A stretch of 64,000 nt of DNA from Chthonomonadales bacterium. Its GTDB lineage: Bacteria > Armatimonadota > Chthonomonadetes > Chthonomonadales > CAJBBX01. The translations under genes were made by a program, and so were the position numbers. Below are positions 1 through 64,000 of this stretch, piece by piece. Each line of letters begins with the position of its first letter. The first letter of the stretch is position 1. The notes beneath the pieces were generated by a model. That model was not told the origin of the DNA and ran no database searches. It saw nothing but the letters and a program-made list of their open reading frames with translations. The stretch spans positions 1 through 64,000 of the forward strand of contig JADLGO010000049.1 of the NCBI GenBank assembly GCA_020849275.1. Reading direction: 5' to 3'.

Positions 1-358
1 CGGCGCCGTCGTGGTCGGCGGCGTACATGGCGTAGGCCGCCCAGATCTGGTGGAGGTTGGAGGTGCACGTCGTCACGCGGGCGCGCTCGCGCACCGGGCC
101 CAGGGCCGCGAAGACGATCCCGGCCAGAACCGCGATGATGCCCACGCAGAGCATCACCTCGATGAGCGTGAAGGCACGGATCGCGCGCGCCGCGGGTACG
201 GCGGGGCAAGGGGAGTCGAGCGCGCGGCGATGCGGCTGAGCGGGCGCGGCACGGGTCGCTGGTTCGGCGGCGCGCCGCGCTCCCGAGACGAGGCAAGCAT
301 CCGTGATCGGCGGGCGCCCGCGGGAAGGCGTGATCCGCCCAACCACCCCTCGCTCCAT
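1..358 (-). CDS. Prepilin-type N-terminal cleavage/methylation domain protein, 3' end cut by window edge
   Basis: Reading leftward from ATG at 358, the frame gives a leader, then the class III prepilin signature A-FTLIEVMLCVGIIAVLAGI with Glu at +5 and a hydrophobic helix. After it comes a T-C-T-SNL-x-QIW-x(n)-MYAADHDG stretch typical of the DUF1559/pseudopilin proteins abundant in Armatimonadota and Planctomycetes. About 119 residues are visible; the rest lies beyond the left edge. A GGAG (367-370) sits 8 nt before this ATG, supporting the start. The leader would be 62 residues, long for this class, and the residue before the cleaved Phe is Ala rather than Gly. Such proteins are processed by prepilin peptidase and form pilus or secretion pseudopilus fibres; the exact role here is unknown. 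A near-consensus promoter lies at 494-522. Confidence 0.8.
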   Translation of the reverse strand, partial: MERGVVGRITPSRGRPPITDACLVSGARRAAEPATRAAPAQPHRRALDSPCPAVPAARAIRAFTLIEVMLCVGIIAVLAGIVFAALGPVRERARVTTCTSNLHQIWAAYAMYAADHDGA

Positions 359-493
359 GGAATGCACTCCAGGCCGGACGGCGCCTGCTCAGGAGTACAG
401 CCTGAACGTGTCGGGCTCAGGAGGCGCCGCGATGAGGAGCGCGGCCATCTCGAGAGCGCGTCGGGGATCGCACAGTATCGGCGTATCACGGTG

Positions 494-522
494 ATTGTAC
501 GGCGCCCCCCCCCACATGTCAA
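494..522 (-). promoter_or_regulatory. Sigma70-type promoter for the prepilin gene
   Basis: On the minus strand TTGACA (522-517) is followed after exactly 17 nt by TACAAT (499-494). Expected transcription start is near 487, giving a leader of about 130 nt. The spacer contains a run of nine identical bases (C on the plus strand, 505-513). The -35 box lies inside an inverted repeat (514-532). Confidence 0.65.
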
Positions 523-532
523 GTAGACATGT
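514..532. promoter_or_regulatory. Inverted repeat, candidate operator
   Basis: ACATGTC and GACATGT form a perfect 7-bp inverted repeat around the 5-bp centre AAGTA. It covers the -35 box of the leftward promoter and lies about 50 bp upstream of the rightward promoter, so a bound regulator could repress the first and affect the second. A second, smaller odd palindrome, ATCAC-G-GTGAT (485-495), overlaps the start region of the leftward transcript. Binding is inferred, not shown. Confidence 0.45.
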
Positions 533-580
533 ATACACCTCCATCTGTGAGCGGGCGCGACACGCGGGCGCGAACGCCGG

Positions 581-609
581 TTGACAGCCGCCGCCCCGCC
601 GACTATGAT
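581..609 (+). promoter_or_regulatory. Sigma70-type promoter for the Gfo/Idh gene
   Basis: TTGACA (581-586), 17-nt spacer, TATGAT (604-609). Five of six -10 positions and all -35 positions match the consensus. Expected start is near 616, with a 5' leader of about 42 nt before ATG 658. Confidence 0.7.
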
Positions 610-657
610 CGGCAGAGCACGCCTCCGTCACGAGGCGCGCCGCGAAAGGGAACGACC

Positions 658-1704
658 ATGGCGGACCGTGTCGGCATCGGCGTGGTGGGCTGCGGCAGCG
701 TCAGCCACCAGTACATGGCACTGGCGCGCACGCTGGAGAGCGAGGGACTCTGCGCAACCGTCGCCGCGTGCGACACCGACGAGGGCAAGCGCGAACTCGC
801 CCGCGAGACCTGGGGCCTGCCCGTCTTCACCACGGACTACCGCGAGCTCGTGGTGCGAGCCGACGTCGACCTGGTGCTGGTGCTCACGCCGATGCGCGAG
901 CACGCTCGGGTGGCCCGCGCCGCCCTCCTGGCCGGCAGGCACGCGCTGGTTGAGAAGCCGATGGCCTCCAGCCTGGCCGAGGCCGCCGGCCTGGTCGAGT
1001 TGGCTCGTACCGTGCCGGGACTCCTCATCTGCGCGCCGCACACCGTGGTCAGCCCCACGTTCCGCGCCATCGCCGAGCGCCTGGACGCAGGCGACATCGG
1101 GCGGGTGCTCACCGCCCGCGCGCGCTACGGCTGGGCCGGGCCGAGCTGGGGCAAGTGGTTCTATCAGCCGGGCGGCGGCGTGCTTTTCGACCTTGGCGTC
1201 TACAACCTGACCACGCTCACCGGCTGGCTCGGTCCCGCGCGGCGCGTGATGGCGATGACCGGCGTCGCCATCCCGGAGCGCACCGTGGACGGCGAGCGGA
1301 TTCGCGTGGAGGCGGAGGACAACGCCCAGGTCCTGCTGGACCTCGGCGACTCCGTCTTCGCGTCGATCACCACCGGCTTCACGATGCAGAGCGCGCGCGG
1401 CCCGGCGATCGAGCTCTACGGCAGCCGCGGCGTCCTGCAGATGCTGGGCGACGACTGGGCGCCGCGCGGCTATGAGATGTGGCGCGGTGAGCAGAGCGGA
1501 TGGGAGACGGTGGCTGAGACCGACCCGGGCTGGCCCTGGACCGCCGGCCTGCGCCACGCGCTCAAGTGCATCCGCGCCGGCGAGCCGCCCCGCATCACGC
1601 CCGAGCACGCCTATCACGTCCTCGAGATCATGCTGCGCGCGCAGGAATCCGGGCGCGACGGGCGAGCGCACGACCTGACGAGCCGGTTCGAGCTCCCTCG
1701 CTAA
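658..1704 (+). CDS. Gfo/Idh/MocA family NAD(P)-dependent oxidoreductase
   Basis: The 348-residue protein starts with a Rossmann fold (GVVGCGSVSHQYM) and carries the family's VEKPMA motif, followed by the C-terminal alpha/beta domain of Gfo/Idh enzymes. The family oxidises or reduces sugars and cyclitols in the cytoplasm; the substrate cannot be read from sequence. The frame stays open to ATG 529, but ATG 658 is chosen because AAAGGGA lies just upstream, the Rossmann fold begins 4 residues in, and the promoter at 581-609 would lie inside the longer version. It is divergent from the prepilin gene and is followed by asd after 60 bp. Confidence 0.88.
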   Translation: MADRVGIGVVGCGSVSHQYMALARTLESEGLCATVAACDTDEGKRELARETWGLPVFTTDYRELVVRADVDLVLVLTPMREHARVARAALLAGRHALVEKPMASSLAEAAGLVELARTVPGLLICAPHTVVSPTFRAIAERLDAGDIGRVLTARARYGWAGPSWGKWFYQPGGGVLFDLGVYNLTTLTGWLGPARRVMAMTGVAIPERTVDGERIRVEAEDNAQVLLDLGDSVFASITTGFTMQSARGPAIELYGSRGVLQMLGDDWAPRGYEMWRGEQSGWETVAETDPGWPWTAGLRHALKCIRAGEPPRITPEHAYHVLEIMLRAQESGRDGRAHDLTSRFELPR

Positions 1705-1764
1705 GCGCCTGAGCGGCGCGCGGCGGGTATCATAGGGACACACCGAAGCACGGGAGTGAGGAGC

Positions 1765-2784
1765 GTGAGCGAGTACCACGTCGCCATCGCGGGCGCGACG
1801 GGAGCGGTCGGCGCCGAGTTTCTGCGCCTGCTAGAGGAGCGCGAGTTCCCGTTGGCCTCGCTGCGGCTGCACGCCTCCGAGCGCTCGGCCGGGCGCGCCC
1901 TGCGGTTCCGCGGCCGCGACCACCTGGTTGAGCGGCTCGGCGAGGAGTCGTTCAACGGCTGCGACATCGCCTTCTTCTCCGCCGGGGCGGCGCGCAGCCG
2001 CTGCTTCGTGCCGGCCGCCGTGCGCGCCGGCGCCGTCGTGATCGACAACTCCTCCGCGTTCCGCCTGGACCCGAGCGTGCCCCTCGTGGTGCCCGAGGTG
2101 AACGCCGGCGACATCGCGCGCAGCCGAGGCATCATCGCCAATCCGAACTGTTCCACCATCATCATGCTGCTGCCGGTGGCGGCGCTCCGCGCGCTCGGGC
2201 CAATCCGGCGCATCGTCGTTTCGACCTATCAGGCCGCCAGCGGCGCCGGCGCCCAGGCGATGCAGGAACTCGTCGAGCAGACGCGCGAGGCGCTCGATGG
2301 CAACACGCTGGAGCCGCGCGTCTTCCCACACCCCATCGCCTTCAACCTCTTCTCCCACAACTCTCGCATCGGCGAGGACGGGTACAACGAGGAGGAGATG
2401 AAGATGGTGCACGAGGCGCGCAAGATCCTGCACGATGACGACCTGGCGATCACGGCAACCTGCGTGCGCGTGCCGGTGCTGCGGGCACATTCGGAGAGCA
2501 TCAACGTGGAGTTCGCGGGCGAGCGGCCGCCGCTCAACGCGGTGCGCGAGGCCCTCTTCCGCTTCCCCGGCGTGCGTCTGGTGGACGACGTCGAGCACAA
2601 CCGCTTCCCGATGCCGGTGGAGGCTACGGGCCGCGACGAGGTGCTCGTGGGCCGCGTGCGCAACGATCTTTCGAACGGCAGCGCGATCGAGATGTTCGTG
2701 TGCGGCGACCAGATCCTCAAGGGCGCGGCGCTCAACGGCCTGCAGATCGCCCGGGAGTGGATCCGCCGGCGCGAGGCGGCATGA
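1765..2784 (+). CDS. asd: Aspartate-semialdehyde dehydrogenase
   Basis: This 339-residue enzyme converts L-aspartyl-4-phosphate to aspartate semialdehyde with NADPH, the branch step to lysine/diaminopimelate, threonine and methionine. Visible features are the N-terminal GATGAVGAEFLRLL nucleotide-binding loop, DNSSAFR, the active-site NPNCSTI (catalytic Cys) and YQAASGAGAQ. GTG 1765 is preferred over GTG 1756 because GGGAG (1752-1756) is 8 nt before it. A TATCAT (1728-1733) is a possible -10 box. The stop overlaps an in-frame ATG (2781) of dapA as ATGA, so the two genes are probably co-translated. Confidence 0.95.
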   Translation: MSEYHVAIAGATGAVGAEFLRLLEEREFPLASLRLHASERSAGRALRFRGRDHLVERLGEESFNGCDIAFFSAGAARSRCFVPAAVRAGAVVIDNSSAFRLDPSVPLVVPEVNAGDIARSRGIIANPNCSTIIMLLPVAALRALGPIRRIVVSTYQAASGAGAQAMQELVEQTREALDGNTLEPRVFPHPIAFNLFSHNSRIGEDGYNEEEMKMVHEARKILHDDDLAITATCVRVPVLRAHSESINVEFAGERPPLNAVREALFRFPGVRLVDDVEHNRFPMPVEATGRDEVLVGRVRNDLSNGSAIEMFVCGDQILKGAALNGLQIAREWIRRREAA

Positions 2785-2816
2785 GGCCGATTCGGCGCGG
2801 CGTACGGGAGGTACCG

Positions 2817-3713
2817 ATGCAAGCCGACTGGGGTCAGGTGCTCACGGCGATGGTGACGCCCTTCGACGAGCGCCTGGCCATCGACGAGGCGGGTGTGGCG
2901 CGCCTCGTCGACCACCTCTTCGCCAACGGGTCCGATGGGCTGGTGGTGTGCGGCACGACCGGCGAGGCCCCCACGCTCTCGCCCGACGAGAAGCTGCGCA
3001 TGTTCGGGCTCGTGAAGGAATGCGCGCGCGGCCGCGGACCCGTGATCGCCGGCTCGGGCGATAACGAGACCGCGACGACCATCGAGCTCTCTCGCGCGGC
3101 CGAAGCGGTCGGCGCCGACGGCCTGCTCCTGGTCACACCCTATTACAACAAGCCGTCGCAGGAGGGGCTTTACCGCCACTTTCGCGCGGCCGCCGAGGCC
3201 GTCTCGGTCCCCATCGTCATCTACAATGTGCCCGGCCGTACCAGCGTGAACATGGAGCCCGCCACCGTCGCGCGGCTTGCGCGCGAGGCGCCGAACATCG
3301 TCGCCGTCAAGGAGGCGAGCGGCAACATGGTGCAAGCCTCGGAGATCGTGGCCGCCGCGCCGGAGGGCTTCCAGGTCTACAGCGGCGAGGACGGCGTCGT
3401 CCTGCCGCTTCTGGCCGTGGGCGCCGTTGGGGTCATCAGCGTTACGTCGCACCTCGTGGGACGCGACCTCAAGGCAATGCACGCGGCTTTCCGCGCTGGC
3501 GACACGGCCAGGGCGCGGCGGCTGCACCTGCGTATGCTGCCCATCGTACACGCCTGCTTCCAGTCCACCACGCCGAGCCCGGTTCCGGTGAAGGCGGCCC
3601 TGCAAATGCTCGGCCTCCCCGCGGGCCCGCTGCGCCTCCCTCTCGTCGAAGCGACGGCGCGCGAGCGCGAAGTGGTGGCCTCCGCCCTGCGCGCTTACGG
3701 CCTGCTCGCCTGA
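2817..3713 (+). CDS. dapA: 4-hydroxy-tetrahydrodipicolinate synthase
   Basis: A 298-residue (beta/alpha)8 class I aldolase condensing aspartate semialdehyde with pyruvate, the first step of diaminopimelate synthesis. Catalytic residues are visible: GTTGE (46-50), Tyr136 and Arg141 in IYNVPGRT, and Schiff-base Lys165 in VKEASG, matching Tyr133/Arg138/Lys161 of the E. coli enzyme. ATG 2817 is preceded by GGAGG (2807-2811) at 5-nt spacing; an in-frame ATG at 2781 overlapping the asd stop is an alternative that would add 12 residues. asd-dapA is a common operon. A hairpin directly follows the stop. Confidence 0.95.
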   Translation: MQADWGQVLTAMVTPFDERLAIDEAGVARLVDHLFANGSDGLVVCGTTGEAPTLSPDEKLRMFGLVKECARGRGPVIAGSGDNETATTIELSRAAEAVGADGLLLVTPYYNKPSQEGLYRHFRAAAEAVSVPIVIYNVPGRTSVNMEPATVARLAREAPNIVAVKEASGNMVQASEIVAAAPEGFQVYSGEDGVVLPLLAVGAVGVISVTSHLVGRDLKAMHAAFRAGDTARARRLHLRMLPIVHACFQSTTPSPVPVKAALQMLGLPAGPLRLPLVEATAREREVVASALRAYGLLA

Positions 3714-3733
3714 GCCGCCCGAACCGGGGCGGC
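3714..3733 (+). terminator. Hairpin after dapA
   Basis: GCCGCCC and GGGCGGC form a perfect 7-bp stem with a 6-nt loop starting at the base after the dapA stop. There is no T run, so it is a weak or Rho-assisted terminator at best, plausible for this GC content. Confidence 0.45.
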
Positions 3734-3826
3734 GTTGCGCGCCTGCCACGGGTCTCGCGCCGCCTCCCCACCGCGTCCACCTCGCTGTCCGGCGGCTGCC
3801 CCGGCTCGTCGCCGCGCGGCGCCGTA

Positions 3827-3855
3827 TGGACAACGGTGGCGCGCTGTGATACAGT
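3827..3855 (+). promoter_or_regulatory. Candidate sigma70-type promoter
   Basis: TGGACA (3827-3832), 17-nt spacer, TACAGT (3850-3855), 57 bp upstream of the membrane protein gene at 3912. The exact 17-nt spacing is the same as in the stronger promoters of this window. Confidence 0.4.
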
Positions 3856-3911
3856 AGCGGCACAGGAGAGGCGCCGCCAATCGGGGCCGTGGCTCCGCGG
3901 CGGCTCAGGCC

Positions 3912-4838
3912 ATGCAACACCGGACGCACCACGAACAGCAGCTTGCCGTGCCGGTCGTCCGACCGGCCGAGGATGCGGGCCCGTCGCCGGCGGCGGGGCT
4001 GGAGCCAGCCGCCGACGAGGCCGACCGCCTGCTTGAGTCGTTCGCGCGGCTCTCGCGACGGCGGACCGGCTACCGGGGCGCGTGCGCGGCGCTCGGCGGC
4101 GCGCTCGCCGGCCTGTCGGCCATCATCGGCGCCGCGCTCCTCGTCTCGCCGCCCGCGGGCGCGCTGCGGGTGGTGCTCGGCCAGGACATAAGCGTCGGCC
4201 TGCTCTCGTGGGGCGCGCCGCGTGGCCACGGCTGGCCGGGCTGGTCGTGGCTCCTGCCTCTCGCGGCTCTGGCCGTGTGCGCGCTGGGAGCGGCACTCAC
4301 GCGGCGCGAGTGCGCGCGGATCGCGCGGGTCGCCCAGAGGCTGGCGCGTGAAGGCGATCTGCGAGCCATCGGGCCGCTGCTGGAGGCGCTCTACCTTCCC
4401 GGGCGGGCCTTGCGCGAGGATGTGGCCGAGGGGCTCGCGCGCCTGCTGCCGCGCGTCGGCCCCGAGGACCGTCCCCCGCTCGACGACCGGCAGCGCCGGC
4501 TCCTGCGCCGCTGCCTGGAGCGCCCTCCCATCGAGGCGGTCGGGCTCTGCGCCCCGATCCTGGACGCGTGCCGCCACGTCGGCGACGGGTCCGAGGCGGC
4601 GGCCGCCGAGCGCCTATCTCGAGGCGAGGGCCCGGCCCGGGGCGATGCGCGCGCGCGAGCCGCGGCGCTGGGCTACCTGGAGGCGATGGCGCGGCGCGTC
4701 GAGCGCATGTGCCAGGCCGCTACGCTTCTGCGCCCGCGCGAGTTGCGTGCCCTGCTGCGGCCCGCCGGACCGGGCGAGGCCGACCACTCGGCCCTGCTAC
4801 GCCCGCACGGCAACGACGGACCGGCCCCGACCGCCTGA
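3912..4838 (+). CDS. Membrane protein of unknown function with a helical C-terminal region
   Basis: The 308-residue protein has a charged N-terminus of about 55 residues, a hydrophobic Ala/Gly-rich segment (about 57-80), a second hydrophobic segment (about 112-130), and then about 170 cytoplasm-like residues of amphipathic helices rich in Arg, Leu and Ala that resemble degenerate HEAT-type helical repeats. I recognise no enzyme motif. ATG 3912 has only a weak ribosome site. It is convergent with the methylase/nuclease cassette and seems to be a single-gene unit with its own candidate promoter. Confidence 0.6.
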   Translation: MQHRTHHEQQLAVPVVRPAEDAGPSPAAGLEPAADEADRLLESFARLSRRRTGYRGACAALGGALAGLSAIIGAALLVSPPAGALRVVLGQDISVGLLSWGAPRGHGWPGWSWLLPLAALAVCALGAALTRRECARIARVAQRLAREGDLRAIGPLLEALYLPGRALREDVAEGLARLLPRVGPEDRPPLDDRQRRLLRRCLERPPIEAVGLCAPILDACRHVGDGSEAAAAERLSRGEGPARGDARARAAALGYLEAMARRVERMCQAATLLRPRELRALLRPAGPGEADHSALLRPHGNDGPAPTA

Positions 4839-4881
4839 GGCGGGCGCGTCTCCATTGGACGCCCCCCGGACACGCGCGCTG

Positions 4882-5901
4882 CTATCTCGCCCGATACTCG
4901 CGGATGCGTGTCCGATCAATCAGCAGGCTAATCGTCGGCAGGGTGAACACCCTGCCGTCTGTTGCCTGGAGCAGTCGCCGTATGTCCTCCCGACGGACCC
5001 TGAACCCTCGCCCCGCGATACAGGCGATCACGTCGTAGTCGCGGCCGGACTCGTCCCGGAGCGTTCTCAGACGCTGCACGCGCGCCACCTTGTCGCGCGC
5101 CGTGCCGTCGTCTTCCGTCAGCTTCGCCTCGATCACCGCCACGGGGCTGAACTCGTCGGGAACGATGAAATCCGGGGCCTGATCGAAGCCCGTGACCCTC
5201 TCGGCTCGCTTTGTCTCCCGGAAGCTCACTTTCGCCGCCGCAAGGACGTCCTTGACGGCTGCCTCGACCACCTCGCCGACCAGCTCGCTGACCGAATCCC
5301 GGTGCGAGGCGAACGGCCGGCCGAGGAAGCGCTCGTACAGCAAGACCGGATACGGGACGCCCAGGTCCGCCACCGCCTCCACGCTCTTGAGGCCCTCCTT
5401 CGTATCCGCCTTGTCCAGACGGTGCAGCAGCGTCGCAGGGAGCCGAACCGCCCCCGCGAGCAGGAGTTGAACCCCGGTCGCTATCATGGCCCGGATCCGC
5501 ATGTCGGTCACCGTCGCCCCGAGCCTGCGCGACTTCTGCGGCTCGATACGGATGCGCCGGTCGATGTTACGCGCGGCCCCCTGATCCACCGCCACGCCGG
5601 CGCTCGCCGTCGTGACGTACGCCCACTCCGGCGGCGTGAAGCCGAGAATGGCGCGGAACACAATGAAGGCGATCTGTGCTTCCTCGACGGCGGCTTCCAC
5701 GGTCGCGGGCGTCACCTGCCCGAAGCCGTGCGTCGCTCGCTTCAGGGCCTGGTAGCCACGCTCAAAGGTCGCGTAGTCGACGAACCCCTCGCCGCGCGGC
5801 ATCTCCAGGAAGCTGGAGCCTAGCTCCGCGATGACTTCGTCGATCAGGGGATCGTATGACAGCGAAGGACCGCCGTAATCGGCGTCAAAACGCAACGGCA
5901 T
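4882..5901 (-). CDS. PD-(D/E)XK nuclease-like protein, putative restriction partner of the upstream methylase
   Basis: This 339-residue protein has no recognised name. Residues 242-260 show APDF-(x)n-VIEAK, which fits a PD-(D/E)XK active site (Asp244, Glu258, Lys260) with a Glu-rich helix before it (around Glu213). After the core come a short basic helix and the strand YDVIACIA, as in type II restriction enzymes. Its start lies inside the end of the methylase gene (17-bp overlap), so the two are translationally coupled with the methylase first. Likely role: DNA cleavage in a restriction-modification or related defence unit. Alternatives are a DNA-repair nuclease or a specificity factor. Its base composition is less GC-rich than the flanking metabolic genes, which suggests transfer. 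Confidence 0.6.
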   Translation of the reverse strand: MPLRFDADYGGPSLSYDPLIDEVIAELGSSFLEMPRGEGFVDYATFERGYQALKRATHGFGQVTPATVEAAVEEAQIAFIVFRAILGFTPPEWAYVTTASAGVAVDQGAARNIDRRIRIEPQKSRRLGATVTDMRIRAMIATGVQLLLAGAVRLPATLLHRLDKADTKEGLKSVEAVADLGVPYPVLLYERFLGRPFASHRDSVSELVGEVVEAAVKDVLAAAKVSFRETKRAERVTGFDQAPDFIVPDEFSPVAVIEAKLTEDDGTARDKVARVQRLRTLRDESGRDYDVIACIAGRGFRVRREDIRRLLQATDGRVFTLPTISLLIDRTRIREYRAR

Positions 5902-8080
5902 CGGCCCGTTCCCCCTCCTTTGCCCATGCGAACAGGCCGTCGGCGACGGCGGGCGGCGCCTCGACGCTCTGCAGCCGTTCGGCCACCTGTTCCACCCTCG
6001 CGAGCGCGTCCATCGCCTTTCGAACCGTCTGCAGTTTCGTCGCTGTGGGCCGCGCGGCGTCCCACGTCGGCCGAAGGCACCAGATCGCCATGCGGGTGAT
6101 GTGGCCGAGCGCCGCGCAGCGGATGTCGCCTGCCGTGGGCTTCATGCCGGCCGAGCGAAGCTCCACCAGTTCCTTCGCCATGATCACTGCGAGCCCGTCC
6201 GCGTCATGGAACAGCCACGCGCGGCGGGCGACGCCGCGATCGCGGCACACGAACACTGTGTCGACGATCGACGAGCCCGTTCCGTGGATATGGATCGACC
6301 CGCCCATCTCTGCCGGGCAAGGCAGAGATGCGGAGCACGTCAACCCCGCGTCGAGGATCGCCATGCCGACCGCCAGGTAGGCATCCTGCTGATTGTGATG
6401 GTAGGTGAAGACGAGGGGCGCGCCCGGCTTAAGCGCCCTTGCCATGCGCGTATACACATCGGCGAGCCCTTCCGCGAAATGCTCCAGGCCGCGCTCCGCT
6501 GTCGCGTTTCCGGTGAGCTCATCGGCGTTCCGCGTCGTGTCCCGTTCGAGCCCGGGCGACGCTTGCCCCATCAGCTTGCGCAGCCAGACGTAGCAGAAGT
6601 GCATCAGCTCGCCGTACTGCACCATGCCGTAGTACGGAGGGTCGGTGAACACCCCGTCGAGTGTCGCCGGGCCGAGATCCAGTGACGTCGCCGCGGCGCA
6701 CCGGATGTCGATCCGCCGCTCGCGCTGTTCGGGGCGCTGCGGGTTGGTCGCTCCGATCCACTCCCCGCGGATAGGCACGGTCGTCTTGCGCCGGCCCTCG
6801 AAGGCCATCTCGAAGGGCGCCGTGCAGTACCGCTTGGCTTTGGCGTACTTCTCGATGATGTTGGTCCACCCGCCGGAGCCCACCGGCAAGGCGCTGCCTT
6901 TGCGAAGGCCGAGCAAGTTGGACTCAACCTGGACGTACCCGACGGGGAAACCGTGAATCGAGAAGATGTCCAGGGATTTGAGCGCCCACGTGTCGTAGCG
7001 GCAAAGCATGTTCTGGTATCGCAGGAGGTCCGACAGATTCGTGGCAAGCGCCCGCCGGATGCGCAGATCCTCCACCCTCCCGATCAGGCGCGCGCTCGTC
7101 TCGAGCCCCAGGAGCTGACGCGCGTTGAACAGCTCCCGAAACCGCCGATAGCCCCAGCGGAGCAACCGCGAGGACTCGTCGCCTTCGGGTATCGGGTCGT
7201 CCGGCACGTAGCATGCCGCCACGTCCTGCCACGCGGCTTCGGCCTCCCTCACACGCGCCAAGTCGTCTTCGTCCGGTTTCTTGAACAGGCGGCCGGGGCG
7301 AGACTCCAAGTCCGGGTTGTGGTACTCGATGGCGAATAGCCGGTGCGGCGGCGGCCCCTCTCCGTGGAACGGCGCGGAATTGACGTGGCCGCAATGCGGG
7401 CAGGCGCACCTGTTGCGCGAAACGGGCCCGTCCGTCGTCAACAGCCCTCCGCACCCGCACGCGCCGGGGCGCGCGGGATCGGCGACCTCATTGAGGTCGC
7501 CGCACGCCGGGCAGACGAGCACATACGACGTATGCCGCGAGTCCTCGGCCAGCACGTACCCCGGAAACAGGTCGAAACTCCTTCGACAGGCCGCGCACGT
7601 CGCGGTTTTCACCCACAGGTAGTACTTAACCCACGCGTCGGTGCGGCCCGTGACCGGGCACTTCGTCCTGTAGAGATGCCCCAGCGCCTCCGAGAGCCGT
7701 CCGACCACCTCCGCGGCCTTCTCCGCATAGGCACGGAGGTCGATCGCGTCCATCTCTTCGCGCACGACCCAGGTCGCCATCGGGTTGATGTCCGTCCCGA
7801 TGACGTTGCACCCGAGCCGGTTCGCTTCCAGCAGCGGCGTGCCGCCGCCCATAAAGGGATCGGCGATCGTCACGCCCTCGAAGGCGTTGGGGCGATAGTA
7901 CGTTTGCTCGACCGGCCCCCCCCCGAACTCCGAGAGCAGCAGCCCGCGGAACAGCGTTCCCGGCCGCCGCGCGAACCACTTGTGGACCGCGATGATTGGC
8001 CGGTAGTTCTGCTGGATCTGCTTCTCACGCAGCGCCAGGGATGCGATGAGCCCAATGCTGTAGTTCTGCTCTATGGACAT
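5885..8080 (-). CDS. DUF1156-type adenine-specific DNA methylase with Zn-ribbon (COG1743-like)
   Basis: A 731-residue SAM-dependent DNA methyltransferase. The N-terminus has VHKWFARRP (32-40), typical of DUF1156. Motif I ADPFMGGGTP lies at 73-82 and GTDINP at 95-100; motif IV TDPPYYG lies far downstream at 479-485, an alpha-type order. The region between holds paired cysteines (162/165, 190/193, 208/210, 225/227/230) that look like one or two zinc ribbons, probably for target recognition. It should methylate adenine N6 (or cytosine N4) at an unknown site. ATG 8080 has only a weak ribosome site; a TATCAT at 8129-8124 may be a -10 box. The overlapping nuclease-like gene downstream suggests a two-gene restriction-modification cassette. 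The usual DUF499 or helicase neighbours of this family are absent. Confidence 0.85.
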   Translation of the reverse strand: MSIEQNYSIGLIASLALREKQIQQNYRPIIAVHKWFARRPGTLFRGLLLSEFGGGPVEQTYYRPNAFEGVTIADPFMGGGTPLLEANRLGCNVIGTDINPMATWVVREEMDAIDLRAYAEKAAEVVGRLSEALGHLYRTKCPVTGRTDAWVKYYLWVKTATCAACRRSFDLFPGYVLAEDSRHTSYVLVCPACGDLNEVADPARPGACGCGGLLTTDGPVSRNRCACPHCGHVNSAPFHGEGPPPHRLFAIEYHNPDLESRPGRLFKKPDEDDLARVREAEAAWQDVAACYVPDDPIPEGDESSRLLRWGYRRFRELFNARQLLGLETSARLIGRVEDLRIRRALATNLSDLLRYQNMLCRYDTWALKSLDIFSIHGFPVGYVQVESNLLGLRKGSALPVGSGGWTNIIEKYAKAKRYCTAPFEMAFEGRRKTTVPIRGEWIGATNPQRPEQRERRIDIRCAAATSLDLGPATLDGVFTDPPYYGMVQYGELMHFCYVWLRKLMGQASPGLERDTTRNADELTGNATAERGLEHFAEGLADVYTRMARALKPGAPLVFTYHHNQQDAYLAVGMAILDAGLTCSASLPCPAEMGGSIHIHGTGSSIVDTVFVCRDRGVARRAWLFHDADGLAVIMAKELVELRSAGMKPTAGDIRCAALGHITRMAIWCLRPTWDAARPTATKLQTVRKAMDALARVEQVAERLQSVEAPPAVADGLFAWAKEGERADAVAF

Positions 8081-8168
8081 GCGTCGTCACGCGCGCTTTC
8101 CGCTTCGCGAGGGTACTGCAATGATGATACTCTCGCCGGCGCGGACCTGCCGGAGCGCCGGCCCGCGC

Positions 8169-9926
8169 CTACTCCGCCTCGTAGCGGTAGCGGAAGCGCC
8201 CGTCCGGCGCCGCGTCGCCGCTCACGTAGAAGTCCATCACGTCGCCGGCGCGCTGAACGTTGTCGGCCCACTTGAAGTCCAGACGCAGGCCGCCGCCAGC
8301 GGCGATGCCCAGCGCCTCGCGCGGAACGGCCAGGTGCAGGTCGGCGCCCTCCACGCGGTAGCCCACGCGCGCCACGCGCTCCCACCGCCAACCGCCCGCG
8401 TTCCTCTCCAGCCACGTCTCGCCAGCCGACTCCACGTCACGGTTCACGATGTAATCGAACCCTTCCCAGCCGGTCGACGCGTCGCCGTCGGAGTCGATCA
8501 GCAGCCACATCCAGTTGGGGTCGGTCCGCGGCGTGAGCGGCGCGCGCGCGCGGACGTAGAAGTAGACGTTGCGATCGTCGCGCGCCACCTTCGCCAGCAC
8601 GAGGTCGTTGCGCCCGCTGGCGTCGGCGTAGTGCGTTCCGCCAGCGCCGTCGTGGTCGCGGCGGAGCGTGTCGCCGACAGGGTCGCCGAACGCCGGGCCG
8701 ACCCGAGCCCACTGGTCGAAGCCGCCGCCGAGACGAATGGTCCGGGGGCCAGAGGCGGGCGGCAGAGGGTCTAGACCCTTGTACCGGCGGACACTGGCCA
8801 CGAGCTGATAGTAGTAGTTGTCGCGGTGCGACGCCCGGGCCGGCTCGATGTCGCGGCTGAACTCCTGCGTGAACTGGTCGACGAAGACGATGGGGCCGTC
8901 GGGCTGACCCCAGCGCCCGGCAATCCACTCGTTCCAGCCGGTCACCATCACGAACGGCGGGTCGAGCGCGAAGGCGCGCTTCCACTGCTCGCCGGCGTTG
9001 TAGCCGCGGTCGACGGCGCCGGGCCCCGTCTCCATGTGCCCGTCGTGGAAGCTGCGCCCGCGCGCGTCCAGGTTGCTCATGTTGGTGACCTGGCCGTCCG
9101 ACCGGCGCAGGTTCTGCGCCACGGACACGTTGACCTGCTCGGGCTTGGCCGGGTCGTCGGTGTAGCCGTAGGGCTGCGGGTAGGTGGCCTCCCAGTGCCA
9201 TGCATAGGGCGTGTTCACCATCTCGAACGGCCAGTGGGCCCGCCGCAGGGTGAAGAAGGCGCGCACCTCGGGGCTTGCCGCCTCCGGGTCGCAGATGAGC
9301 AGCGGCTTGCCCTGCCATTTGAACCAGAGCTCTTCGTAGAGCCCCTTGCTGTAGAGCTCGTCATAGAGCCTCTGCGCGGTCTTGCCGGCCTCGGTGTTCA
9401 CCATGAACGCGATCGCGGGCGTGCGCCCGCCCTCGCGCCGCACCTCGCTGAATACCTCGCAGAGCTTCATGTACACAGCGGGATACGTCACGGCGTTGGT
9501 GGTGTCGAAGATGAGCGTGTCGATGCCGGCATCGGCCAGCAGGGCGGCGTGCCGCCGGAGCACCCAGGCGTCGTCGCCCAGGTAGTAGCCGTAGAGCGGC
9601 TCCCCCCAGTAGTGGTTGGCGCCGATCGGCCCCCAGAGCGGCGAGGCGGGCTTCTTGAGGGCGTCGGGGTCAGCGGCCAGGATGCGCGTCACGTCGTACG
9701 GCCCGTCCCAGTTGGGGCTCTTGCCGCCGCGCTGGTCGTGCCAGAGAAAGTAGAAGATGCCGACGAAGCGGCCTGGACGCGGCGGCCCGACCTCCGCCGA
9801 CGTGGGGAGCGCCCGCCCGAGGTCATCGACGGCGGGCCAAGGACACCCGGGAGTTGCGGCGGCTTCGGCGGCCGCGGCGACCACGCAAAGGAGCGCGGCG
9901 ACGAGCATCAGCGCGAACGGGTTCAT
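8169..9926 (-). CDS. Secreted GH99-like (WbsX-type) glycoside hydrolase with C-terminal sugar-binding-like domain
   Basis: The 585-residue protein has a signal peptide (about 1-23, ending in EAAA). Its catalytic-like half opens with GRFVGIFYFLWHD and contains ALLADAGIDTLIFDTTNA and VTGWNEWIAGRW, the pattern of GH99-like/WbsX endo-acting proteins. The last 190 residues (RDDRNVYFYVRARAP, LLIDSDGDASTGWEGFDY) resemble a CBM9/DOMON-type beta-sandwich that binds carbohydrate. AAGGAG 8 nt upstream supports ATG 9926. It is the last gene of a probable three-gene minus-strand unit with the PHP-like and secreted proteins. The substrate is unknown; an alpha-mannan or related glycan is possible by analogy. 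Confidence 0.75.
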   Translation of the reverse strand: MNPFALMLVAALLCVVAAAAEAAATPGCPWPAVDDLGRALPTSAEVGPPRPGRFVGIFYFLWHDQRGGKSPNWDGPYDVTRILAADPDALKKPASPLWGPIGANHYWGEPLYGYYLGDDAWVLRRHAALLADAGIDTLIFDTTNAVTYPAVYMKLCEVFSEVRREGGRTPAIAFMVNTEAGKTAQRLYDELYSKGLYEELWFKWQGKPLLICDPEAASPEVRAFFTLRRAHWPFEMVNTPYAWHWEATYPQPYGYTDDPAKPEQVNVSVAQNLRRSDGQVTNMSNLDARGRSFHDGHMETGPGAVDRGYNAGEQWKRAFALDPPFVMVTGWNEWIAGRWGQPDGPIVFVDQFTQEFSRDIEPARASHRDNYYYQLVASVRRYKGLDPLPPASGPRTIRLGGGFDQWARVGPAFGDPVGDTLRRDHDGAGGTHYADASGRNDLVLAKVARDDRNVYFYVRARAPLTPRTDPNWMWLLIDSDGDASTGWEGFDYIVNRDVESAGETWLERNAGGWRWERVARVGYRVEGADLHLAVPREALGIAAGGGLRLDFKWADNVQRAGDVMDFYVSGDAAPDGRFRYRYEAE

Positions 9927-9995
9927 GGGCGTGCTCCTTGAGAGCGCGACATGGCGCCGCTCGCCCGCGCCCGCGGGCGCGGCGCCCCGAATGCG

Positions 9996-11276
9996 TCAGG
10001 CCACGGCGGCGTCGAGGCCGCGTCGAACCACGGCGGCGCCGAGGCGCGCGTAGGCCCGGATGCGCTCCTCGTCGCTCGCGTAGCCTGGATCCGGGCTCCC
10101 GGCCGCGTCCACGAAGCCGGGCAGGCCCTGCGCGAGTCGGAACTGATGCGCGGCGACCACGCAGGCGCCCTCGCGGAACACCGCGCGCAGGTCCTCCGGA
10201 ATCGGCTCGCCGCCCAGGCACGTCGGTTCCATGGGCAGCAGGTCGAGCGTGTTGTGCTCCGTCCCCGCGGTCACCACCAGGCCGGCGCGCCGCAGCGCGC
10301 GCACGTAGCGGCCGAGCACGTCCGGGCGGTTGCGGACCGGGATCAGCTCGGCGCAGTGGAGGCCCCACGTTCTCAGGCGCTCCACCAGCCCCTCCACGGG
10401 CTCCTCGAACGGGCAGATGGGCTCCGCGCCGTCGGCCAGCACGGGATAGCAGGGGATGCCGCCGAGTTCCAGGACGAGCCGCAGCGCGTGCTCGAAGCCG
10501 ACGAAGGTCTCGGCAACGAAGGCCGGCCTCCCCGCCTTCATCAGGTGCGTGCGAATGGCGCTCTGCACCGCCACCGGGTCGTCCACCCCTCCGGGCTCGG
10601 CGCCGAACGCGCGCAGGAGCGTCGCCGCGCGCTCCGCGGGAGACTGGCGCTCGAAGAGCGCCTCCTGGAAGGCCTGCGCGATGTGGCGCTCCTGAAGGTA
10701 GACCGTCTCGCGCGGGCTGCCGTGGCGGCGCACCACCCGGTCGCGAACTGCCTCGGCATCGAGGCCCGCGCGAAAGCCGGCCCCGGCAAGCACGGCATCC
10801 AGCCGCTCCGCCATGCGCTCCATGCGCTCCGAGTCGTCGCGGCGCACGGTACCCAGGAGGCGCGCGGCCTCCGGGGACATCTCCTCGAACCGCGAGATTC
10901 CCTTGCCGCAGAGGTAGAGCTTGCCGGGATTGCCCGGGTCGTTGATCTTGACGCCCGCGCGACGCAGGTCATCCACGAGCGCGATGACCTCGGTGCCGAA
11001 GAGCGGGAAGACGCCGCAGTCCAGCGCGCGGATGGCGAAGTCGCGGTAGACGCTGTAGTCGTAGTAGTTGCTCACGCCGAGCACGCTCAAGCCCTGCGCC
11101 GCCGCCAGCTCCACGGCCTGCGCCACCGTCTCGAAGGCCGAGAAGTTGGGCGGTAGATGGATATGCGAGTTGACGCGCGACGGGAGCGCCGGGCCCCGGC
11201 GCGCGTCGGCGTCGAGGGCGTCGCGCGATCCCAGGCCGCGCAGGAAGTCGGTGGCTCGGGCGTGAATGGGCGGCAT
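9996..11276 (-). CDS. PHP-domain-like metal-dependent hydrolase
   Basis: A 426-residue cytoplasmic protein. Residues near 36 read VNSHIHLPPNFSAFE, an H-x-H metal site typical of PHP domains, followed by VAQAVELAAAQGLSVLGVSNY. Later GTEVIAL and VVTAGTEHNTLDLLP fit further metal-binding strands of the seven-stranded barrel. Relatives occur as lone hydrolases next to sugar-catabolic genes; the substrate is not known. ATG 11276 follows AAAGGA. It lies 43 bp downstream of the secreted protein gene and 69 bp upstream of the GH99-like gene, all on the minus strand. Confidence 0.7.
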   Translation of the reverse strand: MPPIHARATDFLRGLGSRDALDADARRGPALPSRVNSHIHLPPNFSAFETVAQAVELAAAQGLSVLGVSNYYDYSVYRDFAIRALDCGVFPLFGTEVIALVDDLRRAGVKINDPGNPGKLYLCGKGISRFEEMSPEAARLLGTVRRDDSERMERMAERLDAVLAGAGFRAGLDAEAVRDRVVRRHGSPRETVYLQERHIAQAFQEALFERQSPAERAATLLRAFGAEPGGVDDPVAVQSAIRTHLMKAGRPAFVAETFVGFEHALRLVLELGGIPCYPVLADGAEPICPFEEPVEGLVERLRTWGLHCAELIPVRNRPDVLGRYVRALRRAGLVVTAGTEHNTLDLLPMEPTCLGGEPIPEDLRAVFREGACVVAAHQFRLAQGLPGFVDAAGSPDPGYASDEERIRAYARLGAAVVRRGLDAAVA

Positions 11277-11319
11277 GGCGTCCTTTCGTCTGGGGCGGGA
11301 GGCGCGGCGGCCGGGCGCG

Positions 11320-12639
11320 TCAGTAGAACAGGAACACCCACCAGTTCTTCATCGGCTTGCCCGCGTCGTCCTTCGACCGGTTACGGTAGCCGGGCACGTT
11401 CTGCCGCCAGTAGACGAGCCACCTGCCCATGCAGTCCGGCGCCAGCTTCGCGTACCGCGCCAGCACCGCGCTCGTCCACGGTTTCGCGATGTCCTTGCCG
11501 CCCGGCCCGCTGCCGATGCGCCAATCCTCGATGGTGGACATCACCGGCTCGGCGTTGTCCTGGTCGTAGTGGCGCCGCCCGTTCGGCGGGAAGTGCACGT
11601 TGCCGGCGGTCGCGACGTAGTCTCGCAGCGTCCAGGTCTTCTCGCCATCGGTAACGACGGCCGTGTGCGGGTCGGGATAGGAGATTCCCTTGCCCGGCCC
11701 CCACAGAGCGTAGAAGGAGTTGAACGGAAGCCCGAAGCGCCGGTCCAGGTCGAACATGGCGAACACGTTGAAATAGCGCGTGAAGTACGGAATCGCGCCG
11801 CTGTGCGCCATCCCCTCGAAGGAATGGGCGAGGTTCTCCATGCCGCAGCCGATGCCCCGATCGTGGTTGAGGCTGTTGATGCGAAGCGAGCGGCCCGTCC
11901 ACGGCTGATCGTCATCGCCCCCATTTCCCGCCTGCGCGTACTGCCCCGGGATTCGCCGGAAGCGCTGGTCGAACTTCGGCTTGAGCTCCACGCACTCCAG
12001 GCTTCGCACGTCGCCGGTCGCCGCCGCCGTCAGCCAGAGCTCGTGCACATAGCCGCGGTCCACGAGCTCGTCGAGCCGCAGGAACCGCTTGCGGTCGCGG
12101 GGGTCGCGCACGCCGATGTACTCGGCGAACCGCTCGGTGAAGAAGCCGCCATAGTCGGTGTTGATGGCCGGCGGGGCGACGCCCGGCTTGATGGGCGACT
12201 TCGAGGAGTTGCCCTTCGTTCGGTCGGGGTCTCGCAGGTCAACATAGCGCCACACCGTGTACTCGAGGAAGGGCGGCGCGGAGGGGTCGCTGTACCCGTG
12301 GTAGCGGCTGCTCTCGCGCAGCGCGGCGATCAGGTCGGCGGCCAGCTTCATCGGCTTGTCCGGGTCGACCTGGTTGGAGAGGTTGATCACGAGAAGCCGG
12401 GGCCGCATCCGCCTGATGCGCTCGTGGTTGCGCACGATCCAGGGGTCGCTGTTGGCGTGGCTCTTCCGGTTGGGCCACACGGTGGCGTCCGCGGGATCGC
12501 GAAGCGGTCGGGGCGCGCCGTCGGGCTCGAAGTTGCCCTGCCAGCCGGCCTGCGGGGCAGAGGCTCGGGCCCGGGCGGGGCACGCAAGGGAGACGGCCGC
12601 GAGCAGCGCGGCGATGGCCGCCAGGGTGCGCCAGTGCAT
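11320..12639 (-). CDS. Secreted protein of unknown function
   Basis: The 439-residue protein has a clean signal peptide (MHWRTLAAIAALL through ACPARA, about 1-25). The mature part begins with WQGNFEPDGAPRPLRDP and includes RMRPRLLVINLSNQVDP, INTDYGGFFTERFAEYIG, RSLRINSLNHDRGIGCGMENL and a Trp/Tyr-rich C-terminus. I recognise no family or catalytic signature. The frame extends far upstream through the antisense of RNase J, but ATG 12639, with GTGAGGA just upstream and the signal peptide, is clearly the start. It is divergent from RNase J and probably first in an operon with the PHP-like and GH99-like genes. Confidence 0.7.
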   Translation of the reverse strand: MHWRTLAAIAALLAAVSLACPARARASAPQAGWQGNFEPDGAPRPLRDPADATVWPNRKSHANSDPWIVRNHERIRRMRPRLLVINLSNQVDPDKPMKLAADLIAALRESSRYHGYSDPSAPPFLEYTVWRYVDLRDPDRTKGNSSKSPIKPGVAPPAINTDYGGFFTERFAEYIGVRDPRDRKRFLRLDELVDRGYVHELWLTAAATGDVRSLECVELKPKFDQRFRRIPGQYAQAGNGGDDDQPWTGRSLRINSLNHDRGIGCGMENLAHSFEGMAHSGAIPYFTRYFNVFAMFDLDRRFGLPFNSFYALWGPGKGISYPDPHTAVVTDGEKTWTLRDYVATAGNVHFPPNGRRHYDQDNAEPVMSTIEDWRIGSGPGGKDIAKPWTSAVLARYAKLAPDCMGRWLVYWRQNVPGYRNRSKDDAGKPMKNWWVFLFY

Positions 12640-12729
12640 GTGGCTATCCTCACGAAGGTCAGCAGCTAGACGCAGTGTACCTCGCGCTGCCGGCCGGGCC
12701 GCACGGCGCCGGCGACGATGCGGGGTAAC

Positions 12730-14448
12730 ATGAGAACACGAGACATGCAACCAATGAGAGAGGTCCGCGACTTGCCCGAGGAGACCGAAACACCGACACC
12801 GCTCGAGATCATCCCGCTTGGGGGAGCTGCCGAGGTCGGCAAGAACATGATCGCCGTGCGCTACGGCGACGACATCGTGGTCATCGACGCCGGCGTGGCG
12901 TTCCCCACCGAGGAGCATCCGGGCGTCGACCTGATCATCCCGGACTTCACCTACCTCACCGAGAACGCCGACCAGGTGCGCGCCGTGTGCCTCACGCATG
13001 GCCACGAGGATCACATCGGCGCCCTGCCCTACCTGCTCAAGGAGCTCAACGTGCCGGTCTTCGGCACCCCGCTCACCATCGGCCTGGTCCGCGTCAAGCT
13101 CGATGAGCACAAGCTCCTGGGCGAGGCGCGCCTGCACACCTACGTGCCTGGCGAGCAGGTGGCGTTCGGCGCCATCACCGTCGAGCCGATCCGCGTGACG
13201 CACTCCATCCCCGACACGGTCAGCCTGGCGCTGTTCACGCCGGTCGGCACGGTGGTGCACACCGGCGACTTCAAGGTAGACCACACGCCAGTGGACGGGC
13301 GCATGTTCGACGCCGCCCGGTTCGCCGAGCTTGGCGACGCGGGCGTGATGCTCCTGCTCTCGGACACCGTGAACGTGGAGCAGGCCGGCTGGGTGCCCAG
13401 CGAGCGCGTGGTCGGCCGCGTGTTCGAGCAGCACTTTCGCGAGGCTCCCGGGCGCGTCCTGGTGACCACCTTCGCCTCCAACATCCATCGCGTGCAGCTT
13501 CTTCTGGATGCCGCCGCGGCAAGTGGGCGCAAGGTCGCGGTCGCCGGGCGCTCCATGTCCCGCAACATCGAGGTGGCGCGCGAGCTCGGGTTCCTGCGCT
13601 ACTCTGACGACATCCGAGTCCGCGTGGAGGAGATCCGCGAGTACCCGCCCAATGAGATCGCGATCCTCACGACGGGAAGCCAGGGCGAGCCGCTGTCCGC
13701 GCTCTCGCGCATGGCCTGCGACGACCACAAGATCCAGATCCAGCCCGGCGACACCGTGGTCCTCTCCTCCAAGCCGATCCCCGGTAACGAAGACGCCGTG
13801 TGGCGCACGGTAAATCGGCTCTTCCGGCGCGGCGCGCGCGTGGTCTACAACCTGCTCACCCCGGTGCACGTCTCCGGTCATGGCAACCAGGAAGAGCTCA
13901 AGCTGATGTACAGCCTGACGCGCCCGCTCTACGCCGTGCCGTTCCACGGCGAGCCGCGCATGATGTACGCCTACACGGAGATGGTCGCCGCGATGGGTAT
14001 GCCGCGCGAACGCGTCCTCTGGCTGGAGAACGGCTACCGCCTGGCGCTTGACGGCACCGATGCGCGCCTGTTGGAGCCGATCGGCACGGCGGGAAGCATC
14101 CTCGTCGATCACCTCTCCGAGAGTGGCGTGGCCGACTTCGTGATCCGCGACCGGCGTCACCTGGCCAGCGAGGGCACGGTGATCGTCACCGTGGCGCTCG
14201 ACCGCGCCGCCGGCGAGGTGCTCTCCGGGCCGGACCTCATCTCGCGGGGCTTCCTGCACCCGGAGGACTCCGAGAGCCTGTTCGAGGAGGCCGCCGGCCG
14301 GGTGCGCGAGGCCCTCGCCGAGATGTCTTCCGCGGACGAGCAGGACTGGGACAACATGCGTACGCTGGTGCGCGACGTTGTCGCCCGATTTCTGCGCAAG
14401 AAGACCGGTCGCCGGCCGGTGATCGTGCCGGTGGTGATGGTGATCTAG
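12730..14448 (+). CDS. rnj: Ribonuclease J
   Basis: A metallo-beta-lactamase/beta-CASP ribonuclease of about 572 residues with endo- and 5'-3' exonuclease activity on RNA, central to mRNA decay and maturation where RNase E is absent. The fold starts with LEIIPLGGAAEVGKNM, followed by the zinc motif HGHEDHIGALP, then GDFKVD, the SDTVN site, GSQGEP, and the beta-CASP motif SKPIPGNE with HVSGHGNQEELK. The C-terminal domain is present. Four in-frame ATG codons (12718, 12730, 12745, 12754) precede the conserved start; 12730 is chosen for the GGGG 5 nt before it, but this is uncertain. It is divergent from the secreted protein at 12639. Confidence 0.93.
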   Translation: MRTRDMQPMREVRDLPEETETPTPLEIIPLGGAAEVGKNMIAVRYGDDIVVIDAGVAFPTEEHPGVDLIIPDFTYLTENADQVRAVCLTHGHEDHIGALPYLLKELNVPVFGTPLTIGLVRVKLDEHKLLGEARLHTYVPGEQVAFGAITVEPIRVTHSIPDTVSLALFTPVGTVVHTGDFKVDHTPVDGRMFDAARFAELGDAGVMLLLSDTVNVEQAGWVPSERVVGRVFEQHFREAPGRVLVTTFASNIHRVQLLLDAAAASGRKVAVAGRSMSRNIEVARELGFLRYSDDIRVRVEEIREYPPNEIAILTTGSQGEPLSALSRMACDDHKIQIQPGDTVVLSSKPIPGNEDAVWRTVNRLFRRGARVVYNLLTPVHVSGHGNQEELKLMYSLTRPLYAVPFHGEPRMMYAYTEMVAAMGMPRERVLWLENGYRLALDGTDARLLEPIGTAGSILVDHLSESGVADFVIRDRRHLASEGTVIVTVALDRAAGEVLSGPDLISRGFLHPEDSESLFEEAAGRVREALAEMSSADEQDWDNMRTLVRDVVARFLRKKTGRRPVIVPVVMVI

Positions 14449-14487
14449 CCGCCGGCTGGCGCCGCGCGCGGCGTCAGAGGGGATGCC

Positions 14488-16971
14488 ATGACGCACGGCA
14501 CGACGCGCCCCGCCGGGCCGCATCGCCAGGCCGGGCCGCCCATCCATCGGGGAGTGCATCGCCGCGCGCTGCGCCGGGCGGCGATCCTTGCCGCTGTGCT
14601 GCTCTCCGCGAGCGCCGGCGCCGCGCCGCCCGCCCAGAGAGGGAGGACCATGCCCACGCTGACTGCGGTGCCGTTCACCCGCGTGACGATTCGCGACCGC
14701 TTCTGGGCGCCCCGAAGGCAGACGAACCGAAAGGTCTCCATACCCCACAGCCTCGACATGCTCGAGAAGGCCGGCAACGTCCGCAACTTCGAGATCGCCG
14801 CCGCCGGCGCGCGGGAGGGATACAGCGGCCCCGTCTTCATGGACTCGGACCTCTACAAGGCGATCGAGGCGGCCTCCTGCTCGCTTGCCACCTCGCGCGA
14901 CGCCGCGTTGGAGCGGCGCCTGGACGGGATCATCGCCACGATCGCCGCGGCGCAGATGCCCGATGGCTACCTGAACACCCATTACCAGGTCAACGAGCCC
15001 GACCGCCGCTTCACCAACCTCCGCGACAACCACGAGCTCTACTGCGCGGGCCACCTCTTCGAGGCCGCCGTCGCGCACTACCAGGCCACCGGCAAACGCA
15101 CGCTGCTCGACGTGGCCATCCGCTGCGCCGACCACATCGACGGCGTGTTCGGCCCGGGCAGGCGCATGGGCTATCCCGGCCACCCCGAGATCGAGCTGGC
15201 CCTCGTGAAGCTCTGGCGCGTGACCGGCGAGAAGCGCTACCTTGACCTGGCGCACTTCTTCGTGGTGAGCCGCGGCGAGGGCTTCTTCGCGCGCGAGCAC
15301 GGCACGCCACCGGAGAAGTACGACGGAGCCTACTGGCAGGACGACGTGCCGATCCGCGAGCACCGGCAGATCAAGGGGCACGCGGTTCGCGCCGGCTACC
15401 TGCTGTCCGGCGTCGTCGACCTGCTGATGCAGGAGGACGACCCAGGCCTGCGCGCCATGGTCGAGCGCGTATGGCGCAACACCACGGAGCGACGCCTCTA
15501 CCTGACGGGCGGCATGGGCCCGTCGGCGCACAACGAGGGGTTCACCACCGACTACGACCTGCCCAACCGCACCGCCTACCAGGAGACCTGCGCCTCCGTG
15601 GCCGTCGCCATGTGGGCGCACCGCCTCAGCCTGCTCCACGGCGACGCCGCCTACGTCGACGTGATGGAACGAGCCCTCTACAACAGCTTCCTGGCAGGCG
15701 TGTCGCTGGACGGCCGCCTCTTCTTCTACGTCAACCCGCTGGAGAGCGCCGGAACCCATCACCGCGCGGAGTGGTTCGGGTGCGCCTGCTGCCCGCCGAA
15801 CGTGGCCCGCACGCTTGCCGCCCTCGGTGGTTACCTCTACGCCGTCTCGAACGGATCGCTGTACGTGAACCTCTACGTGCAAGGCTCGGCGTCGACCGAG
15901 GTGGCGGGCGTCCCCGTGGCGCTGGAGGTGACGACCGGCTACCCGTGGGAGGGCCTGGTGAAGCTGGCGCTGAAGCCCGAGCGCCCGGCGCGCTTCGCCC
16001 TGCGCCTGCGGGTTCCCGGCTGGAGCCGCGGCGCGGTGGCCGCCATCAACGGGAAGTCGGTCGCGCGGCCGCGCGTGGAGAAGGGCTACATCGTGCTCGA
16101 GCGCACGTGGCGGGCGGGCGACATCGTGGAGCTCGAGATCCCGATGCCGGCCGAGCGCATCGCCGCCAATCCGCGGGTGAAGGAGAACCGAGGCCAGATC
16201 GCCCTGCAGCGCGGCCCGCTCGTCTACTGCCTGGAGGCCTGCGACCAGTCGACGCCCGTCCGCGACATCGCCGTGCCCGCCGGCGCGGTGTTCCGCCCGG
16301 AGTGGCGGCCGAAGCTGCTGGGCGGCGTCACCGTCCTGGTCGGCACGGGCGCGGTGGCCGACCCGGATGCGTGGGAGCGCCGGCTCTACGCGCCGCCGCC
16401 GCTGCCGCTCCCGGTGCCCGTGGTCGCGGTGCCCTATTGCGCCTGGGACAACCGCGCGCCGGGCGCCATGCGCGTGTGGCTGCCCACGGCGCCGCCCGCC
16501 GAGGCCGCCGCGGGGCCCGAGGGGCGCGCCGAGGTCTCGCTCTCCTTTCAAAACGGCAACTGCCAGCCCGAAGGCATAAACGACGGCCTCGAGCCCTCGA
16601 GTTCCGGCGAGCAGCCGCCCGCGCTCCTGCACTGGTGGCCCCACAAGGGCGGCACCGAGTGGGCGCGGTACACGTGGAAGAGGCCGGTGGCCGTGTCCGG
16701 CGCGCGCGTCTACTGGTTCGATGACACGGGCCGGGGCGAGTGCCGGCTGCCCTCCAACTGGCATATGGAGTACCTGGACGACGGCGCCTGGAAGTCGATC
16801 GCCGCATCCGAGTACCCGGTCCGCAAGGACGCGTGGTGCGAGATCTCCTTCGCCGCCGTGCGCACGACGGCGCTGCGGCTGGTGGTAGAGATGCAACCTG
16901 GCTGGGCCGCCGGCGTGCACGAGTGGCGCGTCGTCGCGCCGGACGCGGATCCGGCGCCGCCCGGCGCATGA
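14488..16971 (+). CDS. Secreted GH127 family protein, putative beta-L-arabinofuranosidase
   Basis: The 827-residue protein has a basic signal peptide (RRALRRAAILAAVLL, ending near residue 45) and then the full GH127 (alpha/alpha)6 barrel. The cysteine-zinc catalytic set is visible: Glu366 and Cys368 in YQETC, and Cys434/Cys435 in CACCPPN, matching Glu338, Cys340, Cys417 and Cys418 of the Bifidobacterium HypBA1 enzyme. Residues after about 690 form a discoidin-like beta-sandwich (NDGLEPSS, HWWPHKGGTEWARYTW) that may bind sugars. The likely reaction is release of beta-L-arabinofuranose from plant glycans or glycoproteins. Its stop overlaps the next start (ATGA), so the SDR may act on the released sugar. 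Confidence 0.88.
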   Translation: MTHGTTRPAGPHRQAGPPIHRGVHRRALRRAAILAAVLLSASAGAAPPAQRGRTMPTLTAVPFTRVTIRDRFWAPRRQTNRKVSIPHSLDMLEKAGNVRNFEIAAAGAREGYSGPVFMDSDLYKAIEAASCSLATSRDAALERRLDGIIATIAAAQMPDGYLNTHYQVNEPDRRFTNLRDNHELYCAGHLFEAAVAHYQATGKRTLLDVAIRCADHIDGVFGPGRRMGYPGHPEIELALVKLWRVTGEKRYLDLAHFFVVSRGEGFFAREHGTPPEKYDGAYWQDDVPIREHRQIKGHAVRAGYLLSGVVDLLMQEDDPGLRAMVERVWRNTTERRLYLTGGMGPSAHNEGFTTDYDLPNRTAYQETCASVAVAMWAHRLSLLHGDAAYVDVMERALYNSFLAGVSLDGRLFFYVNPLESAGTHHRAEWFGCACCPPNVARTLAALGGYLYAVSNGSLYVNLYVQGSASTEVAGVPVALEVTTGYPWEGLVKLALKPERPARFALRLRVPGWSRGAVAAINGKSVARPRVEKGYIVLERTWRAGDIVELEIPMPAERIAANPRVKENRGQIALQRGPLVYCLEACDQSTPVRDIAVPAGAVFRPEWRPKLLGGVTVLVGTGAVADPDAWERRLYAPPPLPLPVPVVAVPYCAWDNRAPGAMRVWLPTAPPAEAAAGPEGRAEVSLSFQNGNCQPEGINDGLEPSSSGEQPPALLHWWPHKGGTEWARYTWKRPVAVSGARVYWFDDTGRGECRLPSNWHMEYLDDGAWKSIAASEYPVRKDAWCEISFAAVRTTALRLVVEMQPGWAAGVHEWRVVAPDADPAPPGA

Positions 16972-17696
16972 CGGCGGGGCTCCTGGCCGGGCAGGCCGCC
17001 GTGGTGACGGGCGCCGGCCGCGGCATCGGTCGTGCAATCGCCCGGAGGCTGGCGGCGGAGGGGGCGGCGGTGGCGCTCGCCGCGCGCACCGGGGCGCAGG
17101 TCGAGGCGACGGCGCGCTCCATCGAAGCGGCCGGCGGGCGCGCCGTCGCGCTCACGGCGGACGTGTCGCGCGAGGAGGACTGCGAGCGGCTGATCGCGGC
17201 GGCCGTCGGGGCGCTCGGGCGGCTGGACGTGCTCGTCAACAACGCCGGCACCGCGCGCTTCCGGCCGTTCTGGGAGCTGACCCTGGATGACTACGAGGCG
17301 ATCCTGGGCGCCAACCTGCGCGGCGTGTTCCTCTGCTCGCGGGCTGCCGTGCGCGCGATGATCCCGGCCCGCCGCGGCACCATCGTCAACATCGCGTCGA
17401 CCTCCGGCAAGAAGCCCTACCCGCGCCAGAGCCTCTACTGCGCGTCCAAGGCCGCCGTGATCGCCTTCTCGCGCTGCATGGCGCTCGACGCGCGCGAGCA
17501 CGGCATCCGCGTGCACGCGGTCTGCCCGGGCGCGGTCGACACGCCCTTGGCGAACGAGATCCATCCGGAGCGCGATCGCGACGGCTGGCTGAGGCCCGAG
17601 GACGTGGCGGAAGCCGTCGTCTACCTGCTGCGCACGCCGCCGAACGTGGTGACCGACGAGCTCGTTCTCCGCCGCTTCCACGCCGACCCCATCTGA
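16968..17696 (+). CDS. SDR family NAD(P)-dependent oxidoreductase
   Basis: A classical short-chain dehydrogenase of 242 residues: TGAGRGIGRAIA cofactor loop, NNAGTA, and the catalytic Ser (NIASTSG) with Tyr-x3-Lys in YCASKAA. ATG 16968 overlaps the GH127 stop (ATGA); the frame is open further upstream, but the conserved fold begins right after this Met. It lacks the usual C-terminal GG-x3 tail and ends with LVLRRFHADPI. The substrate is unknown; coupling to the GH127 enzyme suggests sugar or polyol oxidation. Confidence 0.9.
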   Translation: MTAGLLAGQAAVVTGAGRGIGRAIARRLAAEGAAVALAARTGAQVEATARSIEAAGGRAVALTADVSREEDCERLIAAAVGALGRLDVLVNNAGTARFRPFWELTLDDYEAILGANLRGVFLCSRAAVRAMIPARRGTIVNIASTSGKKPYPRQSLYCASKAAVIAFSRCMALDAREHGIRVHAVCPGAVDTPLANEIHPERDRDGWLRPEDVAEAVVYLLRTPPNVVTDELVLRRFHADPI

Positions 17697-17741
17697 CGCC
17701 GGCGCGCCCGGCGCACCGCGCGTTCGCGGGAGGTGCCGCCG

Positions 17742-18581
17742 TTGCATGAGGAACCCGGCGCGCTGCCGCCGCCGCTGAAGTGGGCCGGCGGCAAGCGCTG
17801 GCTCGTTCCGCTCCTGGCGGTGATCTACGCGCCGCACCGCGATCTGCGGCTCGTGGAGCCCTTCGTCGGCGGCATGGCCGTCGCGCTCGGCCTGCGCCCG
17901 GACCGGGCGCTGCTGGCCGACGCGAACCCCCACGTGATCGCCCTCTACCGCCACCTCAGCCGCGGCCTGCGCGTCACTCTCCCCATGCGCAACGACCGCG
18001 CGGCGTACTACGCGGCCCGGGAACGCTTCAACGCGCTCCTCCGCGAGGGACGCGGCGACTCCGCCGAGGCCGCGCAGCTCTTCTACTACCTCAATCGCAC
18101 CGGCTACAACGGGCTCTGCCGCTTCAACGCCCGTGGCGAGCTCAACGTGCCCTTCGGCTCCTACCGCGCCATACGGTACGCGCGCGGGTTCGAGGAGTAC
18201 GCCCCGTTGCTCGCGCGCTGGGAGCTGCGCTGCTGCCGCTTCGAGGCCATCGACGCCGGGCCGGGCGACTTCGTCTACGCCGACCCGCCGTACGACGTTG
18301 AGTTCACGCGCTACAGCAAGGAGGGCTTCGCCTGGCCCGACCAGGTGACGCTCGCCGACTGGCTCGCGCTCCGCGAGGGACCGGTTGTCGCCTCCAACCA
18401 GGCCACTCCGCGGATTCTGGCGCTCTACCGCGAGCGCGGCTTCCGCGTGGAGACGCGCCCGGCGCCGCGGCGCATCGCCTGCAACGGAGACCGCACCCCC
18501 GCCCTCGAGATGATCGCCACCCGCAACCTTGGAGACGCGCTTTCGGCCGCGGGCGGGGCTCCGCGGTCGGGTCCTGCATGA
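17742..18581 (+). CDS. D12-class N6-adenine DNA methyltransferase (Dam-like)
   Basis: A 279-residue methyltransferase with motif X KWAGGKRW (13-20), SAM motif I PFVGGMAVAL (40-49), the Dam-family NRTGYNGLCRFN (118-129) and catalytic DPPYD (181-185). It transfers a methyl group to adenine N6; the family often targets GATC. The frame opens at GTG 17733, but that codon overlaps the ribosome site GGGAGG (17728-17733); TTG 17742, 8 nt downstream, is the better start. It lies 45 bp after the SDR and could be read through from the GH127 operon. No restriction nuclease follows, so it is either an orphan or associated with the NYN gene next to it. Confidence 0.9.
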   Translation: MHEEPGALPPPLKWAGGKRWLVPLLAVIYAPHRDLRLVEPFVGGMAVALGLRPDRALLADANPHVIALYRHLSRGLRVTLPMRNDRAAYYAARERFNALLREGRGDSAEAAQLFYYLNRTGYNGLCRFNARGELNVPFGSYRAIRYARGFEEYAPLLARWELRCCRFEAIDAGPGDFVYADPPYDVEFTRYSKEGFAWPDQVTLADWLALREGPVVASNQATPRILALYRERGFRVETRPAPRRIACNGDRTPALEMIATRNLGDALSAAGGAPRSGPA

Positions 18582-18583
18582 AC

Positions 18584-18612
18584 TTGACGCGCGGGCGGTT
18601 CTAGCATATACT
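18584..18612 (+). promoter_or_regulatory. Sigma70-type promoter for the NYN gene
   Basis: TTGACG (18584-18589), 17-nt spacer, TATACT (18607-18612), starting 3 nt after the methylase stop. Expected start is near 18619, leaving an untranslated leader of about 185 nt before ATG 18805, in which I see no obvious riboswitch. Confidence 0.65.
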
Positions 18613-18804
18613 GCCCTCTGTTCGGCGCCCCATCCGGTCAGCCCCGACGGAGTGGTTGCCTGGCTACGCCCTCGTTTCCTGGCAACCGCCCCCGCCGCGG
18701 CATGGAGGTCGCGAGCCATCGTCGGCGCACTTTGCCGGCAATCGCCGCGAGGATACCGAGCACGGCCGCGTGATTGTTGCCCCGACACCGAATGCGGAGG
18801 AGCC

Positions 18805-20106
18805 ATGGCGTTCAACACCGTCGTCCTCTATGATATTGAGAACCTGTTGAAGGGCTACGCTTTCTCCACGCAGATGCTGTCGAACCTCTCGCTCCAGGAA
18901 ATCCTCGAGTCGGTCTCCAGGACCGGCCGCCTGTCCTCGATCGCCATCCAGCGTGCCTACGCCAACTGGAGCGATCCTCGCCTTGCCGTGATGCGTGGCG
19001 AGATCAACGAGATGGGCATTGAACCAGTCCAGGTGTTCGGGTTTTCCCGAGATCAGAAGCGGAATGCCGCGGATATCCAACTGGCTATCGACGCGATCGA
19101 TATCGCACACGTTCGCCCATCGCTCGATGTGTTCGTCATCGTCTCCGGGGACGGCGGGTTCGCGTCCCTCGCAAAGAAGCTGCACGAGTATGGCAGGACC
19201 GTCGTCGGATGCGCGTACCCCAGTGCGACGAACCGGACGTTTCAGGCCGTCTGCGATGAGTTTGTATCGATCGTGGACCCGGAGAGCCTCCCTGAGCTGG
19301 TCCATCCCTCACAGGCAACCCCGGTTGGCCCGCAGATCACGACGCCGCTCGTTCTTCGCCTGGCTCGCACGGTGCGGCCCGTCGCCTCGGACGAGCGCGA
19401 GACCGTGATCGCGAAGGCGAAGGAGATCCTCAAGTGGCTTGAGTGCGACGCTTCGAGTCGTTCCGATCTGGGAGGCCGGGGACTCCACCTCTCGGTGGTC
19501 GGAGAGGCGATTCGGCACGCGGTGCCGACCTTTGATCCGACCCGCGTCGGCTTCGGCAAGTTCATCGAGTTTCTGCAGTTCGCGTGCGCGGATACCAGCC
19601 TGTGCGTCCTGCGACTCCTGGACGGATCGGTGGTCCTCTCAAGGCGCTCCAACACGAGGATCGGGGCGGAAGCGCTACCCGACCTGGGGGACGCCTACAT
19701 CCACTCCATCGAGAACTACCGGGCGGTGCTCGCCACCGGGACTCCGGTCCTGAGGCTGCCCGAGCACCAGGACATCCAAGAGGTCGCGGCGTGGGTTGCC
19801 CTGGTCCGACTTCGTGACACGGACCTTGGAGTGGCCATCGAGACGGTGACCGACGCGCTTGAAGGTCAGGTGTCGTCCGAGGCCACCAAGCGGGCACTGC
19901 TCTGCTTCATCTCCGCAGGCCTCTTCGACCGCAAGCCACCGGATCTGCCCCTGGCCGAACAGAAGCTGACGCTGCAGGCTGGCGTGGTGAGCGGCCAGGA
20001 CATCGTAGCCAGGCTCCGGGCCGCGGTAGTGGACAAGCTGCAGCGCACCCTGGGCGCAACACGAGACGAGGTCGTGGCGGAGCTCCTGCCCGCCGATTGC
20101 GCCTGA
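18805..20106 (+). CDS. NYN-domain (PIN-like) putative ribonuclease with OST-HTH/LOTUS domain
   Basis: A 433-residue protein. Residues 4-160 form an NYN domain: VVLYDIENL (Asp10, Asn13), KRNAADIQLAIDAID (Asp90, Asp96) and VIVSGDGGF (Asp116), acidic residues that bind metal in PIN-like RNases. The usual SGDSDF is SGDGGF here, so one acidic position is Gly. Residues about 200-283 look like an OST-HTH (LOTUS) RNA-binding domain, followed by about 150 helical residues of unknown type. The likely role is RNA cleavage or RNA-based regulation, as for LabA/MARF1 relatives. GGAGGAG precedes ATG 18805. Codon use is less GC-biased: a hand-counted 60-bp line (18841) is 55% GC against 78% in the GH127 gene (16021). 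Confidence 0.85.
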   Translation: MAFNTVVLYDIENLLKGYAFSTQMLSNLSLQEILESVSRTGRLSSIAIQRAYANWSDPRLAVMRGEINEMGIEPVQVFGFSRDQKRNAADIQLAIDAIDIAHVRPSLDVFVIVSGDGGFASLAKKLHEYGRTVVGCAYPSATNRTFQAVCDEFVSIVDPESLPELVHPSQATPVGPQITTPLVLRLARTVRPVASDERETVIAKAKEILKWLECDASSRSDLGGRGLHLSVVGEAIRHAVPTFDPTRVGFGKFIEFLQFACADTSLCVLRLLDGSVVLSRRSNTRIGAEALPDLGDAYIHSIENYRAVLATGTPVLRLPEHQDIQEVAAWVALVRLRDTDLGVAIETVTDALEGQVSSEATKRALLCFISAGLFDRKPPDLPLAEQKLTLQAGVVSGQDIVARLRAAVVDKLQRTLGATRDEVVAELLPADCA

Positions 20107-20357
20107 CAACCGGTTCCGGTCGGCGGCTTCCGCGGCAGCGCCACCGTCGCGGCCAGGCTGTGCCAAGGATACCCGCATCGCCGCTCTCGCCCGGCACACC
20201 GCGAGCGCCGTCTCCCCGCGTGTTCCGATCCCGCTGAGCCCGCTCCGCCCCCACGAGCACTTAGCCACGCGAATGAACAATGCTGCGGCCGGCCCGTCTA
20301 TGGGCTCATCGGGCGCAGCGCTCCACGACGACACGCGCGCCCGCGAGAGGCAGGCCC

Positions 20358-22112
20358 ATGCACCGAGCAGCGTTCGCCTTTCTGCTTTTGGCCGCGGGCG
20401 CCGCCGCGCGCTCGGCCCCGCTCACCTCCGCCGAGGTCGACCGCATGATGGTGGCCGAGTGGCACCGCGCGCGCGTCGTCCCTGCCGGATCCGCCGACGA
20501 CACCCGCTTCCTCCGGCGCGCGTACCTGGACATCGTCGGCATCATCCCGACAGCCGACGCGGTGCGCGCCTTCCTGGCCGACCGGGCCCCCGACAAGCGT
20601 GCCCGCGCTGTCGACGCCCTACTGGCCATGCCGCGTTACGCAGACCACTGGACCGACTACTGGGACGACGTGCTGATGGGCCGCCAGATGCGCGCGGCCG
20701 TCGTGGACCGTGCCTCGTTCCGCGAATGGCTGCACGGCGAGCTCGCCCGGGCCGTACCCTGGGACCGCTTCGTGACGGACCTGCTAACCGCCACGGGCCG
20801 CAACAGCCCCGGCGGCGCCTACGCGCGCGCGGCCGGCTTCGACGCGCCGGCCGACGCGGCGAGACCCGAGGGCATCCGCGTCAACGGAGCCGTCAACTGG
20901 ATGCTCAAGTACGCGCAGACGCCGGCGGACCTCTCCGGCGCGGCCTCGCGCATCTTCCTCGGCGTCCAGATCCAGTGCGCCCAGTGCCACGACCACAAGA
21001 CCGAGAAGTGGACGCAGCAGGACTTTCGGCGCTTCACGGCCTGCTTCGCCGAGGTGCGGCCCGTGCCCGTGGACCGCGGCAAGGTGCGCGGCGTGCGCCG
21101 CATCGACGTTCGCGACGCGCGGCGACCGCTGCTGGCGCGCCGCGCGCGTCCTGGGGCCGAGTACCTGACGGCCGAGCCCGCCGCGCTGGACGGCACCGAC
21201 TTCTCCGCATCGCCGAATCGCCGCAAGGCGCTCGCCGCCTGGGTGACGGCGCCCGGCAACCCCTGGTTCGCGCGGGCCTACGTCAACCGGATGTGGGCGC
21301 ACTTCCTGGGCCGCGGCTTCGCGGATCCCGCGGACGACTTCCGCGAGTCCAACCCGCCCGCCATGGCCGCCGTGCTGGACCGCATCGCGCGCGACTTCGC
21401 CGAGGGCGGCTATGACGCGAAGCGCCTGATCCGGCTGATCTGCGGAACGCGCGCCTACCAGCTTTCCTCCGGCCCGGCGCGCGCCGGCGACCCGGAGAAC
21501 CACCTGTGGTCACGCTACCGGCTGAAGCCCATGCGGCCCGAGGCGCTCGTCGACTCGCTCGTGCAAGCCACCAACCTGCGCCCCGTGCTGGAGCGCGTGG
21601 CCGGCGCCAACCTGGACCGCCTCCACTTCCTGCTGCGCCGGCAGTTCGAGTTCCTGTTCGACGTGGACGAGGAGACGGACCGCCCGAGCTACGAGGGCAC
21701 CATCCCGCAGGCGCTCCTGCTCCTGAACGGCAACCTGACGAACCGCGCCACGACGGCGATCCCGGGCACGGCGCTGGCCGAGGTCCTGGCGATGGACGGA
21801 GGAGACGCGGCGCGCGTGGAGGAGCTCTACCTTCGCACGCTCTCGCGGCCGCCCACCCCCTCCGAGTCGCGCCGGTGGACGGATTGGCTCGCCGGCTTCC
21901 CGAGCGACGCCATGCCGGGCACTGCCTCCGGCCGCGCTCCGACCGAACGCGCCCGGGGGCGGCCGCCGGCCCGCGCCCGCGGCGCAGCGCAGGACCCGCT
22001 CGCCCGCGTGGGAACGCGCCTGACGGCTCGCCATTCCGGCCCGCACGCCCGCGCCTGCGCCGACCTGTTCTGGGCGCTGCTCAACTCCAGCGAGTTCGCC
22101 TTCAACCACTGA
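20358..22112 (+). CDS. DUF1549/DUF1553 (PSD1-type) secreted protein with a CXXCH site
   Basis: The 584-residue protein has a signal peptide (about 1-19), then a DUF1549 region (FLRRAYLDIVGIIPT, YADHWTDYWDDVLMG) with a c-type haem-like motif CAQCHDHK (207-214), and DUF1553 (NRMWAHFLGRGFADP, RPEALVDSLVQATNL, SSEFAFNH). These proteins are typical of Planctomycetes, Verrucomicrobia and some Armatimonadota and nearly always precede a DUF1501 gene, as here. Their biochemistry is not settled; a periplasmic role in polymer breakdown is often assumed. It is shorter than most relatives and lacks the extra N-terminal cytochrome domain. GAGAGG at 7-nt spacing supports ATG 20358. A low-complexity Arg/Pro/Ala insertion occurs near residues 525-550. 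Confidence 0.88.
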   Translation: MHRAAFAFLLLAAGAAARSAPLTSAEVDRMMVAEWHRARVVPAGSADDTRFLRRAYLDIVGIIPTADAVRAFLADRAPDKRARAVDALLAMPRYADHWTDYWDDVLMGRQMRAAVVDRASFREWLHGELARAVPWDRFVTDLLTATGRNSPGGAYARAAGFDAPADAARPEGIRVNGAVNWMLKYAQTPADLSGAASRIFLGVQIQCAQCHDHKTEKWTQQDFRRFTACFAEVRPVPVDRGKVRGVRRIDVRDARRPLLARRARPGAEYLTAEPAALDGTDFSASPNRRKALAAWVTAPGNPWFARAYVNRMWAHFLGRGFADPADDFRESNPPAMAAVLDRIARDFAEGGYDAKRLIRLICGTRAYQLSSGPARAGDPENHLWSRYRLKPMRPEALVDSLVQATNLRPVLERVAGANLDRLHFLLRRQFEFLFDVDEETDRPSYEGTIPQALLLLNGNLTNRATTAIPGTALAEVLAMDGGDAARVEELYLRTLSRPPTPSESRRWTDWLAGFPSDAMPGTASGRAPTERARGRPPARARGAAQDPLARVGTRLTARHSGPHARACADLFWALLNSSEFAFNH

Positions 22113-22154
22113 CCCGAACCGCCGCACCCCGGGCGGCGCGTAAGGAGCCCAGAC

Positions 22155-23519
22155 ATGAGCGACACGAGAAGCGCCGAGCTCGAGGAGCTCGAGGACCAGC
22201 GAGAGCGCGCCGAGCAGGAGGCCCTCGGCCGCTGCCCGGGCCCGGTGGATCTGTGGTCCACCGCGACCGATCGCCGCGGCTTCCTGCGCATGGGCACGGG
22301 CGGGCTGCTCAGCCTGCTCCTGGCCGGCTGGCTGGACCCGCTCTGCGCGGCGGCGGCGCCGGCCGCCTCTCGGCGAGCGGGCGCGAGCCGCTGCATCCTG
22401 CTGTGGATGAACGGTGGCCCAAGCCACCTGGACACCTTCGACCCCAAGCCCGGCGCGCCGAGCGGCGGCGCCTTCAGGGCGATCTCGACTCGCGCCCGGG
22501 ACGTCCGCATCTGTGAGCACCTGCCCCGGCTGGCCGAGCAGGCACAGCACATGGCCATTGTCCGCGGCATGACGAGCCGCGAGGGCAACCACCAGCGCGC
22601 CCAGTACCTGATGCACACCGGCTACTCGCCGAACCCCACCGTGCAGCACCCCTCGCTAGGCGCCTGGGTGGGCCACGAGATCGGCGACCAGGACGCCGAT
22701 CTGCCCCAGTTCGTCAGCATCAGCGGCCCCAGCATCAGCGCCGGGTTCCTCGGCGTCCAGTACGGCCCGTTCGTGGTGCGCGACCCGGCGCGGCCGCCCC
22801 AGGACGTGGCCTATGCCGCTGGCGTGGACGCCGCCCGATTTGATCGGCGGGCCGGAGCCCTCGACACGCTGGAGACGAGCTTCGCCAGGGAAACGCGCGA
22901 CGGCCGGGTCGCCGGGCGCCGCGCGGTCTACGCGAAGGCGGTCCGCCTGATGCGCTCGCCGAACCTGAAGGCGTTCCGGCTGGAGGAGGAGCCACAGGCG
23001 GTGCGCGAAGCCTACGGCGACACGGCGTTCGGGCGCGGCTGCCTGATGGCGCGCCGGTTGGTGGAGGCCGGAGTCCGGTTCGTCGAGGTGGTGCTGGACG
23101 GGTGGGACACCCACCAGAACAACTTCGAGCGCACGGCGAAGCTGCTCGGCACGGTCGACCCGGCCATGTCCTCGCTACTGGCCGAACTGGAGGCCCGCTC
23201 GCTGCTGGACGACACGCTGGTCATCTGGATGGGCGAGTTTGGCAGAACCCCGCGCATCAACGGGAACGACGGCCGCGACCACTACCCACAGGCGTGGAGC
23301 GCGGTGCTGGCTGGCGGCGGCACACGCGGCGGGCAGGCCCACGGGCAGACCGACGAGCAGGGAGGGAAGGTGGTGGCGGACCCGGTGCAGGTTCAGGACC
23401 TCTTCGCCACGATCGCCACGCTCCTCGGCATTCGGCCCGACAAGAGCTTCATGACGCCCGCGGGCCGGCCGATCGCCATCACGGAGAAGGGCACGCCCAT
23501 CGCGCAACTGATTGCCTGA
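22155..23519 (+). CDS. DUF1501 family exported protein
   Basis: A 454-residue alkaline-phosphatase-superfamily-like protein. The N-terminus has a twin-arginine signal (DRRGFLRMGTGGLLSLLLAGW, about 41-61). The core shows CILLWMNGGPSHLDTFDPKPG, EVVLDGWDTHQNNF, VIWMGEFGRTPRING and the HYP motif, all standard for DUF1501. TAAGGAG precedes ATG 22155. It lies 42 bp after the DUF1549/DUF1553 gene, its usual partner; the pair probably works in the periplasm, with sulfatase-like hydrolysis as a guess from the fold. A strong hairpin follows the stop. Confidence 0.9.
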   Translation: MSDTRSAELEELEDQRERAEQEALGRCPGPVDLWSTATDRRGFLRMGTGGLLSLLLAGWLDPLCAAAAPAASRRAGASRCILLWMNGGPSHLDTFDPKPGAPSGGAFRAISTRARDVRICEHLPRLAEQAQHMAIVRGMTSREGNHQRAQYLMHTGYSPNPTVQHPSLGAWVGHEIGDQDADLPQFVSISGPSISAGFLGVQYGPFVVRDPARPPQDVAYAAGVDAARFDRRAGALDTLETSFARETRDGRVAGRRAVYAKAVRLMRSPNLKAFRLEEEPQAVREAYGDTAFGRGCLMARRLVEAGVRFVEVVLDGWDTHQNNFERTAKLLGTVDPAMSSLLAELEARSLLDDTLVIWMGEFGRTPRINGNDGRDHYPQAWSAVLAGGGTRGGQAHGQTDEQGGKVVADPVQVQDLFATIATLLGIRPDKSFMTPAGRPIAITEKGTPIAQLIA

Positions 23520-23524
23520 GGGTG

Positions 23525-23544
23525 CGGGAGCCCTCCGGCTCCCG
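23525..23544 (+). terminator. Hairpin after the DUF1501 gene
   Basis: CGGGAGCC and GGCTCCCG form a perfect 8-bp stem around the 4-nt loop CTCC, 6 nt after the stop codon. No T run follows. Confidence 0.5.
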
Positions 23545-23587
23545 GTCGAGGCAAGGAACGGGCCGGCCGGCCATCGAACAGAGGGCC

Positions 23588-23606
23588 GGCGCGCGTGACG
23601 CGCGCC
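23588..23606 (+). repeat. Inverted repeat just ahead of a ribosome site
   Basis: GGCGCGCG and CGCGCGCC pair perfectly around TGA, an 8-bp GC stem ending 7 nt before the GAGGAGGA ribosome site of the ADP-ribosylglycohydrolase gene. It could pause transcription or act as an mRNA 5' stabiliser. Confidence 0.4.
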
Positions 23607-23626
23607 TCCCTTGAGGAGGACCGCCC

Positions 23627-25066
23627 ATGCCCGTTCTCAGGCTCAACCGTGCGGAGCTTCGCGAGCGCGTCTACGGCTGCTGGCTCGGCAAGAGCATCGG
23701 GGGCACGCTCGGAGGGCCGTTCGAGGGGCGGCGCGACATCCTCGACGTGCGCGGCTACACCACGCCCGCGGGCGAGCCGCTGCCCAACGATGACCTGGAC
23801 CTGCAGCTCGTGTGGCTCAAGGCCGTGCAGGATCGGGGAGCCCGGGCCATTCGCGCCCCGCTGCTCGGGGAGTACTGGCTCAACTACATCCCGCCCCACT
23901 GGAACGAGTACGGCGTGAGCAAGGCCAACCAGCGTATGGGCCTGGCGGCGCCGCTCTCCGGCATGTATCGCAACGATTGGAAGCACTCCAACGGCGCCTG
24001 GATCCGCTCGGAGATCTGGGCGTGCCTCGCCCCCGGGTGTCCCGACCTCGCCATCCGCTTCGCCTACGAGGACGCCTGCGTGGATCATGGCGGCGGCGAG
24101 GGCACCTTCGCGGCGATGTTTACCGCCGCGCTCCAGAGCGCAGCCTTCGTCGTGCCCGACCGCGACGAGCTGATCCGCATCGGCCTCTCGAAGATACCAC
24201 CCGACTGCCGCGTCGCCCGCAGCATCCGCATCGCGCTGGATGGCTACGCCCACGACCGGCCCTGGCGGCAGGTGCGCGATCGCGTTGTCGCCGACAGCAC
24301 CGACCTCGGCTGGTTCCAGGCCCCCGCCAACGTCGCCTTCGTCGTCATCGGCTGGCTCTACGGCGACGGCGACTTCGGCCGCTCGATCTGCATCGCAACC
24401 AACTGTGGCGACGACACCGACTGCACCGCCGCCACGCTCGGCGCCACGCTCGGCATCGTGAGTGGCCGCGGCGGCATCCCCGCCGAGTGGGCCGAGCCCA
24501 TCGGCGACCGCATCCTGACGATCGCAGTCGACCGCGGCTCCTTCTCGCCGCCCGCCACGCTGCAGGCGCTCACCGACCAGGTGATGCAGCAGGCGCCGCT
24601 CGCTCTCGGCGCCTTCCCTTGCGCCGTGACCATCACGGAAGACGCGACGGACCTGACTGACCTTCCCGAGATCCCGCTGGACGCCGAGCCGGCCGCGCGC
24701 GCCCTATGGGAGCGATCGCCCTACGCCACCGAGCACGACCTGGTGCACACGCGCGTGGTGCTCGACTACCTGGCCGACCCGGAGGCGCGCGCTGGCATCC
24801 CGTTTGGCCTGCGCGTCACGCTCGCCAACCAGATGCCGGATCCGCGCGCTCTGGAGCTCACCTGGACGCTCCCGGAGGGGTGGACCGTTCAGCCCGGCCC
24901 CGTGCAGCTCGTCGCGCTCTCACACACCACACCAGTGCGCGAGGTGGAGGTGGAGATCACGCCCGCCGCGATGTCGCAGGCGGTGTGTCGCGGCGTGCTG
25001 CAGGTCGTGGCCCAGGGGCGGCCGACCGTGGGCCTGATCCCTCTGCTCTTCCTGAACGCCGGATAG
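23627..25066 (+). CDS. ADP-ribosylglycohydrolase family protein
   Basis: The 479-residue protein opens with the family pattern RVYGCWLGKSIGGTLGGPFEG and has PNDDLDLQLVWLKAV and, in the metal site, NCGDDTDCTAATLGATLG. The all-helical domain covers about residues 10-345; the remaining 130 residues form a beta-rich domain (GLRVTLANQMPDPRALELTW) not needed for catalysis. Family members remove ADP-ribose from proteins or small molecules, but long forms in Planctomycetes and Armatimonadota sit among catabolic genes and may hydrolyse other N-glycosides. GAGGAGGA 6 nt upstream fixes ATG 23627. It heads a run with the aldo/keto reductase and alcohol dehydrogenase genes. Confidence 0.88.
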   Translation: MPVLRLNRAELRERVYGCWLGKSIGGTLGGPFEGRRDILDVRGYTTPAGEPLPNDDLDLQLVWLKAVQDRGARAIRAPLLGEYWLNYIPPHWNEYGVSKANQRMGLAAPLSGMYRNDWKHSNGAWIRSEIWACLAPGCPDLAIRFAYEDACVDHGGGEGTFAAMFTAALQSAAFVVPDRDELIRIGLSKIPPDCRVARSIRIALDGYAHDRPWRQVRDRVVADSTDLGWFQAPANVAFVVIGWLYGDGDFGRSICIATNCGDDTDCTAATLGATLGIVSGRGGIPAEWAEPIGDRILTIAVDRGSFSPPATLQALTDQVMQQAPLALGAFPCAVTITEDATDLTDLPEIPLDAEPAARALWERSPYATEHDLVHTRVVLDYLADPEARAGIPFGLRVTLANQMPDPRALELTWTLPEGWTVQPGPVQLVALSHTTPVREVEVEITPAAMSQAVCRGVLQVVAQGRPTVGLIPLLFLNAG

Positions 25067-25086
25067 CCGGGCGAGGAGAACCGCAC

Positions 25087-26073
25087 ATGAGGAGGCGCGC
25101 GCTGGGCCGCACCGGGATGGAGGTCGGAGAGCTGTCGCTCGGAGGCCTGTTCGTGGCCGGCTGGTTCGGGGACCGCGAGCGCGCGCGAGCCGCGGTTCGT
25201 CGCGCCGTGGACCTCGGCGTCAACTACGTCGACACGGCGCCCGGCTACGGCGACAGCGAGGCGGTGCTCGGCGAGGCGCTGGATGGCGTCGAGGCGCCGG
25301 TCATCCTCTCCACGAAGCTAGGAGGCCGCCCGACGCCGTTCGACCCGCAGGATCGCGACGCGCTGCTGCGCTCGTTCGACGAGAGCCTGCGCCTGCTGCG
25401 CCGCGATCGCGTCGACATCCTGATGGTCCACGAGCCGGATCGACCTGACCAGTACGACTGGTGGACCGACCGCCAGCGTTACCTGGGCCCGGTGTGCGAC
25501 GTGCTGGACGAGCTCAAGCGCGCGGGGCGCGTCGGCTTCACCGGCCTCGGGGGCACGACGGCCTACGAGATCGTGCCGATCATGCGCACGGGCCGCTTCG
25601 ACGTCCTCCTCACCGCGTTCAACTACAGCCTGCTCTGGCGCGAGGCGGCGATCGCCGCGATCCCGGCCGCGGTGGAGATGGGCATGGGCATCGTGGTCGG
25701 CTCACCGCTTCAGCAGGGGGCGCTCGCACGCCGTTACGACGAGGAGGTGGAGCGCGGCGCGCCGTGGCTCAGCCCGCCGCGGCGCGCTCAGTACCGCGCA
25801 CTCTACGCCTACCTGGACGAGACCGGCCTGCCGATCGTGGAGGCGGCGCTGCGCTTCGTGCTCTCCGACGCGCGCATCTCGTGCACCCTGATGGGCGCGC
25901 GCTCCGCGGAGGAGGTTGAGCAGAACGCCGCCTGGGCGGCCAGAGGCCCGCTGCCGGCGGAGGTTCTCGCCCGGCTCGATGCCATCGCGGCGATGGTTCC
26001 CTTTCGGCCGTTCGAGGAGCCGTTCGGCCTGCCCTTCGGCCGGGAACGCGCCGGCCCGGCGATGGCCCGGTAA
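25087..26073 (+). CDS. Aldo/keto reductase
   Basis: A 328-residue (beta/alpha)8 NADPH-dependent oxidoreductase. It starts MRRRALGRTGMEVGELSLGG and shows the catalytic-type residues Asp and Tyr in VNYVDTAPGYGDSE, Lys in LSTKLGG and His in VDILMVHEPD. It resembles the fucose-dehydrogenase/YgjR-type group acting on free sugars; the substrate is not provable. ATG 25087 has GAGGAGA upstream and lies 20 bp after the glycohydrolase stop; a longer reading upstream lies inside that gene. The alcohol dehydrogenase gene begins 11 bp later. Confidence 0.9.
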   Translation: MRRRALGRTGMEVGELSLGGLFVAGWFGDRERARAAVRRAVDLGVNYVDTAPGYGDSEAVLGEALDGVEAPVILSTKLGGRPTPFDPQDRDALLRSFDESLRLLRRDRVDILMVHEPDRPDQYDWWTDRQRYLGPVCDVLDELKRAGRVGFTGLGGTTAYEIVPIMRTGRFDVLLTAFNYSLLWREAAIAAIPAAVEMGMGIVVGSPLQQGALARRYDEEVERGAPWLSPPRRAQYRALYAYLDETGLPIVEAALRFVLSDARISCTLMGARSAEEVEQNAAWAARGPLPAEVLARLDAIAAMVPFRPFEEPFGLPFGRERAGPAMAR

Positions 26074-26084
26074 CGGGAGGAGCG

Positions 26085-27128
26085 ATGCGAGCCGCGATCG
26101 TCGAGGCGCCGGGGAAGCTCCTGGTGCGCGAGGTGCCGGAGCCGGTACCGGGCCCCTACGAGGCCCTCTGCCGCCTGATCTACGGCGCAACCTGCACGGG
26201 CACCGATCAGCACATCCTGCGCGGGCGCTTCCCGTGGCCCGTTGACTACCCCACCGTCCTCGGCCACGAGAGCGTGGGCCGCGTCGAGCGCGTTGGCGAG
26301 AGGGTGCGCCACCTGCGGCCCGGTGACCTGATCACGCGCGTAGGCACGCCGCCTTCGGGCGGCGCGAGCGCGACCTGGGGCGGGTTCGCCGAGTGGGGAC
26401 TCGCGCGCGACCACCGCGCGATGCGGGAGGACGGCCTGCCGGAGCGCGAGTGGTCGCCCCATCGCATCAACGAGATCGTGCCTCCCGACCTCGCGGCGGC
26501 GGACGCCACGATGATGATCACCTGGCGCGAGACGCTCAGCTACCTGCAGCGCGTCGGCGTGGGACCGGGCGCCAGCGTGCTCGTGGTGGGGTCCGGCGGC
26601 AACGGGCTCGCCTTCGCCGCGCACGCCGCCAACGGCGGCGCCGGCCGGATCGCGCTGGTGGGCAGCGCAGGTAGGGAGCGTGCCGCGCGCGCCGTCGGCG
26701 CCACGCACTTCGCGGACTACCGCGGCCCCGACCCGGCCGCCGCGACCGGCCTGGGCCTGCCCGGCGGCTACGACGTGGTCATCGACGCCGTCGGCCGGCG
26801 CGATAGCCTGGACCCCTTCCTGCCCTGCGTGCGCGATGGCGGCGCCGTGGCGGTCTACGGCGTGGATGACTGGGGCGGCGTGACCATCCGGCCACAGCGG
26901 GCGCGCGGCAGCTTCGTGTGGTCCAGCAGGGGATATGATGAGCCGGAGGCGCACGACGCGGTCGTCGGGCTCATGCGCGCGGGTCGACTGCGCGCCGCTC
27001 CGTGGTTCGAGGGCGCCGGCCCCTTCGCGCTGGAGGAAATCGCCTCCGCGTTCGAGGCCGTCCGCGAGCGACGGTGCGTGAAGGCGCTCATCCGGCTCGC
27101 GCCGGACGCGGCCGCGCCGGGCGGCTAG
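26085..27128 (+). CDS. Zinc-dependent medium-chain alcohol/polyol dehydrogenase
   Basis: A 347-residue MDR enzyme: catalytic zinc ligands in CTGTDQHI and GHESVGRVERVGE, and the cofactor loop VLVVGSGGNGLAFAAHAA. The four-cysteine structural zinc lobe of typical alcohol dehydrogenases is missing; the region reads TPPSGGASATWGGFAEW. It probably oxidises a polyol or sugar, in line with the sugar genes beside it. GGGAGG precedes ATG 26085. Its TAG stop shares the CTAG at 27125-27128 with the convergent acetyltransferase gene. Confidence 0.88.
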   Translation: MRAAIVEAPGKLLVREVPEPVPGPYEALCRLIYGATCTGTDQHILRGRFPWPVDYPTVLGHESVGRVERVGERVRHLRPGDLITRVGTPPSGGASATWGGFAEWGLARDHRAMREDGLPEREWSPHRINEIVPPDLAAADATMMITWRETLSYLQRVGVGPGASVLVVGSGGNGLAFAAHAANGGAGRIALVGSAGRERAARAVGATHFADYRGPDPAAATGLGLPGGYDVVIDAVGRRDSLDPFLPCVRDGGAVAVYGVDDWGGVTIRPQRARGSFVWSSRGYDEPEAHDAVVGLMRAGRLRAAPWFEGAGPFALEEIASAFEAVRERRCVKALIRLAPDAAAPGG

Positions 27129-28357
27129 AAGTCCCAGTCGGGCCGGGGGTCGGGCAGGCGCAGGGCCGCATCCAGGCTGGCCAGCAGCGCGTCCGGCGCG
27201 CGCAGGTCGTCGGTGATGGCCAGCCCACTCGCGGGGCGCACCCCTAGCCAGAGCCGCGTGAACGCGCCGACCGACGCCTCCAGGGTCGGCAGCGACGCGT
27301 CCTCGCCGGGCTCGCACCCGCCCTCCGCGCCCAGCGTGACCACGTAGTGGCCCTCCACGCCGCGCCATCCCTCCTCGCCCTCCAGGAACGCGGCAACCGG
27401 GTCGCTCAGCCGCAGGTTCAGCCGAAGCGGGGGGCACTCGAGGTGCGTCCGCGCCAGGCAGCCCGGCAGGTCGAGGATCCGCGCCTGCCAGTAGGCGAGC
27501 GCATGGTTGCTGCTCTCGTAGTCCGAGCGCTGGGTGACGCTGCGGTGCTTGATGGGCTGGCGGAGCAGGTCCTGCATCTGCACGCCGGCCGGCTCGCGCA
27601 TCTTCACCAGGTGCACCTGGTCGCCCAGGCTGCGTACCAGCGCCAGCAGCTCCCGAAGCTGCGCGCCGGTGCGCCACACGAGTTCGAGACGATAGGGGCC
27701 GTGCTCGGCGCCCGTCGTCCGGCACCACGCACAATGCGTGAGCTCGCCGGCCGGCCCGTCGGCGTAGCCGAGTCCGAACGCCTCCTCGGAGCCATCGGAG
27801 TCCATGTCGCTGCGCGTGATGTCGGCGCAGTGCAGGTTGACGCCCCCGTGCGCGCGGCGCCGCGCCAGGCGGGCCGCATGGACGGCTTCCCAGTCGTCGA
27901 CGGTGAGGCGCCTGGGCACGCGGTGGCGTTCGGGCACCTGCAGGTGCGCCGGGTCGAACGCCACGTGGTGCTCGTAGCCGCCCGTTCCGAAGCCGAGCTG
28001 GTTGTAGTAGCCCTGCTCAAACATGCCGAGCGCGCTGACGAGCATGCCCTCGGCGGCATCGGCGGCCAGGGCGCGCGCCGCGAGCGCGCCCGCGAGCCCC
28101 TGCTTGCGCGCCACGCGCCCCGTGGTGACGCCCGTCACGCACGAGATCGGCAGGTCCTCGTCCAGATACCGCATCCGTCCGGGCGCGGTGAGCACCAGGC
28201 ACTCGGCCTGGCCGTGCGCGTCCGCCACGAGCGCGCGCCCGCACGCGACGTACCGCTCGAACTGCTCCTCCCGGCCGGGCGGCAGCCAGCCTACCTCGCG
28301 CCAGATTCGGTGAGCCGCCTCGCGGTCGCGCTCGCGTTCGTAGGGTCTGAAGGGCAT
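27125..28357 (-). CDS. Eis-like GNAT N-acetyltransferase
   Basis: The 410-residue protein starts with a GNAT fold (MPFRPYERERDREAAHRIWREVGW), has the acetyl-CoA loop GRVARKQGLAGALAARALA, then MFEQGYYNQLGFGTGGYEH, and a C-terminal half with an SCP-like ending (TLEASVGAFTRLWLGVRPASGL) as in the Eis family. The family acetylates amines such as aminoglycosides or lysines; the true substrate is unknown. AGGAGG precedes ATG 28357. It is the last gene of a probable five-gene minus-strand operon beginning at 31889. A distant second member is at 51643-52848. Confidence 0.82.
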   Translation of the reverse strand: MPFRPYERERDREAAHRIWREVGWLPPGREEQFERYVACGRALVADAHGQAECLVLTAPGRMRYLDEDLPISCVTGVTTGRVARKQGLAGALAARALAADAAEGMLVSALGMFEQGYYNQLGFGTGGYEHHVAFDPAHLQVPERHRVPRRLTVDDWEAVHAARLARRRAHGGVNLHCADITRSDMDSDGSEEAFGLGYADGPAGELTHCAWCRTTGAEHGPYRLELVWRTGAQLRELLALVRSLGDQVHLVKMREPAGVQMQDLLRQPIKHRSVTQRSDYESSNHALAYWQARILDLPGCLARTHLECPPLRLNLRLSDPVAAFLEGEEGWRGVEGHYVVTLGAEGGCEPGEDASLPTLEASVGAFTRLWLGVRPASGLAITDDLRAPDALLASLDAALRLPDPRPDWDF

Positions 28358-28395
28358 CCCGCCTCCTGTGCTCCCTGGCCGCGCCGGCGTGCTGC

Positions 28396-29301
28396 TCACG
28401 CCGGCGCGGCCAGCCATTCCAGCGCGCCCCTCGCCGCGGCGAGCGGGTCGCCGGGCGCCGCGATGCTCACCGCGAAGGGCCGGTCCCCCAGGGCGGCTCG
28501 CACCTCGTTGCGCGCGGCCGTTCCGCTGCCGAACGGCAGATGACCATCGAGCAGCGGGACGCCAGGGCGGGTGTCCACGTCGTGCACCTGCACGTAGCGC
28601 AGCCGGGCCCCCAGCGCCGCGGCCGCCCGGTCCGGGCTCTCACCGGCAAGCATGGCGTGTCCCGTGTCGAGGGCGGCGGCAACGTTTGGCCGTGCCGCCT
28701 CATCGACGATCGACGCGATCTCGGCGGAGGAGGCGAACATCCGGAACGGCGCCGCCTGCAGCAGGATCTGCGTCCGGCCGGCGTCTGCCAGCGCGCGCAG
28801 GCTCTGGATGAGCAGTGCGCGCGCCTCGGCGGCCGACTGGTAGTTCTCGGCGAGCCGGCTCGGCGCCACCACGAGGAAGGGGATGCCGAGCGCCCGCATC
28901 CTCGCGAGCGCCGCCAGCAGACTGTCGAGGGTTGCCTTTCGCCGCCAGGACACGGCGTCCGAGAGACTGCCGGTCAGATAGGGCCGCAGAGCGTGCATCG
29001 CGTTGACGCAGCTCGGCCTCATTCCCGCGCGCTCGGCGGCCGCTCGCCACCGCTCCTCCGCGACGAGGCAATCCGGCGTCAGCTCGAGGGCGCGGTAGCC
29101 GGCCGCGCTTAAGTCGGCGAGGGGCCATCCCGCGGTGCCGCCGGTGAGGTAGGCGCAGTTGATCGCGGGCGACACGACGGGTGACATGGGGGGCTCCCCT
29201 CCCGACCCGGTGGCGCTGAGCGACCGCCGGGGCAACGCGAGGGCCGCGACGGCGGCGCCGGCCGCCGCCACAACCTCCCTGCGCGTCATCGAGACCGGCA
29301 T
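28396..29301 (-). CDS. Exported sugar phosphate isomerase/epimerase-like TIM-barrel protein
   Basis: 301 residues. The N-terminus is a Tat-type signal (MTRREVVAAAGAAVAALALP). The mature part fits the AP-endonuclease-2/xylose isomerase-like TIM barrel: DLSAAGYRALELTPDCLV, MRALGIPFLVVAPSRLAENY, ALDTGHAMLAGE and LRYVQVHDVD, which hold metal-binding His/Asp/Glu positions. Such exported members are common near Gfo/Idh oxidoreductases in sugar catabolism. ATG 29301 is preceded by AGAGGG; ATG 29289 is an alternative. It lies 28 bp after the URO-D-like gene. Confidence 0.8.
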   Translation of the reverse strand: MPVSMTRREVVAAAGAAVAALALPRRSLSATGSGGEPPMSPVVSPAINCAYLTGGTAGWPLADLSAAGYRALELTPDCLVAEERWRAAAERAGMRPSCVNAMHALRPYLTGSLSDAVSWRRKATLDSLLAALARMRALGIPFLVVAPSRLAENYQSAAEARALLIQSLRALADAGRTQILLQAAPFRMFASSAEIASIVDEAARPNVAAALDTGHAMLAGESPDRAAAALGARLRYVQVHDVDTRPGVPLLDGHLPFGSGTAARNEVRAALGDRPFAVSIAAPGDPLAAARGALEWLAAPA

Positions 29302-29329
29302 CGCAATGCCCTCTGCCGCGCCGGGCGCA

Positions 29330-30391
29330 TCATGGCCTGCCGAACGCCGTCACGGCGTCCACGATGGCCGGGTAGCTCGTGCGCCATGCGCCGGCGGGCA
29401 CGTTCTCCGACACCTGGATCTGGAGTCGACCTGTGTGACCGGCCTCCGCGAGGATCCGCTCGGCCGACGCGCGCGCCACGTTGGCCGGCTGCAGGTGCAC
29501 GGACGACGGGAAGTTGACCCCGAGCCTCATGCGCGGCCACATGTCGGCCGCCGCGCCGACGGCCGTGTCGTTGTCCGGCGGGGGCGACAGCGAGTCCAGG
29601 CCGTCCACGCGCGACTCGCCGATCGAGCTCCAGAGCGGCTTCAGGTCGCCGTCCATGTGCACGTAGATCGGCGTGCCACGGTCGGCGAGCATATCCGCGA
29701 GCTCGGCGTAGAGCGGCATGGCGTGCTCGCGGAAGTAGCGCGGGCCGATCGCCGGCGCGGTGATGTTGTCGGGGAAGACGACGTAGGGCAGAGGGGCCCG
29801 GCGCACAATATCGAACACCCTCCGCGCGATCCCGGCCATCAGGTCCACGCACTCGTGGACCCGCTCCGGGCAGTCGACCAGGTGTGCCGCCAGGTCCTCC
29901 AGCGACACCCACTGCACCCAGAGCTGCTGATAGGGCGTGCGGTCGATGGCGACATGGGCCACGCCGTCGTCGCCCATGTCGCGTTCGTCGCGCAGGAACC
30001 GCTCCGTGTCGTCCACAACCACGGCGTCCCGGAGGAGGGCGGCAAGCACCGTGTAGTCGCGGGGCTCGCGCACGTAGTGACGGGCGATCGACGACGAGCC
30101 GTAGGCCGGCTCGTAGTAGCGCTCCTCGACCAGGCAGCCTGCGGGCGTCACAAGCGTCGTGCGCGTGCCGGGGAGGCCGCCCCGGGCGGTCGGCTCCGCC
30201 TCGAATCGGCAGCGCGGGTACTCACATCGGTGCACGCCGGACCAGCGCAGCACGCCCATGTTGGCCCGGCCTACCAGGTCCCACACCGCCTGATTCGGCG
30301 CGGCGATGCCGTCGTACTGGGCGAAGGGCACGCGGTCGTGCTCCCGGCCGGTCACCACCGCGAGGATCCGCTCGCGCATCGTCATCGCCAC
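29330..30391 (-). CDS. Uroporphyrinogen decarboxylase (URO-D) family protein, MtaA-like
   Basis: A 353-residue TIM-barrel protein. It begins with the family pattern MRERILAVVTGREHDRVPF and shows PYVVFPDNITAPAIGPRYF, PIYVHMDGDLKPLW and a C-terminal VSENVPAGAW. It lacks the N-terminal RxxR block of true haem-pathway HemE, so a methyltransferase or other role is more likely. GTG 30391 is chosen because GGAGG (30404-30400) lies 8 nt upstream; ATG 30385 is 2 codons in. It sits between a Gfo/Idh oxidoreductase and the TIM-barrel isomerase in one operon. Confidence 0.8.
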   Translation of the reverse strand: MAMTMRERILAVVTGREHDRVPFAQYDGIAAPNQAVWDLVGRANMGVLRWSGVHRCEYPRCRFEAEPTARGGLPGTRTTLVTPAGCLVEERYYEPAYGSSSIARHYVREPRDYTVLAALLRDAVVVDDTERFLRDERDMGDDGVAHVAIDRTPYQQLWVQWVSLEDLAAHLVDCPERVHECVDLMAGIARRVFDIVRRAPLPYVVFPDNITAPAIGPRYFREHAMPLYAELADMLADRGTPIYVHMDGDLKPLWSSIGESRVDGLDSLSPPPDNDTAVGAAADMWPRMRLGVNFPSSVHLQPANVARASAERILAEAGHTGRLQIQVSENVPAGAWRTSYPAIVDAVTAFGRP

Positions 30392-30432
30392 GCCATGCTC
30401 CTCCCGCAGCCCGCCGCGCGGCCCGCGCTCCG

Positions 30433-31422
30433 CTACTCGACCGCCGTCGTCCGCACCGGGCGGCCGCCACCGGCCGCCGACTCCGCCGCGGCGAGCGCGG
30501 CGGCCAGCGTGCGCGCCGCGTCCTCGTAGGAGGAGCGTATGAGCGACTGATCGCCGCGCTCCACGGCCAACAGGAACCCCTCGATCTCCGCCTGGTACGG
30601 ATCGTCCTCGGCGTGGAAGTGGACCGTCTCCTCGCTCATCCTCCCGCGGACGCTGCTCGTGGCCATGTCCCAGGTCAGCGTGAAGTCGTCCCCGATGCAG
30701 GCTACCTCCCACACCCACCCGCGATGCGACCAGTTGTGTAGGTGGGTCCCGAGCGCGCCGCCCGAGAAGCGCAGGTTCACGCTGATCGTGTCGTCGACGG
30801 TGGCGCGCTCGCCGCGCGGCATCAGCCGGTTGGCGGCGAACGCCTGGGCCTCGACCACGTCATCGCGCAACACGTAGCGCGCCACGTCCAGCAGATGCAC
30901 CCCCTGCTCCACGATCGGCCCGCCCGAGCGCTCGCAGGTCAGAAGCCACTCGGGGATCCCCTCCCAGAAGGCGACGGGCCAGGCGCCGCGAACGGTGCAA
31001 GAGAGCACGACGCGCCCATCAAGCAACTCGCGCATGTGCTCCGTCACGCGCGCCCAACGATACATAAAGCCGACCGAGTTGACAACGCCGGCCCCGCGGA
31101 TCGCCTCCAGGCACGCCGCGGCGTCCTGCATGGTAAGAGCCGGCGGCTTCTCGCAGAAGAGCGCGGCGCCGCGCGCGCAGATGGCGCGAATCGGCTCGAC
31201 GCGCACGAAGTGGGGCGTGCAGAGCAGAACGGCGTCCAGCGCCTCGCGCTCCAGCATCTCGCGGTAGTCCGCGTACGCCCGGGCGCCGTGCTCGTGCGCC
31301 GCGACCCGCGCGCGATCCTCGCGCACATCGGCCACGGCCGCCACGCGCGCCCGTCCCGACGCGGCGACCCGCTTCGCGTGGGCCACGCCCGGTCCGCCGA
31401 GCCCGACGATCCCGACGTTCAC
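30433..31422 (-). CDS. Gfo/Idh/MocA family oxidoreductase
   Basis: 329 residues with Rossmann loop VGIVGLGGPGVAHAKR, the CEKPPALTM version of the EKP motif, and the C-terminal substrate domain with GGPIVEQGVHLLDVARY, whose His is typically catalytic. The substrate is unknown, probably a cyclic polyol or sugar. The start GTG 31422 overlaps the TGA of the PNPOx-like gene (GTGA), and a GGAGG lies within that gene's end, so translation is coupled. Confidence 0.9.
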   Translation of the reverse strand: MNVGIVGLGGPGVAHAKRVAASGRARVAAVADVREDRARVAAHEHGARAYADYREMLEREALDAVLLCTPHFVRVEPIRAICARGAALFCEKPPALTMQDAAACLEAIRGAGVVNSVGFMYRWARVTEHMRELLDGRVVLSCTVRGAWPVAFWEGIPEWLLTCERSGGPIVEQGVHLLDVARYVLRDDVVEAQAFAANRLMPRGERATVDDTISVNLRFSGGALGTHLHNWSHRGWVWEVACIGDDFTLTWDMATSSVRGRMSEETVHFHAEDDPYQAEIEGFLLAVERGDQSLIRSSYEDAARTLAAALAAAESAAGGGRPVRTTAVE

Positions 31423-31889
31423 GTCGCCTCCTCTTCCGGCGCGCCGGCGGCATCCAGGCGCACCTCGGCCCGGTAGCCGAAGCCCACGCGGTTGTCCAGC
31501 CAGCGCACCCGGCGCGGCCGGAGCACGTAGAGCGTGCCCGCCGCGACGGCGGCCTCGAGCTCGGCGGGCAACTGGAATCGCGACCGGTAGAGCCGCAGGA
31601 TGCGCCGTCGCTCCGCGCCCCGAACGGGAGCGGTATCGCCCTCGACCTGAACGCCCCGGATCGCGCTCCACTGCCACACCGCCGGGTAGACGGCGGCGGC
31701 CGCGCGGCCACGGGCCCGGAGCGCCGCGCTGTGCCGTGATGCGGGCGAGGAGAGCCAGTAGAGCGCCAGCCCCTCGCTCACGTAGTACACCGGGGCCACC
31801 CCGGGCAGCCCCTCCTCACTCACGGTGGCCAGCGCCATCGTCGACTGCGACTCCAGGAAGGCCCGCACCGCGGCCAGCGTCTCGTCCAT
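31419..31889 (-). CDS. Pyridoxamine 5'-phosphate oxidase-family (FMN-binding split barrel) protein
   Basis: A 156-residue protein with SQSTMALATVSEEGLPGVAPVYYV and LYWLSSPASRHSAALRA, the split-barrel flavin fold. It is shorter than true PdxH and lacks its C-terminal PLP-site residues, so a general FMN-dependent reductase or haem/flavin-binding role is likelier. ATG 31889 follows GGGGAG; the frame opens a little earlier (31910). It is first in the five-gene operon running to 27125. Confidence 0.8.
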   Translation of the reverse strand: MDETLAAVRAFLESQSTMALATVSEEGLPGVAPVYYVSEGLALYWLSSPASRHSAALRARGRAAAAVYPAVWQWSAIRGVQVEGDTAPVRGAERRRILRLYRSRFQLPAELEAAVAAGTLYVLRPRRVRWLDNRVGFGYRAEVRLDAAGAPEEEAT

Positions 31890-32081
31890 CGACTCCCCCC
31901 GGCCGCGCACGGCGCGCGCCGAGGGACCTTACGCGGCGCGGGCCGCCGTTTCCTGCGCGCGAGCGGCCCCGGCCGTTATTAGCGGGCGGGGCCGGAACAG
32001 AGACGCCGGGAGCGGCGCGTGGCCGCGGCCAACTTCACCCTGCGCGACGCTCATCAGCCAGCCGCGGCGGCCCGAGCGACG

Positions 32082-32090
32082 TGGTATCAT
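32082..32090 (+). promoter_or_regulatory. Extended -10 promoter element for the serpin gene
   Basis: TG-G-TATCAT, an extended -10 element, lies 48 bp before ATG 32139. No good -35 box is found 17 nt upstream. The same TATCAT hexamer occurs ahead of asd and the methylase gene. The rest of the 250-bp divergent gap holds a 7-bp inverted repeat, CGGCCCC/GGGGCCG (31964-31994), and nothing else recognisable. Confidence 0.4.
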
Positions 32091-32138
32091 TAGATCCACC
32101 AGGGCCGGGAGGGCGATCGCGCCCGGCGGGAGGGTGAC

Positions 32139-33413
32139 ATGGAACCGGAGCGGCTGCGCGTCGTGTTGCTGACGGCGGCCCCCTTCGTGCTCATGCTGGC
32201 CAGCCTGGGCGCGTGCCGCGGCCAGGGAGACGGCGAGACGCCACCCGCCCCGCCGCGGACCCTCGCGGCCGCTGAGCCTCGGTTCGTCTCCGCGGTCAAC
32301 GACTTCGGCCTGCGCCTCTATCGTCGCCTTGCGAGCGGCGGCTCCCAGGGCAACCTCTTCCTCTCGCCCGTCAGCGTCCATCTTGCGCTCGACATGGTCT
32401 TCAACGGCGCGCAGCGATCCACGCGCGAGGCGATGGCGAAGACGCTTGCACTGCAGGGCCTGACGCCGGAGGAGACGTCGAAGGCCGCGTCCGCCTTGAT
32501 GGAGGCGCTGCGGCAGCCCGCGGATGCCGTTCAGATCGAGGCGGCCAACGCGCTCTGGGCGCGCGAGGGCCTCGTGCTCGCCCCCGAGTTTCGACGCCGC
32601 ACCCAGAGGGAGTTCGACGCCGCCGTGCACCGGGCCGACTTCGCGTCGCCCGGCACCGCGGACGAGGTGAACGCCTGGGTCCGCGACCGCACACACGGCA
32701 AGATCGAGCGGATCGTCGACGCGGCGACCGTGCGCGACGCCATCCTGCTGCTCGTGAACGCGCTGTACTTCAAGGGGCGCTGGTCCGTGCCGTTCTCGCC
32801 CGGCCTCACCCAGGAGAGCCACTTCCACACGGAGGCGGACGGCGCGCGCCGCGTGCCATTCATGCGGCGCACCGCCGAGATGCCCTACGACGAGAACGCG
32901 CTCTTTCAGGCCGTTGCGCTGCCCTACGGCGACGGGCGGGTGCGCATGGTGGTGATCCTGCCGAAGCCGGGCCGCTCGCTCGCCGACGTGAACGCGCAAC
33001 TTACGGCGGAGCGCTGGAGGTTGTGGACCGGCGCCCTCGCGAAGCGCAAGGGCACGCTCGCGCTCCCGCGCTTCAAGACGGAGTACGGAACGTCCTTGCG
33101 CCCCGCGCTCGCCGCGATGGGGATGGAGGTCGCGTTCGGCGGCCAGGCCGACTTCGGCGGCATGCTCGCCCAGGGCGCGCACCAGCAGCTCACCGGCCGC
33201 GTAAGGCTATCCGACGTAATACACAAGACCGCGCTCGAGGTGAACGAGGAGGGAACCGAGGCCGCGGCCGCCACGGGTGCCGTCATGGGGATCACCTCCG
33301 TGCGGCCCGTGCAACCCTTCCAGATGACCGTCGACCGCCCGTTCCTGCTCGCCATCGAGCATCAGTCCAGCGGCGCCCTTCTGTTCCTGGGCGCCATCCG
33401 CGATCCCCGGTAG
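32139..33413 (+). CDS. Serpin-family serine protease inhibitor, predicted lipoprotein
   Basis: A 424-residue serpin. The N-terminus is a lipoprotein signal with lipobox LASLGAC (Cys26), so it should be anchored in a membrane facing the periplasm or surface. Serpin landmarks are NLFLSPVSVHLALDMVFNGA, LLVNALYFKGRW, YDENALFQAVALPYG and the C-terminal VDRPFLLAIEH. The reactive loop hinge EEGTEAAAATG (370-380) has small residues at P15-P9, which predicts true inhibitory behaviour. Counting from the hinge, P1-P1' is Thr386-Ser387, a guess that points to elastase- or subtilisin-like targets. It probably protects the cell from foreign or its own proteases. The URO-D-like gene follows after 89 bp. Confidence 0.93.
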   Translation: MEPERLRVVLLTAAPFVLMLASLGACRGQGDGETPPAPPRTLAAAEPRFVSAVNDFGLRLYRRLASGGSQGNLFLSPVSVHLALDMVFNGAQRSTREAMAKTLALQGLTPEETSKAASALMEALRQPADAVQIEAANALWAREGLVLAPEFRRRTQREFDAAVHRADFASPGTADEVNAWVRDRTHGKIERIVDAATVRDAILLLVNALYFKGRWSVPFSPGLTQESHFHTEADGARRVPFMRRTAEMPYDENALFQAVALPYGDGRVRMVVILPKPGRSLADVNAQLTAERWRLWTGALAKRKGTLALPRFKTEYGTSLRPALAAMGMEVAFGGQADFGGMLAQGAHQQLTGRVRLSDVIHKTALEVNEEGTEAAAATGAVMGITSVRPVQPFQMTVDRPFLLAIEHQSSGALLFLGAIRDPR

Positions 33414-33502
33414 ACCGCGAAGCCTTGCGCCCGCTGGCGCGCTCCCGCCGTCACCGGCCGGAGCCGCCGCCACCCCACTCCACGGGAGGACAATCGACCA
33501 CC

Positions 33503-34519
33503 ATGCCCGACGAGACCGTGCGCTCGCGCTTCCAGAAGGTGATGCGCGGCGAGATGCCCCGAGACCGCCTGCCCATCATCGAATGGGCGACGTGGTGGAA
33601 CCAGACCATCGACCGCTGGCGCGGCGAGGGCCTGCCTGCCGACCTGGACTGGACGGCCATCAAGCGCTACTTCGACCTGGACGTGGACGTGCAGCTGTGG
33701 TTCCCGCAGTTTCGGCCGGGCCCCGCTCCCGGCGCGCCCACCGCGCACGGCCAGGGCTGGGTCGCCGACGAGGCCGGCTATGAGGCCCTGCTGCCCTGGC
33801 TCTACCCGGACCCGATCCCCTATGACCGTGACCACTGGCGGCGCGTCGCCGAGCGACAGGCGGCCGGCGAGGTGATCGCCTGGATCACGCTGAGCGGCTT
33901 CTTCTGGTGGCCGCGTGTCCTCCTGGGCATCGAGCAGCACCTCTACGCGTTCTACGACCAGGCCGACCTGATGCGCCGCATGATCGACGACCAGACCGAC
34001 TACATGCTCCGCTGCCTCGACGACTTCTGCGCCATCTGCACCCCGGACTTCATGACCTTCGGCGAAGACCTCTCCTACAACCACGGGCCGATGCTCTCGC
34101 GTGGCCAGTTCGACACCTTCCTAGCGCCCGGCTACCGCCGCGTGGTGCCGGAGCTGAAGCGACGCGGCATCCACGTGCTCGTCGACAGCGACGGCGACGT
34201 CGAGCCGCTGATCCCCTGGTTCGAGGAGGAGGGCATCGAGGGCATCCTGCCCCTGGAGCGCATGGCCGGCGTCGACGTCAACCGGGTGCGAGCGCGCCAC
34301 CCGCGCTGGAAGATGATCGGCGCCTACGACAAGACGGTGATGCACCTCGGCGAGGCCGCGATGCGCGCCGAGTTCGAGCGGCTCCTCCCCGTGATGCGCA
34401 GTGGACACTACATCCCGTCGGTGGACCATCAGACGCCGCCCGGCGTCTCGCTGGAGGACTACCGGCTGTACCTGCGGCTCCTGCGCGAGTATGCGGCCCT
34501 TGCGGTGCGGGACCGATGA
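33503..34519 (+). CDS. Uroporphyrinogen decarboxylase (URO-D) family protein, putative corrinoid methyltransferase
   Basis: A 338-residue TIM-barrel protein beginning RSRFQKVMRGEMPRDRLPIIEW. Features include DFMTFGEDLSYNHGPMLSRGQFDTFLAPGYRR, GIHVLVDSDGDVEPLIPWFEEEGIEGILPLE and a C-terminal HYIPSVDHQTPPGVSLEDY, the layout of MtaA/MtbA-like and related members rather than HemE. GGGAGGA precedes ATG 33503. The stop overlaps the start of the HyuA gene (ATGA), a tight coupling that argues the two act together. Confidence 0.85.
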   Translation: MPDETVRSRFQKVMRGEMPRDRLPIIEWATWWNQTIDRWRGEGLPADLDWTAIKRYFDLDVDVQLWFPQFRPGPAPGAPTAHGQGWVADEAGYEALLPWLYPDPIPYDRDHWRRVAERQAAGEVIAWITLSGFFWWPRVLLGIEQHLYAFYDQADLMRRMIDDQTDYMLRCLDDFCAICTPDFMTFGEDLSYNHGPMLSRGQFDTFLAPGYRRVVPELKRRGIHVLVDSDGDVEPLIPWFEEEGIEGILPLERMAGVDVNRVRARHPRWKMIGAYDKTVMHLGEAAMRAEFERLLPVMRSGHYIPSVDHQTPPGVSLEDYRLYLRLLREYAALAVRDR

Positions 34520-36621
34520 GGCCGAACGTGGCTGCCCACGACGCAGCGGACGCGCTCCGCGCCGAGGGGCTGGCCCTGGATGGCCAGGCCAGCCTCGGCG
34601 CCGACGGCAACGGGATCGGGCTCGGCATCGACGCGGGCGGCACCTACACCGACGCGGTGGTGTACGATCCGGGCGCCCGAGCCGTGCTCGCCAAGGCGAA
34701 ATCGCTCACCACCTACCACGACCTGGTGGAGGGCATTCGCGGCGCGCTCGCCCAGCTCCCGCCTGAGCTGCTGGGGCGCGTGGGGGTCACGTCGCTCTCC
34801 ACGACCCTCGCCACCAACTCGATCGTGGAGGGGCGCGGCCACCGGGTCGGCCTCATCGTGCTCTCGCCCTGGGACTGGTTCGCGGAGAGCATCGACCACC
34901 AGCCGTCGATTCGGGTGCCGGGCTGCGTGGACGTGACCGGCGAGGTCCTCGAGCCGCTCGACGAGGAGACCTGCCGCGCCGCCATCCGGCGACTGCTGGA
35001 CGTGGAGCGATGCGCCGCCATCGTCGTGGCCGGCTACGCCACGACGCGCAATCCGGCGCAGGCCAACCGCGTACGCGAGCTCGTGCTCGAGGCCGCCGAG
35101 GTCCCTGTCATGTGCGCGCACGAGGTGAGCCGCCGCCTGGACGCGGTGCAGGGGGCGCGCACTGCCGTCGCCAACGCGCGGCTCCTGCCCGTCATCCAGC
35201 ACCTGATCGACTCCGTTCATTCCGCGCTCGCCGAGCGCGCCGTGCAGGGCCGGCTGATGGTCGTGAAGGGCGATGGCACGCCGGTGGACGAGAGCGTGGC
35301 GCGCTCGCGGCCGGTCGAGACCATCCTCTCGGGCCCCGCCGCCAGCGCCAGCGGCGCGCGCATCCTCACCGGGCTCGATGACGCGCTCGTGATCGACATC
35401 GGCGGCACGACCACCGATTGCGCCATCCTGCGCGACGGGCGCGTGGCCGTCGCGCGCGACGGCGCGCGCGTGGGGCCCTCGGTGATGAGCGTGGACGTGG
35501 TGGAGATCTGCACCGTTGGCCTGGGCGGCGACAGCCGGATCGGCTTCACGCGTGAGCGCGAGATCACGCTGGGGCCCCAGCGCAACATCCCGCTCAGCTA
35601 CCTGGCCGCCCGACACCCCGCCGTGGCCGAGTTCCTGCAAACCTTCGACATCCGCCGCTGCAAGGGCTCGCTGGACGCTACCGCACTCGACGTGCTCGTG
35701 CGCGGCGGCCAGAGCCGGCTGCGCTGGACGGAGCCCGAGCAGCGCCTGCTGGACGCGCTCGCCGACGGGCCGCTGCCGGCCGTGCGCGCGGCGGAGATCC
35801 TCGGCGTCCCGTCGCACGTCCTGCTCCCGCTCAGCCGGCTGGAGTCGAGCGGGGTCATCAAGCGAGGCGCCCTCACGCCCACGGATCTGCTCCACGTGGA
35901 CGGGCGCTTCGTCCGGTGGGACCGCGAGGCCGCCTCCCGCGCGCTCGCGCTCTTCTCGGCGATGTTCGGGCGGCCGTCGAGCGAGGTGCTGCGCGCCGCG
36001 CTGCGGGTGGTGACGCGCCGCATCTTCCAGGAGATCGTCCGTCGCGAGGTGTCGGCCGAGGACGCGCGGCTGCACGACCTACCCCCGCAGTGGTCGTACC
36101 TGCTCGACCGCGCGTTCGACGGCAATGGCGACTGCGCCGGGCTCGGCGTGAGGCTGTCGCTTCGCCGGCCGATCGTCGCGCTCGGGGCGCCGGCGCAGGC
36201 CCTGGTGCCGCCGGTCCGCGAGCACCTGGACGCGGAGATCGTGGTGCCGGAGGATGCCGACGTCGCGAACGCGGTGGGCGCGATCGCCACCGAGGTCGTC
36301 GTCCGCGAGGAGGTCACGATCGCGCCGGGCGTCAGCTCGGCCTACGTGCTCTACGCCACCGACGAGCGCGTCGAGTTCGCGGACCTGGCGCGCGCGACGG
36401 AGCGCGCTACCGAGCTCGCGCGCGAACGAGCGCGGCAGCGCGCGCTGGAGGCCGGCGCCGCCGCGCCGAAGGTCACCGTGACGCGCGGCGACTCCTCGGG
36501 CCTCGCCTCCGACGGCGGGCAGGTGTTCCTGGAGCGCCGGGTGACGGCAGTGGCTCTCGGCGCCGCCCTCGCGCATGTGCCGCCCGGCCTCGCGCATGTG
36601 CCGCCCGGCCTCGCGCGATAG
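34516..36621 (+). CDS. Hydantoinase/oxoprolinase (HyuA-like) ASKHA-fold protein with a winged-helix-like insertion
   Basis: 701 residues. The N-terminal hydantoinase domain has the phosphate loop GLGIDAGGTYTDAVVYD; the HyuA part has ETILSGPAASASGARIL and VIDIGGTTTDCAILRDG, then EICTVGLGGDSRIGF. Residues about 407-470 (EPEQRLLDALADGPLPAVRA through ESSGVIKRGALTPTDLLHV) look like a winged helix inserted in the ASKHA fold. The lone HyuA subunit, without HyuB, and coupling to a URO-D-like gene suggest an ATPase in corrinoid methyl transfer (activation) rather than hydantoin hydrolysis; this is inference. The C-terminus ends in a 21-bp tandem repeat. ATG 34516 overlaps the preceding stop. Confidence 0.82.
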   Translation: MRPNVAAHDAADALRAEGLALDGQASLGADGNGIGLGIDAGGTYTDAVVYDPGARAVLAKAKSLTTYHDLVEGIRGALAQLPPELLGRVGVTSLSTTLATNSIVEGRGHRVGLIVLSPWDWFAESIDHQPSIRVPGCVDVTGEVLEPLDEETCRAAIRRLLDVERCAAIVVAGYATTRNPAQANRVRELVLEAAEVPVMCAHEVSRRLDAVQGARTAVANARLLPVIQHLIDSVHSALAERAVQGRLMVVKGDGTPVDESVARSRPVETILSGPAASASGARILTGLDDALVIDIGGTTTDCAILRDGRVAVARDGARVGPSVMSVDVVEICTVGLGGDSRIGFTREREITLGPQRNIPLSYLAARHPAVAEFLQTFDIRRCKGSLDATALDVLVRGGQSRLRWTEPEQRLLDALADGPLPAVRAAEILGVPSHVLLPLSRLESSGVIKRGALTPTDLLHVDGRFVRWDREAASRALALFSAMFGRPSSEVLRAALRVVTRRIFQEIVRREVSAEDARLHDLPPQWSYLLDRAFDGNGDCAGLGVRLSLRRPIVALGAPAQALVPPVREHLDAEIVVPEDADVANAVGAIATEVVVREEVTIAPGVSSAYVLYATDERVEFADLARATERATELARERARQRALEAGAAAPKVTVTRGDSSGLASDGGQVFLERRVTAVALGAALAHVPPGLAHVPPGLAR
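36571..36612 (+). repeat. Two perfect tandem copies of a 21-bp unit
   Basis: The 21-bp unit beginning GCGCATGTGCC is present twice in a row (36571-36591 and 36592-36612) at the very end of the HyuA gene. It adds an in-frame heptapeptide (AHVPPGL twice) just before the stop, so it looks like a recent slippage duplication that preserved the frame. Confidence 0.9.
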
Positions 36622-36633
36622 CGGCGCGCGGCC

Positions 36634-37701
36634 TCAGAGCAGCGGGTCACCCGTGGCGACCTCGTAGGCGGCCAGCACGTTCTCCACGGGGGTGTTGGGC
36701 TGGATGCAGTGCGCCGGAGCGAAGAAGTAGCCGCCCTCGCGCCCGATCACATCGACGCGATGGCGTGCCTCGGCGCGACACTCCTCCACGGTGCCCCAGG
36801 GCAGCGTCTGCTGCGTGCTGATCAGGCCGCAGAGCGTGAGACGGTCGCCCACCTCGCGCTTGATGGCCTCCGGGTCCTGGCCCACCGGCTCCGGCTGCAT
36901 CGCGTCCAGGATGTCCAGCCCCATCTCCACGAAGCGCGGCTGAAGCCTGCGCGTGCTGCCGCAGGAGTGAAGCATGGCGCGGCAGCCGAAGGCGTGCGCC
37001 AGGTCGATGAAGCGTTGCAGGCGCGGGCGGAAGAAGCGCTCGAACGTGGCCGGCGAGATCATCGGCCCCATCTGGTTGCCCAGGTCCTCGCCGAGACACA
37101 CGACGTCGATCAGGTCGCCGGCGGCCTCCAGTCCGCGCCGAATGCACTCGTGGTAGAAGTCGACACGGTGGTCGATGATCGCGGTGCCCACCGGGTCGTC
37201 GGTGGCGATATCGCAGAGCACCTGTTCCATGCCGCGCCCGCGGCTCACGCCGTTGATGATGTCGGGTATGCCCGCGCTGCCGAAACAGACCACGAAGTCG
37301 GCCACGGCATGGCACTGCTCGCGGAGGCCCGCGTAGTCGTAGTCGTCGGGTGACGGCCAGGGGTAGGCCTCGACGTCGTCCATCGTGTGCAGGCCCGCCA
37401 GAGGCAGCTCGTAGGCCTCCAGGTAGGCGCCGAACTCGTACTCCTGCAGACCGTAGCCGACGCCGAACTCGTCGTAGCAGGCGATGCGGCTGCCCGGCTC
37501 CGGCTGGCGCGCGGGCCGCGTGCCGGCCGCGCCCACATGGCGGAAGTCGACCTTCAGCACGCGGAGCAGGTCCTGCCCCGGGAAGCGCTCCTGCAGCTTC
37601 GCCTGAAACTCCGGCGTGGTGTAGAACTCGATCGGGGGTCGATCGGGTTGCCGGTGCTCCACCGCGGCGCGAAAGCGCTCCTTCGGCGTCATCCAATCCA
37701 T
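36634..37701 (-). CDS. Uroporphyrinogen decarboxylase (URO-D) family protein
   Basis: 355 residues beginning MTPKERFRAAVEHRQPDRPPIEF. It shows DVVCLGEDLGNQMGPMISPATFERFFRP, FGCRAMLHSCGSTRRLQPRFVEMGLDILDAMQPE and a C-terminal GGYFFAPAHCIQPNTPVENV. The conserved His-x-Cys-Gly (LHSCGS) and the Cys near the end (APAHCIQ) match metal-binding positions in MtaA-type methyltransferases. It is convergent with HyuA and stands alone on its strand; the SpoVR gene ends upstream of it on the same strand at 37805. ATG 37701 follows an AGGAGG at long spacing; ATG 37692 is possible. Confidence 0.82.
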   Translation of the reverse strand: MDWMTPKERFRAAVEHRQPDRPPIEFYTTPEFQAKLQERFPGQDLLRVLKVDFRHVGAAGTRPARQPEPGSRIACYDEFGVGYGLQEYEFGAYLEAYELPLAGLHTMDDVEAYPWPSPDDYDYAGLREQCHAVADFVVCFGSAGIPDIINGVSRGRGMEQVLCDIATDDPVGTAIIDHRVDFYHECIRRGLEAAGDLIDVVCLGEDLGNQMGPMISPATFERFFRPRLQRFIDLAHAFGCRAMLHSCGSTRRLQPRFVEMGLDILDAMQPEPVGQDPEAIKREVGDRLTLCGLISTQQTLPWGTVEECRAEARHRVDVIGREGGYFFAPAHCIQPNTPVENVLAAYEVATGDPLL

Positions 37702-37804
37702 ATCGTGTGTCGCCCTCCTGCCGGTGATGCCATGGAGTTCGCCACGCGGTGGGGTTGGCTCCTTCCGTGAGAGCCGGCCGCCTCGGACGGCCGCCCGGCG
37801 CCGC

Positions 37805-39253
37805 TCAGAGCGCGCGCTGAGCGATCTCCTCGCCATCGCATGTCAGGAGCGTGGCCTCGCCGTCGAGCACCGTTTCCAGGTGTACCGGCCGGCGCCAGAG
37901 GAAGTGGATGTTGCGCAGGGTCCGCGCGGTGTAGTCCGTGTCGAGCGGCTTGCCGTCGAAGTGGTGCTTCAGGTAGAGCTCGCCCCGCCGCTCGTAGTTG
38001 CCATCCTCCACGGTCACCACGGGCGCGCCCAGGTTCGTCATCGAGTCGACGATGGTGTCGCGCACCCGGCGCCAGTCCGTGTCGCTCACCACCCAGGCCA
38101 GCTCACCGTCCACCTCTTCCATCCGGTAGGTGTAGAGGTCAAGATCGCGCACGAGGCGCGCCGTAAGGTACTTGCGCAGAAAGGAGGCATCGGACTCCTG
38201 ATCCACCACCTCGAAGACCTTCGCCATGCCCTGGCCGGGCGGCCGCCGGATCTCCTCCTCGCGCCAGTCGCGCTCGGGCTCCTCGTCGTCTACCTCGCCG
38301 TCCCAGCGCCGCCGAACGTCGTGGAGCACCTGGTAGCCCACGTGGTAGGGATTGATCGACATGCGCGATCCCGGCGAGAGCACGGAGGCGTGCGTGCGCC
38401 GGAACTCCCAGTGCTCCTCCGCGGTTAGCGGCAACTCGTTGAGGATCCGTTCGTGCCAGAACGAGGCCCATCCCTCATTCATGGTCTTCGTACGGATCTG
38501 GGGAAGGAAGTAGAGCATCTCCTCGCGCACGATGTTGACGACGTCGCGCTGCCACTCCTCCAGATCGGGCGCGTGGTCGCGCAGGAAGCGAAGCAGGTCT
38601 TTCTCGGGCTCGGGCGGCAGCTTGCGCGGTGGCGGCGCCGGCGGCTCGGAGCGCTTCCCGGCCACGCGCCAGAGATCGTCGAACTCGGTTGCGGGCTCGT
38701 CCGGCGATGTGCGCTCGCGCTCGTACTCCTCCGGCGTCTTGCGGCGGTAGCCCGGCGCGGTCGGGTCGAAGTGCTCCTCGATGGAGAGCACGGCGTCCAG
38801 GAAGCGCTCCACCTCGGCCGGCCCATGCTGCTGCTCATAGGCGCGCAAGCGCTCGGCGTGCAGTCGCACCTTCTCGATCATCTTGCGGTCCGTATGGGAA
38901 AAGTAGGCGTTGCGCCGAAAGAAGTCGGAGTGACCGAGCACGTGGGCCACCACGAGCTTGTGGGAAAGCATCGAGTTGTTGTCGAACAGGAACGCCTGGG
39001 TGGGGTCGGAGTTGAACACGATCTCGTAGATCTTGCTCAGGCCGTATTCATAGCTGGTCTTCTGCCGGTGGTAGTCGCGGCCGAATGTCCAGTGCGAGAA
39101 CCGGGCCGGAAGGCCGTAGGCGCCGAGCTCGTAGATGACGTGGTCGGGCACCACCTCGAAGTGCGTCGGGTAGGGGTCGAGCCCCATCTGCCGGGCCTTC
39201 TCCCAGATGATGTCGATCCAGCGCTCCAGTTCGGCCTTATCGGTATTGTTCAT
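37805..39253 (-). CDS. SpoVR family protein
   Basis: The 482-residue protein matches SpoVR along its length: IIWEKARQMGLDPYPTHFEVVPD, FGRDYHRQKTSYEYGLSKIYEIV, HVLGHSDFFRRNAYFSHTDR, EWQRDVVNIVREEMLYFLPQ, TKTMNEGWASFWHERIL and SINPYHVGYQV. In Bacillus it supports spore cortex formation; in other bacteria it usually pairs with a PrkA-type kinase and a YeaH-like protein, both absent here. Residues 180-225 form a charged, Pro-rich linker. ATG 39253 is chosen; ATG 39265 is an alternative. Confidence 0.93.
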   Translation of the reverse strand: MNNTDKAELERWIDIIWEKARQMGLDPYPTHFEVVPDHVIYELGAYGLPARFSHWTFGRDYHRQKTSYEYGLSKIYEIVFNSDPTQAFLFDNNSMLSHKLVVAHVLGHSDFFRRNAYFSHTDRKMIEKVRLHAERLRAYEQQHGPAEVERFLDAVLSIEEHFDPTAPGYRRKTPEEYERERTSPDEPATEFDDLWRVAGKRSEPPAPPPRKLPPEPEKDLLRFLRDHAPDLEEWQRDVVNIVREEMLYFLPQIRTKTMNEGWASFWHERILNELPLTAEEHWEFRRTHASVLSPGSRMSINPYHVGYQVLHDVRRRWDGEVDDEEPERDWREEEIRRPPGQGMAKVFEVVDQESDASFLRKYLTARLVRDLDLYTYRMEEVDGELAWVVSDTDWRRVRDTIVDSMTNLGAPVVTVEDGNYERRGELYLKHHFDGKPLDTDYTARTLRNIHFLWRRPVHLETVLDGEATLLTCDGEEIAQRAL

Positions 39254-39381
39254 CGCGACCCTCATGGGCGCCGAAGGCGCCGCGTGCCCTGGCGCCCGCC
39301 CGGCCTGCGGGCGCGCAAGCATACTACAGGATACGGCGCGCTTCGGGTTCCACGGCTCCCGCCCGCGCGCCAGAGGAAGCC

Positions 39382-40548
39382 ATGCCCGACGTTGAGCGCG
39401 GCCCAAGCCGCCGGGAGGTGCTCGCCGCCGCGGCCGCCTGCGCCGCGCCGGCGGCCGACACCGCGACCCCGCGCCCTCGCCGCGTGCCCGTGATCGACAT
39501 CACCGACCTCTACCATCCGGCGCAGGACCCCGGCGACAACGTGGACCTCATCGCCGCCTATGGCCTGCCCGAGGTGGAACTGCGGGCCGTCGTCCTCGAC
39601 GTGTCACAGCGCTACCGACGCCCGCATCGCGACGCGATCGACCCCGCCTACAGCGACCCGACCGGGCCCCGCGATGGTGGCTTCATCCCGGTGGCGCAGC
39701 TCAACTACATCTTCGGCCGTGACGTGCCCTGCGCGGCAGGCCCGTTTGAGCCGATGCGCCACCCGGGCGACACGATGCGCGACGCGGCGGCCGGCCAGCA
39801 GGCCGGCGTCGACCTGCTGCTGCGGGCCCTGCGCGCCTCGCGTGAGCCCGTCGACGTGGTCTCCTTCGGCTCGCTCCGCCCGCTCGCCGTCGCCCTCAAC
39901 CGCGACCCCGAACTGCTGCGCGCCCGCGTGCGGCGCGTCCACGTGTGCGCGGGCTCGATGCCGGCGCCCTATCTCGAGTGGAACGTCCGCCTCGATCCGC
40001 ACGCCTTCGTCCGCTTGCTGCGCTCGGAACTGCCGATCGCGCTCTACCCGTGCGCCACGGACGGCGGCGCCTTCGCGCTGGGAGAGCACAACACCTACTG
40101 GCGGCTGGCCGACCTGGGCATGCTCCGCCGCCTGCATCCGCGCCTCCAGAGCTACCTGTGCTACGCCCTGGGCCGCTCACAGCGCATCGACTTCCTGAAC
40201 GCCATCGACGATCCGCCACCTCCCGGAGCGCTCGAGCGCCTCTGCCCACGGCCCCATCACGTCTGGGAGACGGCCGTCTGGACTCAGGTATCCGGCCGCC
40301 GCCTCGTGCGCCGCGCCGACGGCACACACCGCCTGCTGTCCGCGGGGGCCATCGGGCCGGGGGACGCAGCGCTGCCTCAGGAGCTGCGACCCGTGTGTTT
40401 CGAGGTGAGCGACGCGGGCGACGTGCGGCTCCGGCCCGCGGCCGGCCTCGCCCGCGGGTGGATCTACTGGCGCGGCGACCCCGCCGGGCAGCAGGCCGCG
40501 CTCCAGGAGGCCCTGCCCGCGCTCTACACTTCGTTCACGCCGGCCTGA
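39382..40548 (+). CDS. Nucleoside hydrolase-like exported protein
   Basis: A 388-residue protein with a probable Tat signal (SRREVLAAAAACAAPAA). The next segment, VPVIDITDLYHPAQDPGDNVDLIAAYGLPEVEL, follows the Asp-rich calcium site pattern of inosine-uridine nucleoside hydrolases in a modified form. VDVVSFGSLRPLAVALNRDPELLRARV with VHVCAGSM matches the second half of the active-site fold. The first-strand DxDxxxDD is altered to DITDLYHPAQDPGDN, so activity is uncertain. Likely a periplasmic ribonucleoside-scavenging enzyme or a relative with another substrate. AGAGGA precedes ATG 39382. Confidence 0.65.
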   Translation: MPDVERGPSRREVLAAAAACAAPAADTATPRPRRVPVIDITDLYHPAQDPGDNVDLIAAYGLPEVELRAVVLDVSQRYRRPHRDAIDPAYSDPTGPRDGGFIPVAQLNYIFGRDVPCAAGPFEPMRHPGDTMRDAAAGQQAGVDLLLRALRASREPVDVVSFGSLRPLAVALNRDPELLRARVRRVHVCAGSMPAPYLEWNVRLDPHAFVRLLRSELPIALYPCATDGGAFALGEHNTYWRLADLGMLRRLHPRLQSYLCYALGRSQRIDFLNAIDDPPPPGALERLCPRPHHVWETAVWTQVSGRRLVRRADGTHRLLSAGAIGPGDAALPQELRPVCFEVSDAGDVRLRPAAGLARGWIYWRGDPAGQQAALQEALPALYTSFTPA

Positions 40549-40597
40549 CCGCCGCGGCGGCGGCTCGCCGGCCCACCCGGACCGAGAGGAGGCATCG

Positions 40598-41362
40598 ATG
40601 ACGGACCCCGCACGTGCGCGCCTGACGCACGGCCAGATACTCCAGCTCAAGCGCTGGAACACGCCGACGGTCTACAACGGCTGGGAGCAGATAACGCGCC
40701 GTGACAACGCCGGCGACGCGTTCAACATCGAGGAGACCCACGACTTCATGCCGGAGATGGGCCCGATGGTCGGCTACGCCGTCACGCTCGTGATCGAGCC
40801 CTCCAGCCCCGAGCACCCGCGCCGCCTGCCGGCGGCCTGGAGCGAGTACCGGCGCTACGTTGCCGACGTTCCCGGACCCAAGATCGCCGTCGTACAGGAC
40901 CTGGACAGGCCGCGCGTCATCGGCTCGTTCTGGGGAGAGGTCAACTCGAACGCGCACCGCGCGCTCGGCTGCGTGGGCACCATCACGGACGGCGCCATCC
41001 GTGATCTGGACGAGATGCGCGACGCGGGCTTCAAGGGGATCGCGCGCCGGCTCTGCGTGGGCCACGCCAACGCGTGGCCGGTACGCTGGGGATGCCCGGT
41101 GGAGGTGTTCGGGCGCGAGGTGCTCCCCGGCCAACTCATTCACGCCGACAAGCACGGCTTCCTGGCGGTACCGCCGGAGGACGAGGGCGCGCTGCTGGAA
41201 GCCGCACGCTTCATGGACTGCAACGAGTGCGACACCGTCATCGCCGCCGCGCGCGCGGCCCCTGGTCTTCCCGCGAAGGAGGTATTGGCCGCGCTCGACG
41301 CAGCTTCCGAGGCGTTCGGCTTGGCCGCGCGGGCGCGCTACGGCGCTCGCGGCGAGTGGTGA
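40598..41362 (+). CDS. RraA-like family protein (4-hydroxy-4-methyl-2-oxoglutarate aldolase type)
   Basis: 254 residues. The RraA/HMG aldolase signature is visible in the GSFWGEVNSNAHRALGCVG loop followed by TITDGAIRDLDEM, which contains the pyruvate- and metal-binding Arg-Asp pair. The family cleaves 4-hydroxy-4-methyl-2-oxoglutarate or decarboxylates oxaloacetate, and some members inhibit RNase E. With RNase J present in this genome, an enzymatic role in catabolism is more likely. AGGAGG precedes ATG 40598, and the gene follows the nucleoside-hydrolase-like gene after 49 bp. Confidence 0.85.
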   Translation: MTDPARARLTHGQILQLKRWNTPTVYNGWEQITRRDNAGDAFNIEETHDFMPEMGPMVGYAVTLVIEPSSPEHPRRLPAAWSEYRRYVADVPGPKIAVVQDLDRPRVIGSFWGEVNSNAHRALGCVGTITDGAIRDLDEMRDAGFKGIARRLCVGHANAWPVRWGCPVEVFGREVLPGQLIHADKHGFLAVPPEDEGALLEAARFMDCNECDTVIAAARAAPGLPAKEVLAALDAASEAFGLAARARYGARGEW

Positions 41363-41449
41363 CGCGCACGGGAACCCGCGCGCCGGCGAGGCGACGGCCG
41401 GGAGGCGCCCGCGTCGGCGCCGCGCCGGGCGACGGTCGTCGGCGCGGAC

Positions 41450-42391
41450 CTATGCCGCCAGCGGCGGCGCGTCGATGGAGAGGAAGGTGCGGACCGCCTG
41501 ATTGAAGCGATGCGACTCCTCCTCCTGCGGCGCGAGCGCGCTGTGCTCGAAGATGGCCAGGTTGGCGTGCGGCGCCCTCTCGCGGAACGCCTCCACGTCG
41601 GCGAGCGGCGGGCAGGCGGCGTTGCGCCCCCAGCATAAGAGGACCGGCTGCCGCACCTGCCCCGCGGCCGTCCGCAGGTCGGTGTTCAGAAGGCCAGCCA
41701 GGCGTGAGCGCTCCACATAGGCGGCGTTCGGCCGGTGGCACCCCCAGTAGCGCGCGTCAACCGTCTGCGGGCCCGCCCACTCGTCGTTGGCGTAGACGTC
41801 GCGCTGCAGGTGCTCAAGGATGCTGTAGCGCGACGTGGACGTTCCCCAGACGGCCGCCGACAGACCGGGCAGGCTGAGCACCTGAAAGGCCACCGCGCCC
41901 AGCAGGTTCGGTCGCAGCGCGCTCAGGCCCGCCAGAGCCACGAGCACCAGCTTGCCGAGCGTGGCGGGCCAGCGCGCTGCCACGTGCACCAGGTAGCTGG
42001 CGCCAAGGACACTGCCCAACACGTCGGCCCCCGGCCCGACGACGTCGTGCAGGAAGTCGCGCAGGAACCGGATGTAGGTCTCCGAGCCATAGGGGATGGG
42101 GCGCGCCGACGAGAGGCCGAAGCCCGGCAGGTCGACGGCGAAGACGGTGTGGTCGGCGGCGAGCGGCTCCAGATTGCGCCGCCATTCCAGGCAGCACGCC
42201 CCCACGTCGGGCGCGTGAACCAGCACGAGCGCGGGTCCGACTCCAAGCCTCCGGTAGTGGATCCGGTGGCCCTGCCAGGTGGTGAAGGTCGGCTCGCCTG
42301 GCAGCCCTTCGTGGAACGACGCCTCCGCCCGCTCCGCGTGCGCGGCGGGCCGAGCTTTCGTCTTGTGTACCGAGATGACATGGCTAGCCAT
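41450..42391 (-). CDS. Alpha/beta-hydrolase fold protein lacking the nucleophile
   Basis: 313 residues with the alpha/beta-hydrolase architecture: LVLVHAPDVGACCLEWRRNL (oxyanion region), VFAVDLPGFGLSSARP, and the nucleophile elbow. At the elbow the GxSxG motif reads G126-S-V-L-G130, with Val128 where the catalytic Ser belongs. The general-acid region (VLLCWGRNAACPP) and a candidate His (FEHSALAPQEEE) are kept. It may be a non-enzymatic binding protein. AGGAGA precedes ATG 42391. It is convergent with RraA and divergent from the peroxiredoxin gene. Confidence 0.8.
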   Translation of the reverse strand: MASHVISVHKTKARPAAHAERAEASFHEGLPGEPTFTTWQGHRIHYRRLGVGPALVLVHAPDVGACCLEWRRNLEPLAADHTVFAVDLPGFGLSSARPIPYGSETYIRFLRDFLHDVVGPGADVLGSVLGASYLVHVAARWPATLGKLVLVALAGLSALRPNLLGAVAFQVLSLPGLSAAVWGTSTSRYSILEHLQRDVYANDEWAGPQTVDARYWGCHRPNAAYVERSRLAGLLNTDLRTAAGQVRQPVLLCWGRNAACPPLADVEAFRERAPHANLAIFEHSALAPQEEESHRFNQAVRTFLSIDAPPLAA

Positions 42392-42539
42392 ACAGGCTCT
42401 CCTGACGTTCACGCGCGGCGGTTGGAGAGGAGTGTGCCTCCTCACGCCTGTAAGACGACTAGCCCTGCTAAATGTTTCCCGCCACTCGCGCGTTCGGAGC
42501 GGAACGGCCACCCCCGCGCCGCCGTAGGGTTGCGTGTGC

Positions 42540-42551
42540 CGTCACGTGACG
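42540..42551. promoter_or_regulatory. 12-bp perfect palindrome, candidate operator of the peroxiredoxin gene
   Basis: CGTCACGTGACG reads identically on both strands and ends 18 nt before ATG 42570, next to the GGGAGG ribosome site. This is a plausible binding site for a dimeric regulator, possibly redox-responsive given the gene, but no factor is known. The rest of the 178-bp divergent gap shows no clear -35/-10 pair. Confidence 0.45.
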
Positions 42552-42569
42552 CGCGTGGGAGGTGAACGT

Positions 42570-43127
42570 ATGCGAGCATTAGCACCATGCCTGCTGGCCG
42601 CCGCGGCGCTCTGCGCCGTCGCGCTGGCCGCACCGGACCAGCAGGCCGCGCCCGAGCCGGCGCCGCTTACGGTTGGCGTAGCCGCGCCCGACTTCACGCT
42701 GAAGGACCAGGACGGCAAGGCGCACCGTCTTGGCAAGCTACGGGGCAAGCGGGTGGTCCTGGCCTTCTATCCGGCCGACATGACGCCAGGTTGCACGTTG
42801 GAGGCGCGCTCGTTTCGCGACACGATGGCCGAGTTCCGCAAGCGCAGGGTGCCCGTGTTCGGCGTGAGCGTGCAGGACGTGGCCTCGAAGAAGGCGTTCT
42901 GCGACAAGGAGGGGCTCAACTACACGCTGCTAGCCGACGTGGGGGGCAAGGTCGCGGAGCAGTACGGCGTGAAGTTGCCCAACGGATTGGCGCGCCGGAT
43001 CACCTTCGTCGTGGACCCGAAGGGGCGCATCGCCGCGGTGGTCGAGAAGGTGGATGTGCGAGAGCACGGCCGGCAGGTGCTTGATGTGCTGGACAAGCCC
43101 GTCGTTCCCGCCCGAGCCGGCTCGTAG
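42570..43127 (+). CDS. Exported peroxiredoxin of the Bcp/PrxQ group
   Basis: A 185-residue protein with signal peptide ([20 protein letters not shown]) and a thioredoxin fold. The peroxidatic Cys75 is in [13 protein letters not shown]. The usual resolving Cys five residues later is Arg80, so it is either 1-Cys or uses Cys111 (KKAFCDKEG). [21 protein letters not shown] and [16 protein letters not shown] complete the family pattern. It reduces H2O2 and organic hydroperoxides, here probably in the periplasm. GGGAGG at 6-7 nt fixes ATG 42570 within a longer frame. A perfect palindrome precedes it. Confidence 0.92.
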
Positions 43128-43142
43128 TCATCGCACCAGAGA

Positions 43143-43174
43143 GGGCGCCGACGGCTCGGGGCCCGCCGGCGCCC
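43143..43174. terminator. Hairpin between convergent genes
   Basis: GGGCGCCG (43143-43150) and CGGCGCCC (43167-43174) form a perfect 8-bp stem around a 16-nt GC-rich loop, 15 nt after the peroxiredoxin stop and 68 nt past the end of the convergent GH36 gene. It may serve both directions. Confidence 0.5.
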
Positions 43175-43242
43175 CGCTCGCCACCGCGCCGCGCCGTCCG
43201 CCGCGGCGGCGGCCACCAGCGCCGCGGCCAGGCGGCGCGCGC

Positions 43243-45822
43243 TCACCTTGCCGTCACCGCGCGGTAGCGCACGAGGAGGCTGCGGCCCGGGCCGGCGACG
43301 CGCAGGGTCAGGCCCGACGCCAACTCGCGCCCGCTCAGCCGCTCCGTGCGGGGCTTGCCGCCCTCGGGCAGATACGTCACCTCGTAAGTCGAGGCCGGGC
43401 GCACGCCGCGCAGCGCCACGATGAGGCCGACCGTGGCGCACTGCGGTCGGCGGAACGCCAGCACGATGCCACCGTCGAGGTCGGCCCGATGGTACTGATA
43501 GGCGGCGAACCCGTCGGAGCGCGTGTCGACCGGCGTGAGCGGGTAGAGGTCGCCGTACCAGTAGGGGCGACACGCCTCCATCTCCTTGATGGCTACCCCG
43601 GCGCGCGCGACCGAGAAGCCCGGCTCCAGGTAGCCCCACTCGCACGCCGCGCCCGCCGTCGCCCCGCTGCGCGCCTCGTAGGGCGCGTCGGACCAGACGC
43701 CGATGGTGTGGAGCGGGATGCACTGCCCCACCGCGGCGGACTGCATCTGGTTCCACTCCGGGTGTCCCGGTGAGCAGCCGGTGTCGCTGCGCCAGAGCGG
43801 CACCGAGCGCATGCACATCTCCAGGTCGAGCCGCCGCCCGCCGCCGGCGCAGTTGTCGATCAGCAGGCCCGGTCGCGCCGCTCGCAGCGCGTCCCACATG
43901 GCGTAGAGGCCCTCGACGTACCGGATCTCGGTGATGCCCTGTCGATCGGGCGGGTCGTTGGAGCGCCAGAAGCCCAGCGGGTCGATGTTGAAATCGTTAC
44001 GGTAGACGTCGACGCCGTACTCGTCGATGCGCTTGCCCAGCAGCCCGGCCATCCACTCCCGCGCCTCCGCCAGATCGAGCCGGAAGAGCCCGCCGCTCGC
44101 GCCGCCGAAAACCCACTCCGGTCTCTCGCGCGCGATCTGCGAGCCGGCCGCCACGCGCTCCGGCTCGAACCACAGCACGAAGCGCATACCCAGGCGGTGG
44201 CACAGGTCCGCCACCGGGCGAAGCCCGTTCGGGAACCTCGCCGGGTCGCAGTGCCAGCTTCCCACGCCGTTCGGAAAGCCGCCGGGAAACCAGGCAGCGT
44301 CCAGCCACACGGCGTCGCATCCGAGCGCGTGCGCGGTCCTCACGTACTCCTTCTGGCCCTCCTCGGTCGCCCACCCCGGCCGCTGCCAGTAGCGATCGAA
44401 CGTCTGGAGCGCGATCGGCAGGCGCGCCGGCTTGCCGTCGAGGCGCGGAACGTAGTGCTCCAGCAGCAGGCGGCGCCAACGGTTGTGAGCCGTCGTCCGG
44501 TCGCCCTCCCAGGGCATCAGCAGGATGCGGGGGGTGCGGATCCGCTCGCCCGGGTGCAGGCGCAGGTGCGTGAGCTCCATGCCGGCGGCGAGCCGGGCGG
44601 GCCCGGTGGCGGCGCGGTCGAGCACGGCGGCCCACTGCCCGGTCCAGCCGATCGCCGCGGTCATCCCCTGGTCGCCGTACCGCACATCGAACCAGGGGAA
44701 GGCGGTGGTGGACGAGGGGCGACCGCCCGTCGGCGCGAGGCGCACGCACTTGCCAGCGGTCACCGGCGCGGCGACCGGCAAGAAGGAGCCCTCGGCGCAG
44801 GAGTCGCCCGCGAGCTGGTAGAGCGTCAGGTCGCGGCGCGCATAGCCACTGCGAAGCCGCACATCCAGCGCCTGTACCTGCTCGAGGATCGGCGTGTCGG
44901 CGGGGCCGAGGTTCTCGAAGGAGATCACCCAGTCGACGGCCGGGTAGCGCGCGTAGGTGGTCACGTCGGCCGTCACCACGAGCCCGGTCGCCGAGTCGGT
45001 CCACCGCACGGTGCGCACCGAGCGGCCAGGCTGCCTCCGCGTCGATTCGGTGCGCTCCCAGCCCGCCAGCAGCTCCCGCGAGAGGCGCCCGCCGTAGACG
45101 AAGGAGAACGGCGCCCCGGTGGCGTCTGGCAGAAGGTCGAGCTGCCCCTCGTCCAGACGGCGCTCGGCGCCGTCGGCAAGCACAAGCCGCGCGTCGGCCC
45201 AGTCAGCCTGGTCGAACGCGGGGCCATCGCCGCCGTCCTCAACGCGCAGCAGCAGCCGATCCGCGCCGGGCGGTATGGCGACGTCGATGCGCTCGGGCTC
45301 CTGCCCACCGCGCACCACGCCGCTCGCCGCGATCTCCGTGCCTTCGCACAGCACCGTGAATCGGACCGAGCCGCGCGCGCCGCCTGTGCTCTCCTCGTTG
45401 TTGTCCACTCCAACCGACGCGCGAAAGGCGCGGGTTCGCGGCGGAATCCCAACCTCGATCTCGCTCACGGCATGGGTCCCCAGGCCATGCTGGAACGCCT
45501 GACCGCCGATGCGCAGCGGCGTGTCGATACAGGAACGGCCGAACCGCAGCACGCTGTGATCCTGGCGAAGCACGCGGAGCGGGACGACGCGCCGCGGCGG
45601 CGGCGCGCCGAACGCGGCGGCCGCCCACTCGCGGGTCGCGCGCACGAGAGCGGGCGGCGCCATCACGGAGTCGTTCGGGATCGCGAGGTCGATGCCGAGG
45701 GGCCTCATCGGTGTCTCTCCTGCCGAGCGGGGCGGTAGCCCGGCGGTCAGCGCGGCCGCGGCCGCCCCGAGCAGGGCCGCGTGGCGGGCGCGCGCTCGAT
45801 GACCAGCGTGTCTGCGTGACAT
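43243..45822 (-). CDS. Secreted GH36 alpha-galactosidase with N-terminal NPCBM domain
   Basis: An 859-residue protein. A signal (RARARHAALLGAAAAALTAG) is followed by an NPCBM-type module (LRIGGQAFQHGLGTHAVSEIEV, FRASVGVDNNEES), then the GH36 N-terminal beta domain and catalytic barrel. The barrel shows WLDAAWFPGGFP, FVLWFEPERVA, the nucleophile Asp in YRNDFN and the acid/base Asp in LWRSDTG. Likely reaction: removal of terminal alpha-galactose from galacto-oligosaccharides or galactomannan outside the cytoplasm. ATG 45822 is the best start, though its ribosome site is weak; MRPLGIDLA about 37 codons in is an alternative. The frame continues upstream through the decayed SDR without a plausible start. 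Confidence 0.9.
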   Translation of the reverse strand: MSRRHAGHRARARHAALLGAAAAALTAGLPPRSAGETPMRPLGIDLAIPNDSVMAPPALVRATREWAAAAFGAPPPRRVVPLRVLRQDHSVLRFGRSCIDTPLRIGGQAFQHGLGTHAVSEIEVGIPPRTRAFRASVGVDNNEESTGGARGSVRFTVLCEGTEIAASGVVRGGQEPERIDVAIPPGADRLLLRVEDGGDGPAFDQADWADARLVLADGAERRLDEGQLDLLPDATGAPFSFVYGGRLSRELLAGWERTESTRRQPGRSVRTVRWTDSATGLVVTADVTTYARYPAVDWVISFENLGPADTPILEQVQALDVRLRSGYARRDLTLYQLAGDSCAEGSFLPVAAPVTAGKCVRLAPTGGRPSSTTAFPWFDVRYGDQGMTAAIGWTGQWAAVLDRAATGPARLAAGMELTHLRLHPGERIRTPRILLMPWEGDRTTAHNRWRRLLLEHYVPRLDGKPARLPIALQTFDRYWQRPGWATEEGQKEYVRTAHALGCDAVWLDAAWFPGGFPNGVGSWHCDPARFPNGLRPVADLCHRLGMRFVLWFEPERVAAGSQIARERPEWVFGGASGGLFRLDLAEAREWMAGLLGKRIDEYGVDVYRNDFNIDPLGFWRSNDPPDRQGITEIRYVEGLYAMWDALRAARPGLLIDNCAGGGRRLDLEMCMRSVPLWRSDTGCSPGHPEWNQMQSAAVGQCIPLHTIGVWSDAPYEARSGATAGAACEWGYLEPGFSVARAGVAIKEMEACRPYWYGDLYPLTPVDTRSDGFAAYQYHRADLDGGIVLAFRRPQCATVGLIVALRGVRPASTYEVTYLPEGGKPRTERLSGRELASGLTLRVAGPGRSLLVRYRAVTAR

Positions 45823-45854
45823 GGTGGGTGTCCGGCCTCGGTGGTCGGGCGCCC

Positions 45855-46178
45855 TCATGCGTCGGGCACGTAGCCGCGGCCCCAGGGTGTCGGGTCGAGA
45901 TCGCGGAAGGCATCGCTGAAGGCGAGCCAGGCCGTGGTGCCGCCGTCGGCCACGAGGGTCTGCCCGACGATGTAGCGTGCCGCGTCGGATGCCAGGAAGA
46001 GGGCGACGCGCGCAGCTCCTCCACGGCCGAGGAGGCGCCGTCTGAACTGTGGGCGTCGTGCAGCGCGGCGCGCGCCCCGGCCCAACGCCAGCGCGATGGC
46101 CCGCCCGATGCCCGCATCCGCGGGTGTCACGAGCACGCGCTTCGCGTGCGCCTCGCCTCTCTCGCGTACGCCCACCAT
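45855..46178 (-). pseudogene. SDR oxidoreductase remnant (frameshifted, middle deleted)
   Basis: The 107-residue frame joins the very start and end of a short-chain dehydrogenase. It reads KRVLVTPADAGIGRAIALALG (cofactor loop, with TPADAG instead of TGAASG), then jumps to ARVALFLASDAARYIVGQTLVADGG, the conserved C-terminal part. In the neighbouring frame the link reads GARAALHDAHSSDGASSAVE, which matches the second strand and helix of an SDR. So there is one frameshift near 46075 and a loss of roughly 140 internal residues, including NNAG, the catalytic Ser and Tyr-x3-Lys. It lies between GH36 and the 5'-nucleotidase and overlaps the nucleotidase 3' end. Confidence 0.8.
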
Positions 46179-47815
46179 GAGCGTCTGCCGACGGCTCCGT
46201 TCGCCGCAACCGGCTCCCGCGCCGGGTAGCGCGCCTCCCGCGCCAACGCGAGGCGCCTTCCAGCCGGGGCGGGCCGGGCGCCGGACGCGGCGGCGCGCTG
46301 GATCCGGCCATCCGTCTTCGGCGCGATGGAGGGCACGGCGCCGAGGGCCGCAATCACCACGGCAGGCTCCACCTGCCCCTCCTCCGGCGTGATGAGCGCA
46401 CGCGCGCCTCGGAACATCGTGTACCCGTCGCCGCCTCCGAGCACGTAGATGTTCGTCGCCAGTGTGTAGGTCTTCGCGTCGTCGAGTGGCGCGCCGTCCA
46501 CGGTCACGCTCGTGAGCCGCGAGCCGGCGGGTCGGCGTTCGTCGAACACGAAGCGGATGCCAGACACCTGCGGAAAGCGCCCATCCTCCCGGTCCTCGGC
46601 GATTCGTCCAAGGCCGTGCTCGAGCGCCGCGCGGATCGTCGCGCCGGTCACCTCGATCTTCACGATGGGGTTCTCGAAGGGCAGGATGGAGAGCACGTCG
46701 CGCCGGGTGAGGACGCCGGGGCCATAGGTGGTGTTCGAACGAATCGAGCCACCGTTGAAGAGGGCGGTCTCGGCCCCGGTCTGCCGGCGGTAGGTGTCGG
46801 CGATGAAGTCGGCCAGGTTCGTCTCGCCGGTGCGGTTCGACACCTGGCGCGCGTCGAGCTCCACGTCCGTGCGCCCCACGGGCTTGTCGAGCGCGGCGGA
46901 GAGCTCCCTCTCGTAGACGCCGATCGCTTCCGCCGCCTCCGGGTCGGGCGGCACCTCGTCGGTCACGGGGATCAGCGACCAGTCGATGCTGAGCAGGCGC
47001 CCGGTGCGCGGGTCAAGATTGAGGTCGATGCGACCGAGGTCGCGGGCGTCCGATCCGACCTTGACGATGGGCGTTCTGCCCACCATCGACTGCAGGATCT
47101 CGTGCTCGTGGCCGCCCATGATGACGTCCGGCTGGGCGGCGCGGGCCAGCACCTTGTCGTCGCTCATCGGCAGGTGCGTGAGCGCGATCACGACCTGCGC
47201 TCCACGGCGCCGCAACTCACGCACCAGGCCGATGGCCGTGGCGACCGCCGGGCGGAACTCCACCCCGGCACCGGCCTGCGAGCTGAACGCCGTCGTCTCC
47301 GTCACCACCCCGAGGATGCCCACCTTGATCCCGCCGACCTCGCGCAGCACCGTGGCCGGCGTGTCCGCGAAGATCCGGCCCGTGGCGCGGTCGATCACGT
47401 TGGCGCCGAGCCACGTGAAGCGCGACTCGCGCATGCGCTCGCGCAGCACCTCCGGCCCGAAGTCGAACTCGTGGTTGCCGTAGACCGCGTAGTCGAGCCC
47501 GAGCGCGTTCCATGCCGCCACCATCTGCCTGCCGCGAAACAGGTTCGACGCCACCGAGGGCGAGAGCGTATCACCGCCCAGCAGGAACAGCGTGTTGGGC
47601 TGTTCGGCCAGGATCCGCTTGCGCAGCGTGGCAACGCGGGCCAGGCCGCCGCGCTTCCCTCGGTCGACTGGCGAGATCTGATAGACATCGTTGAGCTGAA
47701 GCAGCGTGATGCGGGTCACCGGCGGCGGAGTTGCCTGCGGACGGCCGGGCGCGGGCAGCAGGCCGACGACGAGGGCGAGCCAGGCGATGCACAGGGGCCG
47801 GGCCAGGGCGAGCAT
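46127..47815 (-). CDS. Exported 5'-nucleotidase / 2',3'-cyclic phosphodiesterase (UshA-like)
   Basis: 562 residues with a signal peptide (MLALARPLCIAWLALVVGLL). The N-terminal metallophosphatase domain shows ITLLQLNDVYQI, FLLGGDTLSPS, YGNHEFDFG and MGGHEHE; the C-terminal domain shows FNGGSIRSNTTYGPG, SILPFENPIVKIEVTG and GGGDGYTMF, which form the nucleotide-binding site. It should dephosphorylate extracellular nucleotides, feeding the nucleoside hydrolase-like protein at 39382. AAGGAG precedes ATG 47815. The family normally ends near DGRI; here about 54 extra Arg/Ala-rich residues follow and run into the SDR remnant, suggesting loss of the original stop. Confidence 0.9.
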   Translation of the reverse strand: MLALARPLCIAWLALVVGLLPAPGRPQATPPPVTRITLLQLNDVYQISPVDRGKRGGLARVATLRKRILAEQPNTLFLLGGDTLSPSVASNLFRGRQMVAAWNALGLDYAVYGNHEFDFGPEVLRERMRESRFTWLGANVIDRATGRIFADTPATVLREVGGIKVGILGVVTETTAFSSQAGAGVEFRPAVATAIGLVRELRRRGAQVVIALTHLPMSDDKVLARAAQPDVIMGGHEHEILQSMVGRTPIVKVGSDARDLGRIDLNLDPRTGRLLSIDWSLIPVTDEVPPDPEAAEAIGVYERELSAALDKPVGRTDVELDARQVSNRTGETNLADFIADTYRRQTGAETALFNGGSIRSNTTYGPGVLTRRDVLSILPFENPIVKIEVTGATIRAALEHGLGRIAEDREDGRFPQVSGIRFVFDERRPAGSRLTSVTVDGAPLDDAKTYTLATNIYVLGGGDGYTMFRGARALITPEEGQVEPAVVIAALGAVPSIAPKTDGRIQRAAASGARPAPAGRRLALAREARYPAREPVAANGAVGRRSWWAYAREARRTRSACS

Positions 47816-47980
47816 GGGGGAACTCCTTGGCGGTGAGCTGGCGACCGCGTATGCATTCACCGCGCCGGCCCGCCGCCCCTCCCCGGCGCGGGGTGCGCGA
47901 CTGCCCGGCGTCCCAACGAGGTCGGACGAGGCAGGCACGGCGGGCCGGGGCGCCGAAAGCTGATGGAGCGGAGGACCCAC

Positions 47981-50473
47981 ATGCCGATGCGCGCCCCGAG
48001 GATCGCCCTGTGCGCGGCCGCCCTCCTGGCCGCCGTTCCCGCAGTCGCAAGCCAGGCCGGCCACGGCAGGCTGACGCCCACGTTCATCGCGCGGGCACAC
48101 GGCACCCTCGTGGCGAGCGCCGTGGCCACAGCGCCGCCCTACGGTGCCGACGCCAGCGGCGGGGCCGACTGCACCCCGGCGCTCCAACGCGCCCTCGACG
48201 CCGTCGCCAACGACGGGGGCGGCGTGGTCTATCTGCCCCCGGGGCGCTACCGGGTGGACGGCGCCCTCCGCATCGGCTACGCCGTCGCGCTCGCCGGGGC
48301 CGGCGCGCCTGGCGCGCGGCCCGCGGAGCGGCCGGCGACCCTCCTCCTCGCCGCAGGTCCGCCCACCGACCGCCCGCTGCTCGACCTCTCGGCCGCCGAG
48401 GGGGCCGTGATGGACCTTGGCATCGCGTACCCGAACCAGTGGCCGGACGACGTGGTGGCCTACCCGTTCGCCATCTCGGGGCGCATGCTGCAGGTGCGCA
48501 ACGTGACGCTGCTTAACGCCTTCAACGGCCTGGAGATGACCGCGGCGGGCGGCTGTGTTGTCGACGGCCTGCGCGGCACGGTCTTGAGGCGGGGAGTGCT
48601 GGCGCCGGACAGCACCGAGTTCTCGTGGATGCGCGACGTGCGCTTCTCCAACGCGTGGTGGGAGAGTTGGTCGCGGGCCCTCTCCGGCGCCGACATGGGC
48701 CGGGAGCGCTGCCGCGCGCTCGACGCCTTCACTCGCCGCCACCTCGTCGCCCTGGAGCTCGGCCGCATCGACGGCATGGCCATCGACGGCCTCGAGGCGC
48801 CCGACGCCGCCGTGCCGGTGCGGATCGAGAAAGGACCGCATGTTCAGCAGCACGCGGTCTTTGGCTATGGCGGCGTGGCCCGGGGGCTGCCCGCGCGACG
48901 CCAGGAGTTCGGCTGGGACCCCTGGTACTACGGCATGCACTACGCCGACGTTGACGAGGTGCCCGAGGCGCGCGGCCTCGTCAGGCGGGCCGCGCCCCTG
49001 CCCGCCCCGGCGCGCCGCGATGCCGGCTCGTTCGTCGACGTGGGCGCGCCGCCATACGAAGCCGCCGGCGATGGCGCGGCGGACGACACGTCGACCATCG
49101 AGGCGGCCCTGCGCCACGCGGGGGCGCGCGGCGGAGGCACGGTCTACCTGCGGCCAGGCGTCTACCGCGTCACGCGGCCGCTCGTCGTGCCGACGGGCGT
49201 GGAGCTGCGCGGCGCGCTGGGCATCGGCAAGGCACGCTCCTATCGGGAATCGTGCGCGCTCCTGGCCGACTTCGGCGCCAGCACCCTCGAGCCCCGGCTC
49301 GCCCCGGCGCTCCTCACGCTGGATCCCCGCGCCGGCGTGCGCGGGCTCGAGCTACTCTGGGCCGGGCAGACCTACGGCGCCGAGCCGCCCCGACCGTTCC
49401 CCTTTGCCCTTCGCGGGCGCGGACCCGGCATCTGGGCCGTCGACCTGCTGATCGTCAACGCGACGCGCGGCATTGACCTGGCGACCCATCGCTGCGACGG
49501 GCACGTCGTCTCCGGCGTGTGGGCGACGGCCTACGAGGAGGGCCTGGTCGTGGGCGGTGGCTCTCGCGGCGGGTGGCTGGAGCGCGTCACCATCTCCTAC
49601 GGTCCCTGGAGCGAGTCGGCCCGCCGACCGGCGGGCGCGACGGCGGAGGATCGCGATGCCGTGGCGGCATACCACCGCGCGCACAGCGTCCACTTCACCT
49701 TCGGCGACTGCGAGGGCGAGAGCGCATGGGGCCTCTGCGGCTTCGACCCGCGGGTCCACTTCCGCTTCCGCGAGGAGGCCGGCCGCGGCTGCCTGCGCGC
49801 CTCCTTCTGGCTGAGCATGCTCGACGTGGCCGACCGCACGCTGATCGAGGCCGACGCGGGCGAGGAGATCGCGTTCGTCGGCCTTTTCGGCACCGGCGGG
49901 CGCGACCGGGTGCACAACTGGGTGGAGGTTGCGCCCGGCTTTCGCGGACCGCTCCGCGTCTATGCGAAGACCATCCAACAGAGCTTCGTGAACCACCCGT
50001 ACCGCTGGCGACCCGGCCAGGTGCTCCTCTACGACGCGCCGTCCGCGGCGACGAATCGGCCGACCTCGGCGAGCGCATCGGCGCCGGGCAGCCGCCCGTC
50101 GGCGGCCACCGACCGTGACCCGCGCACCGTGTGGGCTGCGCCGCGCGGAAGCTGGCTGCAGGTGGACCTTGGCCGAACGATGCGCATCGGGCGATTCGGG
50201 GTAGAGTCGGCGGGCCTGTTCGGCGACGCCTCCGGCAACGTGACGGAGGCCGAGCTGCGCGTGAGCGCGGACGGTCGCACCTTTCGGCGGGTCGCCGTCG
50301 TGCGCTCCTACGGGCAGCCCTGGGCCGACCGGCCCGTGGAGCCGGTCACCGCGCGCTGGGTGCGCCTCTACCCGGTGTGCGGCGGCGACGGCGCCGTGCG
50401 CGTCGCCACCTTCAGCGTCCACGAGGCGCGCAGCGCGCATGGCTCGCCGGTCGCCGCCGCGGCGGCGAGGTGA
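47981..50473 (+). CDS. Secreted protein with two pectate-lyase-like beta-helices and a discoidin domain
   Basis: The 830-residue protein has a signal peptide (about 1-24), a first right-handed beta-helix (ADCTPALQRALDAVANDGGGVVYLPPGRYRVDG), a second (DDTSTIEAALRHAGARGGGTVYLRPGVYRVTRPLVVP), and an F5/8 type C-like domain (PSAATDRDPRTVWAAPRGSW, WLQVDLGRTMRIGRFGVESA). The repeated YLPPG-x-YRV pattern is typical of the pectate lyase 3/GH28-like superfamily. It probably binds and cleaves or epimerises an acidic plant polysaccharide. ATG 47981 is chosen because GGAGG lies 6 nt before it; ATG 47963 is in frame. TTGGCG-17 nt-TATGCA (47827-47855) is a weak promoter candidate. Confidence 0.8.
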   Translation: MPMRAPRIALCAAALLAAVPAVASQAGHGRLTPTFIARAHGTLVASAVATAPPYGADASGGADCTPALQRALDAVANDGGGVVYLPPGRYRVDGALRIGYAVALAGAGAPGARPAERPATLLLAAGPPTDRPLLDLSAAEGAVMDLGIAYPNQWPDDVVAYPFAISGRMLQVRNVTLLNAFNGLEMTAAGGCVVDGLRGTVLRRGVLAPDSTEFSWMRDVRFSNAWWESWSRALSGADMGRERCRALDAFTRRHLVALELGRIDGMAIDGLEAPDAAVPVRIEKGPHVQQHAVFGYGGVARGLPARRQEFGWDPWYYGMHYADVDEVPEARGLVRRAAPLPAPARRDAGSFVDVGAPPYEAAGDGAADDTSTIEAALRHAGARGGGTVYLRPGVYRVTRPLVVPTGVELRGALGIGKARSYRESCALLADFGASTLEPRLAPALLTLDPRAGVRGLELLWAGQTYGAEPPRPFPFALRGRGPGIWAVDLLIVNATRGIDLATHRCDGHVVSGVWATAYEEGLVVGGGSRGGWLERVTISYGPWSESARRPAGATAEDRDAVAAYHRAHSVHFTFGDCEGESAWGLCGFDPRVHFRFREEAGRGCLRASFWLSMLDVADRTLIEADAGEEIAFVGLFGTGGRDRVHNWVEVAPGFRGPLRVYAKTIQQSFVNHPYRWRPGQVLLYDAPSAATNRPTSASASAPGSRPSAATDRDPRTVWAAPRGSWLQVDLGRTMRIGRFGVESAGLFGDASGNVTEAELRVSADGRTFRRVAVVRSYGQPWADRPVEPVTARWVRLYPVCGGDGAVRVATFSVHEARSAHGSPVAAAAAR

Positions 50474-50656
50474 TGCCAACGAACGGGTCGGGGAGGCCGT
50501 CACCGCGCGCGACTGTGCCTGCCCGCTCACCCGCTCTCCGCCGGACCGGCCGCCCGCGGCGGGCGCCCAAGCGCGGGCAGCGCGCGCCCACGGCACAGGA
50601 CGGCCCAGGTTGCCGGCGCAGCGGCGGTGCGCTTGCTCACCCATGGTCGCCCTTGC

Positions 50657-51406
50657 TCACTTCGCGGGGGCGGGCGCCGGCTCCGGCTCCAGCGGCTGGC
50701 GCGCGATCACGAGCTTCTGGCTCGCCACCTCGATCCTCTCGAGCTCGCCGGTGCCCTTGCGAACCCAGCACCGGTGCTGAATCGGCGCCACGTCGACCAC
50801 GACACACTCCACGGGCGTGCCGCCGATGCTCAGCGTCTCCGTCTTCGGATCGCATCGCAGCGTGAGCTCGACTCGCTGCATCAGGTTGGTCGCGAAGACG
50901 GGCACCGACGTGTCCTTGCCCGGCTCGGGGCGGACGGAGCGCATGGTCAGGCTCAGAAGCGTGATGAGGTTGTTCACCTGGAGCACCTCGTCGCCCTTGC
51001 GCGCGACCTCCTTCGTCTGCTTGCGCCCGCCGACCACGGCCTCCAGCTTCGCCTTTCCTGGCGGGAAGGAGAACCTCGCCGTCTGGCTCGGACCCGCCCC
51101 GGTTACACTCAGGCTCAACGACACCGGTTCCACCATGTCGGTCACCGCGAAGCCGCCGTCCATCGTCAGGTGGATCGGCTGCCCTCCGACCTCCAGCGAC
51201 AGCGCCACTTTCATCGTCCAGTCGCTCACGGTCCTGCCATCGCGCTTCGCGACGGCCCTGCAGGTGGCCGTCTGGCTCCCGATCGGCTTGCCCGCAGCCG
51301 TGAACGCCCACCTCTCCCTCTCGCCAGCCTTCACGTCGACGGGGCTGCGCTGCGCGGCCGCGCCCGACGTGGCGAGCACGCACGCCAGAACCAGGACGGA
51401 TCTCAT
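50657..51406 (-). CDS. Exported protein of unknown function
   Basis: 249 residues with signal peptide MRSVLVLACVLATSGAAA. The mature part is all-beta in appearance: FTAAGKPIGSQTATCRAVAKRDGR, KVALSLEVGGQPIHLTMDGGF, TETLSIGGTPVECVVVDVAP and WVRKGTGELERIEVASQ. It resembles DUF3108-type or other periplasmic calycin-like proteins in its pattern of an intermediate acquiring a final correction against a stored factor, but I cannot assign a family. GGAGGAG precedes ATG 51406. The region to the next gene on the left (50474-50656) contains only a short direct repeat (TTGCTCAC at 50631 and 50651) and no gene. Confidence 0.6.
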   Translation of the reverse strand: MRSVLVLACVLATSGAAAQRSPVDVKAGERERWAFTAAGKPIGSQTATCRAVAKRDGRTVSDWTMKVALSLEVGGQPIHLTMDGGFAVTDMVEPVSLSLSVTGAGPSQTARFSFPPGKAKLEAVVGGRKQTKEVARKGDEVLQVNNLITLLSLTMRSVRPEPGKDTSVPVFATNLMQRVELTLRCDPKTETLSIGGTPVECVVVDVAPIQHRCWVRKGTGELERIEVASQKLVIARQPLEPEPAPAPAK

Positions 51407-51642
51407 GGCAGTCTCCTCCCTGCGGTCCGGCGCTCCAACGGCTCTCCGCGCGCCGGTCCCGCTCCCCCAGAATACAGCACATGTGGGCGGGCGGTTTCGC
51501 GGCGTGCCGGCCGTCCTCCTCTTCAGCGTCCGGTCCGCCGTGCCGCGCCGCCGCTCCGACTGGCCGCGCCGCACGCGGAGGAGTCCCGCCGGGGCGCGGC
51601 CAACTCTCCCATCGGCCCATCGAGGGGAAAGGCTGCCCGCCC

Positions 51643-52848
51643 GTGCCCGACGCACATACCGACCCGCCGCCCGCCATCGCCGTGACGCCGGAGCCCGGGG
51701 GCTCGCACCGCGTCGAGCTCTCCGTCCAGGACCGGCCCGTCAGCCGCCTCTGGATCGTTCCCTTCACGCTGCGCGTCGGCGCCGCGATGGTGCGGATGGA
51801 CGGCATCGGCGGGGTGGGGACCGACGAGAGCCACCGCTTGCGCGGATACTCGCGCCGCGTCCTCGAGCACGCTGTTGACCGCATGCGTCGGGGCGATGCG
51901 GCCCTCGGCATGCTCTACGGCATCCGGGACTTCTATGCCCGGTTCGGTTTCGCGACGGCCGGCCCCGACCACCTCCTCTTCCTGACGGATCTGGAGCGTG
52001 ACGCCGCCCTGCCGCCTGGCTGGGCCGTGCGATCGCTGGCGTGCGGCGACCTGGCGGCGGTGCGCGGGCTCTACGGGGTCGCCACCGCCAACGCGGTCGG
52101 AGCCGCGGTGCGCGCCCCGAACGCGGGCGCATGGGCGCAACTGGCGCGCGCGGCCGATGGCTCCGGGGGCGATGCCTGCCGGGTGTTGACGGACCCCCGC
52201 GGGCAAGTGCGCGGCTACGCATGGCTCGCTCGCTGGTGCTGGTACGTGAGCGACAACCTCGAGAAGGCGTACCCGGACGCCCTGGTGGTCGGCGAGGCCG
52301 TGGCCGACGGACCGGCGTCGGCGGACGCCGTGCTGGCCGCCTGCCGGCTCTGGGCTCGCGAGGAGCGAGCGGTGCGGGAGGTCCGGCAGGTGGTTCTGGG
52401 CACCGCGCCCGAGGGCCCGCTCGCGGCGGCGGCCATGCATCAGGACGCGCGCTTCGTGCATGAGTTCGTCGCATGCGGCGGCTCCATGGCCCGCGTGCTC
52501 GATGTGGAGCGCCTTCTTTCGTCGCTCGCGCCGGAGTTGGAGCGCCGCTTGGCCGCCGCGCGGCCCGGCTTCGCCGGCACGCTGCGCCTCAGAACCGATC
52601 TGGGCGATGCGGTGCTGCGCGTCGGCCGTGGCCGTGTGCGCCTGGTTCCCGGCGGTGGGGCCGTCCCCGCAACCGACGCCGAGGCCGTGCTCGACCAGGG
52701 CACGCTCGCGCGCCTGGCGCTGGGCGCCTTCGCTCCCGAGGACCTTCTCGCGCGGCTGCCCGCCCCGCCAGGGCCCGAGGCGGCGCGCCTGCTCGCCGCC
52801 CTCTTCCCCGCGCGCCTCCCGCACATGCACCTGCCCGACCGCTTCTGA
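51643..52848 (+). CDS. Eis-like GNAT N-acetyltransferase
   Basis: 401 residues: an N-terminal GNAT domain (LRVGAAMVRMDGIGGVGTDESHRLRGYSRRVLEHAVDRM), MLYGIRDFYARFGFATAGPDH, a middle GNAT-like domain and a C-terminal SCP-like part. This is the Eis architecture, as in the gene at 27125-28357. Substrate unknown. GTG 51643 is chosen as the start because GAGGGGAAAGG lies 11 nt before it; the frame is open from 51481. The gap before it (51407-51642) has no recognisable gene. Confidence 0.75.
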   Translation: MPDAHTDPPPAIAVTPEPGGSHRVELSVQDRPVSRLWIVPFTLRVGAAMVRMDGIGGVGTDESHRLRGYSRRVLEHAVDRMRRGDAALGMLYGIRDFYARFGFATAGPDHLLFLTDLERDAALPPGWAVRSLACGDLAAVRGLYGVATANAVGAAVRAPNAGAWAQLARAADGSGGDACRVLTDPRGQVRGYAWLARWCWYVSDNLEKAYPDALVVGEAVADGPASADAVLAACRLWAREERAVREVRQVVLGTAPEGPLAAAAMHQDARFVHEFVACGGSMARVLDVERLLSSLAPELERRLAAARPGFAGTLRLRTDLGDAVLRVGRGRVRLVPGGGAVPATDAEAVLDQGTLARLALGAFAPEDLLARLPAPPGPEAARLLAALFPARLPHMHLPDRF

Positions 52849-52951
52849 CTGGCCAGGCCGCCATGACAGTCTGGCACGCATTGTGCACTCCCAGCAGTGG
52901 GATCGTCGCGCTTGGGCCGCTCTTCCACGAGCGCGCCCGGATGGCCGGGCC

Positions 52952-52980
52952 TTGACTCCGACCGCCCGGCCGCCGATAAT
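52952..52980 (+). promoter_or_regulatory. Sigma70-type promoter of the glycan operon
   Basis: TTGACT (52952-52957), 17-nt spacer, GATAAT (52975-52980). Five of six bases match at each box. Expected start is near 52987, with an untranslated leader of about 90 nt before ATG 53078. Confidence 0.65.
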
Positions 52981-53077
52981 GGCGTATGGGCGCCGCGCCG
53001 GACGAAGCCGGCGGCACGCAAACCCACGCCACCCACGGTGCGTTCTGCTCCGCCGCAACAAGGAAGCTCCAGGCAAC

Positions 53078-54088
53078 ATGCTGCGAATTGGCGTCATCGG
53101 CTACGGCTACTGGGGGCCGAACCTGGCCCGCAACTTCCATCACAGCCCGCTGTGGTCGCTCGTGCGCGTGGCCGACTTCCAGCCCGCCCGCCGCGAGGCG
53201 GCCGCCCGCGACTGCCCCGGGGTCGAGACATGCGCGGAGCCCGAGCCGATCCTGCGCGCGCCGGACATCGACGCCGTCGCCATCGCGACACCCATCGCCA
53301 CCCACTTCGAGTTGGCGCTCGCGGCGCTGCAGGCCGGCAAGCACGTGCTCGTCGAGAAGCCGATGACCGACGACGCCGGCCAGGCGGAGCGCCTGGTGGC
53401 GGAGGCGGACCGGCGCGGCCTGGTGCTGCTCGTCGACCACACCTTCGTCTACACCGAGGCCGTCCGCTGGCTGACCGAGTTCGCCGGCGGCGGCCAGTTC
53501 GGCGAGCCCTACTACTTCGACTCCATTCGGGCCAACCTGGGCCTCTTTCAGCGCGACGCCAGCGTGCTGTGGGACCTCGCCCCGCACGACCTCTCCATCC
53601 TCACCGCCGTGCTGGACCGCCCGGTCCGGTCCGTCGCCGCGTTCGGGGCAAGCCACGCGGGCAGCCGCGTGCCGGACATCGCCTACCTGACGCTCGACCT
53701 GGGCGATGGCTGCCTGGCGCACTTCCACGTGAGCTGGCTTTCGCCGGTCAAGGTGCGCCGCGTGCTCCTGGCGGGCAGCCGCAAGATGGTGGTGTTTGAC
53801 GACCTGGAGGCGACCGAGAAGCTGAAGGTCTACGACAGCGGAGTCAACATCCGCCACGACGACTCGGAGGGCGCCTACCGCCTGCGCGTGGACTACCGCG
53901 TGGGCGACATGACTTCGCCCGCGCTCAAGAGCGGCGAGGCGCTCGCCGCCGAGGCGGCCCACTTCGCGCGATGCATCCTGGGCGAGGAGCGTCCGCGGAC
54001 CGGGGGCGAAGCCGGCCTGGCGGTCGTGCGCGTCCTGAGCGCCGCCGAGCAGAGCATGAGAAGCGGAGGGGAGATCGTGCGCCTGTGA
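53078..54088 (+). CDS. Gfo/Idh/MocA oxidoreductase, WlbA/WbpB-like (nucleotide-sugar 3-dehydrogenase)
   Basis: 336 residues with Rossmann loop IGVIGYGYWGPNLARNF, LVEKPMTDD and HDLSILTAVLDRPV. The order oxidoreductase, hexapeptide acetyltransferase, DegT aminotransferase is that of WbpB/WbpD/WbpE (WlbA/B/C), which make UDP-2,3-diacetamido uronic acid: this enzyme would oxidise C3 of a UDP-GlcNAc-type sugar. The frame is open from 52460, but the fold starts at ATG 53078. It is the first gene of the operon behind the 52952 promoter. Confidence 0.88.
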   Translation: MLRIGVIGYGYWGPNLARNFHHSPLWSLVRVADFQPARREAAARDCPGVETCAEPEPILRAPDIDAVAIATPIATHFELALAALQAGKHVLVEKPMTDDAGQAERLVAEADRRGLVLLVDHTFVYTEAVRWLTEFAGGGQFGEPYYFDSIRANLGLFQRDASVLWDLAPHDLSILTAVLDRPVRSVAAFGASHAGSRVPDIAYLTLDLGDGCLAHFHVSWLSPVKVRRVLLAGSRKMVVFDDLEATEKLKVYDSGVNIRHDDSEGAYRLRVDYRVGDMTSPALKSGEALAAEAAHFARCILGEERPRTGGEAGLAVVRVLSAAEQSMRSGGEIVRL

Positions 54089-54597
54089 GCGAGATGCCCA
54101 CGTACAACCGCGTCGCGCCGGACGTGCGCCTGGGAGTGGGCGTGCGCCTGTTCGGCTTCGTGAACCTCTACGGCTGCGTCATCGGCGACGGCACGCGCAT
54201 CGGCGCCTTCGTGGAGGTTCAGAAGAACGCCTCGATCGGCGCGATGTGCAAGATACAGAGCCACTCGTTCATCTGCGAGGGCGTCACCATCGAGGACGAG
54301 GTTTTCGTGGGCCACGGGGTCATGTTCATCAATGACCCGGACCCGCGGGCTACGGCCGGCGGCGCGCTGCAGACCGAGGCGGACTGGGTCGTGGTGCCCA
54401 CGCGAGTCTGCCGGCGCGCCTCGATCGGGAGCAACGCCACCATCCTCGCCGGGATCACCGTCGGCGAGGGCGCCCTGGTGGGGGCCGGCGCCGTGGTTAC
54501 GCGCGACGTGCCGGCCGGCGCGGTGATTGCCGGCAATCCAGCCCGATTCCGCCGAATGCGCGACGACACTGGAGGTAATGATGAGCAAGACGCCTGA
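54085..54597 (+). CDS. Left-handed beta-helix N-acetyltransferase (WlbB/WbpD-like)
   Basis: 170 residues. The hexapeptide repeats ([LIV]-G-x4 pattern) are clear: VIGDGTRIGAFVEVQ, ASIGAMCKI, VFVGHGVMFINDPDP, IGSNATILAGITVGEGALVGAGAVV, ending in VTRDVPAGAVIAGNPA. It should acetylate the 3-amino sugar made by the downstream aminotransferase. The start GTG 54085 overlaps the preceding TGA (GTGA). Confidence 0.9.
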   Translation: MSEMPTYNRVAPDVRLGVGVRLFGFVNLYGCVIGDGTRIGAFVEVQKNASIGAMCKIQSHSFICEGVTIEDEVFVGHGVMFINDPDPRATAGGALQTEADWVVVPTRVCRRASIGSNATILAGITVGEGALVGAGAVVTRDVPAGAVIAGNPARFRRMRDDTGGNDEQDA

Positions 54598-55729
54598 CGG
54601 GCAGTCGATCGGCGCCGATAGCTTCCCGAAGGATGTTCTACCGGTCGTCGACCTGCGCCGGCAGTACGCATGCATCCGCGACGAGGTGATCCAGGGGCTG
54701 CACGAGGTGGCCGACAGCATGATCTACGTGCTGGGGCCGAAGGTCGCCCAGTTCGAGAAGGACTTCGCCGCCTTCGTCGGGGCCAGGCACTGCGTCGGCG
54801 TCAACTCCGGCACCTCCGCCCTCCACCTCGCCCTGATCTGCGCGGGGGTTGGTCAGGGCGACGAGGTGATCACGGTCCCGATGACCTTCATCGCGACCTC
54901 ATGGGCCATCTCCTATGTCGGCGCCTCCCCGGTCTTCGTCGACATCGACCCCTGCACGTACACGATGGACCCCGAGCAGGTGGAGAAGCAGATCACGCGC
55001 CGCACGAAGGCGCTACTGCCCGTGCACCTCTACGGCCAGCCGGCCGACCTGGCGCCCCTGTTGGAGATCGGCGAGCGTCACGGCATCCCGGTGATCGAGG
55101 ACGCCGCGCAGTGCCACGGCGCGCTCCATCGCGGCCAGCCCGCGGGCTCGCGCGGGCTCTGCGGCTGCTTCAGCTTCTACCCGGGCAAGAACCTGGGGGC
55201 CTACGGCGAGGGCGGCGCCGTGGTGACCGATGACGACGGCATCGCCGCGCGCCTGCGCGCCCTGCGCAACCACGCCCAGCAGCACCAGCACTACCACGAT
55301 GAGCTCGGCTTCAACTACCGCATGGACGCCTTCCAGGGCGCGGTGCTCGGCATCAAGCTGCGCTACCTGGAGGAGTGGACCAGCGCGCGCCGCCGCCTGG
55401 CCGCCCGCTACAACCAGCGACTGGCCGACACACCGCTGAAGCTGCCCGTCGAGGCGCACGACCGGCGCCACGTCTGGCACCTCTATGTCGCGCTGCACCC
55501 GGATCGCGACCGCGTCCGCCGCGAGCTCGATGCCCGCGGCATCTCCACCAGCCTCCACTATCCGGTCCCGGTGCACCTGCAGAAGGCCTATCGGCACCTG
55601 CGCTACCGCGTTGGCGACTTCCCCGTGGCCGAGCGCGTCGCCCGCGAGTGCATCTCGCTGCCGCTCTTCCCGGAACTGACCGACGCGGAGCAGGACCGCG
55701 TCGTCGATGCGCTGCGAGAGGTCTGCTGA
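54581..55729 (+). CDS. DegT/DnrJ/EryC1/StrS aminotransferase (WlbC/WbpE-like)
   Basis: 382 residues of fold-type I PLP aminotransferase: GVNSGTSALHLAL, VIEDAAQCHGA and the PLP lysine Lys203 in FYPGKNLGAYGEGG. It would transfer an amino group from glutamate to the 3-keto sugar. ATG 54581 is 5 nt after GGAGG (54571-54575) and preferred over ATG 54578. The start lies inside the acetyltransferase gene (17-bp overlap). Confidence 0.92.
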   Translation: MSKTPDGQSIGADSFPKDVLPVVDLRRQYACIRDEVIQGLHEVADSMIYVLGPKVAQFEKDFAAFVGARHCVGVNSGTSALHLALICAGVGQGDEVITVPMTFIATSWAISYVGASPVFVDIDPCTYTMDPEQVEKQITRRTKALLPVHLYGQPADLAPLLEIGERHGIPVIEDAAQCHGALHRGQPAGSRGLCGCFSFYPGKNLGAYGEGGAVVTDDDGIAARLRALRNHAQQHQHYHDELGFNYRMDAFQGAVLGIKLRYLEEWTSARRRLAARYNQRLADTPLKLPVEAHDRRHVWHLYVALHPDRDRVRRELDARGISTSLHYPVPVHLQKAYRHLRYRVGDFPVAERVARECISLPLFPELTDAEQDRVVDALREVC

Positions 55730-55731
55730 CG

Positions 55732-56739
55732 ATGCCCGACTCGCTCAGCGGCGCGCGCGTCGTCGTGACCGGCGGCGCCGGGTTCATCGGCTCGGAGCTC
55801 GTGCGGCAGCTCGTGGACGCCGGCGCCGAGGTCATCGCGCTCGACAACCTGTCCAACGGCAAGCGCGAGAACCTGGAAGGCCTCGGCGGCCGCTGCCGCC
55901 TGGAGGTGGCCGACGTCCGCGACACCGCGCGCGCTGGGCCGCTTCTGCGCGGCGCCGATGTCGTGTTCCATCTCGCCTGCCTGGGGGTGCGCCACTCCAT
56001 CCATTCGCCCCGCGAGAACCATGACGTGAACGCGACGGCCACGCTCGACCTGCTCGTCGGCGCGCGGGCGGCCGGCGTGGGCCGCTTCGTCTACGTCTCC
56101 AGCTCGGAGGTCTACGGGACGGCGCGCTGGGCGCCGATGACCGAGGAGCACCCGACCTTCCCGATGACGGTCTACGGCTCCTCCAAGCTGGCCGGAGAGT
56201 GCTACGCGCGTGCTTACTTCCGCAGCTACGGCTACCCGACGGTCGTAGTGCGGCCGTTCAACACCTACGGCCCGCGCTCGCACCACGAGGGCGACAGCGG
56301 CGAGGTGATCCCGAAGTTCATGCTGCGCGCCCTGGCCGGCCTCCCCATGGTGGTGTTCGGCGACGGGACGCAGACGCGCGATTTCACCTACGTGGAGGAC
56401 ACGGCGCGCGGCATCGCGCAGGCGGCAGTCTGCCCGGAGGCCGTCGGCGAGACGCTCAACCTGGGCTTCGGCGGCGAGACCCGCATCGGCGATCTGGCGC
56501 GCGAGGTCGCCTGCGTCCTCGGGCTGGACGGATCGACCGTTGAGCACATCGAGGGCCGGCCTGGCGACGTGCTGCGCCTCCACGCCGACACGACGCGCGC
56601 CCGGGCTCTCCTTGGCTACGAACCGCGCGTCGGCCTGCGCGAGGGGCTGGCGCTGCTGCGCGACTGGTACGGCGCGCAGGGGAGCGCGCCCGAGGCGCTC
56701 CTCGCCGCCGAGCGCGTGCGCAACTGGGAAGCGCCATGA
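55732..56739 (+). CDS. NAD-dependent nucleotide-sugar epimerase/dehydratase
   Basis: 335 residues of extended SDR: VVTGGAGFIGSELVRQL, YVSSSEVYG, catalytic Tyr-x3-Lys in VYGSSKLAGECYA, VRPFNTYGPRSHHEG and DFTYVEDTARGI. The last motifs are like those of NDP-sugar 4,6-dehydratases and 4-epimerases of the GalE/LegB type. A 4,6-dehydratase role would supply the 4-keto substrate for the next aminotransferase. It lies 2 bp after the preceding stop. Confidence 0.9.
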   Translation: MPDSLSGARVVVTGGAGFIGSELVRQLVDAGAEVIALDNLSNGKRENLEGLGGRCRLEVADVRDTARAGPLLRGADVVFHLACLGVRHSIHSPRENHDVNATATLDLLVGARAAGVGRFVYVSSSEVYGTARWAPMTEEHPTFPMTVYGSSKLAGECYARAYFRSYGYPTVVVRPFNTYGPRSHHEGDSGEVIPKFMLRALAGLPMVVFGDGTQTRDFTYVEDTARGIAQAAVCPEAVGETLNLGFGGETRIGDLAREVACVLGLDGSTVEHIEGRPGDVLRLHADTTRARALLGYEPRVGLREGLALLRDWYGAQGSAPEALLAAERVRNWEAP

Positions 56740-57899
56740 GCGAGCGGCCGTCCCCCATACCGGTGGCAAGGCCCTCGCTGGGCGAGGAGGAGGCCGCCGC
56801 CGCGCGCGAGGTCATCCTCTCCGGCTGGGTGACGCAGGGCCCGCAGGTGCGCGCGTTCGAGGAGGAGTTCGCGGCGGCCTTCGGCGCGCGCCACGCCTGC
56901 GCCGTGTCGAGTTGCACCACGGCGCTGCACCTGGCGCTGATCGCGCTGGGAGTCGGGCCGGGCGACGAGGTCGTGACGGTCAGCCACTCGTTCATCGCCA
57001 CCGCCAACGCGGTGCGCTACTGCGGCGCGACGCCGGTCTTTGTAGACATCGACCCGACCACCTACAACCTGGACCCCGCGCTGCTGGAAGCGGCCATCAC
57101 GCCGCGCACCAGGGCGATCCTGCCCGTGCACCAGGTCGGCATGCCGTGCGATCTGCCGGCGATCCTGGCCATCGCTGGCAGGCACGGTCTTCCCGTCGTG
57201 GAAGACGCCGCCTGCGCCATCGGCAGCGAGGTGCATGTGGCGAGCGATTGGCAGCCTGTCGGTCGCCCGCACGGCGCGGTGGCCTGCTTCTCGTTCCACC
57301 CGCGCAAGGTGCTCACGACGGGCGACGGCGGGATGCTGACCACGGCGGACCCGGCGCTCGACGCGCGCTTCCGCCTTCTGCGCCAGCACGGCATGAGCGT
57401 GCCGGACACGGTGCGCCACGCCGCCACGCAGGTCCTCTTCGAGCAGTACCCGGAGCTCGGCTACAACTACCGGATGACGGACATTCAGGCCGCGGTCGGC
57501 CGGGTGCAGCTTCGCCGCCTGCCCGCGATGCTGGAGCGCCGGCGCGCCCTGGCGCACGCCTATACCGAGGCGCTTGGCGGTGCGCCCGGCCTCTGCCCGC
57601 CGGCCGTGCCGCCCTGGGCCCGCCCGAACTTCCAGAGCTACCCCGTCCGCGTGGACCCCGGCTACCCGCTCTCTCGGGACGCGTTGATGCAGCTCCTTCT
57701 GGACCAGGGCATCAGCACGCGGCGCGGCATCATGAACGCTCACCAGGAGCCGGCCTGCGCCGGAATCGCGCACGGGCCGCTCCCCCGGTCCGAGAGCGCG
57801 CGCGACGCCGTCCTGCTCCTGCCACTCTACGACGCCATGACTCCCGGCGATCAGGGGCGGGTCGTCCACGCGCTGCTCGCGCCGCTGGCGAGCCGGTGA
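56736..57899 (+). CDS. Second DegT/DnrJ/EryC1/StrS aminotransferase
   Basis: 387 residues starting IPVARPSLGEEEAAAAREVI, close to perosamine-synthase/PglE-type enzymes. Motifs include VSSCTTALHLALIALGVGPGDEVV, VEDAACAIGSE and the PLP lysine Lys191 in FHPRKVLTTGDGG. It probably makes a 4-amino-4-deoxy sugar. The start ATG 56736 overlaps the previous stop (ATGA). It is distinct from the first aminotransferase, so the operon appears to make two different amino positions. Confidence 0.92.
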   Translation: MSERPSPIPVARPSLGEEEAAAAREVILSGWVTQGPQVRAFEEEFAAAFGARHACAVSSCTTALHLALIALGVGPGDEVVTVSHSFIATANAVRYCGATPVFVDIDPTTYNLDPALLEAAITPRTRAILPVHQVGMPCDLPAILAIAGRHGLPVVEDAACAIGSEVHVASDWQPVGRPHGAVACFSFHPRKVLTTGDGGMLTTADPALDARFRLLRQHGMSVPDTVRHAATQVLFEQYPELGYNYRMTDIQAAVGRVQLRRLPAMLERRRALAHAYTEALGGAPGLCPPAVPPWARPNFQSYPVRVDPGYPLSRDALMQLLLDQGISTRRGIMNAHQEPACAGIAHGPLPRSESARDAVLLLPLYDAMTPGDQGRVVHALLAPLASR

Positions 57900-58582
57900 G
57901 CCCGGCGGTGGAGCGCCTGGTGATCCTCGGAGCCTGTGGCAACGGCCTGGACGTGCTGGACGCAGTCGACGCCGTCAACGCGTGCGAGCCGCGCTGGGAG
58001 GTCATCGGCTTCCTGGACGACGGGGCGGCGCCTGGCACGACCTTCAGCGGGCTGCCGGTTCTGGGCGGCGTGGAGGAGGCGGAGCGCCTGCGCGGTTGCG
58101 TCTTCGTCAGCGCGATCGGCTCCGACCGCACGCGCGCGCTGCGCCCGGCCATCGTGGCGCGCAGCGGCGTGCCGCGGGAGCGGTTCGCCACGGTCGTTCA
58201 CCCGACCGCGGCCGTGTCGCCGCGCGCAAGGCTGGGTGGAGGCGTGTGCGTCGGGGCGTGCGTCTCGGTGGGCGGCGGCGCCGTCGTGAAGGACTTCGGC
58301 TGGCTGGGGGCCGGGTGCATCGTCGGCCACGACGCCGTGATCGGCGAGCACGCGGTCATTGCGCCGGGAGCCGTGCTGAGCGGGTTCGTGCGCGTGGGCG
58401 GATGCGCCTACGTGGGCGCCGGGGCCACGGTCAGGCAGCGCCTGACCGTGGGCAAGGAGGCGCTCGTGGGCATGGGAGCCGTCGTCGTGCGCGACGTGCC
58501 GGCCGGCGAAACCGTTGTCGGCAGCCCGGCGCGGCCGCTGCGCGCCGGGGGACCTGGCCAGGGAGAGAGAGGCGTGCCGTGA
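57896..58582 (+). CDS. NeuD/PglD-like sugar O- or N-acyltransferase
   Basis: 228 residues. A Rossmann-like N-terminal domain (LVILGACGNGLDVLDAVDA, FLDDGAAPGTTFSGLPVLG) is followed by a left-handed beta-helix (AAVSPRARLGGGVCVGACVSVGGG, VIGEHAVIAPGAVLSG) and ends RDVPAGETVVGSPARPL. This layout is typical of the sialic-acid NeuD and bacillosamine PglD enzymes, which would acetylate the 4-amino sugar of the preceding aminotransferase. The start GTG 57896 overlaps the previous TGA. Confidence 0.88.
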   Translation: MSPAVERLVILGACGNGLDVLDAVDAVNACEPRWEVIGFLDDGAAPGTTFSGLPVLGGVEEAERLRGCVFVSAIGSDRTRALRPAIVARSGVPRERFATVVHPTAAVSPRARLGGGVCVGACVSVGGGAVVKDFGWLGAGCIVGHDAVIGEHAVIAPGAVLSGFVRVGGCAYVGAGATVRQRLTVGKEALVGMGAVVVRDVPAGETVVGSPARPLRAGGPGQGERGVP

Positions 58583-59577
58583 GGCTCTCCATCGTCATCC
58601 CGTTCCTGAACGAGGCAGACAACATCCCGCGCCTGCATGAGCGGCTGTGCGCCGTCGCCCGGCGGCTCGAGGGCGACGAGGTCGAGATCGTCCTGGTGGA
58701 CGACGGCTCGACCGACGGCTCGATCGACGCGATCCGGGCGCTGCCGGCGGCTGGCCCCACCCTGCGCGTCGTGCGCCTCTCGCGCAACTTCGGCAGCCAC
58801 GCCGCCATCGCGGCGGGCGTGAGCCACGCCACCGGTGACGTGCTCACCTTTCTCTCGGCCGACCTGCAGGACCCGCCGGAGCTGCTGCTGGACATGCTGG
58901 CGCGCTGGCGCGAGGGGCATGAGATCGTCTGGGCCACGCGCGTCAGCCGCAAGGACCCGCTCTCCACCCGGCTGTTCGCGCGCGCTTACTACACGCTGAT
59001 GCGCCGCTACGCCCTGCCGCAGATGCCCATCGGCGGGGTCGATCTGTGCATGGTCGACCGCCGGGTCGTGCAGAGTCTGGGCAACCTGCAGGAGCGCAAC
59101 TCCAACGTGTTCTGCCTGCTCATGTGGGCGGGCTACACGCAGTGCGTCATCCCCTATCACCGCGAGGAGCGCAGGTCGGGCCGCTCCAAGTGGTCGGTCG
59201 CCAAGAAGATCAAGCTGTTCATCGACTCGTTCGTTGCCTTCTCGTTCCTGCCGATGCGCCTGATCTCGGCACTGGGCGGCGCGCTCTCCGTGGCGGGCCT
59301 GGCGTACGCGGCCTACATCGTGACGCGCGCCCTGTTCTACGGCTCCGCCGTGCACGGCTGGGCGTCTCTGATGGTCGTGCTGCTGCTCTGCTCGGGCGTT
59401 CAGTTGCTGATGCTCGGCATCCTCAGCGAGTACCTGTGGCGCTCCCTCGACGCGTCCCGCAACCGGCCGGTCTATATCGTGCGCGAGTCCGAGGTGATCA
59501 CCGGCGGCGCCGCGGCGGCCGCGGTCGACGTGGACGGGGCCGGCGAGGCCGGGCGCGCGACGGACGCGCGCGCTTGA
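58579..59577 (+). CDS. GT2 glycosyltransferase with C-terminal membrane anchors (DPM/ArnC/GtrB-like)
   Basis: 332 residues: LSIVIPFLNEADNIPRLHERL, VLVDDGSTDGS, LSADLQDPPELL, and the GRSKWS site before two transmembrane segments (about 232-255 and 270-292). This is the layout of polyprenyl-phosphate glycosyltransferases. It would load a sugar on the lipid carrier at the inner membrane. GTG 58579 overlaps the previous stop. Confidence 0.9.
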   Translation: MRLSIVIPFLNEADNIPRLHERLCAVARRLEGDEVEIVLVDDGSTDGSIDAIRALPAAGPTLRVVRLSRNFGSHAAIAAGVSHATGDVLTFLSADLQDPPELLLDMLARWREGHEIVWATRVSRKDPLSTRLFARAYYTLMRRYALPQMPIGGVDLCMVDRRVVQSLGNLQERNSNVFCLLMWAGYTQCVIPYHREERRSGRSKWSVAKKIKLFIDSFVAFSFLPMRLISALGGALSVAGLAYAAYIVTRALFYGSAVHGWASLMVVLLLCSGVQLLMLGILSEYLWRSLDASRNRPVYIVRESEVITGGAAAAAVDVDGAGEAGRATDARA

Positions 59578-60545
59578 GCCGGCGGGCCGCGACGGCTGGC
59601 CGCCCGCGCGGCCGCTGGTCGGGCTGGCTGCTTCGCGCCGGCCTGGGCGCGGCGCTGCTCGCCGCGCTGCTGGGCTCCGGACGCCTCGACCCGAGCGCGC
59701 TCGCCTCCGTGCGGCCAGGGCCCTGGCTCGCCGTCCTCGGCGCGGCCTGTTTCCTCGCGCTAGCGCTGAACTCCCTGCGCTGGGCTTGCCTGGCGCGCGC
59801 GGCCGGTATCCCGATCGCCGGGGCCACTGCCGTCCGCGTCGCGCTGGCCAGCAACGTCTTCCTCTTCGTCTCACCGGCCGGGACGGGCGCCGACGCGGCG
59901 CGCGTGCTCCACCTGGTGCGCGCCGAGGGCGAGCGCACCGGCCGCGCGCTCGCCCTCGGCATCGTGGACCGCCTGATCGGCGTTCAGACGCTGCTCGCCG
60001 TCGCCGCCGCCGTCGGCGTCGCCGCCGCCCTGGGACGGCCCGCGCTCTGGGGCGCGGCGGCCGGACTCGGCGCGGCGGCGATCGGAGCCACGCTCGTTGT
60101 CAGCGGCATCGCGCTGCCGGCCACGCGGCGGCTCTGCCTGCGCCTGCTGCCCACGCCCTGGCGCGAGCGGCTCCAGGCGGCGGCCGTGCCGTGGCATCCG
60201 GCATGGGTGGCGGGAGTGCTCGGCCTCTCGCTGGCCGGCGCGGCGGCCAACCTGGCGCTCCCCGTGCTCGGCCTGGCCGCGCTCGGACACCCGACGGGGG
60301 GCCCGCAGGCGCTGTTTGGGAGCGCGATGGTCGTGCTCGTCAACACGGTGGCGCCGACGCCGGGCGGGCTCGGCGCGGGCGAGGCCGCCGCCTCGGCGAT
60401 GCTGCAGGGCGCCCGGGGAGCTTCCGCCATGCTGCTGGCCCGCGTGCTGCTCGTGGCGTGGTCACTGGCGCTCGGCGCGGGCTACCTGGCGCACGGAAGC
60501 CGGGAGGTGGAGCCGAAGGAGGCAGGCCGTGGCGCGGTGGCGTGA
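59574..60545 (+). CDS. UPF0104/lysylphosphatidylglycerol-synthase-like polytopic membrane protein (possible flippase)
   Basis: 323 residues with about 8 hydrophobic segments and the family motifs NSLRWACLARAAGIPI, NVFLFVSPAGTGADAARV, GIVDRLIGVQTLLAVAAAV and VNTVAPTPGGLGAGEAAASAM. Such proteins occur in polysaccharide operons, and lipid-linked sugar translocation is a common guess. It starts at TTG 59574, overlapping the previous TGA (TTGA). Its 3' end overlaps the next gene by 17 bp. Confidence 0.8.
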   Translation: MSRRAATAGRPRGRWSGWLLRAGLGAALLAALLGSGRLDPSALASVRPGPWLAVLGAACFLALALNSLRWACLARAAGIPIAGATAVRVALASNVFLFVSPAGTGADAARVLHLVRAEGERTGRALALGIVDRLIGVQTLLAVAAAVGVAAALGRPALWGAAAGLGAAAIGATLVVSGIALPATRRLCLRLLPTPWRERLQAAAVPWHPAWVAGVLGLSLAGAAANLALPVLGLAALGHPTGGPQALFGSAMVVLVNTVAPTPGGLGAGEAAASAMLQGARGASAMLLARVLLVAWSLALGAGYLAHGSREVEPKEAGRGAVA

Positions 60546-61839
60546 GGAGATGCACCGGCCCGCCGCGCGCCTGGCGGCGGCCATCTGCGCGCTGAGCCTT
60601 CTGGTCTGCTTCGCGCAGGGATGGCGGCGCTCGGGCGCCGGCATGGACCTGCCGGCCTACGTCTATCCGGCCAAGCTCTGGCTGGCCGGCATCGACCCCT
60701 ACGACATCCGGGCCTACCAGGCAAGCTACCCGCGCTTCTGGGGCCCCGGCGCCACAACCCCCAACTCGTGCAGCTTCCCGCCGCAGGTCCTGATCGAGAT
60801 GGTCCCGCTGGCGCTGCCGCCCTGGACCGTGGCGCTGCGGACCTGGTGGCTGGTGTCGTTCGGCGCGCTGCTCACCGCCTTCTGGCTCCTGACGCGCCGC
60901 TTCGCCGCGTGGGGCGCCACCGAGACGCTCCTGCTCGTCGCCCTGCTCGCGCAGTCGCGCCTGGTGCAATCGGTCGCCTTTCGCGGTCAGATGTCGCTCT
61001 TCTGCCTGGGCCTGGTGCTCGGCGCCCTGGCGCTTGCGGATCGCCGCCGCCCGATGCTCGCGGGCCTCGCCCTGGCGCTGGCAGCGGCCAAGATCATCCT
61101 CACGCCGCCGGCCGCGCTCTACTGGATCTGGAAGCGGCAGTGGGCGCCGCTCGCCTGGTTCGCCGCGATCACAACCGTGCTGCACGCGATCCCGATCCTC
61201 GCGATCGGACCGGCGCGGTTCATGAGGGAGTACGCGGCCTCCGCCCGGCACGGGCTCGACCTGGAAGCGAGCATCGTGGCCGGCTCGTACCACGTGATGA
61301 ACTGGCAAGTACTCTACGACACGCTGCTGGGGCGCTCAACGGGGGCGTCGGCGGCGGCCAACCTGCTCACGTTGCTGGCGGCCGGCGCGGCCACCGTGGG
61401 GGTCGCGGTGGCATGGCGCCGCCGGGCGTCGCGAGACGCCGAGGGCTGGGTGCTCGCCTCGGTCACGGCGCTCACGCTCGCCTCAACCTACCACCGCGTC
61501 TACGACGGTGTGTTCCTGTTCGTGGTCGCGTTCGCCGCCTGGAACGCGCTGCGCGCCCGGCCCGGCCGAACGCCGGCGCTCCTCGCGCTGGCCGCCACGC
61601 TGTTCCTCTTCCTGATGGTGCTCGGAGCGCAAGAGGTCTCCGCCCGTGTGTCCGACCGGCTCGCGGCCACGCAGGCGCTGGCCTCCCTCCGGCCGATCAA
61701 CGCATGGCTCGCGCTGCTGATCCTCCTCCAGACGCTCTGGGTGGCCTGGCGAAGAGCGAGCGCCTACTCATCGTCGAACGAGGCGCCCGGATCGTCGACG
61801 CCGCCTGAGGCCGCGCCGTTGCCGGGGGCCGCGCCGTAG
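60529..61839 (+). CDS. GT87/DUF2029-like membrane glycosyltransferase
   Basis: 436 residues with about 9-10 transmembrane segments. The first loop after TM1 (GAGMDLPAYVYPAKLWLAGIDPYD) has the acidic residue usual in GT-C enzymes, followed by FGALLTAFWLLTRRF, LAGLALALAAAKIILTPPA and YHRVYDGVFLFV. It probably transfers a sugar from a lipid-linked donor. GTG 60529 with GGAGG 6 nt upstream is the start. The last 76 bp overlap the end of convergent xseB. Confidence 0.78.
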   Translation: MARWREEMHRPAARLAAAICALSLLVCFAQGWRRSGAGMDLPAYVYPAKLWLAGIDPYDIRAYQASYPRFWGPGATTPNSCSFPPQVLIEMVPLALPPWTVALRTWWLVSFGALLTAFWLLTRRFAAWGATETLLLVALLAQSRLVQSVAFRGQMSLFCLGLVLGALALADRRRPMLAGLALALAAAKIILTPPAALYWIWKRQWAPLAWFAAITTVLHAIPILAIGPARFMREYAASARHGLDLEASIVAGSYHVMNWQVLYDTLLGRSTGASAAANLLTLLAAGAATVGVAVAWRRRASRDAEGWVLASVTALTLASTYHRVYDGVFLFVVAFAAWNALRARPGRTPALLALAATLFLFLMVLGAQEVSARVSDRLAATQALASLRPINAWLALLILLQTLWVAWRRASAYSSSNEAPGSSTPPEAAPLPGAAP

Positions 61840-62069
61840 GTGGCGCCGCCCGCTGCGTCCACGCCTTCCAGCGCCGCCTCGACCTCCTGCTGCGTGGCGC
61901 GCAACCGCGTCCGGCAGGTGCGGACGAGCAGCGCCGCGCGCTTCACCGACTGCGCGAGATCGTCCACGTCCACGTCACCCTGCTCAATGCGGGCCACGAT
62001 CGCCTCAAGCTCGCGCAGCGCCTCGCCGTAGGTCGCCGGCGGTTCGTCAGCCGGCCGCGTCTTCTTCAC
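61764..62069 (-). CDS. xseB: Exodeoxyribonuclease VII small subunit
   Basis: 101 residues. The XseB core is clear: ATYGEALRELEAIVARIEQGDVDVDDLAQSVKRAALLVRTCRTRLRATQQEVE, a three-helix-like small subunit that regulates XseA. A Gly/Ala/Asp-rich tail of about 30 residues follows. GTG 62069 has GGAGGGAG upstream and overlaps xseA by 23 bp, so translation is coupled. The enzyme degrades single-stranded DNA from both ends in repair. The 3' end is antisense to the end of the glycan operon. Confidence 0.92.
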   Translation of the reverse strand: MKKTRPADEPPATYGEALRELEAIVARIEQGDVDVDDLAQSVKRAALLVRTCRTRLRATQQEVEAALEGVDAAGGATYGAAPGNGAASGGVDDPGASFDDE

Positions 62070-63459
62070 TCGCTCCCTCCGTCGCCTCCACCCGGCTGAG
62101 GATCCGCCCACGATGGAGTTGTGTGCGGACGGCCTGTCCGGGGGCAACCGCCGCCGCATCGCGCACGGCTCGACCGTCAAGCCGGGTGATGCTGTAGCCG
62201 CGGCGGAGCACGTTGGCGGGGTCGAGCGTCTCCACGTCGCGCGCGAGCCGCGCCAACGCTGCGTCGGCCCGCTCCATCGCCAGCCGCGCGCGCCACAGTG
62301 CCAGGCTTCCCAACTCGCGCGCGCGCGCCTCCTGCTGCCCGATGCGCCGCTCGGCGCCGAAGCCAGCGCGCATGTGCAGCCCGGCCAGCGACCGCTCCTG
62401 CCGCGCCAGGCCGGCGTGGACCCCGGCCGAGAAGCGCGTGGCAAGCGAGTCAACCGTCTCGCGCCGAGCCTGCGCGGCGCGCCCCACGTTCGCCTCCAGC
62501 CGGCGCGCCATCAGCTCGACCCGCCCGATGCCCTCCTCCACGGCTCGCCCAGCGCCGGAGCGCACGCTCGCCAGACCGGCCTCCATCGCCGCCTCGTACG
62601 ACCGGATATGGTCCACGATCAGCTCGGCGGCCGCGGTCGGTGTCTTGCAGCGCGTGTGGGCGGCCTGATCGGCCACGCACTCGTCCTTCTCATGGCCCAC
62701 GCCGGTTACCACGGGGAGCGGGCACGCCGCGATGGCCGCGGCCAGGTCGTAGCCGTCGAAGCAGCCCAGGTCCACCTGCGAGCCGCCTCCGCGGAGGATC
62801 GCCACGACGTCGAACAGCCTGGCGCGCCGCCCGACCTCCTTGAGCGCGTGCACCAGTTCCTTCTCGGCGCCCTCGCCCTGCACCGCTGCTTCGAACAGCG
62901 CGGTGCTGAAGCGGTATCCGAACGGGTTGGCCCGCAGATGCGTGACGAAGTCGCCGAGCCCGGCGGCGCTGGGCGACGAGACGACCGCGATGCGCTGGGG
63001 CACGGCGGGAAACGGCAGGTAGCCGTTGCGCTCCAGCAGTCCCTCGTGGGCCAGGCGCTCCAGCGTCTCCCGTTTGCGGCGGGCCATGTCGCCGAGGGTG
63101 AAGAGCGGGTTGATCGCCGAGACGTCCAGGCTGAGGCCGTAAACCTCGTGGTAGCGCACCCGGACGCGGAGCAGCACCTCCATGCCCGCCTTGAGGCTCT
63201 CGCGGGTGGTTCGCTCGAACTCCTCCAGGATCGCGCGGCGCGACGCCCAGAGCGTCGCGCGGGCCTGCGCCACCAGGCGCCCGCCCTGCTTCTCGACGAG
63301 CTGGAGATAGCAGTGCTGGTTGCGGCGGACGCTCGCCTCCGCCACCTCCGCGGCCACCCAGAATTCCTCGCACAGCCACTCATCGAGGACCGTGCGAATG
63401 GTGCGGTTCAGCTCGGAGAGGCTCAGGTAGGGCTCGTCGAGCAAATCGGGGTCTCCCAC
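62047..63459 (-). CDS. xseA: Exodeoxyribonuclease VII large subunit
   Basis: 470 residues with an N-terminal OB-fold (LSELNRTIRTVLDEWLCEEFWVAAEV), CYLQLVEKQGGRLVAQARATLW, VRVRYHEVYGLSLDV, and the catalytic domain RIAVVSSPSAAGLGDFVTHL, ILRGGGSQVDLGCFDGYDLA, VTGVGHEKDECVADQAAHTRCKTPTAAAE. A long coiled coil follows (about 310-410), then a C-terminal NVLRRGYSITR segment that contacts XseB. It degrades single-stranded DNA with XseB. GTG 63459 lacks a clear ribosome site; a TTG a few codons in is possible. Confidence 0.93.
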   Translation of the reverse strand: MGDPDLLDEPYLSLSELNRTIRTVLDEWLCEEFWVAAEVAEASVRRNQHCYLQLVEKQGGRLVAQARATLWASRRAILEEFERTTRESLKAGMEVLLRVRVRYHEVYGLSLDVSAINPLFTLGDMARRKRETLERLAHEGLLERNGYLPFPAVPQRIAVVSSPSAAGLGDFVTHLRANPFGYRFSTALFEAAVQGEGAEKELVHALKEVGRRARLFDVVAILRGGGSQVDLGCFDGYDLAAAIAACPLPVVTGVGHEKDECVADQAAHTRCKTPTAAAELIVDHIRSYEAAMEAGLASVRSGAGRAVEEGIGRVELMARRLEANVGRAAQARRETVDSLATRFSAGVHAGLARQERSLAGLHMRAGFGAERRIGQQEARARELGSLALWRARLAMERADAALARLARDVETLDPANVLRRGYSITRLDGRAVRDAAAVAPGQAVRTQLHRGRILSRVEATEGASEEDAAG

Positions 63460-63508
63460 CCGGATCGGGCTGCCGGGTAGGTTCGGCGGGAGTACCCGGC
63501 CATCCTCT

Positions 63509-63534
63509 GCCTCGCGGCGCGAGCACTGCGAGGC
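63509..63534 (-). terminator. Hairpin after the right-edge gene
   Basis: GCCTCGC and GCGAGGC pair perfectly (7 bp) around a 12-nt loop, 37 nt past the stop of the right-edge gene and 50 nt before the xseA start, where a terminator would be expected. No T run. Confidence 0.4.
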
Positions 63535-63571
63535 GCCGGATCGGGCGTGCGCCGCCGACGCCGGCGCGCCG

Positions 63572-64000
63572 TCACCGCGCAGCGCGGCCGAGCGAGCGGA
63601 TCAGGTCGCTGAGAGCCTCCTGGTTGCGCTCGGAGGCGAAGGGCCGCTCGGGATCCGGGCGCCCCCCCATGCCGCCACCCACGCCCGGACCGATCGGGCC
63701 GGTGGCCGCTCCGCCTCCTCCGGGCGCCGCCGGCTCCGGCGACGGTCGGGCGCTCCCCGGCGTCGGCGTGGCGGAGGCCTGCGCCATTCCGCTCATCGCG
63801 GCAACCGGTCGGCGGCCGCGCTGCGGGAAGATGACCGCGATGGCCGCCCTCTGCGGCGGGGTCAGGACCCCCTCAACTCGGTCGGCCAACTCGGCCGCCT
63901 TCGCCTCGTCGATCCGCTCGGCCGCCTGCGCCTCCTTCAGCGCCGGCAGCAGCGTCGTCGCCTGCTCGGGCGTCACGCCCTGGCCCTGCGCCCTCTGGAT
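63572..64000 (-). CDS. Hypothetical protein with LTPPQRAAI-type helical repeat and Gly/Pro-rich tail, 5' end cut by window edge
   Basis: The frame is open to the right edge, so the true start is outside. The visible part reads VTPEQATTLLPALKEAQAAERIDEAK and VEGVLTPPQRAAIAVIFPQRGR, two helix-turn segments of a kind seen in exported Spy-like or helical-bundle proteins in Armatimonadota. A low-complexity Gly/Pro/Ala region (residues about 65-110 of the visible part) and a short helical end (NQEALSDLIRSLGRAAR) follow. Function unknown. Confidence 0.55.
   Translation of the reverse strand: MQRAQGQGVTPEQATTLLPALKEAQAAERIDEAKAAELADRVEGVLTPPQRAAIAVIFPQRGRRPVAAMSGMAQASATPTPGSARPSPEPAAPGGGGAATGPIGPGVGGGMGGRPDPERPFASERNQEALSDLIRSLGRAAR

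Follow-up and report, generated by a model that had tools for sequence, protein, structure and literature searches.

A horizontally mobile two-gene cassette that pairs a BREX-related-type methylase with a predicted PD-(D/E)XK endonuclease

Introduction

BREX-related (BR) or Hma systems combine a COG1743/DUF1156 methylase with a DUF499 ATPase and an SNF2 helicase-nuclease, often together with PglZ, and the COG1743-DUF499-SNF2 system was described earlier (PMC7641849). Their methylases are N6-adenine enzymes that carry an N-terminal DUF1156 and, following core strand 2, a target-recognition insert (PMC12839542). Other arrangements relevant here are type IIG enzymes, in which restriction and modification reside in one polypeptide, type IV restriction, which cuts modified DNA and has no cognate methylase, and the type II endonucleases of the DpnII, BanI, BstEII and PvuII types.

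The present work concerns a cassette in a 64,000-nucleotide stretch of DNA from a Chthonomonadales bacterium (contig JADLGO010000049.1), referred to below as the window. Its methylase (M) is of the BR/Hma lineage and arranges DUF1156, motif I, the long insert and DPPY in the order found there, but M has 731 residues compared with 944–973 positions in the BR/Hma models, the nuclease (R) is a separate small protein, and the cassette and its recurring neighbours lack DUF499, helicase and PglZ. Gene structure, motifs, predicted fold, linkage, absence of partners, partner swapping and horizontal spread of the pair were computed. We assign a probability of about 0.86 to the reading that the M-R pair is a horizontally mobile two-gene type II restriction-modification system, formed by a BREX-related-type methylase and a stand-alone endonuclease.

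Results

Organization of the cassette

The cassette comprises the following features:

5885..8080, minus strand: M gene, 731 aa, DNA methyltransferase of the DUF1156 / BREX-related (Hma, COG1743-like) lineage, assigned by motifs and profile matches
4882..5901, minus strand: R gene, 339 aa, predicted type II restriction endonuclease, assigned by motifs and model fold
5885..5901, minus strand: overlap of the M 3´ end and the R 5´ end, 17 bp

Both reading frames are open, with M upstream and R downstream, and they overlap exactly as a preliminary description of this DNA had stated. Among the 77 loci that allow the overlap to be measured, 55 retain the same 17 bp, which indicates that it is not due to chance, and the arrangement points to co-transcription of the two genes and to coupling of their translation. 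A simple scan found no promoter-like or terminator-like sites at the cassette. M and R are two separate overlapping reading frames, which sets the pair apart from a fused type IIG enzyme. At positions 8169–9926, the window also encodes a 585-aa protein that has no Pfam match and whose homologues occur in 10 of 12 host-family genomes, at several places in each.

The methylase belongs to the BREX-related lineage

The following parts are recognized along M:

Residues 13–50 (about): DUF1156-like N-terminus, motif RPIIAVHKWFARRPGT
Residues 73–81 (about): SAM motif I, ADPFMGGGT
Residues 115–470 (about): long insert with a Cys-rich zinc-ribbon-like part and a probable target-recognition part
Residues 480–483: catalytic DPPY
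Residues 627–726: C-terminal helices

Motif I and DPPY are conserved across 33 family members, with the key residues invariant, and Pfam N6_N4_Mtase matches M above its cut-off; M thus contains both the SAM motif and the (D/N/S)PP(Y/F) motif of type II methyltransferases. DUF1156 is sub-threshold in the window M (Pfam, E 0.024) and is recognized in 25 of the 33 family members, with a best value of 5.5e-6. The NCBIfam anti-phage DUF1156 model NF042963 matches M at 4e-27, which is far under the 1000-bit cut-off of that model, and PADLOC HmaB matches at 9.5e-24. The AF2 model of M is confident (pLDDT 87.6, pTM 0.89), and the Foldseek matches obtained with it are mostly generic methyltransferases. 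The layout of M, from DUF1156 through motif I and the insert to DPPY, fits the description of the BR methylases (PMC12839542).

Plasmid-borne cousins with about 28% identity to M adjoin DUF499 genes or other multi-gene sets, in agreement with the earlier expectation that a DUF1156-type methylase is usually found in such company. Judged by sequence, M is a member of the BREX-related lineage and the cassette itself is not a BREX-related system.

A different arrangement was observed on plasmids of Acidiphilium, Tabrizicola and Tomitella (L089:3129-6112, L090:1543-4493 and L092:3180-6091), where a protein of ~270 aa is encoded directly upstream of an M-cousin methylase with a 4-bp overlap. These three proteins share 54–81% mutual identity and a PD...E-[IV]-K pattern (YPDFxLVxxxEGYE[IV]KGL), and together with the M cousins they possibly represent a second, unrelated compact methylase-nuclease pair.

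R is a predicted PD-(D/E)XK nuclease

R contains the following parts:

Residues 1–195: helical N-terminal domain
Residues 201–326: C-terminal PD-(D/E)XK domain, with E213, P243-D244 and E258-A-K260
Residues 264–271: invariant DDGTARDK stretch

The site Asp244, Glu258 and Lys260, proposed from the sequence in the preliminary description, is correctly placed, and these residues, together with E213 in the preceding helix, are invariant in all the 77 family sequences. Searches of R against Pfam, NCBIfam, PADLOC, PHROG and the PDB sequences returned nothing above threshold, and none of the known type II enzymes resembles R in sequence. A structure prediction had been suggested as a check for a nuclease fold, and the AF2 model (pLDDT 84) does contain one: a helical N-terminal domain is followed by a C-terminal helix-strands-helix-strand core that is typical of PD-(D/E)XK proteins. 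The pTM of 0.57 leaves the arrangement of the domains uncertain. With Foldseek, BstEII is the top solved match of the R model (probability 0.99, with a weak E of 7e-3), and BsoBI, EcoT38I and SgrAI are also among the matches, all of which are type II restriction enzymes. The Pfam matches of R to TPD, PDDEXK_11 and EcoRII-C are all weak and count here as no more than consistent with the fold.

Two genomes reached through a search of the phylum Planctomycetota (L110 and L111) encode distant relatives of R that pass the Pfam DpnII cut-off (24.0 and 29.8 versus 23 bits) and also come near RE_BanI. The R profile is joined by hhalign to the one with the 29.8-bit DpnII match over the catalytic domain, with a probability of 89.6 and an E of 1.9e-6. 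At both loci, an SPPY methylase lies upstream of the R relative and a second, DPPF methylase lies downstream. The DpnII-like endonucleases of these loci (L110:2732-7622 and L111:7360-10527) carry an E-S-S pattern instead of E-x-K; in L110, a GmrSD-family gene is located between the genes of the methylase/DpnII-like endonuclease cluster.

R is thus most likely a PD-(D/E)XK nuclease, predicted to be linked to DpnII, BanI and BstEII by its modelled fold and its distant relatives. It differs from these enzymes in that it has no sequence match to their families, possesses its own conserved helical N-terminal domain and has a partner methylase of another kind.

R is always linked to a methylase but can exchange its partner

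When 84,980 genomes, one per species, were scanned, 167 relatives of R were recovered, so that the family is represented at no fewer than 167 places in many phyla and in the archaea; the best 80 of these GTDB relatives were inspected. Adjacency of the homologous genes had been named beforehand as a check on the pairing, and a same-family M lies directly upstream of R in 78 of these 80 loci. A methylase of any kind is directly upstream in all 79 assessable loci (L071 ends at a contig edge), with the endonuclease encoded by a separate, adjacent gene as in type II systems. No third gene recurs around the 80 loci, which upholds the view that the cassette holds nothing else, neither DUF499 nor a helicase.

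The partner of R is not always of the M family. In L061, an unrelated SPPY methylase of 491 aa replaces the usual M, and no M of the usual family was found in that genome. The R of L061 is 66% identical to the R of L112, which has the usual M, and its methylase is 41% identical to the methylase beside the DpnII-like nuclease in L110. On a Microbacterium plasmid, a relative of R (32% identity) follows an M.PvuII-like TSPPY methylase of 308 aa, which places an R-family protein in a PvuII-type pair with the methylase gene first. M.PvuII-like enzymes are N4-cytosine methylases, in contrast to the window M with its DUF1156/BREX-related DPPY architecture. A nuclease that always accompanies a methylase, but a methylase of varying kind, is, as read from these loci, the pattern left by a protective, cognate methylase.

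The distances among R proteins correlate with those among M proteins (Mantel r 0.63), and none of 2000 permutations exceeded 0.13. One clade (L009, L012, L014, L015, L082 and L083) combines a window-type R with an M of another clade. Both the correlation and this reassortment are as expected if the pairs share specificity, which suggests that a single specificity may be common to the family.

R is disrupted beside a retained, coupled M in L014, L018 and L072, the M of L018 being partial at a contig edge. Although there are few such loci and L046 may be an exception, this is the direction expected if the loss of M were lethal. In L046, which is metagenome-assembled, an unrelated reading frame (L046:7600-8300) takes the place of residues 1–128 of M, and R is intact; this is perhaps an assembly chimera, or else a real truncation. 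Apparent stops in the M of L016 and L031 were rejected as breaks, since they affect no more than the 12 C-terminal residues and leave the enzyme whole.

The pair moves between distant hosts

R was found once among 61 relatives of the host and once in a 291-genome sample of its phylum, and in both cases the positive genome is the host itself. Records bearing the labels Sphingomonadaceae, Nitrospira, Acidobacteria, Cyanobacteria and others contain R at 72–80% identity, with 78–80% identical proteins in other phyla. The absence of R from 290 relatives, combined with such identities in other phyla, points to horizontal transfer. The composition agrees with the acquisition that had been proposed from a lower GC content: the cassette has 67.0% GC, the lowest of all the 3.2-kb stretches in the window (71.9%), and GC3 is 84–86% for R and M versus 89–93% for the adjacent genes. 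From these sequence comparisons, the M-R pair is taken to move as a unit between distant hosts, both bacteria and archaea. A clean empty site could not be demonstrated; the right-hand flanking gene has same-family orthologues, and the gene order around them is not kept. No relatives of R or M were found in deposited phage genomes. M-R pairs are carried by four contigs of a viral collection (L082-L085), which may be viral or may be mis-binned host DNA.

The host genome, which is 99.9% complete, contains no DUF499 and no PglZ genes, so these BREX-related partners are not supplied from elsewhere.

A candidate recognition site

Of 570 motifs examined for palindrome avoidance, none is conspicuous once corrected. 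Among the palindromic hexamers, CAGCTG shows the strongest depletion, both around the carriers (145 seen and about 319 expected; control, 177 of 273) and in the window flanks outside 4800–8100 (1 copy compared with 12.4 expected). The host genome (G000) has 192 copies in 4.8 Mb versus 3362 of the reversed word GTCGAC. CAGCTG is depleted as well in controls and in several cassette-free relatives; the number of sites per base is lower in three non-carrier genomes of the host family than in the host itself, and about 5000 sites occur in each of the carriers Leptolyngbya and Nodosilinea. With an M.PvuII-like partner in Microbacterium and controls that are depleted too, CAGCTG is a weak lead as a candidate target site.

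Discussion

The mechanism that we infer for the pair extends to site-specific cleavage, protection by methylation, the base methylated and phage defence. With S-adenosylmethionine as the methyl donor, M would methylate one base, most likely adenine at N6 in view of the DPPY motif and the BREX-related lineage, within a short DNA site of fixed sequence that it would read through its own internal insert. R would be translated from the transcript that it shares with M, by translational coupling, and its PD-(D/E)XK domain would cut the site of M when unmethylated, such that phage or plasmid DNA entering the cell is destroyed and the host DNA is spared by M methylation. Autonomous action of M is not guaranteed, by analogy with its nearest characterized relatives, which act in multi-protein systems.

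This last point gives weight to an explanation in which M and R form a single complex that recognizes an asymmetric site, methylates only one strand in the manner of BREX PglX and type IIL/III enzymes and cuts solely under a two-site or complex-dependent rule, with R lacking specificity of its own. The descent of M from methylases of multi-protein systems (PMC12839542), the widely conserved 17-bp coupling and the presence of only one methylase gene per pair would all suit such a complex. However, R is partnered by unrelated single methylases in L061 and Microbacterium and reassorts between M clades, which suits independent recognition, and its top fold match, BstEII, is an independent palindrome-cutting enzyme; we consider a single complex improbable. 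There is likewise a slim chance that a BREX-type methylase, which normally marks a single strand at an asymmetric site, has been turned into the protective half of a two-protein system whose co-translated nuclease works only in complex with it, by a compact mechanism between type II and BREX-related restriction.

The preliminary description had offered a compact restriction-modification type or a modification-dependent variant, and only the former is favoured by our results. If R were a type IV-like nuclease and M marked DNA for other reasons, a neighbouring methylase alone would be no proof of a protective role; but every assessable locus has a methylase directly upstream of R, from three families in all, a nuclease that attacked methylated DNA would be fatal to a host that also carried the adjoining methylase, and the three loci with a broken R have kept their coupled M (partial in one), which together make this reading very unlikely. 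Equally hard to credit is a degenerate remnant, in which a solo methylase has a non-functional R-like partner, or an Hma methylase served by distant genomic partners. Methylases of this kind do normally belong to multi-gene systems, but both reading frames are intact and the catalytic residues are invariant across phyla, and the lack of DUF499 and PglZ in the host genome, together with the lack of a third conserved gene at homologous loci, speaks against distant partners. The two-gene type II restriction-modification system therefore remains our preferred reading. The claim that such a system had not been described holds for the family libraries and open-access papers searched, and an automatic REBASE prediction may exist.

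The M-R pair links multi-gene BREX-related defence with simple type II restriction-modification, two groups that have been treated as separate. It suggests that a BREX-related-type methylase can protect against a stand-alone endonuclease, in which case the type of methylase would be no predictor of the effector. No model in Pfam, NCBIfam or PADLOC covers the R family, and present-day annotation of defence genes would overlook it. Its exchange of methylase partners opens a route to the recognition site and possibly to a new restriction enzyme.
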